From assembly GCA_016342285.1 (NCBI GenBank), contig JAEINQ010000006.1, positions 62,001 to 126,000 on the forward strand: DNA of 64,000 nt. The letters are read 5' to 3'. Every line of letters starts with the position of its first letter. Positions within the stretch are counted from its first letter, which is position 1. A model generated the notes under the pieces. That model searched no databases. It worked only from the letters and a program-made list of their open reading frames with translations, and had not been told where the DNA came from. This document shows, one piece after another, positions 1-64,000 of this stretch. The position numbers and the translations under genes are program-made. The stretch is from Desulfobacterales bacterium (lineage in GTDB: Bacteria; Desulfobacterota; Desulfobacteria; Desulfobacterales; JAEINQ01).

Positions 1-740
1 ATGGCCGGGACATCAAAGGCCCCGATTTTTCCTGCCGGACCGGTTTCGTCGGTCTGGAGCATGACGCCCAGGGACGTAATGCCGAAGCCGAGCAGTTTTT
101 CGGCCAAAGCTTCGGCTCCCTTGAACAGGGCCGATTCATCGGGCAGCGGAATCTGATCAAGCATCAGGCTGGTGGCCGCTTCCCTGAAAATCCCCGAAGG
201 CGTACCGTCCGATTCCCGCTCGATAATTCCGTTCTCAGGATCCGGTGTTCCGGCGGCAACCCCGGCCAGGGTCATGGCCCGGGTATTGGCGATCAACGAA
301 TGGCCGTCGCGTTTGAGCACCACCAGCGGCCGGTTCATGAAAAGCCGGTCCAGCTCCACCCGGGTAGGCATCTCCGAAGGCTCCAGAGACTGCTCGTCGA
401 AATTGAGACCGAGCATCCAGCCGTCTCCGGCGGCCCCGTCAAAGGCGGACGACAGTCGCCGGCCCATCTCTTCCATGGAGCAAACATTGAGCAGGTCTGC
501 ATTCATGGAGACGAAAAGGGTGCCCAGCAGGTGGCAGTGCACATCGAAAAAACCGGGCAGAAGCATGCGGCTGCCCAAATCCACGGTGTCGTAGTCACCG
601 TTTAAAGCATTGCGACAATGATCTTCGCCGCCAACAGCCACGATGGTGCCGCCGCTGACCGCCACGGCATCTGCGAAGGGAATCATGGGATCAACCGTGT
701 AAATGGTCCCGCCTCGGTAGAGTTTCTGGGATGACGACAT
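1..740 (-). CDS. YtcJ-like amidohydrolase, N-terminal part (C-terminus beyond left edge)
   Basis: This frame is absent from the ORF track because it has no stop inside the window. Translating the minus strand from 740 gives about 246 residues starting MSSSQKLYRGGTIYTVD. The sequence has the beta-sandwich opening typical of metal-dependent amidohydrolases, the metal-binding motif FDVHCHL (HxH type) near residue 75, and a following segment (GWMLGLNFDEQ) of the kind seen in the YtcJ/Amidohydro_3 family. Such enzymes hydrolyse C-N bonds in cytoplasmic amides or N-formyl compounds; the substrate cannot be deduced. The ATG at 738-740 has AAGGAG about 7 bases upstream. No frameshift is seen. Family call firm, substrate unknown. 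Confidence 0.88.
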   Translation of the reverse strand, partial: MSSSQKLYRGGTIYTVDPMIPFADAVAVSGGTIVAVGGEDHCRNALNGDYDTVDLGSRMLLPGFFDVHCHLLGTLFVSMNADLLNVCSMEEMGRRLSSAFDGAAGDGWMLGLNFDEQSLEPSEMPTRVELDRLFMNRPLVVLKRDGHSLIANTRAMTLAGVAAGTPDPENGIIERESDGTPSGIFREAATSLMLDQIPLPDESALFKGAEALAEKLLGFGITSLGVMLQTDETGPAGKIGAFDVPA

Positions 741-847
741 GGATCACGCTCCTTACACTTTCGTTCGCCCGTAATTTCGGTTCATAGGTGTTCTGCCATT
801 TATAGCTTTCTGAAATTGGCGGGGCCAAACGACTCCGCACTTGAGAG

Positions 848-880
848 TTCGAAATTGGGAATTGGACATTCGAAATTTAA
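848..880. repeat. Short period-7 array
   Basis: Four degenerate 7-bp units (GAAATTG, GGAATTG, GACATTC, GAAATTT) lie at 851-878 between the amidohydrolase and the nucleotidyltransferase. It is a small example of the period-7 arrays found in most gaps of this window. Confidence 0.6.
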
Positions 881-918
881 AGTCATTTTTCTTTGTGTGC
901 TTTGAACCTTTATGGTTT

Positions 919-2082
919 TCAACGACTTTTTTCGAGTGCATCAGAACTGGCGGATGGATCGTTCAAATCCAACACGCCAGCCAGCGGCCTGCCGATGAGG
1001 CGTTCCATGCGATCCCGGACGGCCGTGGCCGTTGCACGCCGCCGCAGAATATGGCGCCGGGCCTCTTCATCGGCACCGAAACGTTCCATGGCCTTGTCAA
1101 AACGGGCGTCCATGGAGACCCGGCGGTCGCCCTGAACGTATTTGTCGGCCATGTAGACCACCTCGGCTTCGCTGACAGGCGCCTGGGGATCAAGGGCGAT
1201 CTCCATGTGACAGGCCACGATCCCGGCCACCGGCGCAAACCCCATGTCACCGATAAGCTTGGCACCGGCACGGGCATGATCCTGCCGCCCCTTGGCAATG
1301 TCGTGCACGAGCGCGGCCCCACGGATCAATTCGGCGTCCAGGTCGCACCCGCCGGCCTTGAGGGCGCCGCAAATCATTCCGGCCACATGGGCCACGGCCT
1401 GACCGTGACGCCAGATGCCCTGGGGGTCTGACGCATGACACGACACCATGACCCGGCACTCTCGGTCGTCGGGGATCGGGTAGCGTCGCCATTGGTTCAA
1501 AAGCGATTCGTAGTCCCCGGGGGTGTCAACATCAATCAGGATGTACCGGTCGGCCACCTCCTGATCCACGTTGCGGTGGGCGTTGGCCTCAAGGACCCGA
1601 TGAAGCCCGGTATCAACGGTATCTTCGGCGATCTGTCGAACCAGCGACCCGGGAAGCAGTGGCGGGTGCCCGCGCTCGCCCAACAGGCATGGATGGACAA
1701 CCTTGCTCGAATCCTCTGAAAATCGATGCATCAGGCACTGCAGGGTCCAGGGACGGACCAGGGGAATGTCGGCCGGAAGGACAAAAAGACCATCGGGGAC
1801 CGGATCAAAGGCCCGCACGCCGGCCTGGACGGAAGAATACATGCCCCGGTCGAAATGGGCATTTTCGATGATGCGAACCGGGGCATCCCGAAGCGCTTGG
1901 GCAATCTCGCCGCCCCGGTAACCGACCACAACCCCGACATCCGCCACCCCGGCCTGATGAAAAACCGATACCAGGCGCTCGATGACGGTCCGTTCAGCCA
2001 GCGGCAGCAGTGGCTTGAGGCGGCCCATGCGGGAAGACCGACCCGCGGCCAGGATGATGGCGACCACATGGGGGGGGGTCAT
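919..2082 (-). CDS. MobA/MocA-like nucleotidyltransferase fused to an HD-domain
   Basis: The N-terminal 190 residues form a GT-A nucleotidyltransferase with the signature AIILAAGRSSRMGRLKPLLP and a later VLPADIPLV metal site, as in CTP:molybdopterin cytidylyltransferase (MocA) and MobA-like enzymes. The C-terminal half carries an HD phosphohydrolase-like domain (GAALVHDIAKG, then CHMEIAL). The track starts at a TTG (2112); I prefer the ATG at 2082, directly before TPPHVVAIILAAG, although neither has a strong ribosome site. The protein probably transfers a nucleotide to a cofactor such as molybdopterin, with the HD part acting hydrolytically or as a regulator. The substrate is inferred only. 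Single gene, separated from its neighbours by repeats. Confidence 0.82.
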   Translation of the reverse strand: MTPPHVVAIILAAGRSSRMGRLKPLLPLAERTVIERLVSVFHQAGVADVGVVVGYRGGEIAQALRDAPVRIIENAHFDRGMYSSVQAGVRAFDPVPDGLFVLPADIPLVRPWTLQCLMHRFSEDSSKVVHPCLLGERGHPPLLPGSLVRQIAEDTVDTGLHRVLEANAHRNVDQEVADRYILIDVDTPGDYESLLNQWRRYPIPDDRECRVMVSCHASDPQGIWRHGQAVAHVAGMICGALKAGGCDLDAELIRGAALVHDIAKGRQDHARAGAKLIGDMGFAPVAGIVACHMEIALDPQAPVSEAEVVYMADKYVQGDRRVSMDARFDKAMERFGADEEARRHILRRRATATAVRDRMERLIGRPLAGVLDLNDPSASSDALEKSR

Positions 2083-2112
2083 GTGCGGCCGACCCCGGTT
2101 CGACAGACCCAA

Positions 2113-2427
2113 AATGGGGCAAGAATGATCACAACAATCTCCTGGGAACCATGGGTGTCAACGGCCTGAAAGGGCATCGGACCATTAACGAAGTAAAGAA
2201 TCCTGGCCCACGATACCGCTGCCGGGAGAAGAACTCAAGGGGTTTACACTTTCATTTTGCTCCAGGACAATCGCATGCGGGCTTTTCTCAGGCACAAGCC
2301 ACCTCCTTGCGGGCGTGTCCGAATGTAAAGAATCCATGCGCGGAGTCGTAGCGTGCCAAGCCGCACAAGCAATGGCGCCAATTGACACCGAGGTTGGGCA
2401 AAAAGGCCATTGATGGACGGAAGCTCG
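2113..2427. other. Gene-free gap with R3-type repeat fragments
   Basis: No coding signal is convincing here. The gap contains GTAAAGAATCC at about 2194 and again near 2325. The same word opens the repeat elements at about 27.58, 40.65 and 46.94 kb. It looks like a decayed member of that family (called R3 here). The listed ORFs in this stretch are short and have no family signature. Confidence 0.5.
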
Positions 2428-3888
2428 TCAGCGATCCAGCCCCCCGATGCACAGGTACTTGATCTCCAGATACTCGTCGATGCCGTACCGGGATCCTTCC
2501 CGACCGATGCCTGACGCCTTGACGCCGCCGAAAGGGGCCACCACCGTGGAGATCATGCCGGAGTTGACGCCAACCATACCGTATTCGAGTTGTTCGGCCA
2601 CCCGCCAGGTGCGACCCAGGTCCCGGGTGTAGAAATACGCGGCCAGGCCGTAGGGCGTATCGTTGGCCAGGGAAAGGGCCTGGGCTTCGGTGGTAAAGCG
2701 AAAGAGCGGGGCCACCGGCCCGAAGGTCTCTTCTGTGGCGATGCGCATGCCCGCCGTTGCATTGCCGAGAACCGTGGGCTGAAAAAAAGTTCCGCCCCGG
2801 TCGTGTCGCCCGCCGCCGGTCAACAAGGTGGCCCCTTTGGCCAGGGCATCGGCAATATGGGTCTCGACCTTTTCCACGGCCGCCATGTCGATGAGCGGCC
2901 CGGCCTGGGTCCCGGCTTCAAATCCATCGCCGACTTCGATGGCGGCCACCGCCTCAGCCAGCTTTCCGGCAAAGGCATCGTAAACCTTGTCCTGAACCAG
3001 AAACCGGTTGGTACAGACGCAGGTCTGGCCGCTGTTGCGGTATTTGCTGATCAGCGCACCGTCCACGGCTGCATCCAGGTCGGCATCGTCAAAGACAATA
3101 AAGGGTGCGTTGCCGCCAAGTTCCAAGGAGAGTTTCTTGACGGTGCCGGCGCACTGGGCCATGAGTGTTTTGCCGATCTCGGTGGAGCCGGTGAAGCTGA
3201 GCTTTTTGACCCGGGGATCGGCGGTGAGCTGGCCGCCGATCACCGAGGCCTTGCCCGTCACCACGTTGAATACCCCGGCCGGAATCCCTGCCTGGTGGGC
3301 CAGTTCGGCCAGGGCCAATGCGGAAAAAGGGGTCTGGCTGGCCGGCTTGACCACCATGGTGCAGCCGGCGGCCAGGGCCGCGGCCGCCTTCCGGGTGATC
3401 ATGGCATAGGGGAAATTCCAGGGGGTGATGGCCGCACAAACCCCCACCGGCTCCTTGAGCACCACGATCCTGGTCCCGCGCTGGTGGGCCGGAATGATAT
3501 CGCCGTAAATGCGCTTCCCTTCCTCGGCAAACCATTCCACAAAGGACGCGGCATAGGCCACCTCTCCCCGGGATTCGGCCAGGGGTTTTCCCTGTTCAGC
3601 GGTCATCAGGGCCGCCAGGTCCTCCTGATGGGCCATAATGTTGCAAAACCAGTTCTGAAGCAACACAGCCCGCTCTCCGGCGGTCATCGCCCGCCACGGC
3701 CCGAGGGCCGTCTGGGCAGCTCCCACGGCCTGCCCCACGGCATCGGCATCGAGATCCGGCACCGTCCCGATCACCGCCCCGTCGGACGGATTGGTCACGG
3801 TGAGGGTTTGGCCCGAATCGGCATCGACCCAGGAGCCGTCCACATAGCACTGTTTCCGAAACAGGTTCACATCCTTTAAAAGCAGCAT
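2428..3888 (-). CDS. gabD: NAD(P)-dependent succinate-semialdehyde dehydrogenase
   Basis: A full-length 486-residue aldehyde dehydrogenase of the GabD subgroup. It oxidises succinate semialdehyde, or a similar short aldehyde, to the acid in the cytosol. Visible motifs are ITPWNFP (about 154-160), the SFTGSTEIGK cofactor loop (231-240), the general base Glu256 in ELGGNAPF and the nucleophile Cys290 in NSGQTCVC, where a second Cys follows two residues later as is usual in this subgroup. The ATG at 3888 has GAAGAG upstream. It is followed on the same strand by a second aldehyde dehydrogenase, about 250 bp apart, so both may serve aldehyde disposal. Exact substrate inferred from subgroup resemblance. 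Confidence 0.9.
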   Translation of the reverse strand: MLLLKDVNLFRKQCYVDGSWVDADSGQTLTVTNPSDGAVIGTVPDLDADAVGQAVGAAQTALGPWRAMTAGERAVLLQNWFCNIMAHQEDLAALMTAEQGKPLAESRGEVAYAASFVEWFAEEGKRIYGDIIPAHQRGTRIVVLKEPVGVCAAITPWNFPYAMITRKAAAALAAGCTMVVKPASQTPFSALALAELAHQAGIPAGVFNVVTGKASVIGGQLTADPRVKKLSFTGSTEIGKTLMAQCAGTVKKLSLELGGNAPFIVFDDADLDAAVDGALISKYRNSGQTCVCTNRFLVQDKVYDAFAGKLAEAVAAIEVGDGFEAGTQAGPLIDMAAVEKVETHIADALAKGATLLTGGGRHDRGGTFFQPTVLGNATAGMRIATEETFGPVAPLFRFTTEAQALSLANDTPYGLAAYFYTRDLGRTWRVAEQLEYGMVGVNSGMISTVVAPFGGVKASGIGREGSRYGIDEYLEIKYLCIGGLDR

Positions 3889-4000
3889 GGCTCTTCTTTC
3901 ATTTGTGGATGACCGAGCAGCAACAAACCCTGGCCCAGATGACCAGGCTTTGGTTTTCCCCGGAAGGGGCGGGAATCCATTAATTTCAAGTGCTTCTGGA

Positions 4001-4028
4001 TGCCTGCCTTCGCAGGCATGACGGGCAT
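4001..4028. repeat. Small inverted repeat (TGCCTGCCTTCGCAGGCATGA type)
   Basis: The palindrome TGCCTGCCTTCGCAGGCA followed by TGACGGGCAT resembles the widespread proteobacterial 'tcattcccgcgaaggcgggaatcc' class of dispersed inverted repeats. Related copies occur at 8741, 16277 and 16329. Confidence 0.65.
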
Positions 4029-4142
4029 AGAGTTAACACCCTGAATTTTAGATTTTTATTCTTTGCGTGCTTTGTGCCTGGTTTCAAACGACTTTTTACG
4101 GGGCCATCAATTTTGGCATTTGCCTTCGATCTTATCAGAAGA

Positions 4143-5579
4143 TTAAAGCCAGCGCAGCTTCATCATCAGGTTGTAGACCCGCTCGAAGGTCTTCCCGTAA
4201 GGCGGTGCCAGCAGGGCGCTGGCCGGCATGGGGGCCTGCTTGAAAACGGGGCGCAGCTTGGAAAACTCTAAAAACCCTTCATAGCCGTGGTACTGCCCCA
4301 TGCCGCTGTTGCCAACACCGCCAAAGGGAAGATCATGCTGGGCCACATGCATGGCACAATCGTTGATCCCCACGCCGCCGGACATGGTGTTGTAAATAAC
4401 CTTATCGGCAAGGGCCTTATCTTTGGTGAACAGATACAGGGCCAGGGGCCGCTCGCCGGCGTTAATAAGGGCAATCGCCTCGTCCATATCGCGGTAAGGC
4501 CTGATGGGAAGGATCGGCCCGAAGATCTCCTCTTGCATCAATATCATCTCGTCGGTGGTGTTTAAAACCAGATACGGCGGGATTTTCCGAAGCTGCCGGT
4601 CCGGCTCGCTCCCCGGGACCAGGTTGATGATTTTGGCCCCTTTGGCCCGGGCGTCTTCGAGACCGTGAAGGAGCCGGTCAAAGGCCCGTTCGCTGATGAT
4701 GGCCGTGTAGTCGACCGAATCGATCCGCGGATACCGCTTGGCGACCAGGGCCTTGGCCTTTTCCACAAAATCCGCCACCCGCTCTTCGGGCAAGAAGAGG
4801 TAGTCCGGTGCCACGCAGGTCTGGCCGGCGTTCATGTACTTGACGTAGAGGATCCGCTCAGCCGCCTTGCCCAGGTCGAAGTCCGGGGCCACGATGGTAG
4901 GCGACTTTCCACCCAGTTCCAGGGTGACCGGGGTGAGGTTTTCCGCGGCGGCCTTCATCACCACCCGACCGGTCCGCGGAGACCCGGTAAAGATCAGGTG
5001 GTCAAAGGGGAGCTCGGTAAAATCGGCGGCCGACACACCGGGCAGAATCGCCACCATCTCATCGGACACGGCCCCTGAAACAAGCCGCTGGAGCAGCCGG
5101 CACAGGTTCTGTGAATTGGAGGCCATCTTGATCATGCACCGGTTGCCGGCGGCAATGGCGCTGGTCAAGGGGCTCAAGGCCAACTGCATGGGGTAGTTCC
5201 ACGGCGAGATGATCCCCACCACCCCCTTGGGCTGGGGAATAACACGGTTTTTGGCCCCCATGAACCAGAAAGAGACGTGTCGGCGCCGGGGGCGCATCCA
5301 TTTTTTCACCTTTTTCCGCGTATCGGAAAATCCGGTCACCGTTGGGAAGACTTCCAGCAGCTTGGATTCGTGGATGCTGCGATTGCCGAAATCGAGGCTG
5401 ATGGCCTCGGCGATGGCATCCTGGTGTACCACCAGGATCTCTTCGAGCGCGGCCAGGACCCGGCGCCGGGCTTCCAGGGAGGGAAAGGGGTCGGCCAGCC
5501 ATGCGGCCCGCTGACGCGCGAATATCTCCTGTGCGGAACGGGGCGAAATGGCGGCGACGGTTGCGTCAGCTTGGTTCAT
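4143..5579 (-). CDS. Coniferyl-aldehyde-dehydrogenase-type aldehyde dehydrogenase
   Basis: This 478-residue ALDH has the shape of the coniferyl aldehyde dehydrogenase (CalB) and fatty-aldehyde group: a short N-terminus, IISPWNYP (124-130), Glu221 in ELGGKSP and Cys255 in MNAGQTCVAPDY. It should oxidise hydrophobic or aromatic aldehydes with NAD(P). The very strong GGAGG lies 9 bases before the ATG at 5579, which fixes the start. A C-terminal tail (PPYGKTFERVYNLMMKLRWL) with a hydrophobic last helix is typical of this group and may lead to membrane association. It is upstream of gabD on the same strand, with a repeat-like gap between them. Confidence 0.88.
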   Translation of the reverse strand: MNQADATVAAISPRSAQEIFARQRAAWLADPFPSLEARRRVLAALEEILVVHQDAIAEAISLDFGNRSIHESKLLEVFPTVTGFSDTRKKVKKWMRPRRRHVSFWFMGAKNRVIPQPKGVVGIISPWNYPMQLALSPLTSAIAAGNRCMIKMASNSQNLCRLLQRLVSGAVSDEMVAILPGVSAADFTELPFDHLIFTGSPRTGRVVMKAAAENLTPVTLELGGKSPTIVAPDFDLGKAAERILYVKYMNAGQTCVAPDYLFLPEERVADFVEKAKALVAKRYPRIDSVDYTAIISERAFDRLLHGLEDARAKGAKIINLVPGSEPDRQLRKIPPYLVLNTTDEMILMQEEIFGPILPIRPYRDMDEAIALINAGERPLALYLFTKDKALADKVIYNTMSGGVGINDCAMHVAQHDLPFGGVGNSGMGQYHGYEGFLEFSKLRPVFKQAPMPASALLAPPYGKTFERVYNLMMKLRWL

Positions 5580-5644
5580 GGAGAATACCTCCGTTTTTCC
5601 GTTGGGTGCCCAGGGAAAAGGCGATGCATTGGTAAAAGGTCACT

Positions 5645-5735
5645 TTTTAACCACAGAGATCACGGAGTTCACTGAGAATTTGACATCGGTTTCCCATCTC
5701 TGAGCTTTCTGAGTGCTCCGTGGTGGATTAAGATT
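5645..5735. repeat. Palindromic period-9 element P1
   Basis: The left arm CCACAGAGATCACGGAGTT and onward (units of about 9 bp) faces an inverted right arm ending CTCCGTGGTGG across a spacer of about 20 bp. The arms pair imperfectly (about 17 of 27 positions). It lies just upstream of the CalB-type gene. Confidence 0.7.
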
Positions 5736-5768
5736 TTTCACGGATATCTTATACCAATAGTCACTGTT

Positions 5769-6235
5769 TCACAGTTTTTCAATGCGCACAGCGCAGGCCT
5801 TGTACTCGGCGGTCTGGCTCACCGGATCAAAAGCATCGTTGGTCAGCCAGTTGGCGCAGGCCTCCCGGAAATGAAAGGCCATCCAGACCATCCCCGGCGG
5901 CACCTCCGGCGTGGCCCGGGCGGCGAGTTCCACTGCCCCGCGCCGGGTGCGCAGGTGAACTGCCCGTCCCTGTGCAGGAAACTGGTCCCGTCATGGTCTT
6001 CGTCGGGACAGGGCCACTGAAGGCCGTCGCCTTGGAGGCGCCGGTACTTGATGCCGCAAAGCTGGGGGGGGCGAGTACCGAGATTTCGTCGTCCCAGATC
6101 GCCCGGGCGCTGTCGGCGACCCATTCGTGGCCCATGCGGCGTGCAATTTCGGTGAATATCAACCAGTTGGGTCTGGCGACAGAATTTCTTCTGCCGGATG
6201 AATCGACCCGTACAAGGTATTGCCGGCACATACCG
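5769..6235 (-). pseudogene. Formate dehydrogenase alpha subunit, decayed C-terminal remnant
   Basis: The last 60 or so codons read RTRRGAVELAARATPEVPPG through VSQTAEYKACAVRIEKL and stop at 5769. This is the C-terminal MopB_CT region of molybdopterin (Mo/W) formate dehydrogenase alpha subunits. Upstream the homology continues in a second frame (DGLQWPCPDEDHDGTSFLH) and then in a third frame (ARPNWLIFTEIARRMGHEW), so at least two frameshifts are needed. One falls near a run of seven G at about 6066-6073. Nothing of the N-terminal Fe-S and Mo-bis-PGD domains remains. It is a relic, not a working gene. Confidence 0.85.
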
Positions 6236-6275
6236 GGCAGACCCCTTCATTTGCCAAAGGAATAAGATCCGATTC

Positions 6276-7073
6276 TCATTGCAGGACACTTTCGTAGAGA
6301 TCGGCGGCACGGGACCCAGAAAGCGTCTCCGAATCGAAAAAAGCGCTGTTAAAAAGGGTTCCGCCATACCAACGGTCCACCTCCCGGCCAAGCCGATCAT
6401 AGTGGCAGCGATCGAAACGGCACAGATGGGCTGTAAAAAAATCGCGGTCCGCTGCCGGGGCCAACGTCAGGTGGAGATACAACTGTCGGCCCGTGGTGAT
6501 ACCAGCGGCGCAAAGAAACCCAATGGCCTCGGTAATTTTTTCCATTCGGGCGTTCACCGCGGCCAGATAGCCGGAAGAAAAAAGGCCGCAAGCCGCCAGC
6601 TGCCCGGCAAGAACCGGCAACAGGGCGGGCCGAAGGGTCTCCAGGCGACCATTATCCTTGAAATCCCGCACAAAGGCACGGCGGGATACCCCGGGCCGCC
6701 GAAACTGGTCGGACAGCCGCTCGTGGCGCTCTTTCACGGCCGGCCGCCTCTGGTCATCCCAACAGACCCGGATGGTTCGCGGATTGACCAGCAAATCGCC
6801 CGCCGCGCTGAATTCGCAATGATCGGCGTAATGGCCGGCCGCCATCAGTGCCAGTTCCGTCACCCGGGCCAGAAGCAACCAGTAGATCGCATCCGGCGAC
6901 GGGGCGACCGTATCCAGCGTATCCAGCAGGGCCTCGATCACGGATTCGTTGATGTCGTAAGGAATGGCCAGGGCATCCAGGCGCCGGTTGAAATCAGACA
7001 GGGCTTCCCGGAAAACAGATCCATCGCAGGGGTCGGCAGAAAAAGAGACCGTTTCAATTTGTGTTGCATACAT
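6276..7073 (-). CDS. Uncharacterised 265-residue protein
   Basis: I do not recognise this family. The protein is predicted soluble and mostly helical, without a signal peptide, membrane segment or obvious catalytic motif. It has several Cys and His residues near the C-terminus (CRFDRCHYDR) but no clear metal motif. The track starts at 7112; the ATG at 7073 (MYATQIETVSF) is preferred because AAGGAAAACCTT lies directly upstream. It lies just upstream of the formate dehydrogenase remnant on the same strand, so it may once have belonged to that locus, for example as an accessory gene. That link is context only. Confidence 0.6.
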   Translation of the reverse strand: MYATQIETVSFSADPCDGSVFREALSDFNRRLDALAIPYDINESVIEALLDTLDTVAPSPDAIYWLLLARVTELALMAAGHYADHCEFSAAGDLLVNPRTIRVCWDDQRRPAVKERHERLSDQFRRPGVSRRAFVRDFKDNGRLETLRPALLPVLAGQLAACGLFSSGYLAAVNARMEKITEAIGFLCAAGITTGRQLYLHLTLAPAADRDFFTAHLCRFDRCHYDRLGREVDRWYGGTLFNSAFFDSETLSGSRAADLYESVLQ

Positions 7074-7277
7074 AAGGTTTTCCTTGTTTGGTTTCCATCC
7101 ATAATTGGACAAAAATTCTCATTTATAAATTGGAAACGCCAATCGGGCGGGCAGACGCTGAAAAGGCATGCACACCCTTGCAAAAAATGTCAATTCTGAT
7201 ACATTTGATCCGAAAGCCCCGGCCCTGGTTACCGGCCTGTCATCAGCCGACAATGACCGTCACACAAAAAGCCTGTG

Positions 7278-7370
7278 TTGCACCACGAAGGAGGCGAAGA
7301 GCGCGACGAATTCGCAATAATATATAGTATTTTAAGCTTCGTGTACTTCGTGCTCTTCGTGGTAAATTCA
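7278..7370. repeat. Palindromic period-9 element P2
   Basis: The left arm CCACGAAGGAGGCGAAGAG faces the right arm CTTCGTGTA CTTCGTGCT CTTCGTGG, three 9-bp units, across an AT-rich spacer (ATAATATATAG). The same right-arm sequence recurs at about 8795 and 12765. The 7074-7909 gap holds this element and P3 and no credible gene. Confidence 0.75.
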
Positions 7371-7687
7371 AAAAATTGTCATGTTGGTGACTTTCCGCGA
7401 TGGCATCAACAATGACCATGGCCACAAAACCGTCCGCTATCGGCCCTGAACCGAGCGCTGGCTTTGCTATATCAATATTGACATGGTTGTTTCAAGTTGT
7501 TTTTAATTTTAACGATGCTCAAACCGACAAAAGACGACCGTTTCGGATCAAATCCGACACCTGGACCACAGCCGCCGCCTGCTGAACCGGCCCGATGGCT
7601 TGTCCATGGGGATCGGCTCTGTTACATTGCCGGCCGCGACCCTTAGTGCTTGAATTCGCAATTATTGAGACGTCATCTAATGTTTTT

Positions 7688-7857
7688 TTACCACTGAGAC
7701 ACTGAGGCCACAGAGCTTTTGCTATTTATCCCCGGCCGGGAGACGGCGGCCGGGGATAATAAAGCCTTGACAGAGCAAGCTTTTCACAGATCGTCGTCTC
7801 CCGATCTGTGAAAATAATGGGTAACCCCTCTGTGCACTCTGAGTCTCCGTGGTGGAA
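7688..7857. repeat. Palindromic element P3 enclosing two hairpins with complementary loops
   Basis: Outer arms CCACTGAGACACTGAGG (left) and CTCTGAGTCTCCGTGG (right), both built of about 9-bp units, pair at about 20 of 25 positions. Between them are two perfect hairpins, described in the next entry. The whole 170-bp element could fold as a three-way junction. It ends about 50 bp before the start codon of the ModE-like gene, so it may be part of that gene's leader, or it may be a mobile palindromic element. Confidence 0.8.
7725..7814. promoter_or_regulatory. Two perfect 13-bp hairpins with 7-nt loop-loop complementarity
   Basis: Hairpin 1: arm TTATCCCCGGCCG (7726-7738), loop GGAGACGG, arm CGGCCGGGGATAA (7747-7759). 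Hairpin 2: arm TTTTCACAGATCG (7781-7793), loop TCGTCTCC, arm CGATCTGTGAAAA (7802-7814). Loop 1 GGAGACG is the exact reverse complement of loop 2 CGTCTCC. Read directly from sequence. A kissing interaction in RNA, or a paired cruciform in DNA, is inference. No U-run follows hairpin 2 on the plus strand, so it is not a standard terminator in that direction. Confidence 0.7.
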
Positions 7858-7909
7858 TAAAAATGCGTAGGCTTACTTATGAATAGGACCACTTGGGGAA
7901 AGGCATACA

Positions 7910-8260
7910 ATGACAGCACCACAGGCTAAATTTGCCGTTCGATCCAAGATCTGGGTGGAAGATGACAACGGGAACGTGGTCTTCGGTTTGGGTCGCTACC
8001 GCATGCTGGAGGCAGTCGGCCGCCTGGGGTCGCTTCAGGCCGCGGCCAAGGAATTGAAGATGGGCTATCGGGCGGTCTGGATGCGGGTCCGGGCCTCGGA
8101 GGAGAGGATGGGGCGGACCCTGGTGGAGCGGAAAGGAAAGGGGTCGAGCCTGACCCCCTTTGCCGAAAACCTCATGAAGCAGTACCGGCGAATGCTGGCC
8201 ATCGTCCACCAGGAATCCGACGAGGTCTACGACGGATTCATGCGCGAGCATTTGCCGTGA
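7910..8260 (+). CDS. ModE-like winged-helix regulator (DNA-binding domain only)
   Basis: This 116-residue protein matches the N-terminal LysR-type winged helix of the molybdate regulator ModE: RYRMLEAVGRLGSLQAAAKELKMGYRAVWMRVRASEE, then LVERKGKGSSLTPFAENL. It lacks the C-terminal molybdate-binding (TOBE/MOP) domains, so it binds DNA but probably does not sense molybdate by itself; such short forms are common in deltaproteobacteria. It starts at the ATG at 7910 (MTAPQAKF), with AAAGG upstream. It lies near a dead formate dehydrogenase and a few kb from a MocA-like enzyme, which fits a molybdoenzyme context. The target genes are unknown. Confidence 0.82.
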   Translation: MTAPQAKFAVRSKIWVEDDNGNVVFGLGRYRMLEAVGRLGSLQAAAKELKMGYRAVWMRVRASEERMGRTLVERKGKGSSLTPFAENLMKQYRRMLAIVHQESDEVYDGFMREHLP

Positions 8261-8340
8261 GCTGGGATGGGGGATCTGGGCGACTGGATGCTTGTATGAA
8301 ATTTCACGGAAAGTTTCGTTCTCGTTCAAACCGGTTCGGC

Positions 8341-8614
8341 CGGCGGAATCGCTGGATACTGGGTACTGGATACTCGATGCTGGATGTGGGATCGAAATCG
8401 AGTTATTGGATTGCCGCATTGGGCATTGACGAATTGACGAAATTGCGGATTGCCTTCCTTCAGGCTTCAGACTTCAGGCTTCAGACTTCGGACTTCAGGC
8501 TTCAGACTTCGGACTTCAGTCTTCGGACTTCAGACTTCAGACTTCGGACTTCGGACTTCAGTCTTTCCCTGGATGTGGGATCTGGGCCTGCCCGGCGTAG
8601 CCGTAAGGCGAAGA
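8341..8614. repeat. Composite heptamer element, copy A
   Basis: It contains ordered modules: six CTGGATA-like heptamers (8352-8393), a GAATTGACGAATTGACG module, 15 unbroken heptamers of CTTCAGA type (8458-8562), and the tail CTGCCCGGCGTAGCCGTAAG. Copies B, C and D (11.3, 11.6 and 16.1 kb) carry the same order. Because 7 is not a multiple of 3, all frames read SDFRLQT-like heptads, which explains the spurious ORFs here. Confidence 0.85.
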
Positions 8615-9045
8615 CGGGATGGGGAATCCCGATCAGTGTGGAGTGACTAAAGTTAATGAGTCGCTACGCTCCACCGGTTTTTTGTACGGGCGATCCGTTC
8701 TCAAACCAGACCAGGCCACACATGATGGTCACACCCGGCCGTCATTCCCGCGAAGGCGGGAATCCAGAAGGCATTAAGAAACCAATAATTTCAGCTTCGT
8801 GTACTTCGTGCTCTTCGTGCTCTTCGTTGTAAATTAGAAAAGTTGGCGCGACAGTGAACCGTCTATTCAACCCCCAGCCGAGAATTTTAAAACCGCGGAA
8901 TGTCGAATTTCCAATTTCGAATTCTCAGGTATCGTCACCGGACGCCTTGAACTCTGGCGGCCCACAACACACAAAGCTGAATCTCTCCCACCGTTGTTGA
9001 TTTTTAGCGGCAAAGCCGCGTTTCAGTTAAAATTGCTCCGCAATT
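8615..9045. other. Gene-free repeat mosaic
   Basis: It holds a TGACTAAAGTTAATGAGTCG segment of the R3 type (about 8643), the dispersed inverted repeat GTCATTCCCGCGAAGGCG (8741-8767), a period-9 array CTTCGTGTA CTTCGTGCT (about 8795-8830) and a period-7 array AATGTCG AATTTCC AATTTCG (8899-8926). No gene is seen. Confidence 0.65.
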
Positions 9046-10830
9046 TTAACTATAGGGATACCGCCGGGCCTTGATGACCTTGTCGGCAATGGTGCGCCGC
9101 AGGGCAACGGTGTTTTCCATGGGCGCGGCAGCCAGGCGGTCGGCCCGGGCGGCAAGGGCCGTCAGCTCATCACCGGCTTCAGCAAAGGTAAAGACCTCTT
9201 TGGCAAAACCGGCCGTTTTGGGCACGGCATCGGCCATATAGACCTTGATGGCCGCCAGGTGAAGCGCCGCCTTCTCCTCCCCTTTTTGGGCCAGGACCTT
9301 TTTGGCCCGGAGCAGTCCGGACTCCATGGTGTAGATCTGGATAATCATGTCGGCCAGAAGTTCGAGGATCTCCTGATCTTCGCTAAGGGTGCCGAGTAAT
9401 TTTTTGGCCACCGTATCCACGGTCAGCAAAAAGAGCTCCTTGCACCGGCTCAAGGCGTCCGCCTGGCAGGCAAGGGGCCCATCCGAAAAATCCTGCCCTA
9501 CCGCCCGAACGCCTGCAGCCCCCACGGCCTCGGCCACCGCCTCCATGAGAGGAAGTCTTCCCTTCATGGCGTATTTTAAGATATTGCCAGCCACCACCAG
9601 GCGGTTGATCTCGTTGGTCCCCTCAAAGATCCGGTTGATCCGCGAATCCCGGTAGGCCCTCGCGGCCGGGTATTCGGCAATGTAGCCATTGCCGCCGAAG
9701 ATCTGGACCATGTCGTCCACCACATGGTCCAGGGCCTCGCTGCAAAAGACCTTCACGATGGCGCACTCCACGCTGTACTCTTCGATGGCCCGGGCGATCT
9801 CAGCGCCCTGGCTTTTTTGGGCCGGGTCCAGGGTGGCCATCTTGTCTTCGATGGCCGCGGCCAGACGATAGGTGACCGATTCGGCCATATAGGTGTCGAT
9901 GGCCATCTGGGCAAACTTTTTCCGGATCATGCCGAAAGAGCTGATCTTGCGCCCGAACTGTTGCCGCTCGTTGGCGTAGGGGACGGTGCGGGCCAGGGCA
10001 GCCTTGGCCGCGCCCACGGCGGTGGCTCCGAGCTTATACCGGCCGATGTTGAGCACGTTAAAGGCGATCTTGTGCCCCTGCCCGATTTCAAACAGGACAT
10101 TTTCCTTCGGCACCTTGCAGTCTTTCATGATCACCGGGACCGTGGAAGATCCCTTGATTCCAAGCTTTTTCTCCTCAGCCCCCACGGAAAAGCCCTCAAA
10201 CCCCTTTTCAACGATAAAGCCGGTAAAATGCTCGCCGTCCACTTTGGCAAAGACCGTGAGCACATCGGCCCAGGCCCCGTTGGTGATGAAGATCTTCTCG
10301 CCGTTGAGCAGGTAATGGCTGCCGTCGGCAGACAGCGTGGCCGTGGTGGCGGCGTTCATGGCATCGGAACCGGCCCCGGATTCGGTGAGGCAATAGGCAC
10401 CCACATATTCGCCGGTGGCCAGCTTGGGAAGATATTTCTTTTTTTGCGCCTCGGTGCCGAACAGAAAGATCGGCAGGCTGCCGATACCGGTCTGACAGGT
10501 GTGGCAGACGGCAAAGGAATAGCCCGCCCCCATGGCCTCACTGACCAGGCAGGCACTGATCTTGTCCATCCCCTCCCCGCCGAACGCTTCGGGAATGTCC
10601 GTGGCGTTTAAGCCCAGTTCGCCGGCGATCTCAAGCCAGTTACGGGCGTTGGACTCGATTTTCTCCTCGATGAGTTCGGCGTTTCCCTCCAGTTCCTTTT
10701 TGACGAAATCGGCCGCCGCCTTTAACACCATCCGGTGTTCTTTGGAAAAATCTTCCGGCGTGAACACATCCGCCGGCTCTGCATCGTGGATCAAAAATTC
10801 ACCGCCCCTGAAAATCCGCCGTCCGGACAT
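9046..10830 (-). CDS. Acyl-CoA dehydrogenase, long form (594 residues)
   Basis: This FAD enzyme introduces the alpha-beta double bond in acyl-CoA thioesters during beta-oxidation or aromatic-acid breakdown. The N-terminal and central domains are normal (YCLTESGAGSDA flavin-binding signature, QQFGRKISSF helix, AEYPAARAYRDSRINRIFEGT). The Glu in RIFEGTNE is the likely catalytic base. About 160 extra residues follow the usual end, giving the 590-600-residue form related to very-long-chain enzymes and common in Desulfobacterota. The start is fixed by GGGAGG before the ATG at 10830. It stands alone without an Etf or thiolase neighbour, so the chain length of its substrate cannot be set. Confidence 0.9.
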   Translation of the reverse strand: MSGRRIFRGGEFLIHDAEPADVFTPEDFSKEHRMVLKAAADFVKKELEGNAELIEEKIESNARNWLEIAGELGLNATDIPEAFGGEGMDKISACLVSEAMGAGYSFAVCHTCQTGIGSLPIFLFGTEAQKKKYLPKLATGEYVGAYCLTESGAGSDAMNAATTATLSADGSHYLLNGEKIFITNGAWADVLTVFAKVDGEHFTGFIVEKGFEGFSVGAEEKKLGIKGSSTVPVIMKDCKVPKENVLFEIGQGHKIAFNVLNIGRYKLGATAVGAAKAALARTVPYANERQQFGRKISSFGMIRKKFAQMAIDTYMAESVTYRLAAAIEDKMATLDPAQKSQGAEIARAIEEYSVECAIVKVFCSEALDHVVDDMVQIFGGNGYIAEYPAARAYRDSRINRIFEGTNEINRLVVAGNILKYAMKGRLPLMEAVAEAVGAAGVRAVGQDFSDGPLACQADALSRCKELFLLTVDTVAKKLLGTLSEDQEILELLADMIIQIYTMESGLLRAKKVLAQKGEEKAALHLAAIKVYMADAVPKTAGFAKEVFTFAEAGDELTALAARADRLAAAPMENTVALRRTIADKVIKARRYPYS

Positions 10831-11318
10831 AGGTCCTCCCCATTTTAGGTTTGTAATGCGCCAACTTGACCCTAACGATGCAAAAGCCGGAGGGCTTCAG
10901 AGCCAAGGCGCAAAGGGTGAAGTCGTAGTTCTTTACTGCGAACCCTATGCAACGCCGGCTCTGGGGTTCTCCGGCTTTCCCGACCTGTCGGGCGTAGCCG
11001 TAGGCGAAGACTGAAGGGTAAAAAACAATGGGAAATCATCCGGCATTCTGGAATCAATCGGTGGTGAAATCCATACATTGACTGTTAAATTTCTTTTTAT
11101 ATCGAAATGTCTGCGTCTTAACCGCTTTCGTTATGTTTTTATGCAACTATAGGGTTGATGCACGTGTAGGCAGTCGCTTGAGCCACAAAGGCACAAAGCG
11201 CACAAAGCGCACAAAGCGCACAAAGAAAAAATTGCTTACTTCAATGGGATTCGGATTCCATTCTGTTTATTCTATCCCCCAATAAAATCAAGATATTTTA
11301 TGTAAAAGAAATGCAACA
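10831..11318. other. Gene-free gap with period-9 array
   Basis: A CACAAAGCG period-9 array lies at about 11184-11226. Before it is a segment with GTCGGGCGTAGCCGTAGGCG, a relative of the tail module in the composite heptamer elements. No gene is visible. Confidence 0.55.
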
Positions 11319-11486
11319 GGGATGGGGGATGGATTCTGGATACTGGATGTTGGATGCTGGATACGGGATGGGGAATACGGGATGGGGGATCTGGGATTGC
11401 GAATTGGCGGATTGACGAAATTGCGGATTGCCTTCCTTCAGACTTTAGTCTTCGGATTTCAGTCTTTTTTGGGGATCCGAGATCTG
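11319..11486. repeat. Composite heptamer element, copy B
   Basis: Nine contiguous heptamers ATTCTGG, ATACTGG, ATGTTGG, ATGCTGG and onward (11333-11395) are followed by the GAATTGGCGGATTGACG module and a decayed CTTCAGA array ending AGTCTTTTTTGGGGAT. Same module order as copies A, C and D. Confidence 0.8.
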
Positions 11487-11559
11487 TGAAGGAAGATGCG
11501 GGCGACTCTTATCTAACTTCAAAGTCAGAGGCTCTGTTTAAACCGGCCAAGGGCCGGCG

Positions 11560-11760
11560 GCAGCGCTGGATACTGGATGCGGGATGCGGGATATAGGATT
11601 GCGAATTGGCGGATTGCCCGCCTTCAGTCTTCGGACTTCAGACTTCAGTCTTTTTTGGGGATATGGGATACGGGCCTGCCCGGCGTAGCCGTAAGGCGAA
11701 GACAGGTTAATCCTGTCTAAAAAACAATCCTGGCTATCCTGTTAATCCTGTCTAAAAATA
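11560..11760. repeat. Composite heptamer element, copy C, plus period-9 tail
   Basis: Five CTGGATA-type heptamers (11566-11600), the GCGAATTGGCGGATTGC module, four CTTCAGT-type heptamers (11622-11649) and the CGGCGTAGCCGTAAGGCG tail are followed by the period-9 units TCCTGGCTA, TCCTGTTAA and TCCTGTCTA, which end at the stop codon region of the ArsA-like gene. Confidence 0.8.
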
Positions 11761-11768
11761 AAAACCAG

Positions 11769-12725
11769 CTAAACCGCGACCATGAGGCTTTCGGAAAGGG
11801 TCGGCCCCAAGGGCAAATCATGGTGCGGTAAAAAGCCGTGAAAGGCGCCCGGGTGGGCGGCAAGGTACTGCTTGAGGGCGGCCAGGCCGATGGGGGCGAC
11901 CGGGGCCGCGGGAAGACGGGATACGGGCAAGGATCCGAAGGCTCTGGAAATCCGGCCCCCGGACCCGGCGGGATCGGCCCGGTTGACCACCAGACGGTCG
12001 ATGGCCATGCCTTGGACGGCCAGGCCGTCACGGATCCGGATCGATTCGGACAAGGAGAGCCGGTCGTCATTTAAGACCAGATGGATCCGGGCCGGGTCGG
12101 ACAAAAAAAGATCCCGAAGACGGCGGTGTCGTTCGATCATATCGCCGAGAGTGTTCTTGACCCGGTCCCGCTCGATCTCCCGGCGTCCGATTCGAATCCG
12201 TGAGATGATCTCTTTCTTCTCGCAGATCAGCATCCTCAACGAAAGCAGTTTTTCGAGCCAGATCAAGGTGATGGCCGGCAGGGCAAAAAACCGCAGGGAC
12301 AGGGCCGTGGGGGCCATGTCAAAGAGGATCGCATCCTGATCGCCTGAGCGGGCCACAACGTCTTCAAAGGCCATGAGCAGGGCATACTCTTCTAAGCCCG
12401 GAGAAAATTCGAGCACCTTGAAATGGTCCTGGATATTGAATGCGCTCTGGTAAAGGTAGGTCTTGCGGATATGTTCCCGGGTCTGTTTGAGGTACCGGGC
12501 CATCCAGCGCCGGGTATCGACCTGTTTGACCGACAAGCCGTCGCAGACCCGGCGCGGTTTCTCCGAAAATTCGGTTTCAAAAATATCCTGCTGGTTGTGG
12601 GCCGGGTCCATGGAGACCAGCAGGGTTTTCCGGCCAGCGGCGGCAAGGGACAATCCGGTCAGGGCTGATGTGGTCGATTTTCCAACCCCGCCTTTTCCCA
12701 CAAAAAAATGCAGCTCCGGTGTCAT
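11769..12725 (-). CDS. ArsA/GET3-family ATPase, single-domain (318 residues)
   Basis: The N-terminal P-loop FVGKGGVGKSTTS (about residues 7-19) and the DPAHNQQD switch motif place it in the ArsA/TRC40 deviant-Walker ATPases. Unlike classic arsenite pumps it has only one nucleotide-binding domain, and no arsB or arsR is nearby, so arsenic efflux is unlikely. Related single-domain proteins handle membrane-protein or cofactor targeting. The ORF track begins 90 codons earlier at 12995, inside repeat DNA; the ATG at 12725 with GGAGG immediately upstream is the start. Two small minus-strand genes lie about 420 bp upstream. Confidence 0.85.
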   Translation of the reverse strand: MTPELHFFVGKGGVGKSTTSALTGLSLAAAGRKTLLVSMDPAHNQQDIFETEFSEKPRRVCDGLSVKQVDTRRWMARYLKQTREHIRKTYLYQSAFNIQDHFKVLEFSPGLEEYALLMAFEDVVARSGDQDAILFDMAPTALSLRFFALPAITLIWLEKLLSLRMLICEKKEIISRIRIGRREIERDRVKNTLGDMIERHRRLRDLFLSDPARIHLVLNDDRLSLSESIRIRDGLAVQGMAIDRLVVNRADPAGSGGRISRAFGSLPVSRLPAAPVAPIGLAALKQYLAAHPGAFHGFLPHHDLPLGPTLSESLMVAV

Positions 12726-13145
12726 ATGCCTCCTTCGGCTGTCCGATTCAAAATGGAATTTTGTCTTCGTGTACTTCGTGATCTTCGTGGTTAAATAAAT
12801 TGTGCGTGTTAACTTTCTGCTCAGCTGTATTTGTGACAAAATCGGATTTTCAATATATCCATAAAATTTAGACAGGATTACAGGATTTAAAGGACAATTT
12901 TGTCTGACCGCTCCAGAAGATCGGCCCGACCCCCGCATCCGCTTCGCGGAAGGCAAAACGCCGGCACGTCCAGACCATCCTGATCGGAAACCCACCGCTG
13001 ATGAGTCAGGCCTTCTTTCTCGATGGCATTGCCCCCTCGCCGAAGGCGATGGCCTATGGCCTGTCCTGCTTCAGGCCGGAAGGCAAGAGATCCTGACCAT
13101 CCTGTTGATCCTGTCTAAAACTGTTTTTCATCTGCCCGGGACGCC
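12726..13145. other. Gene-free gap with period-9 arrays
   Basis: The arrays are CTTCGTGTA CTTCGTGAT CTTCGTGG (about 12765-12790) and TCCTGACCA TCCTGTTGA TCCTGTCTA (about 13090-13118), with the inverted form GACAGGATTACAGGATT at about 12872. No gene is supported; the track extends the ArsA ORF into this stretch only because no stop intervenes. Confidence 0.6.
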
Positions 13146-13427
13146 TCAGTCGATAGACAGTACCGAGAAGAGATCGCCCAGGGGATCGTGGGCCGTGGAC
13201 ACCTTTTCCAGCATGAGATGAAGATCTCTTTCCATGTGCGGCATCAGATCCATGGTGATCTGAATCGGTGGCGACGGAAGCCCCACAAAGGAGCCGAGCA
13301 CCATCAGGGCAAAGATGTTCTCCAACTCTTCGGTTTCATGCTCCAGGACATCGACGGCGCGCCCTCGCCCCACCGCATCGGCCACTTGCCAAAACCGCCG
13401 TATTTTCTTCCAGGCCGCCCGCAACAT
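13146..13427 (-). CDS. Small uncharacterised soluble protein (93 residues)
   Basis: The track joins this to an upstream out-of-place extension. The real product most likely starts at the ATG at 13427, whose bases overlap the stop of the membrane-protein gene (TGATG), indicating translational coupling. The sequence MLRAAWKKIRRFWQVADAVG, then PPIQITMDLMPHMERDLHLM, has no domain I recognise. It has amphipathic helices and no membrane segment. Its pairing with a membrane protein upstream and an ArsA-type ATPase downstream suggests a small conserved locus of unknown job. Confidence 0.65.
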   Translation of the reverse strand: MLRAAWKKIRRFWQVADAVGRGRAVDVLEHETEELENIFALMVLGSFVGLPSPPIQITMDLMPHMERDLHLMLEKVSTAHDPLGDLFSVLSID

Positions 13428-13870
13428 CACGCTCCCGCTTTGACCCGGAAAAGGCGCCGGTCGAAATCGATCCGGTCCTTTGAAGGGTAGCCGTAGTAAA
13501 CCGCGTAAAAGGCCGCCAGGAGAATGCCGAGCCCGTGAAAACCGGGGGAATCGGGCACCAGGGCGGCCAGGGCCAGATAAGGACCGATCATGGACACCTG
13601 AATCAACCGCAGTCGAAACCTGAAAAAGGCCGACTCCCCGACCCGAGCCTCCCCACGCACCCCATGGGCAAAAGCGGCCCGCACCATGACCGGCCCGGCC
13701 ACGGCGCCGGCCAGGGAAAGGCAGAAGATCCACGGCATCCAGGCCCTGATGCTGGCTGTCCACATCCTGGCAAGGCCCGGGCCAGTCACCCGGACCACCA
13801 GGATACCGGCAGCAGCCACCAGGATCGGCAGCAACCACCGGCAATAGCTTTGCCTCAACCGTTCATCCAT
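13427..13870 (-). CDS. Small integral membrane protein (147 residues), unknown function
   Basis: Four hydrophobic segments are visible (WLLPILVAAAGILVV; MPWIFCLSLAGAVAGPVMV; MIGPYLALAALV; GLGILLAAFYAVYYGY), followed by a charged tail ending in FRVKAGA. The start is taken at the ATG at 13870 with AAGGGG upstream; the track's first codon (13876) is a TTG only two codons earlier. No family recognised. It is coupled to the 93-residue gene by a 1-bp overlap. Confidence 0.68.
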   Translation of the reverse strand: MDERLRQSYCRWLLPILVAAAGILVVRVTGPGLARMWTASIRAWMPWIFCLSLAGAVAGPVMVRAAFAHGVRGEARVGESAFFRFRLRLIQVSMIGPYLALAALVPDSPGFHGLGILLAAFYAVYYGYPSKDRIDFDRRLFRVKAGA

Positions 13871-13907
13871 GGCCAAACCCCTTCTTGTACGCTCAGTTCA
13901 GGTTTTA

Positions 13908-14024
13908 TGAACCGCGGACATACACAGACGTTTGAGACTGACTGCCAACAGGCGTTTTTTGCCCGCCCGTCGTAGCCTGTAGGCGAAGTCGGATCTGCGG
14001 TGGCCTGCGTGTGTCCGCGGTTCA
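13908..14024. repeat. Inverted-repeat element P4 (TGAACCGCGGACA arms)
   Basis: The left arm TGAACCGCGGACATACACAG (13908-13927) and the right arm CTGCGTGTGTCCGCGGTTCA (14005-14024) are complementary at 18 of 20 positions. The spacer includes the CGTCGTAGCCTGTAGGCGAAG segment shared with other intergenic elements. Confidence 0.8.
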
Positions 14025-14068
14025 TCGTTACTGTTGCCGGGCACGTGTTGTGCCGGATCCAAAGGCCA

Positions 14069-15814
14069 TCAGACCGTCGACACATGGGCGTCGGGCAGGG
14101 TTGTGTCCTCGTCTGTTTGGAAGAATTTGACGAACCCTTCCACCACGATCCAGGCGGCGATGATGATGATAATGACGTTAATCACCTGAAGCAGCATGTT
14201 ATGAGCACCACCAAACTTCACCTGGTTGACCACCGAGGCCCAGAGGGTCATCACGGCCATAAAGATCGCCGGGAGCCCCGCAACCATCCATTTGAGCCCC
14301 CCCTTGGCTTTGAGGTAGAGGGTGATAACAATCAGGGCCAGGGCCGCCAGGGTCTGGTTCACCGCCCCGAAAAGCGGCCAGAGTTTTAACGCTCCGCCCC
14401 CAGAGGCACCGGTGGCAAAGGCCAGGATCAGGGCCGTGCCTACAGCAATAAAGGTGGCCACATATTTACCGGTGAGAAAATCGAGTTTCAACGTGGTGAA
14501 CAGTTCGCTGAGCACATAGCGCTGGATCCGGGTGGCTGAATCCAGGGTGGTACCGGCAAAGGAGGCGACAAAGACCGCCATGATGGCCAGGGTGAACTGT
14601 TTGGGAATGCCCAGGGTATTGATCATGTTGGCCGCCCCGTCCACAAAGGCTGAAATCTTCGACCCCAGGCCGGCTGCCGCTGCCCAGGAAGAGTAATGGG
14701 TGGTCCAGGCGGCCACGCCGGTCAGGGTTTCGCCGGCCTTGGTGGTGTAGCCCATACCGATACCGGCGGCCACGGCCACGATCACCAGAACCGCCAGGGC
14801 CCCTTCCATGAGCATGGACCCGTAGCCGACAAACAGCGCATCGGATTCATATCGAACCTGTTTGGCCGAGGTGCCCGAGGAGACCAGGGAATGAAACCCG
14901 CTGATGGCACCGCAAGCGATGGTAATAAACAAAAAGGGCCACATGGACGGTGCCTGGGCCGGATTGGCGTCAATGGCCGGAGCCACCATCTCCAGGCGGC
15001 CGGTAAATGCTGAAACAAACACACCCAGTATCAGCAGGGCCATGGCGATGACCAGTTGGTGGGAGTTGATATAGTCCCGGGGCTGCAACAGGGTCGTCAC
15101 CGGCAGCACGGAAGCAATGAATCCGTAGGCCAGTAAGATGATGGTCCAGACCCCCGTGGCCGGAATCCCGGCAATGGCCGGCATTTTAATGGGCAGATAC
15201 GGCCCGAGAAAGACAAAGGCGTACATGAGCAAAATAGCCCAGATGGAGAGAACCGTTGCGCTCTTGCCCTTTTTATAGATCAGATGCCCCAGGGCAATGG
15301 CGATGGGCACTTCGATCCAGACCGCCAGCACCGACTGGGGGTACATGGCAAAAATGACGGCAATGACCAGCCCGAAGATCGCGATCACGATCCAGAGCTC
15401 CAGAAAAACGATGAGGAAGAACAGAAAGCGGGTGCGGTTGTTGATATACTTGGAGGTGTAATCGGAAATCGATTTTCCCTGGTTGCGCATGGAGATGATC
15501 AAGGCGCCGAAGTCATGGACCGCCCCCATGACGATGCTCCCCACAAAGACCCACAGCAGGGCCGGCACCCACCCCCAGATAATGGCGATGGCCGGTCCCA
15601 CGATCGGTCCGGTGCCGGCGATGGAGGTAAAATGGTGTCCGAAAATGATCTCCTTCCGGGTCGGCACGTAGTCGATGCCGTCTTCAAGGGTCACGGACGG
15701 GGTCTCGGCCTCCGGCGACAAGGCAAAAATCCGTTTGCCGATATATTCACCATAGAGTTTATACATGGCAATATAGCCGATGAACGCCACAATCATGATT
15801 AACAACGCTTCCAT
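14069..15814 (-). CDS. cstA: CstA-family carbon-starvation carrier
   Basis: This 581-residue inner-membrane protein has the CstA signature near the N-terminus (FGHHFTSIAGTGPIVGP) and about 16 hydrophobic helices. CstA proteins import peptides or, in the best studied cases, pyruvate. The track start at 15889 is upstream of the true one; the ATG at 15814 (MEALLIMIVAFIGY) follows GGGAGAGG by about 5 bases and begins directly with the first membrane helix. It is slightly shorter than enterobacterial CstA (about 700), as in other deltaproteobacteria. No two-component partner is adjacent. Confidence 0.9.
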   Translation of the reverse strand: MEALLIMIVAFIGYIAMYKLYGEYIGKRIFALSPEAETPSVTLEDGIDYVPTRKEIIFGHHFTSIAGTGPIVGPAIAIIWGWVPALLWVFVGSIVMGAVHDFGALIISMRNQGKSISDYTSKYINNRTRFLFFLIVFLELWIVIAIFGLVIAVIFAMYPQSVLAVWIEVPIAIALGHLIYKKGKSATVLSIWAILLMYAFVFLGPYLPIKMPAIAGIPATGVWTIILLAYGFIASVLPVTTLLQPRDYINSHQLVIAMALLILGVFVSAFTGRLEMVAPAIDANPAQAPSMWPFLFITIACGAISGFHSLVSSGTSAKQVRYESDALFVGYGSMLMEGALAVLVIVAVAAGIGMGYTTKAGETLTGVAAWTTHYSSWAAAAGLGSKISAFVDGAANMINTLGIPKQFTLAIMAVFVASFAGTTLDSATRIQRYVLSELFTTLKLDFLTGKYVATFIAVGTALILAFATGASGGGALKLWPLFGAVNQTLAALALIVITLYLKAKGGLKWMVAGLPAIFMAVMTLWASVVNQVKFGGAHNMLLQVINVIIIIIAAWIVVEGFVKFFQTDEDTTLPDAHVSTV

Positions 15815-16042
15815 AATGCCTCTCCCTTCGTGTTTTGGTTCTTGCGAAAGGCCGGTGCCGGTCCGAAGGGGCCGGACCTGACCCGCCATCTAAATGAGGA
15901 TTGTCAGCAATGGACGTGCCATTCTCGGAAAAGGCCAACACGGGAAATATTGCTCAAAATTGCAGTCGGTTAACGGTCAGGCCGACCCATAAGGGAAAAG
16001 GGGGCTGAAATGGTGGGTGTCGGACTGTTTTCCAAGCTGTAA

Positions 16043-16270
16043 AAGGATGGGGGATCGGGGATGGGGAAATCGAAATCGAGTTGTTGGATTGCCGCATTGC
16101 GAATTGGCGGATTGACGAATTGACGAAATTGCGGATTGCCTTCCTTCAGACTTCGGACTTCAGTCTTTTCCTGGATCTGAGATGTGAGATCTGGGATGTG
16201 GGCCTGCCCGGCGTAGCCTTTAGGCGAAGACGGGATGCCGGATGCCGGATGCCGAATCGCGTCCGGCATG
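16043..16270. repeat. Composite heptamer element, copy D
   Basis: It carries GGATGGGGGATCGGGG heptamers, the module GAATTGACGAAATTGCGG, three CTTCAGA-type units (16144-16164), four TGAGATG-type heptamers (about 16171-16198), the CTGCCCGGCGTAGCC tail and three GATGCCG heptamers. Same order as copies A-C. Confidence 0.8.
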
Positions 16271-16519
16271 ACGGGTCGTCGTTCCTGCGAAGGCAGGAAC
16301 CCAGAGGTCTTGAAAATTGACAGACCTGGTTGCCCGCCTGCGCGGGCATGACGGGAGCAAACGCTCCCGGTTCTTCAATCACGTGGCGGCGAAGCCGCAT
16401 CACAGAATAATTCTATCGCAATTCTGGCATATCGTCTGTCCGGCACGAAGCCGGACAGGCGAAAAAATCCGCTTTTTCCTGTTGATCCTGTCTAAATGGA
16501 TTTTATGGGAACGGGGGGC
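16271..16519. repeat. Dispersed small palindromes and a period-9 tail
   Basis: The palindromes TTCCTGCGAAGGCAGGAA (about 16281) and TGCCCGCCTGCGCGGGCATG (about 16330) are of the same class as those at 4.0 and 8.74 kb. The stretch ends with TCCTGTTGATCCTGTCTAAA, the period-9 array also seen at 11.7 and 13.1 kb. No gene is seen. Confidence 0.6.
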
Positions 16520-16900
16520 TTATTGCCGCTGCCTTCCCCCGCCGCCATATCCACCGCCGCCTCCGGAACCTCGACCCCCGCCTGGACCTCTGCCGCCGCC
16601 AGAGCCGCCGCTACGCCCCCGGCTCGGACCGCGTCCGCCGCCGCCCCGGTCACCTTCGGCCTTGGGACGGGCTTCGTTGACCTTGATGCTGCGTCCCTTC
16701 AGTTCGGTGTCGTTTAACCCCTCGATGGCGGATCGGCCTTCGGCATCGGAGGACATCTCCACAAAGCCGAAGCCCTTGGACCGGCCGGTATCCCGATCAT
16801 TGATGACCCTGACGGTATCGACATGGCCAAACGCTTCGAAGGCCGCCTGCAGATCACTTTCCGAGGTGTCGTATGACAGGTTTCCCACATAGATGTTCAT
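16520..16900 (-). CDS. RRM-type RNA-binding protein with Gly/Arg-rich tail
   Basis: A single RNA recognition motif with RNP2 IYVGNL (residues 3-8) and RNP1 KGFGFVEM (42-49), followed by a 40-residue glycine/arginine tail (RGPSRGRSGGSGGGRGPGGG). Proteins of this layout bind single-stranded RNA and are often cold-induced chaperones in cyanobacteria and proteobacteria. AAGGAG lies upstream of the ATG at 16900. Single gene; a 106-bp gap separates it from the HDOD gene. Regulation by temperature is family knowledge, not seen here. Confidence 0.92.
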   Translation of the reverse strand: MNIYVGNLSYDTSESDLQAAFEAFGHVDTVRVINDRDTGRSKGFGFVEMSSDAEGRSAIEGLNDTELKGRSIKVNEARPKAEGDRGGGGRGPSRGRSGGSGGGRGPGGGRGSGGGGGYGGGGRQRQ

Positions 16901-17006
16901 GGTCTTCTCCTTGTTGTCGGGGTGAGAAAAAAACGGCCCGACGGGTTTGGATAGATCCTTTGTGGCTATGCGATGATATAAAAGGCCCTCCCAAAAAAAG
17001 CCCGGC

Positions 17007-18278
17007 TCAAGTCTGGTGAGGCAGGGCGGTCAGGGCCACGGCCCAGTCCACGGCCCGGCGAAAGGCTTCACCCACCCGAATCCGATCCAGGTTGAGCTGC
17101 TGAACCAGCCGGTCCGCCTCCTGCCACCGGGCCTCCTCGAACAGGCGGGCCAGATGCAACAGTTGCCCATACTCGCTGGCGGGATCCCCGCACAGGGCAC
17201 TCCTGAGTTTGGCGTCCAGGGACAGCGGCGCCAGAGCTTCGGGCATGGCCATGCCGAGCATGGCATCGAGAAGGGAGAAAAGACCGAGAAGATGAAGACT
17301 TCCCGGGTCAAACCCCCAGAAATCGTGATCTCTTGCGATCTGTTCGAGAAACTTTCCCCGCTGAGCGGCCAGCAGGGTCAGATCCGATGCTTCGGGATTC
17401 TGGTTCATGTCGCTGATCAGCACCACCCTCAGCCAATGCTTCATCTTTTCCCACCCGAGCATGGCAACGGCCTGGCGAATGGATTTGATCTTCTGTGGAA
17501 ATCCAAAGGCGGCGGAATTGAGATAGGCCAGCAGGCGAAAGCTGATGGAGACATCGGTCTGGATCTTCTCAGCCAGGGCTTCAAAATCCGGATCGGGATC
17601 TTCCACGAGCCGGAGCAGATCAAACCGCGAGGCCTCCCCCGATGACATCTTTCGCAATTCAATGACATCGGGCGCCTTAAAAAAGGCGCCCGAAAACAGA
17701 GAAAAACCCATCTCCGAACAAATGTCGAACCCCCCGGGATCGTCGACCCGGGAAACCATGGCCTGAGCGCCATGGCGCTCGGCAGCCGCCACCACAGAGG
17801 CAAGCACCTCCCGTTGCGCCCCCTGGGCGGAGATGCACAGGATATCGGCCATGCCATAAAGCCATTCACGGTCCGGGTCGAAGGTGGCGTTTGTAACCGC
17901 CACCATGAAGCCTGACGCCTTGAGCCGTTCCAACGACGCCATCACCGTCTCGGCCGAAGCGACCGTTTCCGCCACCTTGACCACGGCCGACGCCGGCGGC
18001 AGGGCATAGGGAAGATCGTCCAAAAGCCCTTTCTCGCCGAAATCGACCATGATTTTCTTGCCGTTCTGCAAAATATGCTGCAGCCCCATATAGGCGCTAC
18101 CGGCCAGGCTGATGGCCACCGACGACGTGCCGTCGGTGGCGCATGCGGGCACGCCGGCAGCGCTGATGCAGATCAGCTCATATCCCCAAAGGCGGCGGTT
18201 GCCGTCGAACACCGGAAGCCGGCTCAGGGAAAACGTGTTTTCCGCGGATGCCTCCCCCGGGTCTTGTTGCATGGTCAT
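17007..18278 (-). CDS. Degenerate EAL plus HDOD signalling protein (YuxH type)
   Basis: The 423 residues have a divergent EAL-like N-terminal half (RLPVFDGNRRLWGYELICIS; later SRVDDPGGFDICSEMGFSLFSG) without the catalytic acidic set, so c-di-GMP hydrolysis is unlikely. It is followed by an HDOD domain (about 205-400; SISFRLLAYLNSAAFG, IRQAVAMLGWEKMKHWLRVV). HDOD proteins act as phosphohydrolase-like scaffolds in signalling, and EAL-HDOD proteins such as B. subtilis YuxH and Vibrio CdgJ affect motility. The GGAGGAAAGCG upstream of 18278 fixes the start. No adjacent partner. Confidence 0.85.
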   Translation of the reverse strand: MTMQQDPGEASAENTFSLSRLPVFDGNRRLWGYELICISAAGVPACATDGTSSVAISLAGSAYMGLQHILQNGKKIMVDFGEKGLLDDLPYALPPASAVVKVAETVASAETVMASLERLKASGFMVAVTNATFDPDREWLYGMADILCISAQGAQREVLASVVAAAERHGAQAMVSRVDDPGGFDICSEMGFSLFSGAFFKAPDVIELRKMSSGEASRFDLLRLVEDPDPDFEALAEKIQTDVSISFRLLAYLNSAAFGFPQKIKSIRQAVAMLGWEKMKHWLRVVLISDMNQNPEASDLTLLAAQRGKFLEQIARDHDFWGFDPGSLHLLGLFSLLDAMLGMAMPEALAPLSLDAKLRSALCGDPASEYGQLLHLARLFEEARWQEADRLVQQLNLDRIRVGEAFRRAVDWAVALTALPHQT

Positions 18279-18302
18279 CGCTTTCCTCCTAAATCTTTCA
18301 CC

Positions 18303-18345
18303 TTCTACCGATTCCCTTCAGTCTTCAGCCTTCTACCTTCAAACC
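18303..18345. repeat. Period-7 array that includes the glgP stop codon
   Basis: The units TTCTACC, GATTCCC, TTCAGTC, TTCAGCC, TTCTACC and TTCAAAC run into the gene end, so the TGA of glgP (18339-18341 on the minus strand) is part of the array. Confidence 0.65.
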
Positions 18346-20813
18346 AGCGGCTTCACGCCCCAGATGTTCTCGGCATAGGTCATCACGGACCGGTCGCTGG
18401 AGAATTTGCCCATCCGGGCGGTATTGAGAATGGATCGCCGCGTCCATTCCTCGGAATCCGTATAGAGGCGGCTGACCGCTTCCTGAGCACTGACATAGGA
18501 CCGGTAATCGGCCAGGACCAGGTAATGATCGGAATACGCCCCCTGGTGGAGCAGGGTGTCGATGACCGGTCGGAAAAGCCCCGGCGCGCCCGGACAGAAA
18601 CGGTCGCCGGCAATGTCGTCAAGCACCCGGCGAAGCTCGGCGTCCGATTCGTAGTGGCTGGCCGGATCGTAGCCCTGGGTCCGCATAACCGAAACCTGGG
18701 CCGCGGTCAGCCCGAAGATGAAGATGTTTTCCGTGCCCACCTCTTCCATGATCTCGATATTGGCGCCATCCAGGGTGCCGATGGTCAGGGCGCCGTTCAA
18801 TGACATCTTCATGTTGCCGGTGCCCGATGCCTCCATGCCGGCGGTGGAGATCTGCTCGGAAAGGTCTGCGGCGGGCACGATCTTTTCGGCCTGGGAGACG
18901 CAGTAGTTGGGAAGAAAGGCCACCCGCAGACGCCCCTGCATATCCGGATCGGTGTTGACCACATCGGCCACGGCGTTGATGAGCTTGATGATCCGCTTGG
19001 CCTGGTGGTAGGCCGGTGCAGCCTTTCCGGCGAACAGGACGGTGCGCGGAACCGTGTGCGCCCCGGGGTCAGCCTTGATGCGATGCAAGAGGGTGATGAC
19101 GTGAAGGACGTTGAGAAGCTGTCGCTTGTATTCGTGGATGCGCTTGACCTGAACGTCAAAAAGGGTGTCCGGATTCACGCCGAGTCCGATTTTTCGAAGG
19201 ACATAGCGCGACAACCGCTTCTTGTTCTCCAGTTTGGTCTTTCGCCATGTCTCGCGGAACTGGGCGTCTTCGGCGTAGGGGACCAGTTCGGTGAGCCTGT
19301 CCAGATCGCAGATCCACTCGGACCCGATCACCGAGGTGATCAGTTTTTCCAGGGACGGGTTGGCCTGGCAGAGCCAGCGACGCGGCGTGACGCCGTTGGT
19401 GACGTTCTTGAAACGGCCGGGAAAGACCCGGTCAAAATCGGAAAAGAGTTCCTCCTTGAGTATCCGGGAATGCAGCTCGGCCACCCCATTGATGCTGTGG
19501 CTGCCCACGATGGCCAGGTGGGCCATGCGCACCCGGCGCTCCGACCCCTCGGCGATGATGGACAGGCGGCCCGGCAAATCCGGTTCTTCGGGAAAACGGA
19601 GACGGATCGAGTCGAGAAACCGTTGGTTGATCGCATAAATGATTTCCAGGTGCCGTGGCAGCAGGTGTCCCATGAGATCCACCGGCCAGGTCTCCAGGGC
19701 CTCGGGCATGACCGTGTGGTTGGTATAGGCAAATGTCCGCTCGCAAATGCCCCAGGCATCGTCCCACGCCAGGCGTTCTTCGTCCATCAGAAGGCGCATC
19801 AACTCGGCGATGGCAATGGCCGGATGGGTGTCGTTGAGCTGAATGGCCACGAAATCGGGAAAGTCGGCAAAGGACTGGCTCTGCTTTCGGTAGCGCCGCA
19901 GGATGTCTCGAAGGGTGGCGGCCACAAAAAAGTACTGCTGTTTGAGCCGAAGCTCCTTTCCGACGGAGACTTCGTCGTTGGGGTAGAGCACCTTGGAAAT
20001 GGTCTCCCCGCTCACCTTCGCCTCAATGGCGCCGATATAGTCTCCCTGGTTGAAATGGGTCAGGTTGAATTCCCGGCTCGACCGGGCCGACCAGAGCCGC
20101 ATGTTGGTGACATAGTCGTCTCCAAAGCCGGGAATGAGGATGTCGCAGGCCACGGCGATGACAATCTCTCCGTCGACCCATCGAAAACGCTGTTTTCCGC
20201 GGGCATCGGTGTATCCCTCGCTCCGACCGTAAAACCGGATCGGGGCCTCCATGGGTCGACGCTGGATCTCCCAGGGATTGCCGCGACGCATCCAGTTGTC
20301 GCACTGCTCGAGCTGGTAGCCGTTTTCCACCACCTGGTGAAAGATCCCGAAGTCATATCGGATGCCGTACCCGTAGCCGGGCAGGTTCCGGCAGGCCATG
20401 GAATCGAGATAACATGAGGCAAGCCGACCGAGGCCGCCGTTTCCCAGGCCGGCGTCCCATTCCTCTTCTTCCAGTTCGTCGAGGTCGAAGCCCATTTCCG
20501 CCAAGGTCCGACGCGTCTCCTCCAACAGGTCGAGGCTGATCAGGTAGTTTTTCAGGAACCTTCCCGGCAAAAACTCCATGGAGAGAAAATAGACCCGTTT
20601 AGACAGGGTATCGTAGAGGGAGCGCTGGGTGTTGATCCACCGTTCGATGAGCCTGTCGCGAATGCTGTAGGCAAGTCCCTGGAAACAAGAGAACCGGTCC
20701 GGCCGGTGGGGATCGTTTCCGAGGGTAAACTGGACATGCCGCAGGATATCCTCTTTCAGGCTCCGGGAAGAGGCATGAAAGGGGGAAGGGCCTCGCCGCG
20801 CTATCTCGTCCAT
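18339..20813 (-). CDS. glgP: Glycogen/alpha-glucan phosphorylase
   Basis: A full-length 824-residue PLP-dependent phosphorylase that releases glucose 1-phosphate from storage glucan. The glycogen phosphorylase core is intact: the nucleotide/substrate region GNGGLGRLASCYLDSMA near residue 125, RIHEYKRQLLNVLH near 540 and the PLP-lysine motif EASGTGNMKMSLNGA near 670. Of two neighbouring ATGs, the one at 20813 sits 7 bases after AAGGAG and is preferred to 20819, which is too close. It is not linked to other glycogen genes here. Confidence 0.95.
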   Translation of the reverse strand: MDEIARRGPSPFHASSRSLKEDILRHVQFTLGNDPHRPDRFSCFQGLAYSIRDRLIERWINTQRSLYDTLSKRVYFLSMEFLPGRFLKNYLISLDLLEETRRTLAEMGFDLDELEEEEWDAGLGNGGLGRLASCYLDSMACRNLPGYGYGIRYDFGIFHQVVENGYQLEQCDNWMRRGNPWEIQRRPMEAPIRFYGRSEGYTDARGKQRFRWVDGEIVIAVACDILIPGFGDDYVTNMRLWSARSSREFNLTHFNQGDYIGAIEAKVSGETISKVLYPNDEVSVGKELRLKQQYFFVAATLRDILRRYRKQSQSFADFPDFVAIQLNDTHPAIAIAELMRLLMDEERLAWDDAWGICERTFAYTNHTVMPEALETWPVDLMGHLLPRHLEIIYAINQRFLDSIRLRFPEEPDLPGRLSIIAEGSERRVRMAHLAIVGSHSINGVAELHSRILKEELFSDFDRVFPGRFKNVTNGVTPRRWLCQANPSLEKLITSVIGSEWICDLDRLTELVPYAEDAQFRETWRKTKLENKKRLSRYVLRKIGLGVNPDTLFDVQVKRIHEYKRQLLNVLHVITLLHRIKADPGAHTVPRTVLFAGKAAPAYHQAKRIIKLINAVADVVNTDPDMQGRLRVAFLPNYCVSQAEKIVPAADLSEQISTAGMEASGTGNMKMSLNGALTIGTLDGANIEIMEEVGTENIFIFGLTAAQVSVMRTQGYDPASHYESDAELRRVLDDIAGDRFCPGAPGLFRPVIDTLLHQGAYSDHYLVLADYRSYVSAQEAVSRLYTDSEEWTRRSILNTARMGKFSSDRSVMTYAENIWGVKPLV

Positions 20814-21254
20814 GGCCATGCTCCTTGATAATGAACCGGTTTGGAAGATGGTTGCGGGCGATCCCGGACAGGCACGGGAGGCCCGCTGCTGGTTGGGTTC
20901 GCGTCACCGTTTCTGAAGAATGAACGCACCGGGAAACGGGTTAAAAGCCGTGCGTACCCGAATCGAAGGAGGCCGTCAAAGGGAATGGAGCGGATACGCA
21001 ATTCAAATCATACAGGATCGGGCCGCTCACCTCCAGCACAAAGTGCAAGGCCATGGCCTCAGGGGAGTGAGACGCGATGCCCGACCCGCGGGGCGGGTGC
21101 CTCCTGAAAGGGGCTGGGTTACCGACCCCATGTAAGTTTGGAGTGACTAAAGTGAGCTAAAGTGACTAAAGTTGAGGAGTCGCTATGCTCCACCATTTTT
21201 TTATTATCGGATTGGCGAATTGACGGATTGACGGACTTCCATTAATTCAACAAT
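20814..21254. repeat. Gene-free gap with an R3-type element
   Basis: It contains GGGGCTGGGTTACCGACCCC (about 21109), then GTGACTAAAGTGAGCTAAAG and GAGGAGTCGCTATGCTCC (about 21174), and the GGATTGGCGAATTGACGG module (about 21209) that also occurs inside the composite heptamer elements. No gene is seen. Confidence 0.6.
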
Positions 21255-22754
21255 TCACTTTCCGGTGCGGCCCAACCCTTTTCGAAAACGGTGCCAATCG
21301 TCTAGATCGGCAATTTTCCGGGAAAGATGGTAGCGACCGTCGGCAAAGGCGCCGTAATCGCCGCCGCCGGCCATGGCCGAAGCAAATCGGATGGTATTGG
21401 CATGAAACAGCCAGGTGTCCATCCACTGCCGTTCGATGGCCTCGTCAAAGGGGCTCTGCCCGGCTTCGTGCCCTTGGGCCAGGCCGTCTTTCCAGATCCG
21501 CCCCATCAGGTCCGTCGCCACCCGCACGGCGTCGTTGGTCTCGGCGATGACATGCTGGTATTTATCGAAATGTCCGCGCACCCAGGACCGATCGTGGCAA
21601 CCCAGGCAGACGGCCTGCATGGTCTTTCGCCGGACGGCCATCTCTTTTTCGGAAATCAGAAACGCATCGGCCGCCTTTCCTGTAAAATCCGTTGGCAGGG
21701 GTTGGCCGTCCCGGTTTCGAATCACCGTGGTATCCGGATTTTTCGGCTGGGGGTGGGCGTAGATCAATCCGAAAATACGCCATGCGAGCCGATCGGTCAT
21801 GGTGTGGGTCCGCCGGGCGATCACCTCGCCGTCGGTGTTGGTCAGCAGGCTGATGTGACAGGCCGCGCAGGTGGGAGCGGTGAAATCTTGGCCCACGGTC
21901 CAGGGAACGGCCTTAAAATTCCACGCTTTGCCCATGGCCGAAAAGAGGTTTCCATGCTTGCTGGCCGAATAGACCTTGAAGGCCGGCACATCCGGCCCCA
22001 CATGGCATTCCTTGCAGGTGTATGGCTTTCGGGCCATCTCCAGGCTGAAGGCGTGCCGGGTATGGCAGGCCGAGCAGGCCCCTGCGCTGCCGTCGGGGTT
22101 GACCCGCCCGACCCCCTGGTTGGGCCATCCGGAGAGCACGGGAAATTCCAGTTCACCGGCATCGGTATCACGCACCTCGGTGCCGGTGACCGAAACGATC
22201 GTGCCGTGGCAATAGATGCAGGCGTCGGCCCGGGTGGCATCGTCGGCGGGTTTAAATTCAAGCCTGTCCGCCTTGACCTCGGGCCGACCGATAATGTTGC
22301 GCTGAAGGTCCTGGTATAAGGCGTTGTCGATAAAATTCTTTCGGGCGTGGGCCATGATGTTGCCGGCAAACTCGGTCCGTTCCGTCGCGTGGCAGGTGGC
22401 GCAATCATCGGGGCTGACCACCACGTGGACCTCGGCCCCATTGTGCTCAAAGGTGTCGGCGTGGGTCTCGGCCCGGAGGGTATGGCACTCGGCACACCCG
22501 ACCGCCGTGGCACCAAGCCCCTCGGGCACATCGGTACTGGAGATCTTTTTGGCCAACCCTTTAACCGCCATGGCCTGGGCCGGCGTCACTTGGGCATGCC
22601 GGCTGGCCTGCCAGTCGGCGACGATGCCGGGATGAAACACCGCATGGCAGTCCAGGCATTCCTGGGTCGCATCGCTCACCGGCACTTCAGCCGCGACCGC
22701 CATGGCCCCAAAAAGAAACCACACCCCGATACAGACCCAACCCTTCTTAAACAT
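21255..22754 (-). CDS. Octaheme c-type cytochrome, hydroxylamine-oxidoreductase-like
   Basis: The 499-residue secreted protein has eight CxxCH heme motifs (CLDCH, CAECH, CATCH, CIYCH, CSACH, CKECH, CAACH, CLGCH) and the spacing and surrounding text (DWQASRHAQ; HTRHAFSLEMARKPYTC) of the HAO superfamily of octaheme cytochromes. These act in the periplasm as hydroxylamine or nitrite oxidoreductases; the reductive forms lack the cross-linking tyrosine of true HAO, a point I cannot settle. GGGAGGA precedes the ATG at 22754 (MFKKGWVCIGVWFLFG, a signal peptide), so the 16 preceding track residues are dropped. No quinol-oxidising NrfH/CycB-like partner lies next to it. Confidence 0.88.
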   Translation of the reverse strand: MFKKGWVCIGVWFLFGAMAVAAEVPVSDATQECLDCHAVFHPGIVADWQASRHAQVTPAQAMAVKGLAKKISSTDVPEGLGATAVGCAECHTLRAETHADTFEHNGAEVHVVVSPDDCATCHATERTEFAGNIMAHARKNFIDNALYQDLQRNIIGRPEVKADRLEFKPADDATRADACIYCHGTIVSVTGTEVRDTDAGELEFPVLSGWPNQGVGRVNPDGSAGACSACHTRHAFSLEMARKPYTCKECHVGPDVPAFKVYSASKHGNLFSAMGKAWNFKAVPWTVGQDFTAPTCAACHISLLTNTDGEVIARRTHTMTDRLAWRIFGLIYAHPQPKNPDTTVIRNRDGQPLPTDFTGKAADAFLISEKEMAVRRKTMQAVCLGCHDRSWVRGHFDKYQHVIAETNDAVRVATDLMGRIWKDGLAQGHEAGQSPFDEAIERQWMDTWLFHANTIRFASAMAGGGDYGAFADGRYHLSRKIADLDDWHRFRKGLGRTGK

Positions 22755-22874
22755 CGCCGTTCCTCCCGATTTCATCATCTCTGGTATATTTGACAACGCC
22801 ACGCGATGGTTTTACAGCCGCTCAAGTTTGACAGCTAAGTGCACGAGAACACAATTGCAATGACATATCAGTTT

Positions 22875-23115
22875 ATTAACCGCAGACACACGCTGACTTT
22901 TTGGCCCGGCCGACCTGGCCGGGCCAAAGAGGTAACCTTGTGGAACGAGCTCTGCGAAAAAAAACAATCTCTTGCTCAGGATCAACGGATCCATCAGCGA
23001 AACGATACGAATTTGTTGGCGGTTAGGTCAACCGCCAGCAAGTTTTCTTGCCTGCCGGCATCTTATGCGGCGAAGCCGGGTCTGCGACGGTCTGCGTCTA
23101 TCTGCGGTTGATAAT
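22875..23115. repeat. Inverted-repeat element P5 (AACCGCAGA arms)
   Basis: The left arm TTAACCGCAGACACACGCTG at about 22875 faces the right arm TCTGCGTCTATCTGCGGTTG ending about 23110. The roughly 180-bp spacer holds no gene. Similar arms in other genomes are commonly seen as 'CGCAGATNNACGCAGAT' arrays. Confidence 0.7.
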
Positions 23116-23156
23116 AAAAAATGGTGACCCCTTTGGATGCCATGGTTTTGGGTTCT

Positions 23157-24698
23157 TCAGGAAATGGCGCACGCGTCGCCATCAAAGGCGGCAAACCGCT
23201 CCGGTCCGGCAGTAATCGGCCGCCCCATGGACCGCGCCATGTTGCGCAGCATGCCGCTGAAAATCCATTCATGAAAGGGAAAAAGCGCATACCAGTAGGC
23301 CAGGCCGGCCAGGCCCAGGGGAAGAAACCGGGCCAGCAGGGCCAGATCCACCCCCCCCTCCCCGGCCGGAGTGACACGAAATTCCATCAACGCCTCACCG
23401 GGCATGCGCATCTCGGCCAGCAACAGAAGACGGCGCCCGGGTTCGACCTCCAGGATCCGGTAAAAATCGAGGGCGTCGCCAGCCCGAAGGGTTCCGGTCT
23501 CTCGCCGCCCCCGCCCCAGACCGACCCCGCCCGCCAACCGGTCCGCCATGCCGCGCAGCCGCCACAGCCATTGGCCGAAATACCAGCCATTTTTTCCCCC
23601 GATGCGGCTCACGGCCTTCCAGGCCTCTTCCTGCGTCGTTTGTATGCGACACCGGTAGCCACAGGACAGAACCGTGCCGCCGGCATAGTCGGCATCGCCG
23701 CAGGCAGCCCATTCCGGCGGCGCCATGGCGCCGGCGTCGGACCAGCAGGTGTCGATGCGTTCCTGGGCCACCCTTTCCAGGGCCGTTCCGATGGCCTCCC
23801 GGCAGGGAGTGGGTCGTAAGGGAATCAGCTCCCGAATGCGGTGTTCCCGGCAGACGACCGGCACGGCCAGCCCTTCGGCCAGGGGCTGGGCCAAGGCGGC
23901 CGGAACCGGCGTGACCAGATGAATCCACTGGGCACTGAGTCTCGGGGTCAGTACCGGCACGGCAAGGATCAACCGCCTGGGCAGGCCGGCCGTCTCAGCA
24001 TAGATTTGAATCAGGTCACGGTAGGTGAGTACGTCGTCGCCGCCGATATCGAAGGTGTTGCCCACCGTAGCGGGATGGGTCAGACAGCCCGCGAGATAGT
24101 GCAGCACGTCCGCGATGGCGATGGGCTGGCAGGGGGTGTCGACCCAGCGCGGCGGGGTCATGACCGGAAGCCGCTCCACCAGGTATCGCAGCATCTCAAA
24201 ACTCGCGCTGCCCGAGCCTAGAATCATGGCAGCCCGAAGAATGGTAACCGGCACGGGGCCAGCCTTGAGAATCGCTTCGACCTCAAAACGCGATTTCAGG
24301 TGCCGGCTCAGTGCCCCGTCCGAAACCTCTCCCAACCCCCCCAGATAAATGATGCGCTCCAGGCCGGCGGCGGTCGCGGCGGCAGCCATCACCAAGGCGG
24401 CCCGGCGGTCGGCCTCGGCAAAGGCGCCCTTTCGCGCCGCCATGGAATGGACCAGATAAAAGGCCACGCGGCACCCTTTTGCTGCCGCAGCCATGGCTCC
24501 GGGGTCGAGGGCATCGGCACAAACCGTCTCCACCATCCGGTGCCTGGCCCAGGGACGGCAGTTGAGCTTCTCCAATGACCGTCCCGCGGCCCGGACCCGG
24601 TTTCCGGCCGCAAGCAGCCGGGGAACCAGCCGACCACCCACGTATCCGGTGGCGCCGGTCACCAGGATCGGTCTGGAAAGATCGGAAGGTTGCATCAT
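23157..24698 (-). CDS. SDR/NmrA-type NAD(P)-binding protein with DUF2867 domain
   Basis: The N-terminal 300 residues form an atypical short-chain dehydrogenase with the nucleotide motif VTGATGYVGGRLVPRL. The C-terminal 170 residues match DUF2867 (GNGWYFGQWLWRLRG-like text, then ALMEFRVTP, and FPFHEWIFSGMLRNMAR at the end), the standard architecture for this family (about 490-510 residues). Its reaction is not known; members are predicted cytosolic or membrane-associated nucleoside-diphosphate-sugar-epimerase-like proteins. The start at 24698 has AAAAGGG upstream; the second codon is also ATG. Stands alone. Confidence 0.88.
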   Translation of the reverse strand: MMQPSDLSRPILVTGATGYVGGRLVPRLLAAGNRVRAAGRSLEKLNCRPWARHRMVETVCADALDPGAMAAAAKGCRVAFYLVHSMAARKGAFAEADRRAALVMAAAATAAGLERIIYLGGLGEVSDGALSRHLKSRFEVEAILKAGPVPVTILRAAMILGSGSASFEMLRYLVERLPVMTPPRWVDTPCQPIAIADVLHYLAGCLTHPATVGNTFDIGGDDVLTYRDLIQIYAETAGLPRRLILAVPVLTPRLSAQWIHLVTPVPAALAQPLAEGLAVPVVCREHRIRELIPLRPTPCREAIGTALERVAQERIDTCWSDAGAMAPPEWAACGDADYAGGTVLSCGYRCRIQTTQEEAWKAVSRIGGKNGWYFGQWLWRLRGMADRLAGGVGLGRGRRETGTLRAGDALDFYRILEVEPGRRLLLLAEMRMPGEALMEFRVTPAGEGGVDLALLARFLPLGLAGLAYWYALFPFHEWIFSGMLRNMARSMGRPITAGPERFAAFDGDACAIS

Positions 24699-24777
24699 GA
24701 GCCCTTTTCTCGGAGAAGGGGATGCTCAGGGGCTGGGTTATCGCCCCCCATATCAATGTGGAGTGACTCTTGCCACG

Positions 24778-25473
24778 TTATTGCCTCAAGGCATGATTGA
24801 GAGCCGTCCCGGCATGAATGATGGCGGTATCCAATAAAGGGACCGAAGAATCTTCGGGCTTTACGAGCAAGGGTATTTCCGTGCAACCGAGAATCACCCC
24901 TTCAGCCCCAAGACGGATCAATTCACGGATCACCCGGATGTATTCAGCCCTGGAATCTTCCAGCAATCGACCCTGAACCAGTTCTTCAACGATAATATCA
25001 TGGATGATATCCTGATCTTCTGGGCACGGGACGATGGTATTGATGCCGTACGGTGCCATTTTTTCGTGATAGAAACCATCGCTCATCGTGAATCGCGTGC
25101 CCAGGAGCCCCAGGTTTTTCAGGCCCATTTCTCTGGCCTTTGCTGCCGTTGCGTCGATAATATGAAGAAGGGGAAGGTCAACGGCAGCGCTGACGGCATC
25201 AAATACTTTATGCATGGTATTGGTTGCAATCAGACCGAAATCCGCGCCGGCTTTCTCAAGACTTTTCGCTGAAGCGATAAGATCCCCGGCAACCCGATCC
25301 CATCGATTTTCGCCGCGCCATCGATGATAATTCTCCAGATTGACGCTGTAGATGATTATTTCAGGGTATCCGTAATCACCGTAGCGTTCGACATAGGTTC
25401 GCGTGATATGGAGATAATAGCTGACGGTCGACTCCGGGCTCAGCCCGCCGATGATCCCAATTTTCTTGTGCAT
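24778..25473 (-). CDS. Aspartate/glutamate racemase family protein, Thr/Cys type
   Basis: This 231-residue PLP-independent racemase has the family motifs GIIGGLSPEST at the N-terminus and GCTEIPLL near residue 198. In Asp/Glu racemases the first catalytic Cys lies in CNTxH; here the corresponding text is ATNTMHKV, so a Thr replaces that Cys while the second Cys (GCTE) is kept. The same Thr/Cys pair is known from the E. coli YgeA/L-DER group, which racemises in one direction more easily. The AAGGG upstream of 25473 supports the start. Lone gene with repeats on both sides. Confidence 0.88.
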   Translation of the reverse strand: MHKKIGIIGGLSPESTVSYYLHITRTYVERYGDYGYPEIIIYSVNLENYHRWRGENRWDRVAGDLIASAKSLEKAGADFGLIATNTMHKVFDAVSAAVDLPLLHIIDATAAKAREMGLKNLGLLGTRFTMSDGFYHEKMAPYGINTIVPCPEDQDIIHDIIVEELVQGRLLEDSRAEYIRVIRELIRLGAEGVILGCTEIPLLVKPEDSSVPLLDTAIIHAGTALNHALRQ

Positions 25474-25489
25474 GTGTTTGGCCCTTACA

Positions 25490-25660
25490 TATCAGTGTGG
25501 CGTGCCTAAGGTGAACTAAACTTTAGTTCACTTTAGTCACGTCAACATCGGTGTCTCGGTATCGCCAACCGGCTCGGACCACACCCACAAAACGTGAGCG
25601 CTTAAATCAAATTGAATTTTTTCAGATTTGCCGTTGTCACGACGCCGGGAAAGAAGATCG
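25490..25660. repeat. R3-type element with TTTAGTTCACTTTAGTCAC array
   Basis: It contains AACTAAACTTTAGTTCAC, a perfect short palindrome around CTTTAG, then GCCAACCGGCTCGGACCACA, which matches the 3' part of the R3 elements. It is in the 247-bp gap between the racemase and the transglutaminase-like gene. Confidence 0.55.
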
Positions 25661-25720
25661 AAAGATTCCTATGCTGGCCATAGGCAAAAGCGCCCACTGA
25701 AGAAAAGGCAAATCTGAAAA

Positions 25721-26413
25721 TCAGATGGCCTCTTCGCTGTCAAAATCGCGGCCGCTGGCGCCCGCCTGATCATAGGCGGCAATCCATTGCCGCACCCGAT
25801 CGACACCGTAGGTGGTTTCCCATGCGGCCAGGATCTCGGCCACCGGTACGTCGGCAAATGAGCCGTGCTGGGCAAGATATTCCATGAACGGCTTATCCTC
25901 GGTATTGAAGGCATGAAAGATCGAATCGGATCGTCCGTCGAACTCAAGGGGGGCAACGCCGAACCGGTCACAAAGTTCGATATTGAAGGCCGGGGTGGCC
26001 TTGACCCATTGGCCGTTGAGATAAAATTCGGTGAATCCGTGGTAGACGAAAAGATCGGAGCCCAGAAATTCGATGAGCTGGCGGGTAGCCAGGTGGTTGC
26101 GCACCGTGGCAAATCCGATCCGCGAGGCAATGCCGCCGGCCCGGCCCAGGGCGCATAGCAGGGAGGCCTTACTGACACAGTATCCCCTGCCCCGTTTCAG
26201 GACAACGCTCGCCCGGTAGTGTTCCGGCAGAAAAAAGGGAGAATAGGGGTCGTACCAGATGTCGTCACGCACGGCATAATACAGGGCAACGGCCCGGGCG
26301 ACCGGATCGTTGGCGACCCCATGGAGGCATTTTTCGGCAAAGGCGGCTACCCGTGGATGGTCACTGTCGAGAATAGGTGTGGGGGTGAAAAATTCGGAAT
26401 TGGGTTCAGCCAT
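25721..26413 (-). CDS. Transglutaminase-like (papain-fold) cysteine peptidase family protein
   Basis: The 230 residues contain the transglutaminase-core triad pattern: Cys in KRGRGYCVSKASLLCALGRAG, His in VYHGFTEFYLNGQWVKA, and an acidic or Asn residue shortly after (ATPAFNIELCD). Such cytoplasmic proteins are usually amidases or peptidases, not cross-linkers. The ATG at 26413 has AAAGGA upstream. No operon partner is seen; the next gene upstream is the methionine aminopeptidase across a palindromic repeat. Confidence 0.85.
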   Translation of the reverse strand: MAEPNSEFFTPTPILDSDHPRVAAFAEKCLHGVANDPVARAVALYYAVRDDIWYDPYSPFFLPEHYRASVVLKRGRGYCVSKASLLCALGRAGGIASRIGFATVRNHLATRQLIEFLGSDLFVYHGFTEFYLNGQWVKATPAFNIELCDRFGVAPLEFDGRSDSIFHAFNTEDKPFMEYLAQHGSFADVPVAEILAAWETTYGVDRVRQWIAAYDQAGASGRDFDSEEAI

Positions 26414-26423
26414 GGGAATCCTT

Positions 26424-26515
26424 TAGAATGGTGTTAAGTTTTAAGTATTCGGTTTTAAGAAGCAGCCACACAGGGGCTTTTCTTAACACTTAAAACTTAA
26501 CACATAAAACTTAGC
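26424..26515. repeat. Palindromic period-7 element P6
   Basis: The left arm GTGTTAAGTTTTAAGTATTC faces the right arm built of heptamers TTAACAC, TTAAAAC, TTAACAC, ATAAAAC around a spacer of about 20 bp. It lies between the aminopeptidase and the transglutaminase-like gene. Confidence 0.75.
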
Positions 26516-26580
26516 TACAACATATGGCACCATAAAAGCTCGGACATACCACATGTGGTAGGGATGGCCCCAATCCCCCA

Positions 26581-27468
26581 TCATAGGTCATAGGGCGTCA
26601 GGCTCTCGTATCCGCCCTCTGTCACCAGGATGGTCTGCTCGAACTGGGCCGACAGGGAGCCGTCCACGGTCACCGCGGTCCACTGGTTTTCCAGGATGCG
26701 TAGATGGCGCTTCCCCAGGTTGATCATGGGCTCGATGGTAAAGACCATGCCGGGAACCAGGGGAACCCCGTCCCCTTTACGGCCGTAGTGAAGAATTTGG
26801 GGCGCTTCGTGGAAATCGAAACCAACACCGTGGCCGACAAACTCTCGGACCACGGAGCATTGATTGGTTTCGGCATAGCGCTGAATGGCCCAACCGATAT
26901 CCCCCGTGGTATTTCCCGGTTTCACCATGTCCATACCCAGCCGGAGGCACTCCCTGGCAACGTCCACAATTTTTCGGGCATCGGGGCCCGGGGATCCCAT
27001 GAAAAAGGTTTTGTTGGCGTCGGCATAGTAACCGTCGAGAATTGGCGTCACATCCACGTTAACGATATCGCCTTCGGCGATGACACGGCCATCGGGAATA
27101 CCGTGGCAGATCTCTTCGTTGAGCGACACGCAGACGCTCTTGGGAAAGCCTCGATAGTTGAGCGGCGCCGGCACAGCCCCGTTACGAATGGTAAATTCGT
27201 GAACCAGGGCGTTGATCTCATCGGTGGTCATGCCGATCCGCAGGCGAGCCTCGACCATGTCCAGGGTCTCGACGGTGAGCCGCCCGGCCCGTCGAATCCC
27301 CTCGATATCCTTGGCGGCTTTTAGCCGGATATTGTATTTGCGGGCATATCGGGTCTTGAGGTCTTCAACGGCCCGCTCCGGGCTGCCGTAACAGCAGTGC
27401 TTGTATTTGCGCCCGCTCCCGCAAGGGCAGGGATCGTTTCGACCCGGCTTGTCTTTTCTGATTTTCAT
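26581..27468 (-). CDS. map: Type I methionine aminopeptidase with SEC-C zinc motif
   Basis: The enzyme removes initiator methionine from nascent proteins. The N-terminus has a SEC-C-type zinc motif (NDPCPCGSGRKYKHCC), as in MetAP-c/SEC-C forms that may dock at the ribosome. The M24 metallopeptidase core shows the five metal ligands in NVDVTPILDGYYADANK (two Asp), GHGVGFDFHEAP (His), FTIEPM (Glu) and SAQFEQTIL (Glu). The track starts at a GTG; the ATG at 27468 (MKIRKDKPGRND) with AAAAGGAAATCG upstream is preferred, giving 295 residues. No secY or adk is adjacent, so this looks like a second or stand-alone map gene. Confidence 0.94.
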   Translation of the reverse strand: MKIRKDKPGRNDPCPCGSGRKYKHCCYGSPERAVEDLKTRYARKYNIRLKAAKDIEGIRRAGRLTVETLDMVEARLRIGMTTDEINALVHEFTIRNGAVPAPLNYRGFPKSVCVSLNEEICHGIPDGRVIAEGDIVNVDVTPILDGYYADANKTFFMGSPGPDARKIVDVARECLRLGMDMVKPGNTTGDIGWAIQRYAETNQCSVVREFVGHGVGFDFHEAPQILHYGRKGDGVPLVPGMVFTIEPMINLGKRHLRILENQWTAVTVDGSLSAQFEQTILVTEGGYESLTPYDL

Positions 27469-27573
27469 CGATTTCCTTTTGGGTTCATCCACCTAAACTG
27501 AGCGCTCAACTCAGGATCCAATATCAGGACCCGCAAAAAGCCCGCCGCGCCTGAGGATTCCCCGCAGGCGCCA

Positions 27574-27790
27574 GCATTGTAAAGAATCCACGCCCAGAGG
27601 ACGTGGCCTTGGGCTGCCCCTGAAAGGAGCTGGGATACTGGCCCCAGATAAGTGTAAAGTGACTAAAGTGAGTCCCGCCAAGGCGGCCTCGGCATAGCCA
27701 ATTGACTCTGACCATGCCCTGAGGGCATGGATTCCCGGAACGAATTAAAAGCGCCCAAAATTTAACAGATTTGGCTTTGGTGTCAAGGTG
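27574..27790. repeat. R3 element, copy at 27.6 kb
   Basis: It starts GTAAAGAATCCACGCCCAGA and continues GGACGTGGCC, a GTGACTAAAGTGAG segment and CCAATTGACTCTGACCATGC. These same blocks, in the same order, occur at 46.94-47.24 kb. Confidence 0.75.
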
Positions 27791-27819
27791 AAAGCACCGC
27801 CGACCGCCTGCGCTGGCTG

Positions 27820-28734
27820 TCATGGCGACGCATCCTGCCGACGCGCGCTTCGGCCTGGAAAGGCAAAAGCGCCGACATTGGTCAAATAAACACCGCTGCC
27901 CACCAGCACCGCACCCATTAAGAGCGACCAGGTAATCGGTTCATCAAGAAGCCCGTAGGCAAGCAAAATGGCGCTCACCGGGACGAAATTGATGAACAGG
28001 CTCGACTTCATGGGACCGATGCGCTGAATGCCCTGGTAATACCAGACAAAACCGAGCACGGTGCCGAAAAACCCGAGATAGAACAAACTGATCCAGTCCT
28101 TGAGGCTGTAATACCACGCGTCATGAAACAGCCCTTCGGCACAGGCGGGAAAAAAAAGAAGCGCCCCGCCGATCATGGACGAATAGCAGACCGCCGACAG
28201 GGCCGAGAGCCGGTTCATGACGGTCTTTCCCAGAAGCGAATAGGCCACCCAACTGGCCACGCACCCGAAAATGAACAGCTCGCCCGAGCCCAGGCTGCCG
28301 TCGAGCAGGGCTGACAGCCGCCCCCGGGTGATGACGACAATGGCGCCTGAAACCGATACCAGAATACCGCTGATCCGGACGGCGTTGAGCTTCTCCTTGA
28401 AAAGAAGGGCCGAGAGCAGGCTGATGAAAATAGGATTGCAGGCGATGATCAGGGACGCCCGGCCGGCTTCGATGAGATGAAGCCCCTTGAAAAAAAAGAC
28501 GTTGTAGGCAAAAACGCCGGTCAGCCCCAGGGCGACCACCGGCAGGATCTGGCCCCGGCCCAGCCGTGGCAGCCGCCCTTCCATTCGGCGAACAAAGACC
28601 AAAAGAAAGATCGAGGCCACCGTAAAACGCAAAAAGGCGGCCGAATAGGGCCCCACGTCTCCGGCGATGGTCCGGCCGGCAATGAAGGTGCCGCCCCAAA
28701 AGATGGCGGTCAGCAGCAGTTTGAGATAAACCAT
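27820..28734 (-). CDS. EamA/DMT-family transporter
   Basis: About 304 residues with ten hydrophobic helices arranged as two EamA repeats (first with IFWGGTFIAGRTIAG, second with SWVAYSLLGK). Members export metabolites or take up amino acids or drugs across the inner membrane; the substrate is not known. The track's GTG start (28758) is replaced by the ATG at 28734 with AAGGGG in front. It is transcribed away from the MltC-like gene, which starts 143 bp to the right on the plus strand. Confidence 0.9.
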   Translation of the reverse strand: MVYLKLLLTAIFWGGTFIAGRTIAGDVGPYSAAFLRFTVASIFLLVFVRRMEGRLPRLGRGQILPVVALGLTGVFAYNVFFFKGLHLIEAGRASLIIACNPIFISLLSALLFKEKLNAVRISGILVSVSGAIVVITRGRLSALLDGSLGSGELFIFGCVASWVAYSLLGKTVMNRLSALSAVCYSSMIGGALLFFPACAEGLFHDAWYYSLKDWISLFYLGFFGTVLGFVWYYQGIQRIGPMKSSLFINFVPVSAILLAYGLLDEPITWSLLMGAVLVGSGVYLTNVGAFAFPGRSARRQDASP

Positions 28735-28877
28735 GATCCCCTTGCCGAAGGGCGGCACCTATATTAATATGGCGCTTTCACACGTCACCGGTGCCAGGGG
28801 CACTCCCGGTGCCGGTGCCGAAACAGCCCTGGCCTTTAACATGCCCTGAAGGGGTTTGTCCACGTGGAACGGTTGCG

Positions 28878-30071
28878 ATGAAACGCACAAGGTCATTGAA
28901 TCGAATGGTTGCCGCATCTCTGGCCGTCACCTGGCTCCTGGGCTGTTCGGCCTCGGATGCGGTCCGACTCACCCGGGCAGCTGTCACCGGGGACGCAACC
29001 GCGGCCCGGCAGGTGGCCGTGGAAAAAGCGACCCGGTATGCCACCCGCCCCGACACCCTGAAGCGGGATATCGAACGATTCCACAACCAGTTCGCCGCCA
29101 TTATCGAAGCGTTCCGCAAAGGGGTGCGGGGCCGGTGGGGGGACAAAGAGAGTCGGGAACCGGAGCAAAAAAAATATGTCAAGTATACCCAGAACTACCT
29201 GTCCCGCGCTTCAGTGGATTTTGACCGCGGTGTGGTGACCGTGGAGACGCTGGACGGCCAGAACCCGGAAAAGAGCCTGAAGGCCGCCGTGGTGACCACC
29301 CTGCTCACCCCCAATGACCCCCGGGCCGTGGACTTGTATACGGCCGGCACCGTAACGCTGGGAGGGGAACCGTTTCTGCTGGGGGAAGTTCTCGACCATG
29401 AAGGGCAACCGATCCGCTGGACCTGGCGGGCCGAACGGTTTGCCGATCATCTGATCGGCACCCGGATGGAAAGTCGCGCCATCACGGTCGGTGGCAAGGC
29501 ACAGTCAGTTCACGGGGTCAGCCTGGCCATGGTCCGGGACCACCTGACTGTGCGGGCAAAAAAATACCGCACTGCCGTGGACCGTTTCGCCACCCAATAC
29601 AAGGTGAGCCGGAACCTGATCTATGCCATCATGAAGACCGAGAGCGATTTCAATCCCTTTGCCGTTAGCCCGGCGCCGGCCTTTGGGCTCATGCAAATCG
29701 TGCCGGATACCGCCGGCAGCGACGTGAACCGGCTGTTGCACCGTTCCGGCGTTCCAGACCGCAACACCCTGTTCGACCCGGAAGAAAACATCCGCTACGG
29801 CACCGCCTACCTTCACCTGCTCACGGACCGTTACCTGGCCGGCATCGAAAACCCCGTCTCAAGGCAATACTGCGTCATCACCGCCTACAACGCCGGCGCC
29901 GGCAACGTGCTGAAAACTTTCCACCAGGATCGCGAGAAGGCCACATCACGCATCAACGCCCTGGCCCCGCTCACCGTTTTCAACACCCTCCACAAGCGCC
30001 TTCCCGTGGCCGAGGGCCGACGCTACCTGGCCAAGGTGACCGATGCCCAGAAGGCGTTTGTTAATTTTTGA
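28878..30071 (+). CDS. MltC-like membrane-bound lytic murein transglycosylase
   Basis: A lipoprotein with a signal peptide ending in LLGCSAS, so Cys is lipidated. The N-terminal 200 residues correspond to the MltC-specific DUF3393 region, and the C-terminal part is an SLT domain with the catalytic Glu in MKTESDFNPFAVS, followed by AFGLMQIVPDTAG and YCVITAYNAGAGNV. It cleaves peptidoglycan glycan strands between MurNAc and GlcNAc in the periplasm, producing 1,6-anhydro ends. The track start is 29 codons early; the ATG at 28878 precedes MKRTRSLNRMVAASLAV, a proper signal sequence. Monocistronic and the only plus-strand gene between 8.3 and 39.6 kb. Confidence 0.92.
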   Translation: MKRTRSLNRMVAASLAVTWLLGCSASDAVRLTRAAVTGDATAARQVAVEKATRYATRPDTLKRDIERFHNQFAAIIEAFRKGVRGRWGDKESREPEQKKYVKYTQNYLSRASVDFDRGVVTVETLDGQNPEKSLKAAVVTTLLTPNDPRAVDLYTAGTVTLGGEPFLLGEVLDHEGQPIRWTWRAERFADHLIGTRMESRAITVGGKAQSVHGVSLAMVRDHLTVRAKKYRTAVDRFATQYKVSRNLIYAIMKTESDFNPFAVSPAPAFGLMQIVPDTAGSDVNRLLHRSGVPDRNTLFDPEENIRYGTAYLHLLTDRYLAGIENPVSRQYCVITAYNAGAGNVLKTFHQDREKATSRINALAPLTVFNTLHKRLPVAEGRRYLAKVTDAQKAFVNF

Positions 30072-30150
30072 TCATCTCCCGAATCTCAATACCCCCAAAG
30101 CAGCTTAGGGGTCAGGCGAACAGCGAATCACGAAAGGTCCAGCGGCTTAT

Positions 30151-31212
30151 TCAGCCGACCACGGTCTTGACGGTCTCGGTGGAACTCATGGCCCTGACCA
30201 TGGCGCTGTAGCCCATACGAAAGGTCAGAACCGAACCGACGGAAAAGGCGGTGGCGGCATCGGTCACATCGCAGATGGTATAGTTGGAGGTGGCCCCGAT
30301 AACGCGCACGCCGGCTTCAAGGGGGGTCAGATCGTAGGCATCGACGTCAACCATGCCAAAATTCATCAGGACCAGATGGCGGTCTCCGGCATTTTCGAAA
30401 ACCACCTGTCTCCCAAAGGCATCGGTGCCGGTCTGGCCCTCCGGCAGGGACGGTTTGAGACCCGATTCCAGAATTTCGCCGCAAAAGCAAAAGGCATCCT
30501 GATGCAGGCCGTCGATGGCGGTACGGGTGGGCGGCATCTCGCCGACCCAGACGGCCGCACCAATGCGAAGTTGGGTGATGCCGGCCGGCACCCGTCCCTG
30601 GCGGACCAGGTCCAAAAGCATGGTCCCGCTGCCAACGGAAAGCACATCAAGGGCCAGCCCCGTATCGTTTCTCACCCCAAGGGCTGTGGCCACCAGACGC
30701 TCCAGGTCCGCCAGGCCAGCACGATAGCCGCCGTAGCACCCCACGCTGGCCCCCAGGCCGACCAGGCAAACATGGGGGATTTGAGCCACCTCGCGGACCA
30801 TTTCAGATACGGCAACCGGCAGGGCGCCTTCCCGGCGATTGCCCACGTCAATCATGAAAATCAGGTCATGGGTAATTCCCAGCGATCCGGCCGCTTTGCC
30901 AAGCCATCGGGCATGGGCCGGGTGGGAGATCAGGGTGGTATGGGCCGAACGGACTGTTTCCCCAGCCTGTTGGGCGCCGGAAATTTGGACCCGCATCACT
31001 TTTCCGGAGAAGGCCCGGCGCAAGCGGGCCAGATTGGCGGGGCGAACGTCGCCGAGAACCTCGTCGGTATGGACGGTCAGGTCGGAAAGAATCGGATCGT
31101 AGGCCTGACAGCCCTTGGTGATCCAGACCGGCTGGAGGCCCGCCTGTCGGCAAAAGCCGCGGATGGTGGCGAGGTTCTCTCGTATTTTCTCCAGGTGGAC
31201 GAGAACTTCCAT
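30151..31212 (-). CDS. Alanine-racemase-like PLP enzyme (ornithine/Asp racemase group)
   Basis: About 353 residues with the alanine racemase N-terminal fold and the PLP lysine in WITKGCQAYDP near residue 40. Sequence features such as GDVRPANLARLRRAFSGKVM and IDVGNRREGALP match the group that includes ornithine racemases and YhfX, which have a reduced C-terminal domain compared with Alr. It would interconvert D- and L-forms of an amino acid; the substrate is unknown. GGAG lies in front of the ATG at 31212; the track start at 31311 lies inside the repeat. It lies about 310 bp from the sensor-MFS gene. Confidence 0.82.
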   Translation of the reverse strand: MEVLVHLEKIRENLATIRGFCRQAGLQPVWITKGCQAYDPILSDLTVHTDEVLGDVRPANLARLRRAFSGKVMRVQISGAQQAGETVRSAHTTLISHPAHARWLGKAAGSLGITHDLIFMIDVGNRREGALPVAVSEMVREVAQIPHVCLVGLGASVGCYGGYRAGLADLERLVATALGVRNDTGLALDVLSVGSGTMLLDLVRQGRVPAGITQLRIGAAVWVGEMPPTRTAIDGLHQDAFCFCGEILESGLKPSLPEGQTGTDAFGRQVVFENAGDRHLVLMNFGMVDVDAYDLTPLEAGVRVIGATSNYTICDVTDAATAFSVGSVLTFRMGYSAMVRAMSSTETVKTVVG

Positions 31213-31238
31213 AGGTAATCTCCGGCGGGGAAGTGAGG

Positions 31239-31495
31239 CCCCACCCGCTGAGCGGGTGGCCTCAGCCAAGCCCCCCAGAGGGCGGCTCAATATCCAATAC
31301 TCAATTCTCAATGTTCAAGGAAAGTATTCTGCCTCTTTTAGCCTTTTAACAATTGGCAGAGCGTAGCGATTCCACACTTGAGCATTGGACATTGAGCATT
31401 GAAAATTGAAAATTCACTTAGACCTTCTCGCACAGGGGCGGGTGAACTTTTCCAGGTCCACCAATAAAGGTGGTGGCTTAACGACAGCGTTAAAT
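31239..31495. repeat. R2 element, copy 1 (three hairpins and two period-7 arrays)
   Basis: In order: the hairpin CCACCCGCTGAGCGGGTGG (31241-31259), heptamers AATATCC AATACTC AATTCTC AATGTTC, the core AGTATTCTGCC then AATTGGCAGAGCGTAGCGA, inverted heptamers GAGCATT GGACATT GAGCATT GAAAATT, then the hairpin CCACCAATAAAGGTGGTGG. The same order is found at 54.0 kb. It lies just downstream of the sensor-MFS stop codon. Confidence 0.8.
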
Positions 31496-31525
31496 CCTTG
31501 AAGCCGATTCCCTTCGTCGGCGGTT

Positions 31526-34030
31526 TCACCCCATCGAAGCAGACCGGGCCCGCCGCGAGAGGAGAAAAAATAACAAGGTGCCGACGAGGTAAATCATGCC
31601 CAGGCTGCTGATGGCCGATGTCAGCCCCACAGCCGTGATCATACCGCCAACGATAATGGGTCCGTTGATGTTGCCGATCCGTTCCAGGGAGTTGAAGGTG
31701 CCCATGGATTTGCCAACCCCGACGGCCTGAACCGTCGGCGACTCGCTGATGAAAGAAATCCGGGCGCCGTAGCTCATCCCGCCGGAAATACTGAACAGCA
31801 CCAGGATCAGGACGAACATGGGAATGGAGTTGAGGTAGTAGACGCTGAGCAGGGCCAGACCGCCAAGTATGCCGCCGGCCACCACGGGAATGCGCTTGTT
31901 GGCAGCACGGTCCACCCAGCGGCTGATCATGGGGGCCACGTATACCATGCACAAACCGTAGGGCATCATCAACCGCGCGATGTTGCCCTGCCCCACCCCC
32001 AGGTCCGTCAGAAAGAGCGGACTGGCAAAGTAGAGAAACCCCACCAGGCACAGGGAGGACGGAATGGCGCTCAAGAGCAGGCCGCCCATGAAATCAACAC
32101 TGGTAAAGAGCTTGAAGATGCCCGGTCCGGCCTGGCCCGAAACCGCCGTGGCCGGAGCTTCGGATTTCCCGGCATCCCCGGTCTTTCGCAGAAAGATCAG
32201 GACAAAAATCATGGAAATGAAGATCAGGACGCTGCCCACAAAAAAGACGCCCCGAAAACCGATCTTTTCCGCCAACATACCGCCCACGGCGGTGCTGGAA
32301 ATGAACCCGGAGAAAAAACCGGCTTCCAGTCCGGCCACCGCGGCGGAACGCTGACCGATGGGGCTCAGGCTGATGACGACGGTCTGGGTGGACATCAGGG
32401 CCAGGCCGTAGCCGAAACCGACCAGACCGCGGCACAGAATCAGTTCCATGGTGCTCTGGGCCATGCCGCAGGCAACCATGCCCATACCCGTGATCAGGAC
32501 GCCGGTCAGAAACGGGCCCAGCCAGCCGCGCCGGTCCAGCCAGTACCCGCCCAGCACCAGGCTGACGGCCACGGCCAGCATCTCCGCGGAAATGGGAAGC
32601 CCCATGGCAATTTCCCGGGAAAGCCCAAAAAAGCCCGTGAAAAGGGAATTGGCATAGATGGGCAGAAAAGACATGGAGAGCGCCATGGCAAATGCGTAGA
32701 GGAACGCGGCAGTGCGGACCGAACTGCTCACCGGTACCGTTGCGGTGCCGTTGGTTTTCTTCTTGTAATGGCCGATGGTCTGGTCCATGGGCACGGTCGG
32801 GGCATCCCCTGTGGCCAAAATGGCCACCAGAAAAAAGACGAATTCAAAGGCGATAAGAAGGGAAACCACCGCCACGGTGCCCGAGTCCATCACCAGATCG
32901 CGAATGGTCTTGGCGACCACCGCGTCGGAGATGTTCAAATGGATATATCCTTCGGTCGTTTTTCTGCCGGCAACCGGAAGGACAATGCGGTTGGCATCCA
33001 GGTCCGGGTTTCCGGGATCCGGTGCATGGACCTGGAATCGTGATCGGCTCACATCGACATCGGAAGCCACCCGGTAAAGCGGTCCGCCGTTGGCATCGAC
33101 AATGGTCACGTCAGACAGGGCGGGAATGTTGTCCAGGACTTCCTTGAGCAGTCCGTCGATCTTGATGAGTTTGTTGACGGGAATGCCCAGGTTGAGCAGG
33201 TACTGGATGTCCGACTGAAGAAGCCCTCCCAGGGTCCGGCACTTGTCCTGAATGTTGCCGAAATAACGATCCCGGAATTCCTGAACATTGTAATAGGAAA
33301 AACCGATCTGGGAAAGGATCAGCACCAGGGAGGTGAGCAGCAGTGCCCGTGTCTTTAAGGGGATACCGTAAATGCGGCTTTTTTTTCTCTTGGTGGGCAT
33401 AACCACCAGGCCGACGAAAAAGAAGATCACGGCCGAGGCGCCGCTGGCAACGGCCAGGAGTTTGCCGCTGGTGGCGATCATCGCCTTGATCTTATCCTGT
33501 ATCAGGGTCTCGGGCAGGACGATCTCCAGGAATCCCTGAAAGGTCTTGTTCCTGAATCCACCGCCGTACAGGGGGAAAAGGAGCCGGTACTTGTCCTTGA
33601 CCTGCCGGACGGTCTCCTGCTCACCGATGTCCTTTTCCAGGGTCAGGCTGTCCTGCTGGGCCAGGTTCAGGGCATGAAAAGCAAAGAGCGGCGTTCGATC
33701 CTCCGAGCAGATGAAGATTTCCGATATCTCCGGATTGGCGGTCCTGAATTCATTGAGCAGTTTCGGCATGCCGGTAAACTTGGGCAGGGTCTTGCCAAAT
33801 TTAAGCGACCGTTCGATTTTTCGAACGTAATACCGGCCGATGACGCTGTATTCTGACAGCAACGACTTGGAATAGATCTTTTCCAGGGTCAGCACCGACA
33901 GGGCCGCGTTGAGCAGCAGGGCAAAAACAAGGGTGCCGGTGACAAAGATGGTGATCCGAAGAGGGACGGATGCGAGTCGGGACCGGCTACGTGAGGTGTC
34001 GGATAGGGCGCTTGGCGCGGGACGGTTCAT
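31526..34030 (-). CDS. MFS transporter fused to two N-terminal extracytoplasmic sensor-like segments
   Basis: The 834 residues split into three parts. Residues 24-47 and about 190-211 are membrane helices that flank a soluble segment of about 140 residues; helices at about 229-248 and 385-406 flank a second one of about 140. Residues 440-830 are a 12-helix MFS carrier (LGGYWLDRRGWLGPFLTG motif; CRGLVGFGYGLALMSTQ). The paired segments look like Cache-type ligand sensors (for example YNVQEFRDRYFGNIQDKCRTL). Fusion to an MFS is unusual. It could be a ligand-gated carrier, and the neighbouring binding protein could deliver ligand. Function is inference; fold call moderate. Confidence 0.78.
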   Translation of the reverse strand: MNRPAPSALSDTSRSRSRLASVPLRITIFVTGTLVFALLLNAALSVLTLEKIYSKSLLSEYSVIGRYYVRKIERSLKFGKTLPKFTGMPKLLNEFRTANPEISEIFICSEDRTPLFAFHALNLAQQDSLTLEKDIGEQETVRQVKDKYRLLFPLYGGGFRNKTFQGFLEIVLPETLIQDKIKAMIATSGKLLAVASGASAVIFFFVGLVVMPTKRKKSRIYGIPLKTRALLLTSLVLILSQIGFSYYNVQEFRDRYFGNIQDKCRTLGGLLQSDIQYLLNLGIPVNKLIKIDGLLKEVLDNIPALSDVTIVDANGGPLYRVASDVDVSRSRFQVHAPDPGNPDLDANRIVLPVAGRKTTEGYIHLNISDAVVAKTIRDLVMDSGTVAVVSLLIAFEFVFFLVAILATGDAPTVPMDQTIGHYKKKTNGTATVPVSSSVRTAAFLYAFAMALSMSFLPIYANSLFTGFFGLSREIAMGLPISAEMLAVAVSLVLGGYWLDRRGWLGPFLTGVLITGMGMVACGMAQSTMELILCRGLVGFGYGLALMSTQTVVISLSPIGQRSAAVAGLEAGFFSGFISSTAVGGMLAEKIGFRGVFFVGSVLIFISMIFVLIFLRKTGDAGKSEAPATAVSGQAGPGIFKLFTSVDFMGGLLLSAIPSSLCLVGFLYFASPLFLTDLGVGQGNIARLMMPYGLCMVYVAPMISRWVDRAANKRIPVVAGGILGGLALLSVYYLNSIPMFVLILVLFSISGGMSYGARISFISESPTVQAVGVGKSMGTFNSLERIGNINGPIIVGGMITAVGLTSAISSLGMIYLVGTLLFFLLSRRARSASMG

Positions 34031-34087
34031 GGGTGCGAAGGCTATGTGTCCTGTCTATCGGTTCGTATCAGAAGTCCTGTCAACCCG

Positions 34088-34870
34088 TCAGCGCCGGGAA
34101 CAGACGTAAAAATCGAACGGCAACGGTTCCCCATCGAGTCGATCGAGGATTTCGATCTCCTTAAATCCGCACCGGCTCAACTCGGCGGTCAGGTCCTCCC
34201 GATACAGGGCACGGTAAACCATTTGCCGGCAGGCCACGTCCCATCCGCCATCGTTTTCCTTGAGAAAAAAGACGTTGAAACGGACAAGGCCGTTCTCCAG
34301 GTAATCCCATACATCGAAGACGATCACCCGCCGCCCGTCGACCTCATGGAGGTGCCGGGGGTTAAACCGGGTCTTTTGCGCCAGGATCCGCTCAAAGTTG
34401 CGGATACTGATCACACAAATCCCCGATGGTTCGATCCGGCGGGCCATCTGGCCCAGCGCGGCACGGACGTCTTCCGGTGTCAACAGGGCCGGCAGGGAAT
34501 TGTCGCAACTGATGACGGCATCAAAGGTTTTCGACACCGTCTGGTCAAGGTGCCGCAGGTCGGCCTTCGCAAATTCGATATCCAGGTTAAACCGGGCGGC
34601 CTCTTGCCTGGCCCGCTGAACCGATTTCCCGCTGATATCCGTGCCGGTGACCCGGTACCCCAACAGTCCGAGGCCGATGCTCTGGGTGCCGATACCGCAG
34701 GTGCAGTCCAGAACGGTCTGGACGGGACTGCCGGCATAGCGGCGAAAGAGGGCATCGAGTTGCCGCCCCTGGCTTTTCAGATCTTCTTTCCAGTCGCCCA
34801 GCAGCAGATCGTATTCATCGGCGAGCTGGTCGAACAGCGCCTCCTGGTTGACGTTCCCTATATCGGTCAT
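34088..34870 (-). CDS. Class I SAM-dependent methyltransferase (unknown substrate)
   Basis: A Rossmann-fold methyltransferase of 260 residues with motif I VLDCTCGIGTQSIGLGLLG and motif II region VTGTDISGKSV. The sequence FDAVISCDNSLPALL (motif IV) and later LRFNVF-like strands resemble glycine/sarcosine-type or tellurite-class methyltransferases, but the substrate is not resolved. The track start is 14 codons early; the ATG at 34870 (MTDIGNVNQEALFDQLADEYD) has CCGGAAG upstream. It lies between the sensor-MFS gene and the binding-protein gene, both on its strand, with 57- and 110-bp gaps, so co-transcription is plausible. Confidence 0.82.
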   Translation of the reverse strand: MTDIGNVNQEALFDQLADEYDLLLGDWKEDLKSQGRQLDALFRRYAGSPVQTVLDCTCGIGTQSIGLGLLGYRVTGTDISGKSVQRARQEAARFNLDIEFAKADLRHLDQTVSKTFDAVISCDNSLPALLTPEDVRAALGQMARRIEPSGICVISIRNFERILAQKTRFNPRHLHEVDGRRVIVFDVWDYLENGLVRFNVFFLKENDGGWDVACRQMVYRALYREDLTAELSRCGFKEIEILDRLDGEPLPFDFYVCSRR

Positions 34871-34980
34871 AATCTTCCGGAACTTTAGCCGGCTGCTAAA
34901 AAACGATTGCACTCATGACGTTTTTCAACACCCTGTTAGGGGTCACCGTCGCAGGGGCTTGAATCGGCCCTGGGACAGCA

Positions 34981-36120
34981 TCAATCGGTGAAAATTTCGT
35001 CCGCGGCCCCAAGGATGTCCACCGGGGGATCAAACCCGATCTGCTGGGCTGTCTTGAGATTGATGGCGATCTTGGCCGGGTCCTCAAACAGAATCGGCAG
35101 ATCGCGCGGCTTGGCACCGTTTAGAATCTGGGCAATCTTACGGGCGTGGTATTCCGCCACATATTTAAAGCCGCTGGTGGCGATGCTCAACAAGACACCA
35201 TCGCGCACCTCGGCCGAGCCGGTCTGGGAAAAAGTCGGAATGCCTTTCTGGTTGAGCACCTCGACCACCTTGGGCAACGACTCGTTGTGCAGCCCGAGCT
35301 GTTGGGTCAGGTAGAAGGCGTCGATGTCCGGCGTCATCTTCCGGATCGTGTCCAGCAGCCATTTCTCGGCCTCCGGCTTGGATTTGAAGTAGCCGGGATG
35401 GGATTTTTTGATGATCTCGAACCCTCTCTCGGCGGCAATCTTTTCCACATCGGCGATGGCCGCATAACTCTTGCCTTCAACGGTATCTTCAAAGGCCATG
35501 CCGAGCTTTCCGAAGCCGATAATGTCGTGGAACATGCGCATCTGGCGCTGGTAGCGCAAGGGATCGACCCGGGCCGTCAGGTTGTTCCGGCCCGAATCTT
35601 CATTGGAATCGACGATCTTGGCACCCAGGGAGTCGGAGACGTCCATGACCACCGCCGGCACCCTCATCTCCGGCGGCATGTTCTTCATATCCTGTCCGGC
35701 CCAGGTTCCCATGGCAAAGACCAAGTCAAAGTCCGACCGTTTAAGGATCTGCTGCTTGTTGTGCAGCCGTTTTTCGTCCTTCCAGTCGCCGTCGTAGAAT
35801 CCGTCTTCGGGAAACTCCAGGTAATTACTCCAGCTGGGATTTTTGGCCAGATAGGCGTACAACCCCTGGGCCGAGGTGGCTTCGGAGGACGGAATCTGGA
35901 TATTTTCCATCCACCCCAGGCGGCGAAGCTGGGTAATCACGGCCAGAAAGACCGTGTCGTACTCGAAATACGGCCCGCCCTGAAGGTAGATGACGCGAAA
36001 TTTCTTGCCGTTGGCTTTTCTCTTGGGGGTCACCGGGAAATCCTTGGCCATGGCAGCGGTAAAAACCGACAAGGCCATCACAACAGCAAGAAAAAGAGAA
36101 ATCAGGGGCAATCTTTTCAT
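34981..36120 (-). CDS. ABC-type substrate-binding protein (PF04392/TrpX-like), without permease or ATPase
   Basis: A secreted protein of 379 residues with a signal peptide (MKRLPLISLFLAVVMALS, then AAMA) and the ABC_sub_bind fold, recognisable from VIYLQGGPYFEYDTVFLAV, MEASTAQGLY-like text and PVDILGAADEIF. Members bind small hydrophobic or aromatic ligands in the periplasm. No ABC permease or ATPase gene is adjacent. Instead, a methyltransferase and an MFS carrier with sensor segments follow on the same strand, so it may deliver ligand to that carrier or act as a sensor. Start from the ATG at 36120 with GGAGGA upstream. Confidence 0.84.
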   Translation of the reverse strand: MKRLPLISLFLAVVMALSVFTAAMAKDFPVTPKRKANGKKFRVIYLQGGPYFEYDTVFLAVITQLRRLGWMENIQIPSSEATSAQGLYAYLAKNPSWSNYLEFPEDGFYDGDWKDEKRLHNKQQILKRSDFDLVFAMGTWAGQDMKNMPPEMRVPAVVMDVSDSLGAKIVDSNEDSGRNNLTARVDPLRYQRQMRMFHDIIGFGKLGMAFEDTVEGKSYAAIADVEKIAAERGFEIIKKSHPGYFKSKPEAEKWLLDTIRKMTPDIDAFYLTQQLGLHNESLPKVVEVLNQKGIPTFSQTGSAEVRDGVLLSIATSGFKYVAEYHARKIAQILNGAKPRDLPILFEDPAKIAINLKTAQQIGFDPPVDILGAADEIFTD

Positions 36121-36347
36121 GGTAATGGGTCCTCCATATCCACGTTCCGAGTTACTTTGCTGGCGAGCGCCCGCCATCATCCGGTCCGGCCATGCCGGTT
36201 CACGCGGGTTTTGCGATTATGGACATAACCGTCGAACGGGGTCGCCAGATACTTTCTATCAATTTGAAATTAATAGAAGAATTATGCGAATGTGTCAAGG
36301 GAAAAAGCAGGCCCACCCGGTCTCCGCACGCCCTGTTGGGACCGAAA

Positions 36348-38669
36348 TCAATCCTGAAGAGACTTCAGGGCGGCATTGGTGTAGACCAGTCGTTCAGCGA
36401 GCAGGCAGGCGATAAATCGATGGAATTCGGCAGCAATGTCAGGGGCTTCCTTGCGCATCCGGCCAAGGGCGTCGCCGGACAGGCAGTAGACCGTGGTAGG
36501 CCGGTCCGCAACCACCGATGCGGACCTCGGCTCGTCCAGGTAGAGCCCGATCTCGCCGACCACCGTACCGGGCTGCATGGTTCGCAGACGGATCGTCTTG
36601 CCGTCATCGGTTTCCAGCAGCGTCGTCACCTGGCCCGACTCGATGAAAAAGAGCGCATCGGCCGGATCACCCTGCCGCATCAGAAAGGCGCCGGCATCGA
36701 TGGTCTGCTTGACAAGGTAACCCATGAGCCGTTCAGCCAGGTCCGGGTCGGTAAACAGGCGCCTGACCCGCTGGGCCAGCAGGCCGTCAACCGGCAACGC
36801 CTGGGCATGCACCCCGGCCAGGACCGCATCCTCACACCACTCCAGACCCCGATCCAGGTCGGGAAAAAACCGGACCCGGCCTCCGGGGTCATCGACCAGA
36901 CCACCTTTTTCCAACCGCCGGCCAATGGCACCGGAGAGATGGGTTAAAACCAACCGGACCCCGTCGGCCTCAGCCAGTTGACGCATTCGAAGGAAACTGT
37001 ATACCGCCGAAGCGTCCAGGGCCGTCACCCGGTTAAAATCGAACACCGCGTAGCCAAGGGGAGCGCTCCCCCCGTCTCTAACGCGGCAGCGAAACGCTTC
37101 CAGCAGGGTGCTGGCCGTCCCAAAAAAGATAAACCCCTGAAGTTTGAAGACATGGATGGCTTCGCCGTATGCCTTTAGCAATCGATGTTCTTCCTCGCTA
37201 CGGTCCACGTTGCTGCGGTGAACATCCCCGGCCAGGGCATGTTTGATCACGTCAATGCGGCTGTAGTCCACGACAAAAAGCGCCACAGCGGCCACCATCC
37301 CGACCGCCAGACCGGCCATGAACCCCCAGAGCACAATGACCAGCAGAATCAGGACCACGATGCCGTAGTCCATGGGGGAAAGCCGGAAATAGGCATCCCA
37401 CAGCCATTCCCGGAGAAAGGAGAAGCCGAGAAACATCAGCAGGCCGCCGAGAACCGGTTTGGGAAAGAGATGGAGCAGCGCGCTACCGAAGATCAGGGTC
37501 AGGGCGCACAAAGCCGCCGACACCAGCCCTGGAATGCGGCTGCTGTCCGGACTGATCTGGCGACTGAGCACGGTGAAGGTCATGGACTGGTAACCGATGA
37601 TCCCCCCACCTATCCCCGCCAGCAGATTGGCCACGCCGGCTGCCTTGAGCTCACGGTTCAGGTCGATATCCTTGGCCACGGCCAGTTCAAGGGCGCTGGC
37701 CGAAAAGAGCAGATCCACAACGCTGATGACCAGCAGAGCGGGCAGGGCATGAAATATCACCGTCATATGAGGCCATGAGACCATGAGGCCACCGGCGGCA
37801 AAGCCTTGGGGCAGCCAGCCGGTCGAAGCAAACGAAGGGGCCAGCAACCCCCTGGACACGGCATCAACGGTAGAGAGACCCATTAGGGAAAGGAGGCCAT
37901 AAAACAGACCGATGGCCGATACGATCAACACCGGCATGACCATCAGATGGTTATACCGGGCCAGCACCACCAAAAGGACCAGGGCAAAGATCAAACCGGG
38001 TACCCATCGCAGAGCGATCCCGGGTGCCCCCAACAGGGCCAGGTTGGACGTGGCCAGGGGAAGATCGGTCATGACCCGCATGGCCCCCTGAACCAACAGC
38101 CACCCGGTGCCGGCAAGGAACCCGCCAAAAACAGGATAGGGAACAAACCGCACCATGGCACCCAGGCGCAGTTTTCCCAGCAGAAGCAGAACAACGCCGG
38201 TGCACAGGGTGGTGCCGGCAAGGGCGGCCATCACCGTCATACAGAGTCGGCCGGCAGGAACGGCGTCGGCAGCCAGATTCCCGGCCAGGGCCGCGGCCAT
38301 GAGGGCAGTCAGGGCCGCCGGCGCGCTTTGGGGAACCAGGATGGTTCCGGGGAGCGAACCGGTCAGGGCGCCGGCCACGGAGACCACGGCCGCACCCAGT
38401 AAAATCACCCGAATGGCCACGGGAAGAAAAGGGCTCAAAGGGCCTGAAAAAATCAAAGCGGCCAGGGAAAGCGATAGGGTCACGGCCAGGCCGCCCACCA
38501 CAAATCCGGCCGTTACCCGCGACACAATGCTTCCGGAAGGCTGCAACTGGCGAGCATGATCGGTCAAGGGAATCCCCATGAATGTGGGAGAGAAAAAACG
38601 TAAGCGTTCACAGGGCACCGCATCTGTTTTGTTCCCGGGCATTTGAAGACCAATAGAGTACGTCTGCAT
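36348..38669 (-). CDS. SulP anion transporter with STAS and cyclic-nucleotide-binding domains
   Basis: An inner-membrane SulP-family carrier (773 residues from 38669, or 743 from the ATG at 38579). It has about 12 helices (PYPVFGGFLAGTGWLLVQ; IGGGIIGYQSMTFTVLSRQ), a C-terminal STAS domain (about 520-620, AVFDFNRVTALDASAV) and a cNMP-binding domain (about 660-740, FFIESGQVTTLLETDDGKT, GEIGLYLDEPRSASVVA). It would move sulfate, bicarbonate or another anion, possibly gated by cAMP or c-di-GMP-related ligand. GAGGCG precedes the track start. A palindrome covers the stretch between the two possible starts, which favours the shorter form. Lone gene. Confidence 0.85.
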   Translation of the reverse strand: MQTYSIGLQMPGNKTDAVPCERLRFFSPTFMGIPLTDHARQLQPSGSIVSRVTAGFVVGGLAVTLSLSLAALIFSGPLSPFLPVAIRVILLGAAVVSVAGALTGSLPGTILVPQSAPAALTALMAAALAGNLAADAVPAGRLCMTVMAALAGTTLCTGVVLLLLGKLRLGAMVRFVPYPVFGGFLAGTGWLLVQGAMRVMTDLPLATSNLALLGAPGIALRWVPGLIFALVLLVVLARYNHLMVMPVLIVSAIGLFYGLLSLMGLSTVDAVSRGLLAPSFASTGWLPQGFAAGGLMVSWPHMTVIFHALPALLVISVVDLLFSASALELAVAKDIDLNRELKAAGVANLLAGIGGGIIGYQSMTFTVLSRQISPDSSRIPGLVSAALCALTLIFGSALLHLFPKPVLGGLLMFLGFSFLREWLWDAYFRLSPMDYGIVVLILLVIVLWGFMAGLAVGMVAAVALFVVDYSRIDVIKHALAGDVHRSNVDRSEEEHRLLKAYGEAIHVFKLQGFIFFGTASTLLEAFRCRVRDGGSAPLGYAVFDFNRVTALDASAVYSFLRMRQLAEADGVRLVLTHLSGAIGRRLEKGGLVDDPGGRVRFFPDLDRGLEWCEDAVLAGVHAQALPVDGLLAQRVRRLFTDPDLAERLMGYLVKQTIDAGAFLMRQGDPADALFFIESGQVTTLLETDDGKTIRLRTMQPGTVVGEIGLYLDEPRSASVVADRPTTVYCLSGDALGRMRKEAPDIAAEFHRFIACLLAERLVYTNAALKSLQD

Positions 38670-38709
38670 GCCCGGCGCCTCGCATCTACGGCACCCTGTA
38701 AACGCTTAC
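38600..38709. repeat. Inverted repeat spanning the SulP gene start
   Basis: The arms GTAAGCGTTCACAGGGCACC (38600-38620) and CGGCACCCTGTAAACGCTTAC (38689-38709) pair at 18 of 21 positions with a 68-bp loop. It covers the 5' end of the longest SulP reading frame. Confidence 0.72.
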
Positions 38710-38775
38710 CGTGCAAGGGTTTGGAACTTCTTGATCTTTTCAACCCCGTGAACAGTTACGAAAAAACGAGCGGGC

Positions 38776-39228
38776 TCACGTTCTCAGACGGGCAAAACCG
38801 TAAGTGATCTTATTGATAATGTCCCGCTTGGCTTCGGCAATGCCATCGCGGACCGATTTCATTTCATCGTTGACCATATTTTTTACCGTTTCGACTTCCC
38901 GGCACAACGCTTCGGTTTGCTCGGCCATTTCCGTCACACGGTCGCTGAGATGGGAGAGATCGTCCTTTAACTCCGGCAAGATCGTGGGGTCCTCGCCAGC
39001 CGCGGCTTTTCCTTCGCTCCTGGTCTCGGTTCCGTTGGACTCATTGTCCTCGGGTTCCGGACTTTCCTGCAGGAATATCACCAGTTCCCTGAAGTCTTTG
39101 CGGATACCGCCCAGCTCCTTTTCAACGCATTTCTTAAATCCATCGAGATCTTCCTGAACGGCCGCCATTTCCTCCTTGAAGGCGTCGATGGTTTCCTGGA
39201 CACGACGTTTCTTTTGAAAAAGGGGCAT
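38776..39228 (-). CDS. Coiled-coil protein, 150 residues, unknown function
   Basis: A highly charged, cytoplasmic, alpha-helical protein. Heptad patterns are clear in ETIDAFKEEMAAVQEDLDGF and in SDRVTEMAEQTEALCREVE, with a Pro/Glu-rich break between them (QESPEPEDNESNGTE). The track start at 39318 is replaced by the ATG at 39228 (MPLFQKKRRVQ), which has AGGAGG 9 bases upstream. No family recognised. It diverges from the gene at 39619. Confidence 0.7.
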   Translation of the reverse strand: MPLFQKKRRVQETIDAFKEEMAAVQEDLDGFKKCVEKELGGIRKDFRELVIFLQESPEPEDNESNGTETRSEGKAAAGEDPTILPELKDDLSHLSDRVTEMAEQTEALCREVETVKNMVNDEMKSVRDGIAEAKRDIINKITYGFARLRT

Positions 39229-39618
39229 AAGGCGATCCTCCTGGACACGGCGATGATCATCGAGCGCTTTCCATGTCAGTGGTTGGAAATCCGTCTCCCC
39301 ATGGCACCATCCTGGCAATACAGATAAAATGGCTTGGTCCGCAAGCGGTCAGGCAAAGGCGCAATCAAAGAGATATGCAAAAGATTTAATGGAAAACCGA
39401 ACGGTTGTCAACACTGGGCTGAAGTCACCAAAAGGGCAGAAAATCGAAAAAATCGGGATGGTAATGAAAAGAGAACCTGCTGTTTTCATATCAAATTGCC
39501 TAGGGAGAAGGAAGTTTTTTTGTTGCGTCTTCGATCCATTTTGAATACAGTCAAATCAATATTTGCGTTATCATTTCCGACGGATCCGCCAAAACCGTCC
39601 GAATGCCGAGGAGGACCC
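39229..39618. promoter_or_regulatory. Divergent intergenic region
   Basis: A 390-bp gap between the minus-strand coiled-coil gene and the plus-strand secreted-protein pair. It is more AT-rich toward the right end and should hold promoters for both directions, but I see no clear sigma-70 or sigma-54 box. The ORFs called here are codon-poor extensions. Confidence 0.35.
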
Positions 39619-40041
39619 ATGGCCAGAAGACTGCTATTCGCCCTGTTAGCCGGTTGTCTGCTCTTTTTTGCGACTCAGACCCTTGCCGCTGACCCCTGCA
39701 CCGATCTGCTGCGCCGGGCCATGCGCATGGAAGGACTGACCACCGAAGAGATTGGAGGCATCTGCAAAACCGCCGCGTCGCTACAGACCGACCGGCGACC
39801 GGAAATCACGGCCGAGCAGATTGAAAAGGACATCGCCGGAAAGATGGTCAGTTCCTGGATTTTCCAGAAAAGCGAATGGCGCGACATCGACATCCTGGAA
39901 AGCAAGTACGACAAGGATCACGCCACCATCACCATCAATGTGGACACCATCCGAAACAAAACCGGAAGCTTGCGTCTTCGATACCGATGGGTCGACGGCA
40001 GATGGAAACTGCTGCGGATATTCAACATCGATTTCGATTAA
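39619..40041 (+). CDS. Small secreted protein, 140 residues, unknown function
   Basis: Signal peptide MARRLLFALLAGCLLFFATQ ends around ALAA, followed by a mature domain of about 120 residues: first a helix with two Cys (DPCTDLLRRAMRMEGLTTEE and GGICKTAAS), then beta-strands (ATITINVDTIRNKTGSLRL, WVDGRWKLLRIFNIDFD) of the kind seen in NTF2-like or SnoaL-like folds. The track start is 95 codons early; GAGGAGGACCC precedes the ATG at 39619. It is followed 12 bp later by a second secreted protein, so they are almost certainly one operon. Confidence 0.75.
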   Translation: MARRLLFALLAGCLLFFATQTLAADPCTDLLRRAMRMEGLTTEEIGGICKTAASLQTDRRPEITAEQIEKDIAGKMVSSWIFQKSEWRDIDILESKYDKDHATITINVDTIRNKTGSLRLRYRWVDGRWKLLRIFNIDFD

Positions 40042-40053
40042 GGGAGAAAGTCC

Positions 40054-40632
40054 ATGAAACCGTTGCATCTCATCGTCGCCACGCTGGCGATCGCCATTTT
40101 CGGATTCAGCCCGCTTGCAGGGGCGGTCGATCTCAACGGAAGCAAAAAGCAGGAAATGGAACGCGCCCTGGTGGGCGACTGGCAGGTGCCTGAAAACAAG
40201 TACAAGACCACCATCACCTTCGGGTTTACCAAGCAACGGATCTTTGATTGCCAATACCAGGATCAGGACAAGGAGCCGGAGGCCTGGTCCGGTCACTGGC
40301 GGGTACGCACCGCCAACACCGGAGACGTCAAGGCCTATCTCAGTGCCCGCAGCCAGAGCGATCCGGGAAAATACATGAAGGCCGTAGTTCAAACCGGCCC
40401 CAGGATGGAAAATTTCGCCATAGAGATCACCTTTGATTTCAAGGGAGACAATTCGTGGGAATGGCAGTCGAAACTGGTCAAAGCCGACGAGGAATCCGAC
40501 GATATGGGCGAAGACGAAGAGGACTTCGAAGATGACGATGAGGACTTCGAAGACGACGATGAGGACTTTGAAGACGACGATGAGGACTTTGAAGACGACG
40601 ATGAGTACTTTGAAGATGACGAAGACACCTAA
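40054..40632 (+). CDS. Secreted protein with acidic heptapeptide repeat tail
   Basis: 192 residues with a signal peptide (MKPLHLIVATLAIAIFGFS, then AGAVD), a beta-rich domain of about 120 residues (WQVPENKYKTTITFGFTKQR; DIQGHW-like WSGHWRVRTANTGDVKAYL) resembling DUF-type lipocalin folds, and an extremely acidic tail of five DFEDDDE-like heptads. The tail could bind Ca2+ or other cations or basic partners outside the cytoplasm. GGAGAAAG upstream supports the start at 40054. No known family is assigned. Confidence 0.72.
   Translation: MKPLHLIVATLAIAIFGFSPLAGAVDLNGSKKQEMERALVGDWQVPENKYKTTITFGFTKQRIFDCQYQDQDKEPEAWSGHWRVRTANTGDVKAYLSARSQSDPGKYMKAVVQTGPRMENFAIEITFDFKGDNSWEWQSKLVKADEESDDMGEDEEDFEDDDEDFEDDDEDFEDDDEDFEDDDEYFEDDEDT
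40519..40623 (+). repeat. 21-bp in-frame tandem repeat, five units
   Basis: The unit GAGGACTTCGAAGATGACG and its variants run from 40519 to 40623; each unit encodes EDFEDDD. Units 2 to 4 differ from one another by a single silent change (TTC to TTT). Unit number could vary by slippage. Confidence 0.85.
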
Positions 40633-40652
40633 AGCTGAAACAACGACTGGGG

Positions 40653-40935
40653 GTAAAGAATCCAGGCCCAAAGGACCAGTCTTTGGTTTGCCCCTGGAAG
40701 GGGGCTGTCTTGTATGCATGAAGTTCGAAGTGCCTAATCCGCTAAAAACCAGCGGACAAGAATTAAGGAATTCTGCCATGTCTTAGCTTAAAAAGAGCCG
40801 GAGCGAAGCGACTCCACCATTTTAGGCATTTCAAACTTTAGCGCATTTTAGGCATTTGCCAGCGATTCTATCGGGATAGCCAATTTACCCTGGCCACGCC
40901 CACAGGACATGGATTCCAACTGCGGATTGAAAAGC
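40653..40935. repeat. R3 element, copy at 40.7 kb
   Basis: Blocks in order: GTAAAGAATCCAGGCCCAAA, GAAGTTCGAAGTGCCTAA, AATTAAGGAATTCTGCCATG, GGAGCGAAGCGACTCC (a short hairpin), the inverted AAACTTTAGCGCATTTTAGG, and the end CCACGCCCACAGGACATGGA. Copy 46.94-47.24 kb has the same blocks in the same order. The final block runs into the start region of the next gene. Confidence 0.8.
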
Positions 40936-42522
40936 GTGACGAAAACGGGCAATACTGAAAAGAACCAGTACGACGTCGTTCCCTACGACAGCCACCCCTT
41001 TTCCAAAACCCACCCGGAGAACCTGTGTACCATTGCCAGACTCTTCGGGCTCGCCGCGCCGGACTATCACGACGCCCGCATTCTCGAACTCGGGTGCGGC
41101 CAGGGAGGCAATCTCATCCCCCTGGCTTATAACTTACCCCAGAGCCGATGCCTCGGCATTGATCTTTCCGCCCGTCAGATCGCACCCGGACAGTGCGTGA
41201 TCGACACACTGGGCCTGACCAATATCGCCCTGAAGCAAATGTCCATCACTGACATCGGTCCGGACCTGGGCCAATTCGACTATATTATCTGCCATGGCGT
41301 CTATTCGTGGGTTCCCACCGAGGTCCGCGACAAGATCCTGGCCGTCTGTCGGGATCACCTGGCAGCGACCGGTGTGGCCTATATCAGCTACAACTGCCTG
41401 CCCGGCTGGCACATGATCCGGAGCATCCGGGACATGATGCTCTACCATGTGGCTGAATTCAACGACCCGGCCGAAAGGGCCGAGCAGGCCCGCACCATGT
41501 TGCGCTTTATTCTGGATAGCCAGGGACGGGACAATTCGGCCTACGCCGCGCACCTTGAGTCCGAACTCGACCTGCTCTCGGCTCACCGTGATGCCTATCT
41601 GCTTCACGACCATCTCGAAGAGAACAACCACCCCATTTACTTCCATCAGTTCGTCGCCGACGCCCGACGCTTCAGCCTGGACTACCTGGGAGAGACAGAC
41701 CTGCACACCATGTTCGCCGACAATCTCGGCCCGGTGGTGGCTGAAAAGATCCGAGAAATCCGGGACATCGTCAAGGCCGAACAGTATATGGATTTCATCC
41801 GCAACCGGCGCTTTCGATGCACCCTGCTTTGTCACGACACGGCCGATATTGAACGCAATCTGCACGTTGAAGGCATTGAACAGTTCCACATCACCAGCCT
41901 GGCTCGCCCCGAAGCAGAGGTTTGCGATGCGGACCTGGAAGACGGCGCACCGGTGGTCTTTACCGGCGGCGATATTTCCGTGACAATCCGCGGAAGGGTT
42001 CCCAAGACAGCCATGCTGATACTGGCCGAGCATCGACACAAGCCGCTGGACTACAACGACCTGTGTGCCGAAACCATCGCCCGCAGCGGCATCGTTCACC
42101 CCCAGTACGTCCGCGAGCAGATCAACGCTGACCTGAACCTGCTGCGGCTGATGTTTGCCGGCCTGATCCGCATCAGTGTATCGGCCGGAGACCATATCAC
42201 CGATGTTCGGGAACGGCCCATCGCCACGCGACTGGCCAGACATCAGGCATCGCTGGACGAAACGGTCACCAACCAGCAGCACCGAAGCGTGGCGCTAAAC
42301 CCCGCCGAACAGGTTCTGATCCGGTTCCTGGACGGCAGCCGAAATATCGACGCACTGGCCCGGGAGATCGACCGCCACGTGAACCGGGGAGAACTGATCC
42401 TGGAACGGGACGGACTCGAGATTGACAACCCGGCCGAACGCCTGAACGCCGCCGGTGTTCTCTGCCGTTCCATTCTGAAGGGGTTCGCCGACAAGGCGCT
42501 TTTGGTGGAGCAGGACCGATGA
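40936..42522 (+). CDS. SAM methyltransferase with methyltransferase-regulatory domain (PF10119 type)
   Basis: About 528 residues. The N-terminal class I methyltransferase has motif I ILELGCGQGGNLIPLAY and motif ICHGVYSWVP. The middle part (about 220-310: FHQFVADARRFSLDYLGETD) matches the regulatory domain found in this multi-domain methyltransferase group. The C-terminal 200 residues contain an HTH-like segment. The track's ATG at 40909 lies inside the R3 repeat, so the GTG at 40936 is likelier; the start is uncertain. The stop overlaps the ATG of the next gene by 4 bp (ATGA), so the two are co-translated. Substrate unknown. Confidence 0.85.
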   Translation: MTKTGNTEKNQYDVVPYDSHPFSKTHPENLCTIARLFGLAAPDYHDARILELGCGQGGNLIPLAYNLPQSRCLGIDLSARQIAPGQCVIDTLGLTNIALKQMSITDIGPDLGQFDYIICHGVYSWVPTEVRDKILAVCRDHLAATGVAYISYNCLPGWHMIRSIRDMMLYHVAEFNDPAERAEQARTMLRFILDSQGRDNSAYAAHLESELDLLSAHRDAYLLHDHLEENNHPIYFHQFVADARRFSLDYLGETDLHTMFADNLGPVVAEKIREIRDIVKAEQYMDFIRNRRFRCTLLCHDTADIERNLHVEGIEQFHITSLARPEAEVCDADLEDGAPVVFTGGDISVTIRGRVPKTAMLILAEHRHKPLDYNDLCAETIARSGIVHPQYVREQINADLNLLRLMFAGLIRISVSAGDHITDVRERPIATRLARHQASLDETVTNQQHRSVALNPAEQVLIRFLDGSRNIDALAREIDRHVNRGELILERDGLEIDNPAERLNAAGVLCRSILKGFADKALLVEQDR

Positions 42523-43769
42523 TCGCCCCCGACCGCCATGCCCCCACCACCAAGGAAGCAAGCGCCCATGCGGCCTGGGCCGAAGCCATAGGGCACTACA
42601 ACCGGTGCTGTCTGGCCGAAGCCGGTGCCGCCTTTGACCGGGCTCTGGCAGAAAACCCAGGCCATCTGGAGAGCCGGCTCGGGCTGGCAAGGGTTCTTCG
42701 GGACCAGGGACGGCTGGACCAGGCCCTGTCCTGCTGCCACAATGCCATGGCCGCGGCACCGGACAGGGCCGAGGTTTTCACTCTGACCGGCGAAGTCCTC
42801 GGGGCCATGGGCCGCGGCGACCAGGCATTGGCCTGCCTGACCCAGGCCCTTGATCTCGCCCCCCAGGCACCCGGCGTTCTTCTGGCCGTGGGACGGGCCC
42901 TGGAATCCCAAGGGGACCTGGCTTCGGCGGTGGATTTCTACGACCGCGCCGTGAAAGCGGCCGGCAACGGTGAAAACCATGTGGCAAACCGCCGGCGCGC
43001 CCTCAACCGCCTCGGTGCGGGCCTGAACCGATTGGGACAACGCGACAAGGCCATGGCCTGTTTCCAGCAGGTCCTTTCCGAGGATCCGCAAAACCCTTCG
43101 GCCCGCCACCTCTTGGCCGCGTTGCAGGGCAAAACCCCGGACAACATCCCGTCTGACTATGTAAAAACCCTGTTCGATGCCTTCTCCAGCGGATTCGACC
43201 GGCACATGACCGATGAACTCGCCTACCGGACGCCCAAACAACTTTTCGAGTTTATAGAGCAACATCTGCCCCCGGGAAAAAAACGGTTTGCCGCCGCCAT
43301 CGACCTGGGTTGCGGCACCGGCTTGTCCGGCAAAGCCTTTCGCCACCGGATCGACCATCTCACCGGCGTGGACCTGGCACCGCTGATGATTGAAAAGGCC
43401 AGGGCCAAAGGGCTCTATGATCGTCTGGCCGCGGGCGACATCGGCCAATTTCTGCTGGATGAACCGGGCTGTTACGACCTGTTCATCGCCGCCGACGTCC
43501 TGGTATACATCGGCAATCTGGTTCCGATCTTCGCCGCCTGCCACAGCCGGGCCATGCCCGGTGCGCACATGGTCTTCTCCACCGAGAGCTGCGAGAATAC
43601 GCCCTATCGCCTGATGGCCACCGGGCGCTTCGCCCACCACAGCACCTATGTCCGCGAAACGGCCAGCGCCTGCCAATGGCAGGTGACCGCCTTTAGCCGT
43701 GCCCATATCCGAAAGGAAGGCGGCGCCTGGATTCAAGGAGACCTCTTTGTGCTGACGGCGCCAGCGTAA
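42519..43769 (+). CDS. TPR-repeat methyltransferase, paralogue 1
   Basis: 416 residues: about five TPR units (residues 15-190; for example AGAAFDRALAENPGHLESRLGLARV) followed by a class I methyltransferase (motif I AIDLGCGTGLSGKAFRHR near 270; LFIAADVLVYIGNL, motif IV). It belongs to the group of predicted TPR methyltransferases. The C-terminal domain ends with GRFAHHSTYVRETA and IQGDLFVL. TPRs give a protein-binding surface, so the substrate may be a protein. Translationally coupled to the preceding gene (ATGA). It is the shortest N-terminal version and lacks the basic head of the next two. Confidence 0.86.
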   Translation: MIAPDRHAPTTKEASAHAAWAEAIGHYNRCCLAEAGAAFDRALAENPGHLESRLGLARVLRDQGRLDQALSCCHNAMAAAPDRAEVFTLTGEVLGAMGRGDQALACLTQALDLAPQAPGVLLAVGRALESQGDLASAVDFYDRAVKAAGNGENHVANRRRALNRLGAGLNRLGQRDKAMACFQQVLSEDPQNPSARHLLAALQGKTPDNIPSDYVKTLFDAFSSGFDRHMTDELAYRTPKQLFEFIEQHLPPGKKRFAAAIDLGCGTGLSGKAFRHRIDHLTGVDLAPLMIEKARAKGLYDRLAAGDIGQFLLDEPGCYDLFIAADVLVYIGNLVPIFAACHSRAMPGAHMVFSTESCENTPYRLMATGRFAHHSTYVRETASACQWQVTAFSRAHIRKEGGAWIQGDLFVLTAPA

Positions 43770-43781
43770 CCGTCGGGAGAA

Positions 43782-43965
43782 CCCACCCGCAGGATTGCTG
43801 GACTCGGGTGGCCCCCTGCAGGGGAGCAAGATAATCAATAGCCAATGTCCAACTCCCAATTTTCAATGGCCAAGGGAGGTATTCTGCCATTTTAGGCCGT
43901 TATCATCGACGGTTGGAATTTTGGAAGAACTGCGTCGGTGTAGCCCCAATATTCCATCATTCCAG
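43782..43965. repeat. R2 element, partial copy
   Basis: It shows CCACCCGCAGGATTGCTGG, then GGCCCCCTGCAGGGG, heptamers AATAGCC AATGTCC AACTCCC AATTTTC and the core GAGGTATTCTGCCATTTTAG, the same order as copies 1 and 2. The right half is missing or decayed. Confidence 0.6.
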
Positions 43966-44046
43966 GCTTTCGCGCATACCATGCCGATCAGATCCATGAA
44001 TATGAACGCGGACGGCCGCTGACGAGAACGTTTTTGGACAAGCGCT

Positions 44047-45525
44047 ATGGGCCGAATCAAACGCAAAAAACCGAAGCAAAAGAAACACCGCGAGCAGCCG
44101 GGGGGGGTAAGGGAAAACGGTCGGCAGGCCCCTTTGGACGCCAGCGATTTCGAGGCGGCCCTGGCCCATGAACGCAACGGCGCCCTGGACCGGGCGGCGG
44201 CCGGCTACGAACGGTTTCTTAAAAACTTCCCCCAAGACCCCAACGCCTGGTTCAATCTGGGCCGGGTGCGCATGGGCCAGGGCGACCTGGACGGAGCGGC
44301 AACCGCTTTCGGCCTCGCCCTGGCCGGACGGCCCCAAGACCCAGTCTGCCATGCCACGTTGGGAAACGTCTTCCATCTTCAGGAAAAATACGATGCGGCC
44401 CTGGCCTGCTTTCACCAGGCCCGGAAACTGACGCCGGAACTGCCCGGCATTGATGCCGCCATGGCCAACACCTTACACCGCATGAACCGGCCCCAAGCGG
44501 CCATCGACGCCTTGGGCCGGGCCGTGGCCGCCGATCCGTCCAATCCGGACCTGCACCACAACCTGGGCCACACCCTTGAAAAACAGGGCCGCATCGAAGA
44601 AGCGGTGGCTGTATTTCGACGGGCCGAGACGGCCTTTCCAAAAAACCACCGCATTTCGCTCAGCCTGGGAAACCTGCTCTTTTCCCACGGACAGGCCGAC
44701 GAAGCCATCTCGGCCCTGGAAAAAGCCATTGCCCTGGCCCCCCATGACACCTATGCCCTGAGCACCCTGGCCCACAAACTGCACAAACTGGGAAGACTTC
44801 GGGAAGCCACCGCCGCCTATGCACGGATGGTCGCCGTAAACCCGGACCACCCCACGGCCGGCCACATGCTGGCGGCCCTGACCGGTCATCAGGCGGAAAA
44901 AGCACCAACAGCCTATGTAAAGACCACCTTTGACCTGATGGCCGAGCGATTCGAGGACCACCTGGTGGATGAATTGGCCTACGCCGCCCCCGCCCTTTTA
45001 AGAGGGGTGCTGGACGAAGCGGCCGGCACGGCGACCCGGTTCGATCACACCTTGGATATGGGGTGCGGCACCGGCCTATCGGGCCTGGCCTTCGGCGACA
45101 TCACCCAGCGCCTGACCGGTATTGACCTGTCTCCGGCCATGCTGGCCAAGGCCAGGGAAAAAGGGGTGTACGCCGAGCTGGTAGAGACCGACATCGTTGA
45201 CTTTCTGGATCGGGCTGAAACGGCCTTCGATCTTTTCATCGCGGTGGATGTCATGGTCTACCTGGGCAATCTGGAACCGGTGTTCGCCGCGGTCCGCCGC
45301 CGTGCCCGCCCGGGCGCCTATTGGGTATTTTCCACGGAACGCTGCACCACGGCAGACTTCACACTCACCCATTCCGGCCGCTATGCCCACAGCCGACGCT
45401 ATATTGAGCATCTGGCGTCAGGGCAGGGCTTTGGGGTGGCGCTTCACCGCCGCGACAATCTTCGCAGGGAAGGCGAAAACTGGGTCAACGGGCACTTGTT
45501 CGTGCTCCGGGTTTCCGATCCATAA
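44047..45525 (+). CDS. TPR-repeat methyltransferase, paralogue 2
   Basis: 492 residues. A Lys/Arg-rich head (MGRIKRKKPKQKKHREQPGG) is followed by about seven TPR units (for example AATAFGLALAGRPQDPVCHATL; AIDALGRAVAADPSNPDLHH), and a class I methyltransferase from about 300 (TLDMGCGTGLSGLAFGDITQ; LFIAVDVMVYLGNLEPVF). It is clearly related to paralogues 1 and 3 in both the linker text (APTAYVKTTFDLMAERFEDHL) and the C-terminal domain. The basic head could contact nucleic acid or membranes. The ribosome site is weak and the 5' gap is 277 bp, containing an R2 fragment. Confidence 0.86.
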   Translation: MGRIKRKKPKQKKHREQPGGVRENGRQAPLDASDFEAALAHERNGALDRAAAGYERFLKNFPQDPNAWFNLGRVRMGQGDLDGAATAFGLALAGRPQDPVCHATLGNVFHLQEKYDAALACFHQARKLTPELPGIDAAMANTLHRMNRPQAAIDALGRAVAADPSNPDLHHNLGHTLEKQGRIEEAVAVFRRAETAFPKNHRISLSLGNLLFSHGQADEAISALEKAIALAPHDTYALSTLAHKLHKLGRLREATAAYARMVAVNPDHPTAGHMLAALTGHQAEKAPTAYVKTTFDLMAERFEDHLVDELAYAAPALLRGVLDEAAGTATRFDHTLDMGCGTGLSGLAFGDITQRLTGIDLSPAMLAKAREKGVYAELVETDIVDFLDRAETAFDLFIAVDVMVYLGNLEPVFAAVRRRARPGAYWVFSTERCTTADFTLTHSGRYAHSRRYIEHLASGQGFGVALHRRDNLRREGENWVNGHLFVLRVSDP

Positions 45526-45665
45526 ACCGACGGGCATCGGTGAATGGATTTTAATTTGGCCTGTTAACTTTGTGCCCTTTGTGTCTTTGTGGTAAATTGC
45601 GGTTTTTTAGATGGCCATGAAATATTTGAGACGCTCATTCAGGAGACATACAAGATAAAAGGGCA
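45526..45665. other. Gap with period-9 array
   Basis: CTTTGTGCC CTTTGTGTC TTTGTGG (about 45570-45592), one arm of the period-9 type, is the only pattern between paralogues 2 and 3. Confidence 0.5.
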
Positions 45666-46943
45666 ATGGGCCGCATGGGCCGAAACAAAAAGACGAAACA
45701 AAAAAAAACAAAAAAACGGCCTTCTGGAGCCCGTTCAAAGACCCGGAGTCTCCTGGAAGTTCGGTTCGAGACCGCCCTGGCCCACGACACGGCAGGCCGG
45801 ATCGATCAAGCCAGGGCCGCCTATGGGCGGCTCCTTGGCCGCGACCCGGGCAACGCCCAGGTCATGTATCACCTGGGCGTCCTGCTGGCACGGTCGGGAC
45901 GCCAGGCCCAGGCCCTAGAAATCCTTCAAAAGGCTGCCGAAACCGCGCCTGAAGTGGCGGCGGTCCATCTCAGCCTGGGAAACCTCTTCTACCTTCAGGG
46001 GCGCATGGAAGAAGCCCTCGGCGCGTTTGATCGTGCCCGAAACCTGGCTCCGGAGATGACCGAGGTCCATGCCGGCATGGCCAGCGTTCACCACCGGCTG
46101 CGTCAGCCGGAAGCGGCCATTCTCGCCTTGGAACGGGCCGTGGCCCTGGCTCCGACAAGGGCCGACCTGGTCACCAACCTGGCCAACACCCTGCACCGGC
46201 AGCAACGAACCGATGAGGCCGTGGCCGTGCTCCAGGCGGCGGTGGCACGGATTCCCAACAACGCCACCCTGGGACATCAACTGGCCTCCCTTTCCGGCCA
46301 GGCGACCCCAACGGCACCGGCCCAGTTCGTCCGGGAAACCTTTGACCGGCTTTCTTCGACTTTTGACCGTCATCTCAGGGACGACCTGGGCTACCGTACC
46401 CCCGAAGCCCTGCGCGATCTGCTGTCTGCCACCGTCCCCGAAAAACAGAACTTCGCCCGCATGGTAGACCTTGGATGCGGCACGGGGCTTTCAGGCGAGG
46501 CCTTCCAGTCTTTGGCCCGGCACATCACCGGCATCGACCTGTCGGAAAAGATGCTGGCCCTGGCCCGTGACAAGGGCGTTTACCATGAGCTGCACTGCAG
46601 CGGCATCGTGGAAGCGCTTTGGGAGCAGTCGCCCCCCTTTGATCTGTTCGTGGCCGCCGATGTGCTGGTCTACATGGGCGACCTATCTCCCTTGTTCCAG
46701 GCGATCCGCCAACGCAGTGCCCCCGGCGCCCTGTTTCTCTTTTCCACGGAATCCGGCACAAAAAAAGACTGGACGTTGCAGACCACGGGCCGATACGCTC
46801 ATCATTTGGCCTATGTTCAGCGGTTGTGCCAAAATGTGGGATTTGACCTTTTGGCCCACCGGCAGGAAACGCTTCGCAAGGAAAAAGGAGCCTGGGTCAT
46901 GGGAGATCTCTTCATGGTTCGACGGAAAGAGGCCGCGCAGTAA
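45666..46943 (+). CDS. TPR-repeat methyltransferase, paralogue 3
   Basis: 425 residues with the same design as paralogue 2: a basic head (MGRMGRNKKTKQKKTKKRPS), about five TPR units (AYGRLLGRDPGNAQVMYHLGV; AIFALERAVALAPTR-like), a linker (TAPAQFVRETFDRLSSTFDRH) and a class I methyltransferase (MVDLGCGTGLSGEAFQSLAR; LFVAADVLVYMGDLSPLF). AAAGGGCA lies directly before the ATG at 45666. Tandem duplication of an ancestral gene is the simplest origin. The three copies are diverged enough that they may have separate partners. Confidence 0.86.
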   Translation: MGRMGRNKKTKQKKTKKRPSGARSKTRSLLEVRFETALAHDTAGRIDQARAAYGRLLGRDPGNAQVMYHLGVLLARSGRQAQALEILQKAAETAPEVAAVHLSLGNLFYLQGRMEEALGAFDRARNLAPEMTEVHAGMASVHHRLRQPEAAILALERAVALAPTRADLVTNLANTLHRQQRTDEAVAVLQAAVARIPNNATLGHQLASLSGQATPTAPAQFVRETFDRLSSTFDRHLRDDLGYRTPEALRDLLSATVPEKQNFARMVDLGCGTGLSGEAFQSLARHITGIDLSEKMLALARDKGVYHELHCSGIVEALWEQSPPFDLFVAADVLVYMGDLSPLFQAIRQRSAPGALFLFSTESGTKKDWTLQTTGRYAHHLAYVQRLCQNVGFDLLAHRQETLRKEKGAWVMGDLFMVRRKEAAQ

Positions 46944-47246
46944 AGAATCCACACCCAGAGGACGTGGCCTCGGATTACCCCTAAAAAAAGGCTGCTGTCG
47001 GGTGTTTGAAGTTCGAAGTGCCTAAAGTGCCTAAAATGCCTAAAATTAAGGAATTCTGCCATATTTTAGCTGAAAAGAGATGGAGCGAAGCGACTCCTCA
47101 ACTCTTGTCCGCCTTTCCTTTTGGCGGATTAGGCATTTTAAACTTTAGCGCATTTTAGGCACTTGCCGCCAATCTTACTGGCATAACCAATTGACTCTGA
47201 CCACGCCCGCAAGACGTGAATTCCAGCTGCAAATTGAAAGGTCCAT
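46944..47246. repeat. R3 element, copy at 46.95 kb
   Basis: Opens GTAAAGAATCCACACCCAGA (from 46942), then GTGCCTAAAGTGCCTAAAAT, GGAGCGAAGCGACTCC, TTTAAACTTTAGCGCATTTT and the closing CCACGCCCGCAAGACGTGAA. It fills the whole gap up to the TlpA-like gene. The block order is shared with 40.65-40.94 kb. Confidence 0.82.
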
Positions 47247-48137
47247 ATGCCCATGAGATTTGTCAAACGACCCCTGATTGTTCTGCTGGCGTCAGCCGCC
47301 GTGGTGCTGGCCGCAGCCGGCTCGGCCTCGGCCTTAATGCAACTGGGCGATTCGGCCCCGGCCCTGGAAATCTCCCAGTGGGTTCAAGGCAAGCCGGCTG
47401 ACCTGGCCACCGGCCGGGAAACGGCCATCCAGCTCATCGAATTCTGGGCGCCGGACTGCCCCCACTGCCGCGACAGCGTGCCCCTGCTCAACGACCTTCA
47501 TAAGACCTACGGCAGTCAGGTGGCGGTAATCGGCATCACCGACGCCGAACCGGCGCCGGTCCGCGCCTTTCTCTCGGGGACCGAGGAACCGGTGATCTAT
47601 GGCATCGCATTGGATGATGCCGGTAAAACGAAAATCGCTTACATGGAGGGGTTCGGCATCAGCGGCGTCCCCCACGCCTTTTTGGTGGACCGCCGGGGCC
47701 GCGTCGCCTGGCAGGGCCACCCCATGGACGGTCTGGCCGAGGCTCTGGAGCAAATGATCGTCGGCACCTACGACATGGAGCAACAGGCCCTTCGGGCCAC
47801 GGCCGACAAACTGCTTGGTGTCTACGTCTATCTGGCTGAACAGACCCGGGAGAGCGATCTACTTCAACAGGTGGGGAAACGGATCCTGGCCTGCGCCCGG
47901 CGCGATGCCGGGCTGCTCCACCGGTTGGCCCAAGAGATCGCGTTTAACAAAAGCATCCGCAATCCCGACCTGGCCCTGGCGCTTCGGGCAGCCGAACAGG
48001 CTTTCCGGATCGACGGCTCGGACCCGGAACTGGCAAAAACCCGCGAGGATCTCTTGCGGCGACTGGGGAATCAAGCCGAAGGCCGAACCGAGGCCGCAAC
48101 AAACGGCGATAGAGGCAGAAATCCGCACCAAAATTGA
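47247..48137 (+). CDS. TlpA/AhpC-type thioredoxin-fold protein with long C-terminal helical extension
   Basis: A secreted or membrane-anchored 296-residue protein. The N-terminal signal RPLIVLLASAAVVLAAAG is followed by a redoxin domain with the active-site motif FWAPDCPHCRDSVPLL and the cis-Pro motif SGVPHAFLVD. The last 120 residues are helical without cysteine, of TPR-like type (LALALRAAEQAFRIDGSDPE). Probably a periplasmic thiol-disulfide exchanger. GAAAGGTCCAT precedes the ATG. It is followed by the radical SAM gene 112 bp later on the same strand. Confidence 0.87.
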   Translation: MPMRFVKRPLIVLLASAAVVLAAAGSASALMQLGDSAPALEISQWVQGKPADLATGRETAIQLIEFWAPDCPHCRDSVPLLNDLHKTYGSQVAVIGITDAEPAPVRAFLSGTEEPVIYGIALDDAGKTKIAYMEGFGISGVPHAFLVDRRGRVAWQGHPMDGLAEALEQMIVGTYDMEQQALRATADKLLGVYVYLAEQTRESDLLQQVGKRILACARRDAGLLHRLAQEIAFNKSIRNPDLALALRAAEQAFRIDGSDPELAKTREDLLRRLGNQAEGRTEAATNGDRGRNPHQN

Positions 48138-48249
48138 CAGGTCGAAGCAATCGGCGTTGGAACTCGAAGCAAATCCTGAACCGGCATGCGACAGAGATGA
48201 CCCAAACCCGAAGGGCGAATTCAATGAAAAAAGCAACGGTGGACAGGGG

Positions 48250-49587
48250 TTGAAGGTTCTTTTTCTCGAAATCGACACCGAACAGCAGTGGGCACTGACC
48301 TCACTGGGGCCTGCCTGCCTCGGCGCCTGGATCCGCCGGCACGGCCACCAGGCGGCCATGCTGCGGGTGGGGGTGGACCAGGGCGCCGCGGTGGTGGTCG
48401 CACAGATCAAAGCCATGGCCCCGGATCTGCTCGCCCTGTCCCTGACCACCCGGCAATGGCTGCGCGCCCGCTCCCTGGTGGGCCAGATCCGACAAGTCCT
48501 TGACATTCCGGTCATTGCCGGGGGGCATCACCCGACCTTCGCGCCGGAAACGGTCCTGGATGCAGCCGGCTTCGACTATGTCTGCATCGGCGAAGGGGAG
48601 GCAGCCCTGCTCGCCGTACTCGCCGCTCTCGGCACCCGGCAGCGCATTGTTCCAGGAACCATGGCCAACATCGCCGTTGCCAGGGCGCACTCCCCGGCCC
48701 TGGGCCCCCTGCTCGATCCCTTGGAACGCCTGCCGTTCATGGCACGGGATCTGATGGCCGAACCCGAAGGCGTGGTGCATCTGCTCACCCAGCGCGGATG
48801 CCCGTTCGCCTGCACCTATTGTTCTGCCGCGGCCCTGGCCCGGCGATACCGGCCCCAGCACTACCACCGGCGACGTTCGGTCAACCATGTCATGGCGGAG
48901 TTGGCAGCAGTGGAACGGCAGGGGCCGATCAATTACGTGGTCTTTCTCGACGACACGTTCACCACCGATGAAAAGTGGGTCCTGGACTTTTGCCGTCGCT
49001 ACGGGGACGCCGTCGGGGCCGGCTTTTCCATCAACGCCAGGGTGGAAACGGTCGGGGCCGCCATGCTCGACGCCCTGGCCGAAGCGGGCTGCCGCCACGT
49101 GATTTACGGGGTTGAAAGCGGCAGCGAGAAAATCCGGCGCCAGGTCCTCAACCGAAAGATCGACAATCAACGCATCATCGAGGCCTTTGACTTGACCCGG
49201 ACCGCCGGCATGCTGGTCACGGCCAACTACATGCTGGGCATTCCCGGCGAAACCCCGACTGACATTGAGGCCACCCTGGCTTTAAACGAAATCCTCTCCC
49301 CCCATGATTTCGGCTATTTTGTGTTCTACCCCTACCCGGGAACCCTGCTGTTTGAAACCTGCCAACACTGTGGCTACCTGCCGGAAGACCAATATCAGCG
49401 CCCGGCCTGCCACCGGCGTTCCATTTTGACCTTGCCGGAGATAACCGATGATGATATCGCTTACTATCATGACAGATTCACCGCTGCCCGTGAACGCGCC
49501 TACCTGAAACGCTTTGGCCAGGAATTTGACAACGAACAGACCGCCCGGGTCAAAGCCCATTACAGAAAAGCGGCGACAACGGGATAA
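48250..49587 (+). CDS. B12-binding-domain radical SAM protein
   Basis: About 445 residues. An N-terminal cobalamin-binding-like domain (SLGPACLGAWIRRHGHQAAM; IAGGHHPTFAPE; CIGEGEAAL) is followed by the radical SAM core with the Fe-S cysteines in RGCPFACTYC and an elongated SAM-binding region (DDTFTTDEKWVLDFCRRYG; GVESGSEKIRRQVLNRK). Such enzymes perform radical methylation or other modification. The start is not clear: the track extends 150 residues upstream in the wrong gene's territory; the in-frame TTG at 48250 is used here. An ATG at 48224 with a good upstream AAGGG is in another frame. The next gene follows after 18 bp. Confidence 0.82.
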   Translation: MKVLFLEIDTEQQWALTSLGPACLGAWIRRHGHQAAMLRVGVDQGAAVVVAQIKAMAPDLLALSLTTRQWLRARSLVGQIRQVLDIPVIAGGHHPTFAPETVLDAAGFDYVCIGEGEAALLAVLAALGTRQRIVPGTMANIAVARAHSPALGPLLDPLERLPFMARDLMAEPEGVVHLLTQRGCPFACTYCSAAALARRYRPQHYHRRRSVNHVMAELAAVERQGPINYVVFLDDTFTTDEKWVLDFCRRYGDAVGAGFSINARVETVGAAMLDALAEAGCRHVIYGVESGSEKIRRQVLNRKIDNQRIIEAFDLTRTAGMLVTANYMLGIPGETPTDIEATLALNEILSPHDFGYFVFYPYPGTLLFETCQHCGYLPEDQYQRPACHRRSILTLPEITDDDIAYYHDRFTAARERAYLKRFGQEFDNEQTARVKAHYRKAATTG

Positions 49588-49605
49588 ACCGGAGAATGCA
49601 AGGCC

Positions 49606-50001
49606 ATGAGCAAACAAATTCACCGCATTCACAGCCCGCAGACACCGCCGGACGGGGATGTCCCGGGAACGTCGGGCGATCTTAAGCTGGTTTCCGGGCG
49701 CCGGATTTCAGCCACCGCCGGCGAAACCGAAGACCTTCTGGAAGTCTTTGCACCCGACGGCAACATGGTCCTGAAGGTGCGTCTGACCGAAAGCGGTCCG
49801 GTCATGGTGGTGGAAGGATGCCGGCTGGAGATGACCGCAGCGGCGTCCATCTCTCTTCAGGCCCCCCAGATCGACATCCGGGCAGAAAAAAACGCCTCCA
49901 TTAAAAGCGACGGCACCCTTCAAATCGACGCGGTCGAAGCCGTGGACGTCCATTCCGACGACGACGTACGGGTCGTCGGCAAATTCATTCGACTGAACTG
50001 A
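49606..50001 (+). CDS. Small beta-helix (spike-like) protein, 131 residues
   Basis: After a flexible N-terminus, residues 30-131 are short beta-strands repeating about every 8-10 residues (VEGCRLEMTAAASISLQAPQ; IDIRAEKNASIKSDGTLQID; DVHSDDDVRVVGKFIRLN). This resembles the C-terminal beta-helix of VgrG/gp5-like spikes and DUF3540/DUF2345-type T6SS proteins, but no cysteine or catalytic site. Only 18 bp from the radical SAM gene and 18 bp from the PAAR gene, so it is in one operon. Probable role: spike extension or platform. Fold call is inference. Confidence 0.65.
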   Translation: MSKQIHRIHSPQTPPDGDVPGTSGDLKLVSGRRISATAGETEDLLEVFAPDGNMVLKVRLTESGPVMVVEGCRLEMTAAASISLQAPQIDIRAEKNASIKSDGTLQIDAVEAVDVHSDDDVRVVGKFIRLN

Positions 50002-50019
50002 CAGGCAAAGGAGCACACC

Positions 50020-50403
50020 ATGCCGAGTGCGGCCCGCGTAGGGGATATGGTCAAACAGGATACGCCCCACTGCCATGCGCCGATCCACCCGCCGGCCCCC
50101 ACGCCGACACCGGTTCCCCATCCCGGCCTGCCCCTGACCATCGTCACCGGCATGTTTACGGTGCTCATCGGCAATCAGCCGGCCGCCATTCTGGGCAGTA
50201 TGACCACCCCTTGCCTCCTGCCGGGATGCGTGCCGGGCGGACCTGGCAATGTGGTTATGGGTTCGGCCACGGTCATCATCGGTGCCATGCCGGCGGCCCG
50301 GGTCAACGACATGACCGCCCACGCCAGTTGCGTGGCCCCCATTCCGAGTCCGGTGGGAAAGATTATGCCGCCGGGATGCCCCACAGTCATGATCGGGGGG
50401 TGA
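50020..50403 (+). CDS. PAAR-domain spike-tip protein (T6SS)
   Basis: 127 residues with the PAAR features: MPSAARVGDMVKQDTPHCH, a Pro-rich loop (PPAPTPTPVPHPG), VTGMFTVLIGNQPAA, GPGNVVMGSATVIIGAMPAA and TVMIGG at the end. Such tips cap VgrG trimers and recruit effectors; His and Cys residues coordinate zinc. It has no fused effector domain, so cargo must bind through an adaptor. AAAGGAG lies upstream of the ATG. It precedes a methyltransferase with no more than a few bases between. Confidence 0.88.
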   Translation: MPSAARVGDMVKQDTPHCHAPIHPPAPTPTPVPHPGLPLTIVTGMFTVLIGNQPAAILGSMTTPCLLPGCVPGGPGNVVMGSATVIIGAMPAARVNDMTAHASCVAPIPSPVGKIMPPGCPTVMIGG

Positions 50404-50409
50404 CGGCTT

Positions 50410-51516
50410 CTGAAACGAAACCATTTCGAAACACTCAAACCGCTTTGTCCCCGTTGCCAACGGGACTTTGGCCAGGCATCGCCCCTGGCCGTGGGGTCCG
50501 TGCTACGTGAGGAAAACGGGACCATCCGCCAAGGGATTCTTCTTTGCACCAACCCCCGGTGCCAGTGCGAATATCCCATCATCGACGGCATTCCCATAAT
50601 CGTGGCCGATCTGCGCACCTTCATCTCCCAGAACATTTCCGCCATCGCCTCGCGTTGTGACTTTACAGCGGAAATCGAAAGCCTGATCGGCGACTGCTGC
50701 GGCCCGGGCTCGGACTATAATGTCAGGCGCCAGTATTTGAGCACCTACGCCTTTGACCACTACGGCGACCTGGATCCGCTGGAACCGGGCCTGACACCGG
50801 AAGCACCGGGCAGCATCGTCAACCTGGCCCGAAAGGGCCTGGCACTGGCTGGCCCTCCGCCACAGGGACCGATTCTGGATTTGGGCTGTGCGGCAGGCCG
50901 CACCAGTTTCGAGTTGGCCCATGCCTTTGGCGAAATGGTGTTGGGGATCGATCTGAACCTGGACATGCTCCGCACGGCCGCTGGGGCCCTCCATGAAAAG
51001 AGCGTCAGCTACCCCAGACGCCGGGTCGGCATGGCCTACGACCGCCGTGGCTTCCCCGTCGACTTTCCCGGGGCGGAACAGGTGGATTTCTGGGCCTGCG
51101 ATGCCACGGCCCTGCCCTTTGCTCCCGGGCAGTTTTCCCTGGCCACCAGCTTTAACCTCATGGACTGCGTCGGATCGCCCTACGATCACCTGCTGGCCCT
51201 GGCCAAAATGCTCAAGCCCGGCACCCGGGCCATATTGTCGACACCCTATGACTGGTCGGTGTCGGCCACGCCGGTGGAATCATGGATTGGGGGGCACTCC
51301 CAGCGTTCGCAAAACCGCGGGGCCAGCGAACCGATTTTAAGATCGCTGCTGGCCGGCGGCGGGCATCCCATGGCCATCGAGGGGCTGGCGTTGGTGGCGG
51401 AAGTCTGCGACTGGCCCTGGTCGGTGCGCCTTCATGATCGGAGCCGGGTACAATATTCCACCCACCTGGCGGTGGTGGAAGCCACCGGGGCATTGCCCGC
51501 CGAAACGGCGCCATGA
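50410..51516 (+). CDS. Class I methyltransferase with N-terminal zinc ribbon; likely CTG start
   Basis: A class I SAM methyltransferase (GPILDLGCAAGRTSFELAHA, then IDLNLDMLRTAAGALHEK; LATSFNLMDCVGSPYDHL). The track starts at a GTG (50491), but the same frame is open from the PAAR stop and encodes LKRNHFETLKPLCPRCQRDF, whose CPRC pairs with CTNPRCQCEYPIIDGIPI downstream to give a zinc-ribbon/Trm112-like module. The first usable codon is a CTG at 50410, with GGGGGGTGA upstream; no ATG, GTG or TTG exists there. Start is inferred. Overlaps the next gene by 4 bp (ATGA). The substrate is unknown. Confidence 0.78.
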   Translation: MKRNHFETLKPLCPRCQRDFGQASPLAVGSVLREENGTIRQGILLCTNPRCQCEYPIIDGIPIIVADLRTFISQNISAIASRCDFTAEIESLIGDCCGPGSDYNVRRQYLSTYAFDHYGDLDPLEPGLTPEAPGSIVNLARKGLALAGPPPQGPILDLGCAAGRTSFELAHAFGEMVLGIDLNLDMLRTAAGALHEKSVSYPRRRVGMAYDRRGFPVDFPGAEQVDFWACDATALPFAPGQFSLATSFNLMDCVGSPYDHLLALAKMLKPGTRAILSTPYDWSVSATPVESWIGGHSQRSQNRGASEPILRSLLAGGGHPMAIEGLALVAEVCDWPWSVRLHDRSRVQYSTHLAVVEATGALPAETAP

Positions 51517-52028
51517 CCTGCCGCGCCGTGCAGTGGGGGCGGGTCTCTTTTCAACCGCCGGACGGGTTTTCAGTGCAAGGGCCCGAACCTGAGTCCGGAG
51601 ACGGTTGTAAAGGGGCAACCTGTGTCCTGCTCTGCCAGACCCCGCGCGACGTGCCCGCCCATTTTCCCCTTGCCGACAACCCCGGGGATCTGGATCCGGC
51701 GGGTTACCCGGTCACCATCTCCCTCACGGCCCTGCCGGCCCAGTACGCCGCCGCACCACGCCGCCACCTGGAGCAGATGGCCCGAGCCTTTACCCGGCAC
51801 CTGGCCGACTTTAAGACCCATTTCAACGAACCGGTGCAGGTGGGAGAACATTCCGGCGCCAGGGGGCATTTTTCCTTTACCACCAATTTCCCTATCCATC
51901 AGCTGGTGGTGGTCTGGCAAATGCGGAAAACCATGATCACCGCCACCATGATGGCTCCCGACGATCAGGTGGGCCGGAAATGGAAGACTTTGGAACGGTT
52001 TTGCGACTCGGTTCGATTACAACCCTGA
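51513..52028 (+). CDS. DUF1795/DcrB-like protein, possible T6SS Eag-type chaperone
   Basis: 171 residues without signal peptide. The opening (WGRVSFQPPDGFSVQGPEP) and a middle helix (RHLEQMARAFTRHLADF), then the strands FSFTTNFPIHQLVVVWQMRK and the closing WKTLERFCDSVRLQP match the DUF1795/DcrB fold. In T6SS loci such proteins (Eag) chaperone PAAR effectors. Here the gene is the last of the PAAR operon (ATGA overlap with the methyltransferase) and converges with the SPOR gene 12 bp away. The family call is moderate; the chaperone role is inferred from context. Confidence 0.6.
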   Translation: MTCRAVQWGRVSFQPPDGFSVQGPEPESGDGCKGATCVLLCQTPRDVPAHFPLADNPGDLDPAGYPVTISLTALPAQYAAAPRRHLEQMARAFTRHLADFKTHFNEPVQVGEHSGARGHFSFTTNFPIHQLVVVWQMRKTMITATMMAPDDQVGRKWKTLERFCDSVRLQP

Positions 52029-52039
52029 TTGAGCATTGA

Positions 52040-53875
52040 CTACCGCTCCACCACCGCACTGTGAAAACTGCTTTGAATCAGCCGTTGACCGTGGGCTTCG
52101 GCCCGCTCGTGGGTACTGAATGCACCGGCCAGCACATGCACCGATTCGTCGGGCTGTCTGGCCATGTAAGGCGAAAAACCGGCCTCGACCAGACGGGCAA
52201 ACTGAGCTTCGGCCTCGGCCATCTGGGAATAAACCCCCACCAGATTGGCCCACGGCGTCTTTTTGATCACCGCTTCGGGCAGATTCAGTGCCACTTGGGC
52301 CGCATGGGCCAATGCGTAGCTGTCGTAGAGCCCCATATGAACCAGCCGGAAGGCATCGCCTCCGGTGACATCCACCCGAATGGAAAAAGCCGGCAGTCCC
52401 TTTCGCCGGTATACGGCCACGGCCTGGTCCGCTGCCTCCTGGGAACGAAAACTGGCCAGACGCAGGCTATAGGGATGGCGCGCGGTCCCGCCGGAGACCG
52501 GATACACCGGCCGGTCCGCGGGCGCTGCCTCGGGGCCCGTGCCTACCGGGCCGCCACCAGGAACGCCAACCACGGTCAACGAATCAATCCGGGTAACCAG
52601 CGCCGGCAGGTCTTCGTCTTCCCGGGCCTTTCGAGCTGCGACCAGAGCGGCCTTCATGTCACCGTAGTCGTCAATCCGCACCGCATACCAGGTCTTACCG
52701 GCGGCGTCGTCCACGTCGAAAACGTAAGCCCCGTATCTCTTTTCCCTCAGCTTGTCAGCCAGGCGGTGGGCATTTCGGGCATTGAGAAAGGCACCCACCT
52801 GAACCGAAAAGCGTTTGGCTTCATGGTCTTGCAATTCTGAGGCGGTCTCGTCTGACTCGGTCGCGGCCTGGTCGGCATCCGGAGCCGCGAGGCTGTTGCC
52901 GTCGGTTCTTTCCAAGGCATCCGTCCCGGCTTCTTCGACGGTCGACGCTTCTTCCCCTGCGGCGCCGGCCGATTCATCCGCGGTCCCTTCGCCCGCCACG
53001 GGGTTTTCTTCAGCCGCGTCAGCCGTTTCGCCCGCCGCAGTCGCCTTCTCGGACACGTCATCGTCTTCGACCGTTTCGACGCTGTCCGATTCGTTGGCAG
53101 ACGGTCCCGCCTCTTGGGCCGTCATGGCTTTCTCTTCGTCCCCATCAACCGTTACATCGCTTTCGGCGTTTTCGGTATCTGCGGCGTCTTCATCACCTTC
53201 GTCACCTCCGGCATTTTCAGCACCTTCGTCACTTCCGGCGTTTCTGTTTTCGCCATCGGACAGGTCATCTTCCACAGGGGAAGCATCACCGGCTTCCTCA
53301 TCGGCCGATTCATCCGCCAGATCGTCTATACCAAGACGCTGGCCCGAATTGAGGATTGCCGTTGGCGGAGGGCTGCCGTCAGCGGTCCGGACCACCGACA
53401 GGGTATCGATATGGGTAATCACCGGCACCACAGCTTCCTTTTCCTCAAAGGCCCGGGCCGAAGCCAGGGCCTCGTCATAGTCGCCATAATCACCGATGCG
53501 CACCGTGAACCAGACCCCTCCCTTGGAGTTACGGCCACGAAGGACATAGGGCGTAAACCCCTTCTCGCGAAGCCCCAGGGCCTGGCTGCGGGCCTTGCCG
53601 GCCGTCTGAAATGCCCCGACCTGGACCGAAAAGCGTGGCTCGGGTTCGGGGGCCGGCTCGGCAGGTGGCGGCGCGATCTTGATGGCCACCACCGCGGGTT
53701 GTTCCCGGGGCGCGACATCGGGCATGGCCACCGTTACCGGTTCGACGCCCGCAACGGGAAGTCCGAAAAGGGCACCTGACAGCCATCCGGCAACAAACAC
53801 CAGGACCAAAAGGGCAAAGAACACCCCCACCAAAATCGTGGTTTTCTTATGATCGAGCTCGAATTCGTAACCCAT
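52040..53875 (-). CDS. Multi-SPOR inner-membrane protein with acidic linker
   Basis: 611 residues. Cytoplasmic N-terminus, one membrane helix (TILVGVFFALLVLVFVAGWL, about 13-37), a first SPOR domain (81-155; RFSVQVGAFQTAGKARSQAL), a long acidic linker (about 185-350, for example DEGAENAGGDEGDEDAAD), a second SPOR (about 355-430) and one or two more at the C-terminus (HPYSLRLASFRSQEAADQA; HVLAGAFSTHERAEAHGQRL). SPOR domains bind denuded glycan at division sites. It follows the MORN gene of the T6SS flank, which may indicate an envelope anchor, but that is context only. Weak ribosome site. Confidence 0.86.
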   Translation of the reverse strand: MGYEFELDHKKTTILVGVFFALLVLVFVAGWLSGALFGLPVAGVEPVTVAMPDVAPREQPAVVAIKIAPPPAEPAPEPEPRFSVQVGAFQTAGKARSQALGLREKGFTPYVLRGRNSKGGVWFTVRIGDYGDYDEALASARAFEEKEAVVPVITHIDTLSVVRTADGSPPPTAILNSGQRLGIDDLADESADEEAGDASPVEDDLSDGENRNAGSDEGAENAGGDEGDEDAADTENAESDVTVDGDEEKAMTAQEAGPSANESDSVETVEDDDVSEKATAAGETADAAEENPVAGEGTADESAGAAGEEASTVEEAGTDALERTDGNSLAAPDADQAATESDETASELQDHEAKRFSVQVGAFLNARNAHRLADKLREKRYGAYVFDVDDAAGKTWYAVRIDDYGDMKAALVAARKAREDEDLPALVTRIDSLTVVGVPGGGPVGTGPEAAPADRPVYPVSGGTARHPYSLRLASFRSQEAADQAVAVYRRKGLPAFSIRVDVTGGDAFRLVHMGLYDSYALAHAAQVALNLPEAVIKKTPWANLVGVYSQMAEAEAQFARLVEAGFSPYMARQPDESVHVLAGAFSTHERAEAHGQRLIQSSFHSAVVER

Positions 53876-54010
53876 GGTGAAATATCATCGTTTGGTTATG
53901 GTTTGGTCACTATTGCCCATCCAATATAGATCGATTCGCGGATGGACACTCGTTATATGGTTGCCGGCCGACCGCCGGCAACAGGCCCTTTGATCTGAAA
54001 ACGGTGTTGC

Positions 54011-54255
54011 TCCACCCGCAGAGCGGGTGGCATCAGGAGGCCCTCCTTAGGAGGGCTTAATGTCCAATATCCAATTTTCAATTCTCAATTCTCAATGTTC
54101 AAGGAAGGTATTCTGCCATTTTAGCCTTTTAAAAATTGGCAGAGCGGTGCGATTCCACACTTGAGCATTGGAAATTCACGGCAGTCGTTCTCACCGGGAC
54201 GGTAGCGATAGCGGAGCCTCTTTCGGTCCACCACTTGAAGTGGTGGTTTAATGCC
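54011..54255. repeat. R2 element, copy 2
   Basis: The hairpin CCACCCGCAGAGCGGGTGG (about 54012-54030), the hairpin GCCCTCCTTAGGAGGGC, heptamers GTCCAAT ATCCAAT TTTCAAT TCTCAAT, the core AAGGTATTCTGCCATTTTAG, GAGCATTGGAAATTC and the hairpin CCACCACTTGAAGTGGTGG end 10 bp from the MORN stop codon. The same order and orientation as copy 1. Confidence 0.8.
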
Positions 54256-54259
54256 AGAA

Positions 54260-55243
54260 TTACCCCCGAACCCCGCCACCGCCCTTTTCAGCGGCAAATT
54301 TATCGCTTCGCCGCCGAGCGAACCACCGCCAGACCCGGGTACGCCAGGGCTCGCGCTTGATGGTGCCGTTTTCGTTGAATTCGACCCGTTCCCCGACCTG
54401 CTTGCCTTTTTTGTACTGGACCTTCTCCTTGAGCCGGCCGCTCTTATAAAAGCCCAGGACCGCACCATCGCGCCTGTTGGCCCGGTGGGGGGCACGCTCG
54501 CGGATCTCGCCTTCGGAATGGAATTCGAGCCGCTCGCCTTCAAGCTTTCCCGCCTTGTAGATTTCCTGAATCAGTTTGCGGCCCTGGTCATCAAACCAGG
54601 TGGCCGTTCCGTCCATCTTTCCTTTTTTAAAAAAGGCGCGTCCCGAAAGAATTTCGTCTTCGCTGTAATAGAGGCTCTCGCCTTCTTTTTCCCCGCCGGC
54701 ATAACCGATTTTCGCCCGAAGACCGCCGTCCGAATACAGGGACATGGGGCCGTCCATTTTTCCGCCCCTGAAAAACCCCTCCTGGGACAGCCGGCCCTCT
54801 TTGTCATAAGCCAAAAAGGGACCTTCGAGCTGCCCCTGGGAAAAGTTGGCCTTTTCGACCATCCGACCCTGGGCATCGTAGGTGATCGCCTCGCCATGGA
54901 GCACCCCGTCCTTGAAGGCGGATTTCTTTTTTCCGCCGCCTTCGATTTCTTCGATCTCGGTTGTGTAAACCGGCTCCGCGGTGACCGGTTCGCCGTCATC
55001 GCCGTCTTCTTCTTCAGCCTCTGGGGCAACGTCTTGCCCGGTATCTGTTTCGCTCTCTGCAGCAGCGTCTTTTTCCGGTCCCGGTTCAAGGCCCGGGGGA
55101 GCAATCGCCCCGGCCCCCTCGGCCGAAACATCGCCGGCCGCCCCGGTCAAGGCCCCTCCGGATTCGGCACCGGCCGGCGCGGGAACGGAAAGATCACCCT
55201 TTAAATCCGAGGGCAGTTCCGGCATGGGCTTGTCTTCCGACAT
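54260..55243 (-). CDS. MORN-variant repeat protein (YwqK type), T6SS-linked
   Basis: 327 residues. A disordered acidic N-terminal third (SGGALTGAAGDVSAEGAGAI; EAEEEDGDDGEPVTAEP) is followed by about nine MORN-variant units of 22-24 residues with the GxxxGxxxxY pattern (KDGVLHGEAITYDAQGRMVE; SQGQLEGPFLAYDKEGRLSQ; KGKMDGTATWFDDQGRKLIQ). These match the YwqK-type repeat family; such genes are often near T6SS vgrG genes. It sits 266 bp downstream of vgrG on the same strand. No enzymatic site. The role (antitoxin, immunity or scaffold) is unknown. Confidence 0.85.
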   Translation of the reverse strand: MSEDKPMPELPSDLKGDLSVPAPAGAESGGALTGAAGDVSAEGAGAIAPPGLEPGPEKDAAAESETDTGQDVAPEAEEEDGDDGEPVTAEPVYTTEIEEIEGGGKKKSAFKDGVLHGEAITYDAQGRMVEKANFSQGQLEGPFLAYDKEGRLSQEGFFRGGKMDGPMSLYSDGGLRAKIGYAGGEKEGESLYYSEDEILSGRAFFKKGKMDGTATWFDDQGRKLIQEIYKAGKLEGERLEFHSEGEIRERAPHRANRRDGAVLGFYKSGRLKEKVQYKKGKQVGERVEFNENGTIKREPWRTRVWRWFARRRSDKFAAEKGGGGVRG

Positions 55244-55320
55244 GTTGCTCTTTCCCGATTATTCACGGCAAACACAGGGCCGATGGTCAGCCCTGTCTCA
55301 CCCCGACGAAAATGTTACGC

Positions 55321-55470
55321 CACCCGCAGAGCGGATGGCCTCAGGCAGCCCCCTGAAGGGAACAAATGCTCAATATCCACTTGGTTCTCTTCTTAGCGGA
55401 AACGGTATCACCTTTCCGTACCCACCGCCGGAATTAGCGGTTTAACACCAGCGTCAAATCTCCCCCCTCA
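55321..55470. repeat. R2 element, partial copy 3
   Basis: CACCCGCAGAGCGGATGGCC, GCCCCCTGAAGGGA and CTCAATATCC start as in copies 1 and 2; the middle is lost and the end (AACACCAGCGTCAAATC) is kept. It lies between vgrG and the MORN gene. Confidence 0.65.
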
Positions 55471-55509
55471 ACAGGCCCAACCGGCTAACTGGCTAAACAC
55501 CATAACCGA

Positions 55510-57606
55510 TCAGCCGACCTTGACCATCCCCCCCTTTAGGGTGAGCATGCCGCCGCCTTCCACCTTGGCCGACGCGCTCCCTTTGCTTTCCACAGTCAAG
55601 CCCTTGTTGGTCAAAGCCAGGCCGGCCTGGTTGGTCAGGGTGGTACCCCCCTTGTTGGTCAGGGCCGTGCCCGCCTTGTTGTCCAGGGACGTGCCCGCCT
55701 GGTTGGTCAGGGCCGTGCCGGCTTTGTTGGTCAGGGCCATGGACGCCTTGTTGGTCAACGATTTACCGGCCTGGTTGGTCACGTTACCACTCGCCTTGAT
55801 GGTGATGTCTTTCTTGCCGACGATGTTGATGGTCCCCTTGACATTGATGGTCAGATTGCCGTCCACCTTGAGTTCATAATTCTTTTTCACCGAATGGGTA
55901 AAACCATCTTTGTTGGTGTGGGTTTCCGCCCCGGTGACGGTCAGCCCCCGCTTGGCCTTGACCGAGTGGGTTTCGCTCCCCTTGGTAATGGTGACGGTGC
56001 GGTCCCCCTTGGAAACGGTGAACGACTCGTTGCCCTCCTTGATGGTGGTGGTCCGGTCCTTGGTAATGTCGATGGTTTCTTTTCCAAGAACCTCTTTCTT
56101 CCGGTCGTTTTCCACCTTGATGTTGTAGTCCTTCTGGGCATGGACGTATAGCTCTTCCTTGTCCTTGGTATCGTCGAACCGGATCTCGTTTCCCGCTTTC
56201 CCCTTCTTGGTGGAAATGGTCTTGATCGTACTCTTGTTCTTGTCGCCGGGCATGGCGTACGGCACGGTCTGGGTGGCGTTGTAGACCGTCCCGATGATCA
56301 GGGGGCGGTCGGGATTTCCCTCCAGAAAGCTGACCACCACTTCGGCGCCCATTCGGGGAATAAAGAGGGTGCCCCAGGATTTTCCCGCCCACACCTGGGC
56401 CACGCGGACCCAGCAGCTGCTGTTTTCGTCCTTTTTCCCTTCCTGGTCCCAATGAAACTGAACCTTGACCCGGCCGTATTTGTCCGGCCAGATCTCTTCG
56501 CCCTTCTTTCCCACCACCACGGCGGTCTGGGAACCAAAAATTTTCGGCTTTTTCACCAGGCGCGGGGGGCGAAAAGGGACGGCCGCCGGAAAAGCCTCAA
56601 AGCTGTTGGCGTAGCTGTCTTGATTGGCCTGAATGGAGAGCCATCGCAGAACGTATTCGCCGTTGATATCGGCGCGGTCATGTCCAGACATCTTGAATTT
56701 GTATCCGCAGATAAAGGCCCGACAATACCCATCGCCGCTCAGCACCTTGCCCGGCACCTCCAGGGCTTCGATGCGCCGGGAGACGATCTTTTCCCCATCG
56801 GCGGTCTTGAGAAACTCTCCGGGATACTCGTAGACACGAAGTTTGCCTTTGGACTTTCCCTTTACCACGGTGAGCAGGTCGGTCTCCGGGGTTTCGAAAT
56901 TGAAGTCCTCAGCGGCAAATTTGTTGGTGACCAGGCTTTGCTCCAACATCACCGTGTCGATCAGGTCGTCGGCTTTGGCGATGGGGTCCGTTTCGGTGTA
57001 CCGGGCCTCTTTCAGACCGGGGCAGGCCTTGTGGGCCGAAGCGGCGTTGGCCATGACCAAGGTATGCTTGGTTTTGGTATGCTCGAAATAATAAAAAATC
57101 CCCTCGTCCTCCATGAGTCGGGAGACGAAATCCAGGGCGGTCTCCTGGTACTGAACACAGTACTCGCGTTTGGCAAAGGCACCGCTGGTGCTGTCCTTGT
57201 GGTCACTGAACCCATTGTCCGAGAAAATGGCGGTGATGATCTCCTTGGCGGTTTTGTTTTGAAAGATCCGGCTGTCGGTGGTCAGGGAGAGCTGCCAGAA
57301 CCAGGGGCGCAATTCGGCATAATAGGTGGTCATGGCGCCGTCGTTGTCCGACTGGCGAAAACAGGTCACAATGCCGTTGATATACCGGATGGTGCCGCTG
57401 TACTGCTCAATGGAGACGGTCACCGCCTTGCCGAGAATCTTGGCAAAATCCACCTTGTTGTCGGCGGTCCGCAGCTTGAGGCGATAATGAAACAGACCGG
57501 ACAGGCTTTCATCACCGAAGACCTCCTCGGCAATGAATTTCCGCCCCCCGCTGTCCAGCGGCGTGGTGACCTGTAGATACAGTCCTTCGTCGGATATGGT
57601 TTTCAT
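55510..57606 (-). CDS. vgrG: T6SS spike protein VgrG (TssI)
   Basis: 698 residues. The gp27-like region covers about 1-380 (SGLFHYRLKLRTADNKVDFA; YCVQYQETALDFVSRLMED). The gp5-like OB fold follows (KYGRVKVQFHWDQEGKK; CWVRVAQVWAGKSWG; FIPRMGAEVVVSFLEGNPDRP). The C-terminal third is a long beta-helix made of repeats TNKAGTAL and similar units, then ends in MLTLKGGMVKVG. No C-terminal effector domain is fused. AAGG precedes the ATG at 57606. The puncturing trimer of the T6SS; its gene is 69 bp downstream of clpV. The PAAR partner is probably the plus-strand gene at 50.0 kb. Confidence 0.95.
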   Translation of the reverse strand: MKTISDEGLYLQVTTPLDSGGRKFIAEEVFGDESLSGLFHYRLKLRTADNKVDFAKILGKAVTVSIEQYSGTIRYINGIVTCFRQSDNDGAMTTYYAELRPWFWQLSLTTDSRIFQNKTAKEIITAIFSDNGFSDHKDSTSGAFAKREYCVQYQETALDFVSRLMEDEGIFYYFEHTKTKHTLVMANAASAHKACPGLKEARYTETDPIAKADDLIDTVMLEQSLVTNKFAAEDFNFETPETDLLTVVKGKSKGKLRVYEYPGEFLKTADGEKIVSRRIEALEVPGKVLSGDGYCRAFICGYKFKMSGHDRADINGEYVLRWLSIQANQDSYANSFEAFPAAVPFRPPRLVKKPKIFGSQTAVVVGKKGEEIWPDKYGRVKVQFHWDQEGKKDENSSCWVRVAQVWAGKSWGTLFIPRMGAEVVVSFLEGNPDRPLIIGTVYNATQTVPYAMPGDKNKSTIKTISTKKGKAGNEIRFDDTKDKEELYVHAQKDYNIKVENDRKKEVLGKETIDITKDRTTTIKEGNESFTVSKGDRTVTITKGSETHSVKAKRGLTVTGAETHTNKDGFTHSVKKNYELKVDGNLTINVKGTINIVGKKDITIKASGNVTNQAGKSLTNKASMALTNKAGTALTNQAGTSLDNKAGTALTNKGGTTLTNQAGLALTNKGLTVESKGSASAKVEGGGMLTLKGGMVKVG
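55597..55782 (-). repeat. 24-bp coding repeat in vgrG (eight TNxAGxxL units)
   Basis: Eight consecutive 8-residue units (TNQAGKSL, TNKASMAL, TNKAGTAL, TNQAGTSL, DNKAGTAL, TNKGGTTL, TNQAGLAL, then TNKG) make a left-handed-helix-type stretch. At the DNA level the units are 24 bp and strongly similar. Confidence 0.85.
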
Positions 57607-57675
57607 TAGACCTTAGTACTCGATTCCATTAAGCACGCCTGCATTATCCAGCATCCAGTATCCAGCATTCCAGAA
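57607..57675. repeat. Period-7 array between clpV and vgrG
   Basis: Heptamers TCCAGCA TCCAGTA TCCAGCA (about 57648-57668) fill the gap between the vgrG start and the clpV stop. Even this operon-internal gap carries a period-7 array. Confidence 0.65.
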
Positions 57676-60522
57676 CTAAAGGCGGTCGATCAGTTTCCGC
57701 CATCGCCTGGAGGTTTTGTCGATCTTACCCGGGCCGCGCCCGCTCTGCCCGGATCGCTTCTTTGCCTCGGCCAGCATTGTTTGAATCGATTCCGGATGGT
57801 CTTCGTCTCCGCCGGATCGATCCAGGGGCCGGCCGGCCAGACCGCCCGTCCGCGATTCGCCCTCGGGCAGGCCCTCTTCACGAAACGCCGGCTCAAACCG
57901 GTAGTCCAGCCCCCCCTGGTCGTCCAGATGGCCATGAATGGACGTACAGGCCTGCCCGGCGGCCATGCGCCGGAGCATCTCGGAGGAAAGCTCCGGCAGC
58001 AGGGTGTGGGTCAGCAGATGATCGACGTTGCGGGCACCCGAATCGACTTCGGTGCACCGATCGGCCACGGCATCGACCAGTTCATCGCTGTAGGTAAAAG
58101 CCACCCGGTGGTTTTCGGCAAAACGCAACTGAATCTTTTCCAGCTTCAGCCGAACGATACGCCGGATCACCGAATCGTTCAGGGGCAGGTAGGGCACGAT
58201 CACCAACCGCCCGAGAAAGGCCGGTTTGAAATAGCGAAGCAGTTCAGGCCTGACCTGCTCCACCAGATCCTCTAAGTCCGGCGTATCCTCCCCTTCCATG
58301 CAAGCGTTTAAAATGGCGTCGGTCCCCACGTTGGAGGTGAGCATGATGACGGTGTTCTTAAAATCCACCACCACCCCTTCGGAGTCTTCCAATACCCCCT
58401 TGTCAAAGACCTGGTAGAAGAGTTCCATGACGTCGGGGTGGGCTTTTTCCACTTCGTCGAGCAACACGGCGCTGTAAGGATTCTGGCGGACCGCCTCGGT
58501 GAGGACCCCGCCCTTGCCATGCCCCACATAGCCCGGGGGAGCGCCCTTGAGGCCCGAAACCGTGTAAGCCTCCTGGTATTCGCTCATATTGATGACCACC
58601 AGGTTCCGGTCACCCCCGTAAAGCAGATCGGCCAGGGTCAGCGCGGTCTCGGTCTTGCCCACCCCGCTGGGGCCCGCCAGCAGAAACACCCCCACGGGCT
58701 TGCCCGGATCGTCCAGGCCGGCACGATAGGTCCGGATTCTGCGGCAGATCATGTCCAGGGCCTGGGGCTGGCCAATGATGCGCTCTGCCATCTTCTCCTT
58801 GAGATTGAGGACCGTGTCGATCTCATCGGTGAGCATTTTGCCCACCGGGATACCGGTCCAGTTGGAAATCACCCGGGCGATCACCCGGGCATCGACGCAA
58901 AGGGGGACCATGGTGGTTTCGGCCTGAAGCCCTGCCAGATCGGCCTTGGCACTTTTAAGCCGTTCCAGGCCGGCGGCATCGGCAGCGGCGCTGCGTTGCA
59001 AATCCGCCTGCAGTTCCAGCACCGCCGCCACGGCAGCCCTTTCCTCTTCCCACCGTTTTTCCAGCATTTCCTGCTCGCCATGCACCGCGGCCAGGGACCG
59101 GGTCAGCTCTTCCAGCCGCTCGCTATGATCGTGCCCCGAGGCCTGTTCGCGTCCCAAGATGGCGATCTCCAGTTCCAGTTGTTGGCCACGCTTGACCGCG
59201 TCTTCAATCTCCGGCGGGGTGCTGTTCTGCCCCACGGCCACCCGCGCGCAGGCGGTGTCCAGGACACTGATGGCCTTGTCAGGAAGCTGACGCCCGGTGA
59301 TATATCGGTTAGACAATCGCACCGCATCCCAGACCGCTTCGTCGAGCACCGTCACCCGATGGTGGGCTTCTAAGTTGGCCACCACGCCGCGGAGCATCTC
59401 CACGGCAGACGCTTCGTCGGGCTCGGCCACCTTGACCACCTGAAACCGTCGCACCAGGGCCGGGTCTTTTTCAAAATACTTCTTGTACTCGGACCAGGTG
59501 GTGGCGGCGATGGTCCGAAGCTCCCCCCTGGCCAGAACCGGCTTGAGCAGGTTGGCCGCATCCCCCTGGCCGGCCATGCCGCCAGCGCCGATCATGGTGT
59601 GGGCCTCGTCGATGAAAAGGATCACGGGCGCCGGGGCCCGCTTGACTTCATCGATCACCGCCTTGAGCCGCTTTTCGAACTCGCCGCGAATCCCGGCACC
59701 TGCCTGAAGCAGGGCAAGATCCAGAATACGAATGGAGATGTTGGCCAGGGCCGGGGGCACGTCCCCACCACCGGCGATACGCAGGGCAAAACCCTCCACC
59801 ACCGCCGTTTTTCCCACACCGGCTTCCCCGGTCAGGATGGGATTGTTCTGGCGGCGGCGGGTTAAAATATCGATGAGTTGGCGAATCTCGGTGTCGCGGC
59901 CGTAGATGGGGTCAATCTTCCCCTGCCGGGCCCGCTCAATCAAATCGATGGTAAACTGATCCAAGGCCGGCGTCTGACTGGCCCGTGGACGCTTCCGCGG
60001 CGAGGTGACCGCCTCCTTTTTTGGAGGGGTGCCGTCGGGCCGCGACGCCCGTTCCACAGCGCGGACCATATCGGTAAATTCTTTTTTGACCGCCTCCCTC
60101 GGAATTTTTGTCAGCGACGGAGCCGATTCCACAATGACACCGCGCAGGGTATCGTTGTCCAACAGCGCCTGGAAAATGGCACCGGAAAGAATCTGCTCTC
60201 CCTGGTAATGGAGCGAACTGAGCAGCCAGGCCTGCTCCAGCAGTTGCAGGATGTAAGGCGACAGGGCCGGGGTGCGGCTGTTTCCCCGCTTGAAGCGCTC
60301 AATGGCCAGGGTCAACTCCCGGTTCAAAGTGGCCGTACCGATCTCGTAGTGGCGCAACAGCTGGCGAATATCGGTATCGGGAATCTCCAGCAGCTTGAGC
60401 AGCAGGTGCTCCAACTCCACATTATAATTGGTCTGGGCCACGCAGAGTTCCGCGGCCGCTTCCACCCCCTTGCGGCAGTTGGGGTCGAGTTTGTCGATCA
60501 GGGCCTGCAGGTCGATACTCAT
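57676..60522 (-). CDS. tssH: T6SS sheath-disassembly AAA+ ATPase ClpV (TssH)
   Basis: 948 residues. An N domain (MSIDLQALIDKLDPNCRKGV, about 1-150) is followed by the first AAA module with Walker A GEAGVGKTAV (about 240), a coiled middle region (HDHSERLEELTRSLAAVHGE) and the second AAA module (GPSGVGKTETALTLADLL; NMSEYQEAYTVSGLKGAPPG). It unfolds contracted TssBC sheath for recycling. The ATG at 60522 is used because it starts MSIDLQALI like known TssH, instead of the overlapping GTG at 60543. Its reading frame nearly abuts tssG (17 bp). Confidence 0.95.
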   Translation of the reverse strand: MSIDLQALIDKLDPNCRKGVEAAAELCVAQTNYNVELEHLLLKLLEIPDTDIRQLLRHYEIGTATLNRELTLAIERFKRGNSRTPALSPYILQLLEQAWLLSSLHYQGEQILSGAIFQALLDNDTLRGVIVESAPSLTKIPREAVKKEFTDMVRAVERASRPDGTPPKKEAVTSPRKRPRASQTPALDQFTIDLIERARQGKIDPIYGRDTEIRQLIDILTRRRQNNPILTGEAGVGKTAVVEGFALRIAGGGDVPPALANISIRILDLALLQAGAGIRGEFEKRLKAVIDEVKRAPAPVILFIDEAHTMIGAGGMAGQGDAANLLKPVLARGELRTIAATTWSEYKKYFEKDPALVRRFQVVKVAEPDEASAVEMLRGVVANLEAHHRVTVLDEAVWDAVRLSNRYITGRQLPDKAISVLDTACARVAVGQNSTPPEIEDAVKRGQQLELEIAILGREQASGHDHSERLEELTRSLAAVHGEQEMLEKRWEEERAAVAAVLELQADLQRSAAADAAGLERLKSAKADLAGLQAETTMVPLCVDARVIARVISNWTGIPVGKMLTDEIDTVLNLKEKMAERIIGQPQALDMICRRIRTYRAGLDDPGKPVGVFLLAGPSGVGKTETALTLADLLYGGDRNLVVINMSEYQEAYTVSGLKGAPPGYVGHGKGGVLTEAVRQNPYSAVLLDEVEKAHPDVMELFYQVFDKGVLEDSEGVVVDFKNTVIMLTSNVGTDAILNACMEGEDTPDLEDLVEQVRPELLRYFKPAFLGRLVIVPYLPLNDSVIRRIVRLKLEKIQLRFAENHRVAFTYSDELVDAVADRCTEVDSGARNVDHLLTHTLLPELSSEMLRRMAAGQACTSIHGHLDDQGGLDYRFEPAFREEGLPEGESRTGGLAGRPLDRSGGDEDHPESIQTMLAEAKKRSGQSGRGPGKIDKTSRRWRKLIDRL

Positions 60523-60539
60523 GGGGCCTATCTTTCCCT

Positions 60540-61577
60540 TCACGCGTTGTGGATGTTGGATTCAGAGGATAGCCGAACCGGCTGGCAGGCCGACCGGCGC
60601 TTGGACCCGCCCAGCCATGCACTCCAGCCCAGCCTCGGCCCGTTTTGAGCATCGAGTCTCCGCACCGGCGTGTCTTCGGTGTCCGGCAACAGCACGATGT
60701 CAAAATCGAGTTCCGCACCGCTGTAAAACCGGATCAGTTCACACAGGGGGGCAAAGGCCTGGCCCGTGGGAATAAAATCCAGGAGGGTATCGGCCGGCAC
60801 AGGGCCGAGATGGATCTCAAACTTTCCCTGCTGATCCCAAACCCGACCGCCGAGCACCACATCGACCCCCAGCCGCCGGTTCTGCCCGCCATCCCCGAGA
60901 CAGGTGATCTGGTCGGCGGCGATGGTGCGCCACTGGCCGCAAAACGGCACCCCGCGCACCGGCACCTTGAAGTGATCGGCCAGCAGGTAGGTCAGTCCGG
61001 ACATGGACCGGGGCTGGTGGGCCAGCAGGGCCGTGTATTGCAGCATGGACCGGTCGGAGACCCCCATACGCGCGTGCAGGCTGCCGGTCCCCATTCCCAT
61101 AAGGGCGTAGAGGGTGCGGGAGATATGGCCGTGTTGAGGGGATGCAAAGTCAAATCCCAACCGGTAGGTCTTTCGCACCCGATAAAGCAGGGCCACCAGC
61201 CGGTGATTGAAGATGTCCAGAAAAGCCCGAAGGGCCGTATCTTTCTTCCAGTCCCGCTCCAGGACCAGTTCGGTATAGACCGCCGGTAGCGGCCCCATAG
61301 CGCCGGCAAGCCCCATGACATTGACGGTCATGGCCGGCGGCGCGCCTTTTTCTTCCGGCGACCGCACCTCGGTCACATCTCCGGCGGGAAAATCGAACCG
61401 CACCTCGGAACGAAACCGCACCGCTTCGGCGTCGGCTTCAACCCCCTCGCCCACACGTGACCGCTCCGGCGCCAGGATTTCCAGCAATTTCACGGCCTGG
61501 TAGAAATTGAACCGGTGTCCTTCGGCAAAAAGGGTGTCCGCTAAAGAACGATTTGTTCCCCAGCCATGGGTGGCCAT
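60540..61577 (-). CDS. tssG: T6SS baseplate subunit TssG
   Basis: 345 residues, normal for TssG. The opening GHRFNFYQAVKLLEILAPE and VRFRSEVRFDFPAGDVTEV, then MTVNVMGLAGAMGPLPAVYT, are the TssG signature. With TssE, TssF and TssK it forms the wedge of the baseplate. The start overlaps the tssF stop by 37 bp, as expected for translational coupling. Confidence 0.95.
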   Translation of the reverse strand: MATHGWGTNRSLADTLFAEGHRFNFYQAVKLLEILAPERSRVGEGVEADAEAVRFRSEVRFDFPAGDVTEVRSPEEKGAPPAMTVNVMGLAGAMGPLPAVYTELVLERDWKKDTALRAFLDIFNHRLVALLYRVRKTYRLGFDFASPQHGHISRTLYALMGMGTGSLHARMGVSDRSMLQYTALLAHQPRSMSGLTYLLADHFKVPVRGVPFCGQWRTIAADQITCLGDGGQNRRLGVDVVLGGRVWDQQGKFEIHLGPVPADTLLDFIPTGQAFAPLCELIRFYSGAELDFDIVLLPDTEDTPVRRLDAQNGPRLGWSAWLGGSKRRSACQPVRLSSESNIHNA

Positions 61578-63352
61578 CGTTTCCAGACTCCTTCCCGCTG
61601 CTGGCTCGTCACCACCAGTTGGGTAAAGGTGTTCACCGACGCGTAGAGCGGCAGAAACCGGTTTAAAACCACTGCCAGCAGGAACCCGCCGCTGCCCACA
61701 TACATCCGCTCGTCAAACTCCAAGGTAATTTCCATGCCCCGGCAAAAGCCCCGCCAGGCATCGTCGCCGATGCGCCGGACCACCTTGCGACTGGTCATGG
61801 ACCGAATACCGCTGACCTGCTGGTAGACCGCTTCGGGGTCGGCAAAACTGTAGAGCCTTAAGATCTCACGCAACGCCTTGAGGCTCTCGGCATCGTTGCC
61901 CAGGGAGAGGTAGTTGAGCGACAGGTGGGAGATCAGCCTCCACAGGGCCGCCCCGTCCAAAGGCGGATCCATCTGCTGGGTCGGTTTACCCAGTGCATAA
62001 ATACGGGCCAGGGGGGCGGCCTGTTCGATCTGCAGTACGGCCCCGGCGGGCAGGTCCTCGGCCAGGCGCCGGTTGGTGCACAGGGTGCGGGCAAAAACCG
62101 TCGTGTTGGGCGACCGTGCGGGATTAAAGTCCAGATCCACGAAGGAGAGATGAACATGGGTTCCGGGAAGGCTCTTTTGGCCCGTGGCCGTGCGCCGGGC
62201 GTGCCAGAACGCCCGCTGTCCCCGCCGCTGCAGATCGTGGCTGTAAGCGTAGAAGGGCTCAATGGGCCAAGGTTCGATCTGTTCGTCGGAAACGCCCGTC
62301 ACCTGAAGAATCGAATGGATCTCCGTGGTCGCCAGGCGACGCTGGTCCGGGTTGAGCAGGTACTCGGGGTGGCGCTCGTCAAGGCGGATGGGATCGGTGG
62401 TTTTGGTAAACAGGTTGATGATCGGCGAACACCCCAGACAAAAGGTCTCTTTGTCGATGGTCAGGCGACCGGTGGGAACCTGATCCAGCAGAAACAGCAG
62501 GTCAAAGTGGTTCTCCGAGCTGTGCGCCCCAAGGCCGTCGACATCGAAGAAAAGATACTTCTCCGGAAAGACGAAATACTCCTGGATCAGGCGGTAGCCC
62601 CGATGGACGTTGGCCGGATAGGGGAGCACATCCTCGTCGGGCGCAAAGCCCACGGGCATCAGGTTTTCAACGGGAAGAAACCGGGGACGGCCGCCGTCCT
62701 CGGGCATCAGGGCCAGACGCCGCAAATGGCTGAACAGCAGTTCATAGAGATCGTTGGCCAGCATGCGGTCGGCATTCAGATAAAAACGGAGCCGGGAGAG
62801 ATCCATCTTCCCCAGCCCGCCCTCGGGACTGTGGATACGGATCCGAAGCACCAGCGACACGTCGGGCATGGTGTCGAGAAAATCATACTTGTCCGTGGAT
62901 TCGAATCCTGCCCACGCCACCTCCACCGGCCAGAGAGTCACCGGATAACAGGTGCGGAAGCGGCAGACCTCGTCGGTGGCCGTCTGGGAGAAAAGCGGCG
63001 TATGCCGGGGGATCAAGTGCCCGGAAGTCATCTTTCCCTGGGTCGGATCCACATCAAAACGGGCCACGGTCATGGCCGGCACCGGTGAGAGAAAATGGGG
63101 ATAGATGGTGCCCAGCAGGGCCGTGGCCAGTTGGGGAAATTCGCTTTCGATATTGTGCTGGATCCGACCGGTCAGAAAGGCAAAGGATTCGATGAGGCGC
63201 TCGATATGCGGGTCCGGGCACGGACCCATGCCCATCTCCAGCCGGCCGGCCACCTTGGGATAGCTTTCGGCAAAATCCATCCCCATTTTTCGCAGGTAGG
63301 TCAGTTCCCGTTTGTAGTACTCGAGAAGATCGTCAGATTGCTTCGTGGTCAT
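61541..63352 (-). CDS. tssF: T6SS baseplate subunit TssF
   Basis: 603 residues, the usual length. The start YYKRELTYLRKMGMDFAESY and the following PKVAGRLEMG are diagnostic of TssF, as are the internal segments QHNIESEFPQLATALLGTIY and VPAMTVARFDVDP. TssF is the large wedge component of the baseplate and assembles with TssG. The start overlaps the tssE stop by 20 bp. GGAAATCC precedes the ATG. Confidence 0.96.
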   Translation of the reverse strand: MTTKQSDDLLEYYKRELTYLRKMGMDFAESYPKVAGRLEMGMGPCPDPHIERLIESFAFLTGRIQHNIESEFPQLATALLGTIYPHFLSPVPAMTVARFDVDPTQGKMTSGHLIPRHTPLFSQTATDEVCRFRTCYPVTLWPVEVAWAGFESTDKYDFLDTMPDVSLVLRIRIHSPEGGLGKMDLSRLRFYLNADRMLANDLYELLFSHLRRLALMPEDGGRPRFLPVENLMPVGFAPDEDVLPYPANVHRGYRLIQEYFVFPEKYLFFDVDGLGAHSSENHFDLLFLLDQVPTGRLTIDKETFCLGCSPIINLFTKTTDPIRLDERHPEYLLNPDQRRLATTEIHSILQVTGVSDEQIEPWPIEPFYAYSHDLQRRGQRAFWHARRTATGQKSLPGTHVHLSFVDLDFNPARSPNTTVFARTLCTNRRLAEDLPAGAVLQIEQAAPLARIYALGKPTQQMDPPLDGAALWRLISHLSLNYLSLGNDAESLKALREILRLYSFADPEAVYQQVSGIRSMTSRKVVRRIGDDAWRGFCRGMEITLEFDERMYVGSGGFLLAVVLNRFLPLYASVNTFTQLVVTSQQREGVWKRWPPMAGEQIVL

Positions 63353-63821
63353 GGATTTCCATTTCGCCGGTATCCTTCTGGAAAATGGTCAGAAAGGAGA
63401 CCGGTTCCCGAAATTCACCCACGGCCATCACGGCCGAGATGATCATTTTAAGACGCCGTTCGGTGTCCATTTCCAGGGCCATCTCCACGTGGACACCCTC
63501 AAGCCGCGGTTCATAGGCAGTAATGGCCCGGGAGACGCGCTGCGCCATCTGCTCCAGCGCCTCCTCGTTCTCCGGGGAAAACCCCCCAAAGTCGGGGATG
63601 CCGTATTCAAGGACAGTCAACTCCCGATCGTCAAAGTCGTCGGTAGCCAGCGACGTGCGCGTGTTGAGAAGCCAGCCCAGATCACGCCGGATGGCGGCTC
63701 GAAACGCTTCCCGGTTCAGGGTGCGAAGGGGCCGGATCTCCCGGGTCTCTCTCGGCGCGTGATCGATGAGCCGGTCGATGAGCGAGGCCCTGGCCCTTCT
63801 CGGCTGTTTTTTCTCCGGCAT
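63333..63821 (-). CDS. tssE: T6SS baseplate subunit TssE (gp25-like)
   Basis: 162 residues from the ATG at 63821; the track start (63872) would add 17 residues. The gp25 domain is clear: REAFRAAIRRDLGWLLNTRTS, then LTVLEYGIPDFGGFSPENEE and RVSRAITAYEPRLEGVHVEM. TssE nucleates sheath polymerisation on the baseplate. GGGGAT upstream supports the shorter form. First gene of the tssEFGH run inside the window. Confidence 0.94.
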   Translation of the reverse strand: MPEKKQPRRARASLIDRLIDHAPRETREIRPLRTLNREAFRAAIRRDLGWLLNTRTSLATDDFDDRELTVLEYGIPDFGGFSPENEEALEQMAQRVSRAITAYEPRLEGVHVEMALEMDTERRLKMIISAVMAVGEFREPVSFLTIFQKDTGEMEIHDHEAI

Positions 63822-63890
63822 GGTCGATTCATCCCCGCGGCCAGTTCTCAGCACCCGAACAGACGGCGTCATTTATCCCAAGGCACAGCC

Positions 63891-64000
63891 TCACGATACA
63901 ATGTTCTCGATCAAGTTGTGGGAGGCGATCATTCGCGGCTTGGCCGTACCCAGCAACTTGTCCATGGGCCGATAGGTGTATTCGGCCTTGGTGCCAAGCA
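63891..64000 (-). CDS. C-terminal end of an unidentified gene upstream of tssE
   Basis: The last 36 codons read LGTKAEYTYRPMDKLLGTAK, then PRMIASHNLIENIVS and stop. It does not match the C-terminus of Hcp, TssB or TssC that I know, so I leave it unnamed. Its position next to tssE on the same strand suggests a T6SS gene (for example a baseplate, sheath or tube protein variant). Confidence 0.55.
   Translation of the reverse strand, partial: LGTKAEYTYRPMDKLLGTAKPRMIASHNLIENIVS

Follow-up and report, generated by a model that had tools for sequence, protein, structure and literature searches.

The two hairpins that precede a ModE-like regulator gene in the window, a stretch of 64,000 nucleotides from a Desulfobacterales bacterium, are part of a real, conserved and dispersed DNA element and not a unique leader. 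Sequence comparisons indicate that this feature is probably a miniature, non-autonomous derivative of a palindromic mobile element whose longer form carries a gene for a GxxExxY protein, a putative nuclease on which its mobilisation would depend. Confidence is good that the window copy is a miniature of a GxxExxY element, and its mobilisation by the GxxExxY nuclease is plausible.

Anatomy of the window element and its copies in the same genome

Re-reading of the sequence at 7688-7857 confirmed the two perfect 13-bp stems with 8-nt loops that a first-pass annotation had described there, together with the 7-nt complementarity between the two loops (GGAGACGG and TCGTCTCC) in the window copy. Hairpin 1 occupies 7726-7759 on the plus strand (7726-7738, loop GGAGACGG at 7739-7746, and 7747-7759) and corresponds to a match of model R1 at G000:C17:69726-69759 (E 4.6e-8). 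Hairpin 2 lies at 7781-7814 on the minus strand (7781-7793, loop TCGTCTCC at 7794-7801, and 7802-7814) and is matched by the same model at G000:C17:69781-69814, minus strand (E 1.1e-7); its loop, TCGTCTCC on the plus strand, reads GGAGACGA on the minus strand, that is, the motif of hairpin 1 inverted. The hairpins are separated by a linker of 21 nt (7760-7780), at the place where the coding relatives L024, L055, L057 and L269 hold a GxxExxY gene.

Outside the hairpins, a left arm (7690-7715, plus strand) made of ACCAC and three direct repeats of an iteron of about 9 nt (CACTGAGA-CACTGAGGC-CACAGAG) faces a right arm (7828-7853, minus strand) which is an inverted copy of it (CTCTGTGCACTCTGAGTCTCCGTGGT). 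The inverted pairing of the enclosing arms was as annotated, with a corrected count of 21 of 26 positions instead of 20 of 25. The feature exceeds the interval reported at first: an outer module common to sister copies (7642-7689) opens with CTTAG (7642-7646), a sequence of the target-duplication-like type CTWAG that is followed by TGC/TAC, and an outer right end, CTTGG (7892-7896), differs from the left CTTAG by one mismatch. At the place matching the window CTTGG, the sister copies L026 and L033 end in ...GGACCACTAAG and ...GGACCACTAAA, respectively. A ModE-like gene does start downstream, at 7910 and 56 nt past the arm where about 50 had been given, and encodes an HTH_1 / ModE-like N-terminal domain. 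The element itself is intergenic, beside this HTH_1 gene, and has no ORF. Its fold is far beyond chance, with z = -6.85 as RNA and z = -8.40 as DNA, none of 200 shuffles being as stable in either case.

A DNA search by BLAST gave 45 matches to the feature in its own assembly, and a covariance model of the hairpin, built from 55 diverse sequences, located 86 hairpins at 54 sites of that genome. Second copies, on whose existence the annotation had made its reading depend, are therefore present, the window feature being one of about 54 dispersed sites. At 32 sites the model found convergent hairpin pairs, and pairs in any other orientation were absent from this genome; sites with a single hairpin are interpreted as copies that are truncated or that have a partner hairpin scoring below threshold. 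The fetched copies share a core of the form ACCAC-arm / hairpin 1 / linker / hairpin 2 / arm-GTGGT, with linkers of 9 to about 170 nt in the gene-less ones, and adjoin unrelated genes. Searches of viral contigs for an exact hairpin pattern match and of plasmids for a DNA match to the element found none.

Stem covariation and loop conservation across genomes

Scanning one genome per species with the pattern TTTT-N7-CG-GGAGACGR-CG-N7-AAAA revealed, among the matches listed, at least 80 loci or contigs, nearly all of them from Desulfobacterota MAGs. The hairpin takes the form TTTT-N7-CG / GGAGAYNN / CG-N7-AAAA. Seven of its 13 pairs are left free by the pattern; among the matches listed, 100 of 128 hits had all seven complementary and 127 of 128 had four or more, with at least 39 distinct 5' stem sequences. 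In the non-redundant set, all 13 pairs showed double-sided changes and the covariation score was 0.81, against 0.17 for shuffled sequences; 98% of cells were paired, a value that is inflated because only rows with 12 or more of the 13 pairs in Watson-Crick form had been admitted, and in such a near-perfect-stem set it is the variety of pair types that is informative and not the percentage paired.

The loop core GGAGA was kept on both hairpins. Partner hairpins, for which the pattern had not selected, nearly always had a GGAGAYNN loop, and they were essentially always located downstream and inverted. Both loops read TGAGAGG in a distant family and GGGAGGC at another locus, so the ends are able to change in concert. 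Across genomes, the arm at either end consists of a unit of about 9 nt (CAC-NGAG-NN) in three direct copies, and the hairpin comes after it.

Some loci depart from this plan. In L134, L140, L129 and L081 the loop of hairpin 2 keeps its 5' GGGAG(A) and the remainder is replaced by a nested hairpin, which suggests that GGGAG is the recognised part. In L103, L122, L165, L169 and others, an extra small variable hairpin (e.g., ACCACCCGCTTCGCTCGAGGCACAGAG) is inserted between ACCAC and the first GAG and is mirrored in the opposite arm. We also considered that the loop might copy the last three letters of the iteron (GAG with CACAGAG, GAC with CACAGAC), an idea that was dropped on account of inconsistent strand orientation.

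The complementarity of the two loops had been interpreted as a kissing contact, for which compensatory loop changes would be expected. Many copies, however, retain both stems without full loop complementarity, an outcome that the annotation had itself named as refuting its reading: in L122, L165 and L176, GGAGACGA occurs together with GCATCTCC, the stems being kept and the loops not fully complementary, and the inner positions of the two loops often differ without compensation. Selection for kissing loops as a general feature was discarded, given that the loops differ in many of the 62 non-redundant element types. Loop complementarity follows from dyad symmetry, because both hairpins carry one loop motif in inverted orientation, and the simplest reading of these sequences would be one recognised motif per end and no kissing contact.

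GxxExxY genes and iteron ends

By tblastn, GxxExxY ORFs were found between the hairpins in L055, L057 and L269, and adjoining one hairpin in L171, L239 and others. The genome of the window has a coding copy as well, L024 (G000:C76), in which an arm, hairpin 1 (loop GGAGACGA), an ORF, a remnant of hairpin 2 and the opposite arm follow one another. The ORF encodes 127 amino acids and matches PF13366 (4e-43) and TIGR04256 GxxExxY (7e-45). L024 stands directly beside a gene-less miniature, their left ends being 78% and their right ends 77% identical, and the window left end is 73% identical to that of L024. The window copy has, as do L024 and the loci of the phylum, inverted arms at both ends in which a unit of about 9 nt is directly repeated three times, and sequence comparison showed that its left arm is shared by copies with a GxxExxY gene and by other families of Desulfobacterota. 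Because the GxxExxY gene is absent from the window copy, in which the 21-nt linker takes its place, this copy is regarded as a miniature derivative and not as a full member.

GxxExxY proteins (TIGR04256/PF13366), the products of a large orphan gene family, are small PD-(D/E)XK nucleases with an intact D...ExK...QxxxY site. Only one GxxExxY copy with matching arms and hairpin was seen in the own genome, versus 54 sites, and the related, miniature-rich genome G672, which holds L096 (CP070735.1), gave only a partial PF13366 match. PF13366 genes were present in 11 of the 12 other hairpin-bearing genomes looked up, compared with 91 of 247 genomes overall. An AlphaFold model based on three sequences (pLDDT 65) was too weak to place the fold and had no meaningful PDB match; the search for a PDB sequence homologue of the GxxExxY protein was negative, as was that for a GxxExxY match in phages. 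Many bacterial genomes have genes annotated as GxxExxY (TIGR04256), for which, to our knowledge, no function has been described. In those parts of the open-access literature that were accessible to searching, GxxExxY received an incidental mention, and the term also appears once in a paper on an algal virus genome; paper texts searched for the arm and loop motif sequences returned nothing relevant, and a description of such an element was not found in the literature searched.

GxxExxY genes of the phylum were also fetched regardless of repeats (n = 97) and their flanks scored for inverted repeats with a cut-off of ≥28. Inverted iteron repeats flanked 57 of these genes as compared to 2 of 300 random positions, and the best iteron period was 8-10 in 43 of the 57 loci. 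The units are diverse (CACAGAG, CGCAAAG, CACGAAG, CACGGAA, CGCAGAT), and the size from arm to arm ranged from 425 to 651 bp in the 16 elements measured. Other phyla and plasmids gave a similar picture, with inverted repeats at 17 of 34 GxxExxY genes versus 1 of 68 controls, examples being Bacteroides finegoldii, Gemmatirosa and Bernardetia. Between taxonomic families, protein identity tracks iteron similarity (Spearman 0.33, 0 of 2000 permutations), and conservation of the D...ExK...QxxxY catalytic residues stands at 98-100%. GAG-loop hairpins occurred in the flanks of only about 6 of the 97 unselected genes, and so the hairpin is a subfamily mark and only the iteron ends are general; under a loose hairpin rule, 8 of the 97 genes matched where shuffling predicted 0.4. 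As a separate observation, the GxxExxY genes of L448 (on a Sphingomonas parapaucimobilis plasmid), L445 and L447 sit in tight gaps between co-directional genes, such gaps being found between fabD and fabG, after radA, and between ade and a mannose-1-phosphate guanylyltransferase gene.

We propose an element with two inverted ends, each consisting of three iterons of about 9 nt and one sub-terminal hairpin with a GGAGAYNN loop, which in longer relatives enclose a single GxxExxY gene. The GxxExxY protein would bind the iterons as duplex DNA and, at each end, the GGAGAYNN loop once the hairpin is extruded or single-stranded, and would cut at the ends; the palindrome might then be copied or moved to new sites, with gene-less miniatures, the window copy included, using the protein in trans. 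The dispersed copies, the covarying stems with a constant loop, the symmetric ends, the enclosed gene and the tracking of repeat type with protein are all consistent with this proposal. It counts against the proposal that examination of the arm boundary revealed neither a target duplication nor an empty site, as do the small share of GxxExxY genes with the hairpin, the single matching GxxExxY copy in the own genome and the partial PF13366 match in G672.

More tentatively, and with a probability that we set slightly under one half, a class of mobile DNA that has so far gone unrecognised may exist in several phyla, with GxxExxY proteins as its only enzymes; PF05635/IVS genes with 7-nt iterons would form a parallel class. 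Members of the GxxExxY class would be elements of 425-650 bp ending in inverted triplets of 8-10-nt iterons, hairpins being optional, that spread via the action of the nuclease on folded ends and spawn abundant miniatures. We know of no assigned origin for the common intergenic repeats of the ACCACAGAG and ACCACGAAG types. A link between repeat and gene would suggest a plausible role for the orphan GxxExxY family, the mobilisation of small palindromes within genomes, and would provide a testable system in which a PD-(D/E)XK nuclease recognises element ends through their iterons and hairpin loops. Movement of DNA by such a nuclease would be unlike DDE or HUH transposition.

Iterons were also seen at genes of another family. 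Across this phylum, PF05635 (four-helix-bundle / 23S_rRNA_IVP) genes at L324-L353 are flanked by inverted tandem 7-nt iterons, with an inverted-repeat score ≥28 in 22 of 25 loci and a best period of 7 in 19 of 25; at L328, TCGTAAA is repeated five times beside the gene. These iterons fit the tandem heptamers found beside the S23p ORF in the Coxiella IVS, the origin of which is unclear (PMC4990558), and they are relevant to a long-standing question, the means by which 23S rRNA intervening sequences spread. The window itself contains, immediately past the ModE-like gene, 15 copies of the 7-nt unit CTTCAGA (8458-8565), which looks like a PF05635-type iteron array without a gene. Repeats of 9-nt period at 7276-7364 and 8795-8827 (ACCACGAAG.../...CTTCGTGCTCTTCGTGGT) are likely remnants of another GxxExxY-type iteron family (compare L316), and therefore at least two element families would lie around the ModE-like gene. 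An iteron-like 9-nt tandem array, CACAAAGCG, is present in 4.8 copies at 11184-11225.

Other explanations and known systems

Because the core is wrapped here in outer CTWAG duplication-like ends, a conventional transposase is the main rival to mobilisation by a GxxExxY protein. The element would then be an ordinary MITE, moved by a DDE transposase acting on outer CTWAG-TAC... termini with a 3- or 5-bp duplication (TWA/CTWAG), and the hairpin core would be a passenger or a second, nested element. Many copies of the own genome are indeed wrapped in outer ends that start with CTWAG, and eight have identical CTWAG at both ends (CTTAG/CTTAG or CTAAG/CTAAG, the central W always matching); L034-type outer termini are found again at 21 places, and a similar terminus occurs in another genome (L120). 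These ends, however, read CTTAG/CTTGG in the window copy and are missing from most own-genome and nearly all other-genome copies, in which the core and the arms are kept; the two PF01609 transposases of the own genome are not flanked by them, and a conserved loop on covarying stems would be left unexplained. An autonomous IS with the same ends was not found in the own genome when PF01609, Y1 and the L034-type terminus were searched, and where examined the L034-type termini lead only to non-coding copies. We consider it unlikely that the element is such a MITE; a conventional transposase may have moved the own-genome lineage with CTWAG ends.

Far less probable is a REPIN-like element that a RAYT-type Y1 (HUH) transposase would move by recognising single-stranded DNA hairpins. 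Inverted hairpin doublets do resemble REPINs (PMC3116915) and the own genome has 11 Y1_Tnp matches, but the GAG-loop hairpin was not found near the 8 of these 11 loci that were inspected, and the GTAG or CGTC tag that by definition lies beside the stem (PMC3733652) is absent, the conserved motif being in the loop. The Y1 genes L048 (G000:C66), L044 and L049 have different hairpins of their own nearby (e.g., AACAAAAATTACCCAAAACGGCT-TAG-AGCCGTTTTGGGTAATTTTTGTT), as would be expected of RAYT/REP sets.

We give equally little credit to a structured RNA (a leader, an antisense RNA or a processing signal) selected at the RNA level, for which the very stable RNA fold speaks, as does the frequent view that REP-like repeats are transcribed (PMC3733652), and against which stand the 54 sites beside unrelated genes, one loop motif on opposite strands, the lack of an Rfam family above the gathering score and of a promoter or terminator consensus, and G.T versus A.C mispairs of 28 versus 40 on the loop-bearing strand (p = 0.18), a weak test, since a transcript would contain the two hairpins in opposite senses. 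Dispersal, strand symmetry and, weakly, the lack of a G.U bias do not favour an RNA role. A leader of the ModE-like gene in particular is rejected because the element is dispersed at 54 sites, its copies standing beside unrelated genes; neither an intrinsic terminator nor a promoter consensus was found at the window element. Among the three alternatives of the first-pass annotation, the best fit is that of a mobile palindrome with hairpins recognised as folded DNA, given its dispersed sites, the stem covariation with a fixed loop, and the nuclease gene of the coding relatives.

In its way of working, the proposed GxxExxY element is closest to the REPIN/RAYT system (Bertels and Rainey, 2011, PMC3116915; Di Nocera et al., 2013, PMC3733652). 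Both comprise short, dispersed, intergenic and non-autonomous inverted hairpin doublets tied to a dedicated DNA-processing protein whose gene lies elsewhere in the genome, whereas an 8-nt loop motif and iteron arms are found here instead of a GTAG/CGTC tag beside the stem, and the protein is of the PD-(D/E)XK type (GxxExxY) instead of a Y1 HUH transposase. With MITEs (reviewed in PMC10969869; e.g., Chunjie of Geobacter) it shares small size, non-coding nature, dispersal, inverted ends and, in some copies, target-duplication-like CTWAG ends; unlike them, it ends in three direct repeats of about 9 nt and a covarying hairpin, and a search for PF01609 did not find a DDE transposase with matching ends. 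The 23S rRNA IVS (S23p / four-helix bundle ORF, PF05635; Coxiella, PMC4990558) is similar in having a few hundred bp, inverted repeats and one short ORF, and differs in its protein family, in iterons of 7 nt instead of 8-10 nt, in its location, the present elements lying outside rRNA genes (intergenic in the window), and in that a hairpin of this type occurs only here. Finally, as far as their published description allows comparison, the multicopy families of Geobacter bemidjiensis (PMC2996986), from a related group, are likewise palindromic and direct-repeat families that fill intergenic regions, catalogued in that description without an assigned gene or mechanism.

Follow-up and report, generated by a model that had tools for sequence, protein, structure and literature searches.

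TRAP and TTT systems are binding-protein-dependent secondary transporters, and in the D-cycloserine (dcs) and bacilysin (bac) operons an MFS exporter is encoded together with a racemase/epimerase or an amino-acid ligase. We know of no sensor segments or binding protein belonging to the dcs and bac carriers, nor of a docking site for a binding protein on the MFS fold. LuxP, the partner of LuxQ, comes from a binding-protein family other than PF04392. Binding proteins dock on the sensor domains of chemoreceptors, kinases, cyclases and Ser/Thr kinases, a mode of action described as general, and carriers are not among the receptors listed (PMC9602780).

The locus analysed here resembles LuxP–LuxQ (PDB 2hj9 and 1zhh) in combining a periplasmic binding protein with a membrane-bounded, predicted tandem Cache/PAS-type domain, the likeness in docking resting on gene linkage and fold similarity. 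However, the output of LuxQ is a kinase whereas that of our protein is an MFS carrier, whose sensors, unlike LuxQ, are two single modules with TM helices between them. With TrpXYZ-type ABC systems the locus shares a binding protein of the same superfamily, but it has no permease or ATPase nearby. TRAP and TTT systems are similar in concept, since in these too a periplasmic binding protein works with a secondary carrier, although their membrane proteins are unrelated to the MFS protein with built-in sensors described below. The likeness to dcs and bac is one of gene content, the enzyme sets being different. Our literature search, which left most subscription papers outside its reach so that novelty is unproven, found no description of a Cache–MFS fusion or of an MFS protein with a PF04392 partner.

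An MFS carrier preceded by two predicted Cache-type sensors

The window, the 64,000-nucleotide stretch of Desulfobacterales DNA that was analysed, encodes an 834-residue protein on the minus strand (31526..34030; ATG at 34030, stop at 31526). Its sole Pfam match is MFS_1 (E=2.7e-28, residues 441–768, 99.3 bits against a cut-off of 33.4), lying within an MFS part that spans residues 437–827. Hydropathy peaks at residues 26–44, 192–210, about 225–243 and 386–404 enclose two soluble stretches, each about 140 residues long, after which the MFS helices follow. The open reading frame, Pfam and hydropathy thus bear out a sequence-only reading of this DNA, which had described an 834-residue protein with two membrane-bounded segments of this size ahead of an MFS domain. 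Since four TM helices, an even number, precede the MFS part, its N-terminus is expected to be cytoplasmic as in ordinary MFS proteins, which would place both soluble stretches in the periplasm. A motif-A-like loop, G-x-W-x-D-R-x-G-W, is conserved across the carrier family and the MFS core motifs are kept. The nearest solved MFS relatives are one importer (DgoT, for D-galactonate) and one exporter (EmrB), so the direction of transport cannot be read from sequence. At one homologous locus (L111) two successive open reading frames each match the sensor–MFS profile, reflecting either a tandem copy or a frameshift.

To the two soluble segments (segment 1, residues ∼48–190, 33461..33889; segment 2, residues ∼250–384, 32879..33283 and adjoining the carrier; both minus strand) we assign a single-Cache-like fold by AlphaFold/DSSP and Foldseek. 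An AlphaFold model of residues 18–432, built with 20 homologues and of moderate confidence (pLDDT 76.5), shows the single-Cache order twice: a long helix rising from the membrane, a helix, four to five strands (five in segment 1) and a membrane helix. When the whole tandem, rather than each half separately, was scored with Foldseek, the matches were the extracellular domains of WalK (target TM-score 0.67–0.68), KinD, LuxQ alone and in LuxP–LuxQ complexes, TlpA and TlpC, the LuxQ periplasmic domain being among the top structural matches. No Pfam Cache profile matches residues 1–430 of the carrier even at E-values up to 1, and a PDB profile search with the sensor region gave no match. The failure of the Pfam Cache models indicates a divergent Cache-type group. 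On this moderate-confidence model both segments are predicted Cache-type sensors, and the sensor fold on which the sequence-only reading depended is thus supported by structure prediction for each of them and by Foldseek for the tandem.

Segment 2 of the window matches segment 1 open reading frames of homologues (E∼1e-6), which is consistent with an origin by duplication, as judged from sequence. Moreover, segment 1 is a separate open reading frame in L054, L058, L060, L061, L062 and other loci; because the first sensor is its own gene at many loci, the sensor and carrier parts appear modular.

The binding protein belongs to an insertion-bearing PF04392 subgroup

Upstream of the carrier lies the gene for a periplasmic solute-binding protein of family PF04392 (ABC_sub_bind; 34981..36120, minus strand, 379 residues, ATG at 36120; E=4.7e-14, 52.7 bits against a cut-off of 25.9). 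Its sequence carries a signal peptide and no lipobox. The distance to the carrier start is 951 bp, with a methyltransferase gene in between, in agreement with the spacing of about 950 bp and the intervening methyltransferase reported earlier. That the binding protein lacks an ABC permease or ATPase, also claimed then, is upheld by a motif scan of open reading frames and by profile searches of contigs. No ABC ATPase motif pair occurs in window open reading frames longer than 150 residues, and of the 23 BPD_transp_2 (PF02653) matches in the window's genome none lies on a contig bearing a PF04392 gene. PF06541 is absent from the whole genome, although it is probably the wrong permease family for TrpXYZ. 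A canonical ABC partner from either family was accordingly rejected.

The protein also scores far below the TrpX equivalog (59.5 bits against a cut-off of 390), and the adjacent permease and ATPase that mark a TrpXYZ-type importer are missing from the window, whereas the positive controls L158–L160 show both. Among relatives, ABC-linked PF04392 proteins (L157–L160) adjoin an ATPase and usually also a membrane protein, and they score apart. Orphan PF04392 proteins of the same and related genomes instead adjoin HAMP histidine kinases, GGDEF proteins or a dCache chemoreceptor (L153, L155, L161–L164, L169, L170 and L172), and a Cache domain is recognised in several of these sensor neighbours. The window's subgroup is further distinguished by an insertion of 35–40 residues which, over the N-terminal third of the alignment where it was read, is absent from ABC-linked PF04392 proteins, a difference that also sets it apart from TrpXYZ-type systems. 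The insertion recurs at L164, where the PF04392 protein adjoins a chemoreceptor, and at L169, where it adjoins a kinase. Orphan status, sensor neighbours and the insertion together form the pattern that would be expected of a sensor co-receptor. At L164 (455–3464) the insertion-bearing binding protein is followed directly by the dCache chemoreceptor, and this short stretch holds no carrier gene.

Carrier and binding-protein genes are conserved neighbours

The carrier family is present in 35 of 194 genomes of the order and in 19 of 394 genomes of the phylum, the latter set having been drawn for at least 90% completeness. The 57 named loci come from Desulfobacterales, Syntrophobacteraceae, Desulfovibrio and relatives, SAR324, Hahella, Marinobacter, Oxalobacteraceae, a Bacillota MAG and others; the weakest, L129, is probably an ordinary MFS protein and was excluded. 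A non-redundant set of 77 homologous loci, gathered by carrier sequence, was obtained at 80% identity, with genes called as longest open reading frames and several contigs ending near the locus. The sensor region is recognised by profile in 64 of the 77.

A PF04392-type binding protein lies within 8 kb of the carrier at 58 of these 77 loci, against about 1% expected by chance from a density of ∼0.6 PF04392 genes per Mb. The possibility that the fusion and binding-protein genes never occur together elsewhere is therefore clearly false. At the remaining 19 loci, several of which are cut by contig ends, no nearby binding protein was found. Before redundancy removal, the pair shares a strand in 49 of 69 paired loci. 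Same-strand genes overlap or lie no more than 21 bp apart in 15 loci, and in six of these, counted over the listed arrangements with the binding protein downstream or upstream, the overlap is exactly 4 bp, a sign of translational coupling. Distance matrices of binding protein and MFS are correlated (Mantel r=0.69, 0 of 2,000 permutations as high; species phylogeny was ignored). At some loci the binding protein adjoins a SpoIIE/dCache sensor, a possible alternative partner.

Amino-acid-modifying enzymes accompany the carrier

The gene between carrier and binding protein encodes a 260-residue SAM-dependent methyltransferase (34088..34870, minus strand), with a homologue at the same place in a second, syntenic locus (L037). 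It is closest to glycine/sarcosine N-methyltransferases: these are its closest solved relatives (E=6e-14), although it reaches only 80.6 bits against the equivalog cut-off of 350. Directly downstream of the carrier is a PLP amino-acid racemase (Ala_racemase_N; 30151..31212, minus strand; PLP-lysine motif ITKG) that the sequence-only reading had overlooked. The nearest NCBIfam of this racemase is ornithine racemase Orr, of which it is a superfamily relative rather than an equivalog (232 bits against a cut-off of 480); a PDB search with it gave no match.

Such enzymes recur across the family. Of the 77 loci, 28 have a racemase/epimerase (DapF-like, Orr-like or Alr-like) close to the carrier, and 45 have either this or another modifying enzyme. 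The other kinds comprise the N-methyltransferase of the window and L037, a GCS2-like enzyme (L046, L048, L056, L064 and L089), a D-Ala-D-Ala-ligase-like enzyme (L081, L083 and L086 of SAR324; also L078 and L079), AstA-like and alanine-dehydrogenase-like enzymes (L059/L107), and GNAT-like enzymes that have no Pfam match and were recognised by a motif and by the similarity of their profiles to one another. In L055 (3840–7478) a DapF-like epimerase and the sensor–MFS carrier form a natural fusion of 1,212 residues. Most of the DapF-like proteins in the clusters are additional to a canonical dapF, which is found elsewhere in six of eight examined genomes having such a cluster gene (the other two are partial assemblies with none clear), and 17 of 18 keep both catalytic cysteine motifs.

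Enzyme type, hand-assigned from a profile census, follows the carrier tree with 9 changes against 25.1 after shuffling (0 of 200 as low), indicating a tendency for the genes of the cluster to be inherited together. This is consistent, at the level of sequence, with the carrier handling the product of the enzymes. The Mantel and tree tests would nevertheless fit functional coupling and joint inheritance of the cluster alike, and do not separate the two.

Two uncharacterised families, CL3 and CL7, also belong to this set of modifying enzymes. CL3 (∼500 residues; L049, 5947–7527, and about 20 relatives in alignment A4) is a recurrent partner of racemase and carrier. It has no Pfam or NCBIfam match, and the PDB yielded nothing convincing by sequence or by fold (AlphaFold pLDDT 92); a weak fold lead to TyrRS (E=0.08) was not used. 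In a Sutterella MAG the CL3 gene is duplicated in tandem (L113, 1662–3161 and 3169–4689). CL7 (∼410 residues), which has no Pfam match and by eye is possibly a ligase, directly follows the carrier in one clade (L042, 6966–8198; L039, L041, L058 and L102).

A proposed make–export–sense module

A widespread, conserved set of carrier, binding protein and amino-acid enzymes suggests a little-known route by which cells produce an amino-acid derivative, export it and sense it. In the module we propose, cytoplasmic enzymes would make a modified amino acid, using the PLP racemase and the glycine/sarcosine-type N-methyltransferase in the window and, elsewhere, a DapF-like epimerase, Alr, a D-Ala-D-Ala-ligase-like, GCS2-like or GNAT/AstA enzyme or the ∼500-residue family. 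The MFS domain would export this product, and the periplasmic PF04392 protein would bind it or a related amino acid. Like LuxP on LuxQ, the binding protein could then dock on the pair of Cache segments, from which the signal would pass through the fourth TM helix directly to the carrier and set its activity; as the protein has no further output domain, the carrier is the likely direct target of the segments. We give this reading of the genes and predicted fold, production of an amino-acid derivative and its export by a carrier regulated through a LuxP/LuxQ-like binding-protein sensor, an even chance of being correct.

The same conserved pairing of carrier and PF04392 protein could instead serve binding-protein-dependent uptake, with the binding protein first picking up an amino acid or D-amino acid and, once docked on the sensors, handing its ligand to an importing MFS or opening it; the enzymes would then convert the ligand. 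TRAP and TTT provide precedents for binding-protein-dependent secondary transport, and racemases would suit D-amino-acid uptake. However, the cluster enzymes are mainly of biosynthetic rather than catabolic kinds (N-methyltransferase, D-Ala-D-Ala-ligase-like, GCS2-like and acyltransferases) and fit product export better than nutrient uptake, and the MFS fold has no known site on which a binding protein might dock; we consider uptake unlikely. The sequence-only reading, that the binding protein may present ligand to the sensors and gate the carrier, is thus partly supported: it gains from the predicted Cache folds and the conserved, co-varying PF04392 pairing, and also from the orphan PF04392 proteins beside sensors and the published docking of binding proteins on receptor domains (PMC9602780), while nutrient uptake as its purpose fits the accessory enzymes less well than export does.

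A role as receptor or transceptor, in which the MFS part is a second receptor or relay and SpoIIE phosphatases or dCache kinases encoded nearby receive the output, as in cell–cell signalling, seems quite improbable. SpoIIE-type dCache-HAMP phosphatases were found by profile near 21 of the 77 loci, an overcount since the SpoIIE profile includes Cache/HAMP (one example is identified by Pfam), and guanylate-cyclase-like, GGDEF and Ser/Thr kinase neighbours occur at other loci. Against this, no such signalling gene stands beside the carrier in the window or L037, two-gene loci without a signalling protein exist, and the family as a whole keeps the MFS core motifs. That the binding protein is a chance neighbour, or has its ABC or sensor partner elsewhere, leaving the MFS to work alone, could be argued from the 951-bp gap with its methyltransferase and from the ability of orphan binding proteins to serve distant partners, but is strongly disfavoured and highly improbable given the 58 of 77 paired loci, the 15 overlapping or near-touching pairs, the correlated divergence and the absence of BPD_transp_2 permeases from PF04392 contigs.

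Returning to the regulated exporter, we tentatively propose, at rather less than an even chance, a class of carriers whose transport is under external control: a periplasmic binding protein dedicated to the carrier would dock on the tandem Cache sensors built into it. Self-made amino-acid derivatives would be both cargo and signal, so that receptor and exporter are one protein acting in cell–cell signalling or product feedback. If true, a secondary carrier would join the outputs of binding-protein docking, and bacterial physiology would gain MFS transport under allosteric control. A further implication would be unexplored products derived from amino acids; for at least one of the enzyme families concerned (CL3) no solved relative was found. 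The two-gene loci allow the idea to be tested directly in vitro.

Conserved surroundings of the window locus

The window and L037 share the gene order SulP, binding protein, methyltransferase, MFS, racemase, MltC and EamA, and their MFS proteins are 62–63% identical. The window genome (G000) has an estimated contamination of 8.5%; the synteny in L037 supports the locus and led us to reject an assembly chimera. The SulP-type permease with STAS and cNMP-binding domains (36348..38669, minus strand) occupies the same place in L037 and occurs at three loci in all; it is a conserved upstream neighbour of the binding protein and probably not part of the core. An Rfam search found no RNA element, and a promoter scan gave scores no better than shuffled sequence. 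Terminator-like sites exceeded shuffles yet fell mostly inside genes, and were left unused. Elsewhere in the window, the open reading frame at 39781–40779 contains a short repeated hydrophobic motif, VFKVLIVVFKVLIVV, and is probably spurious or repeat-derived.
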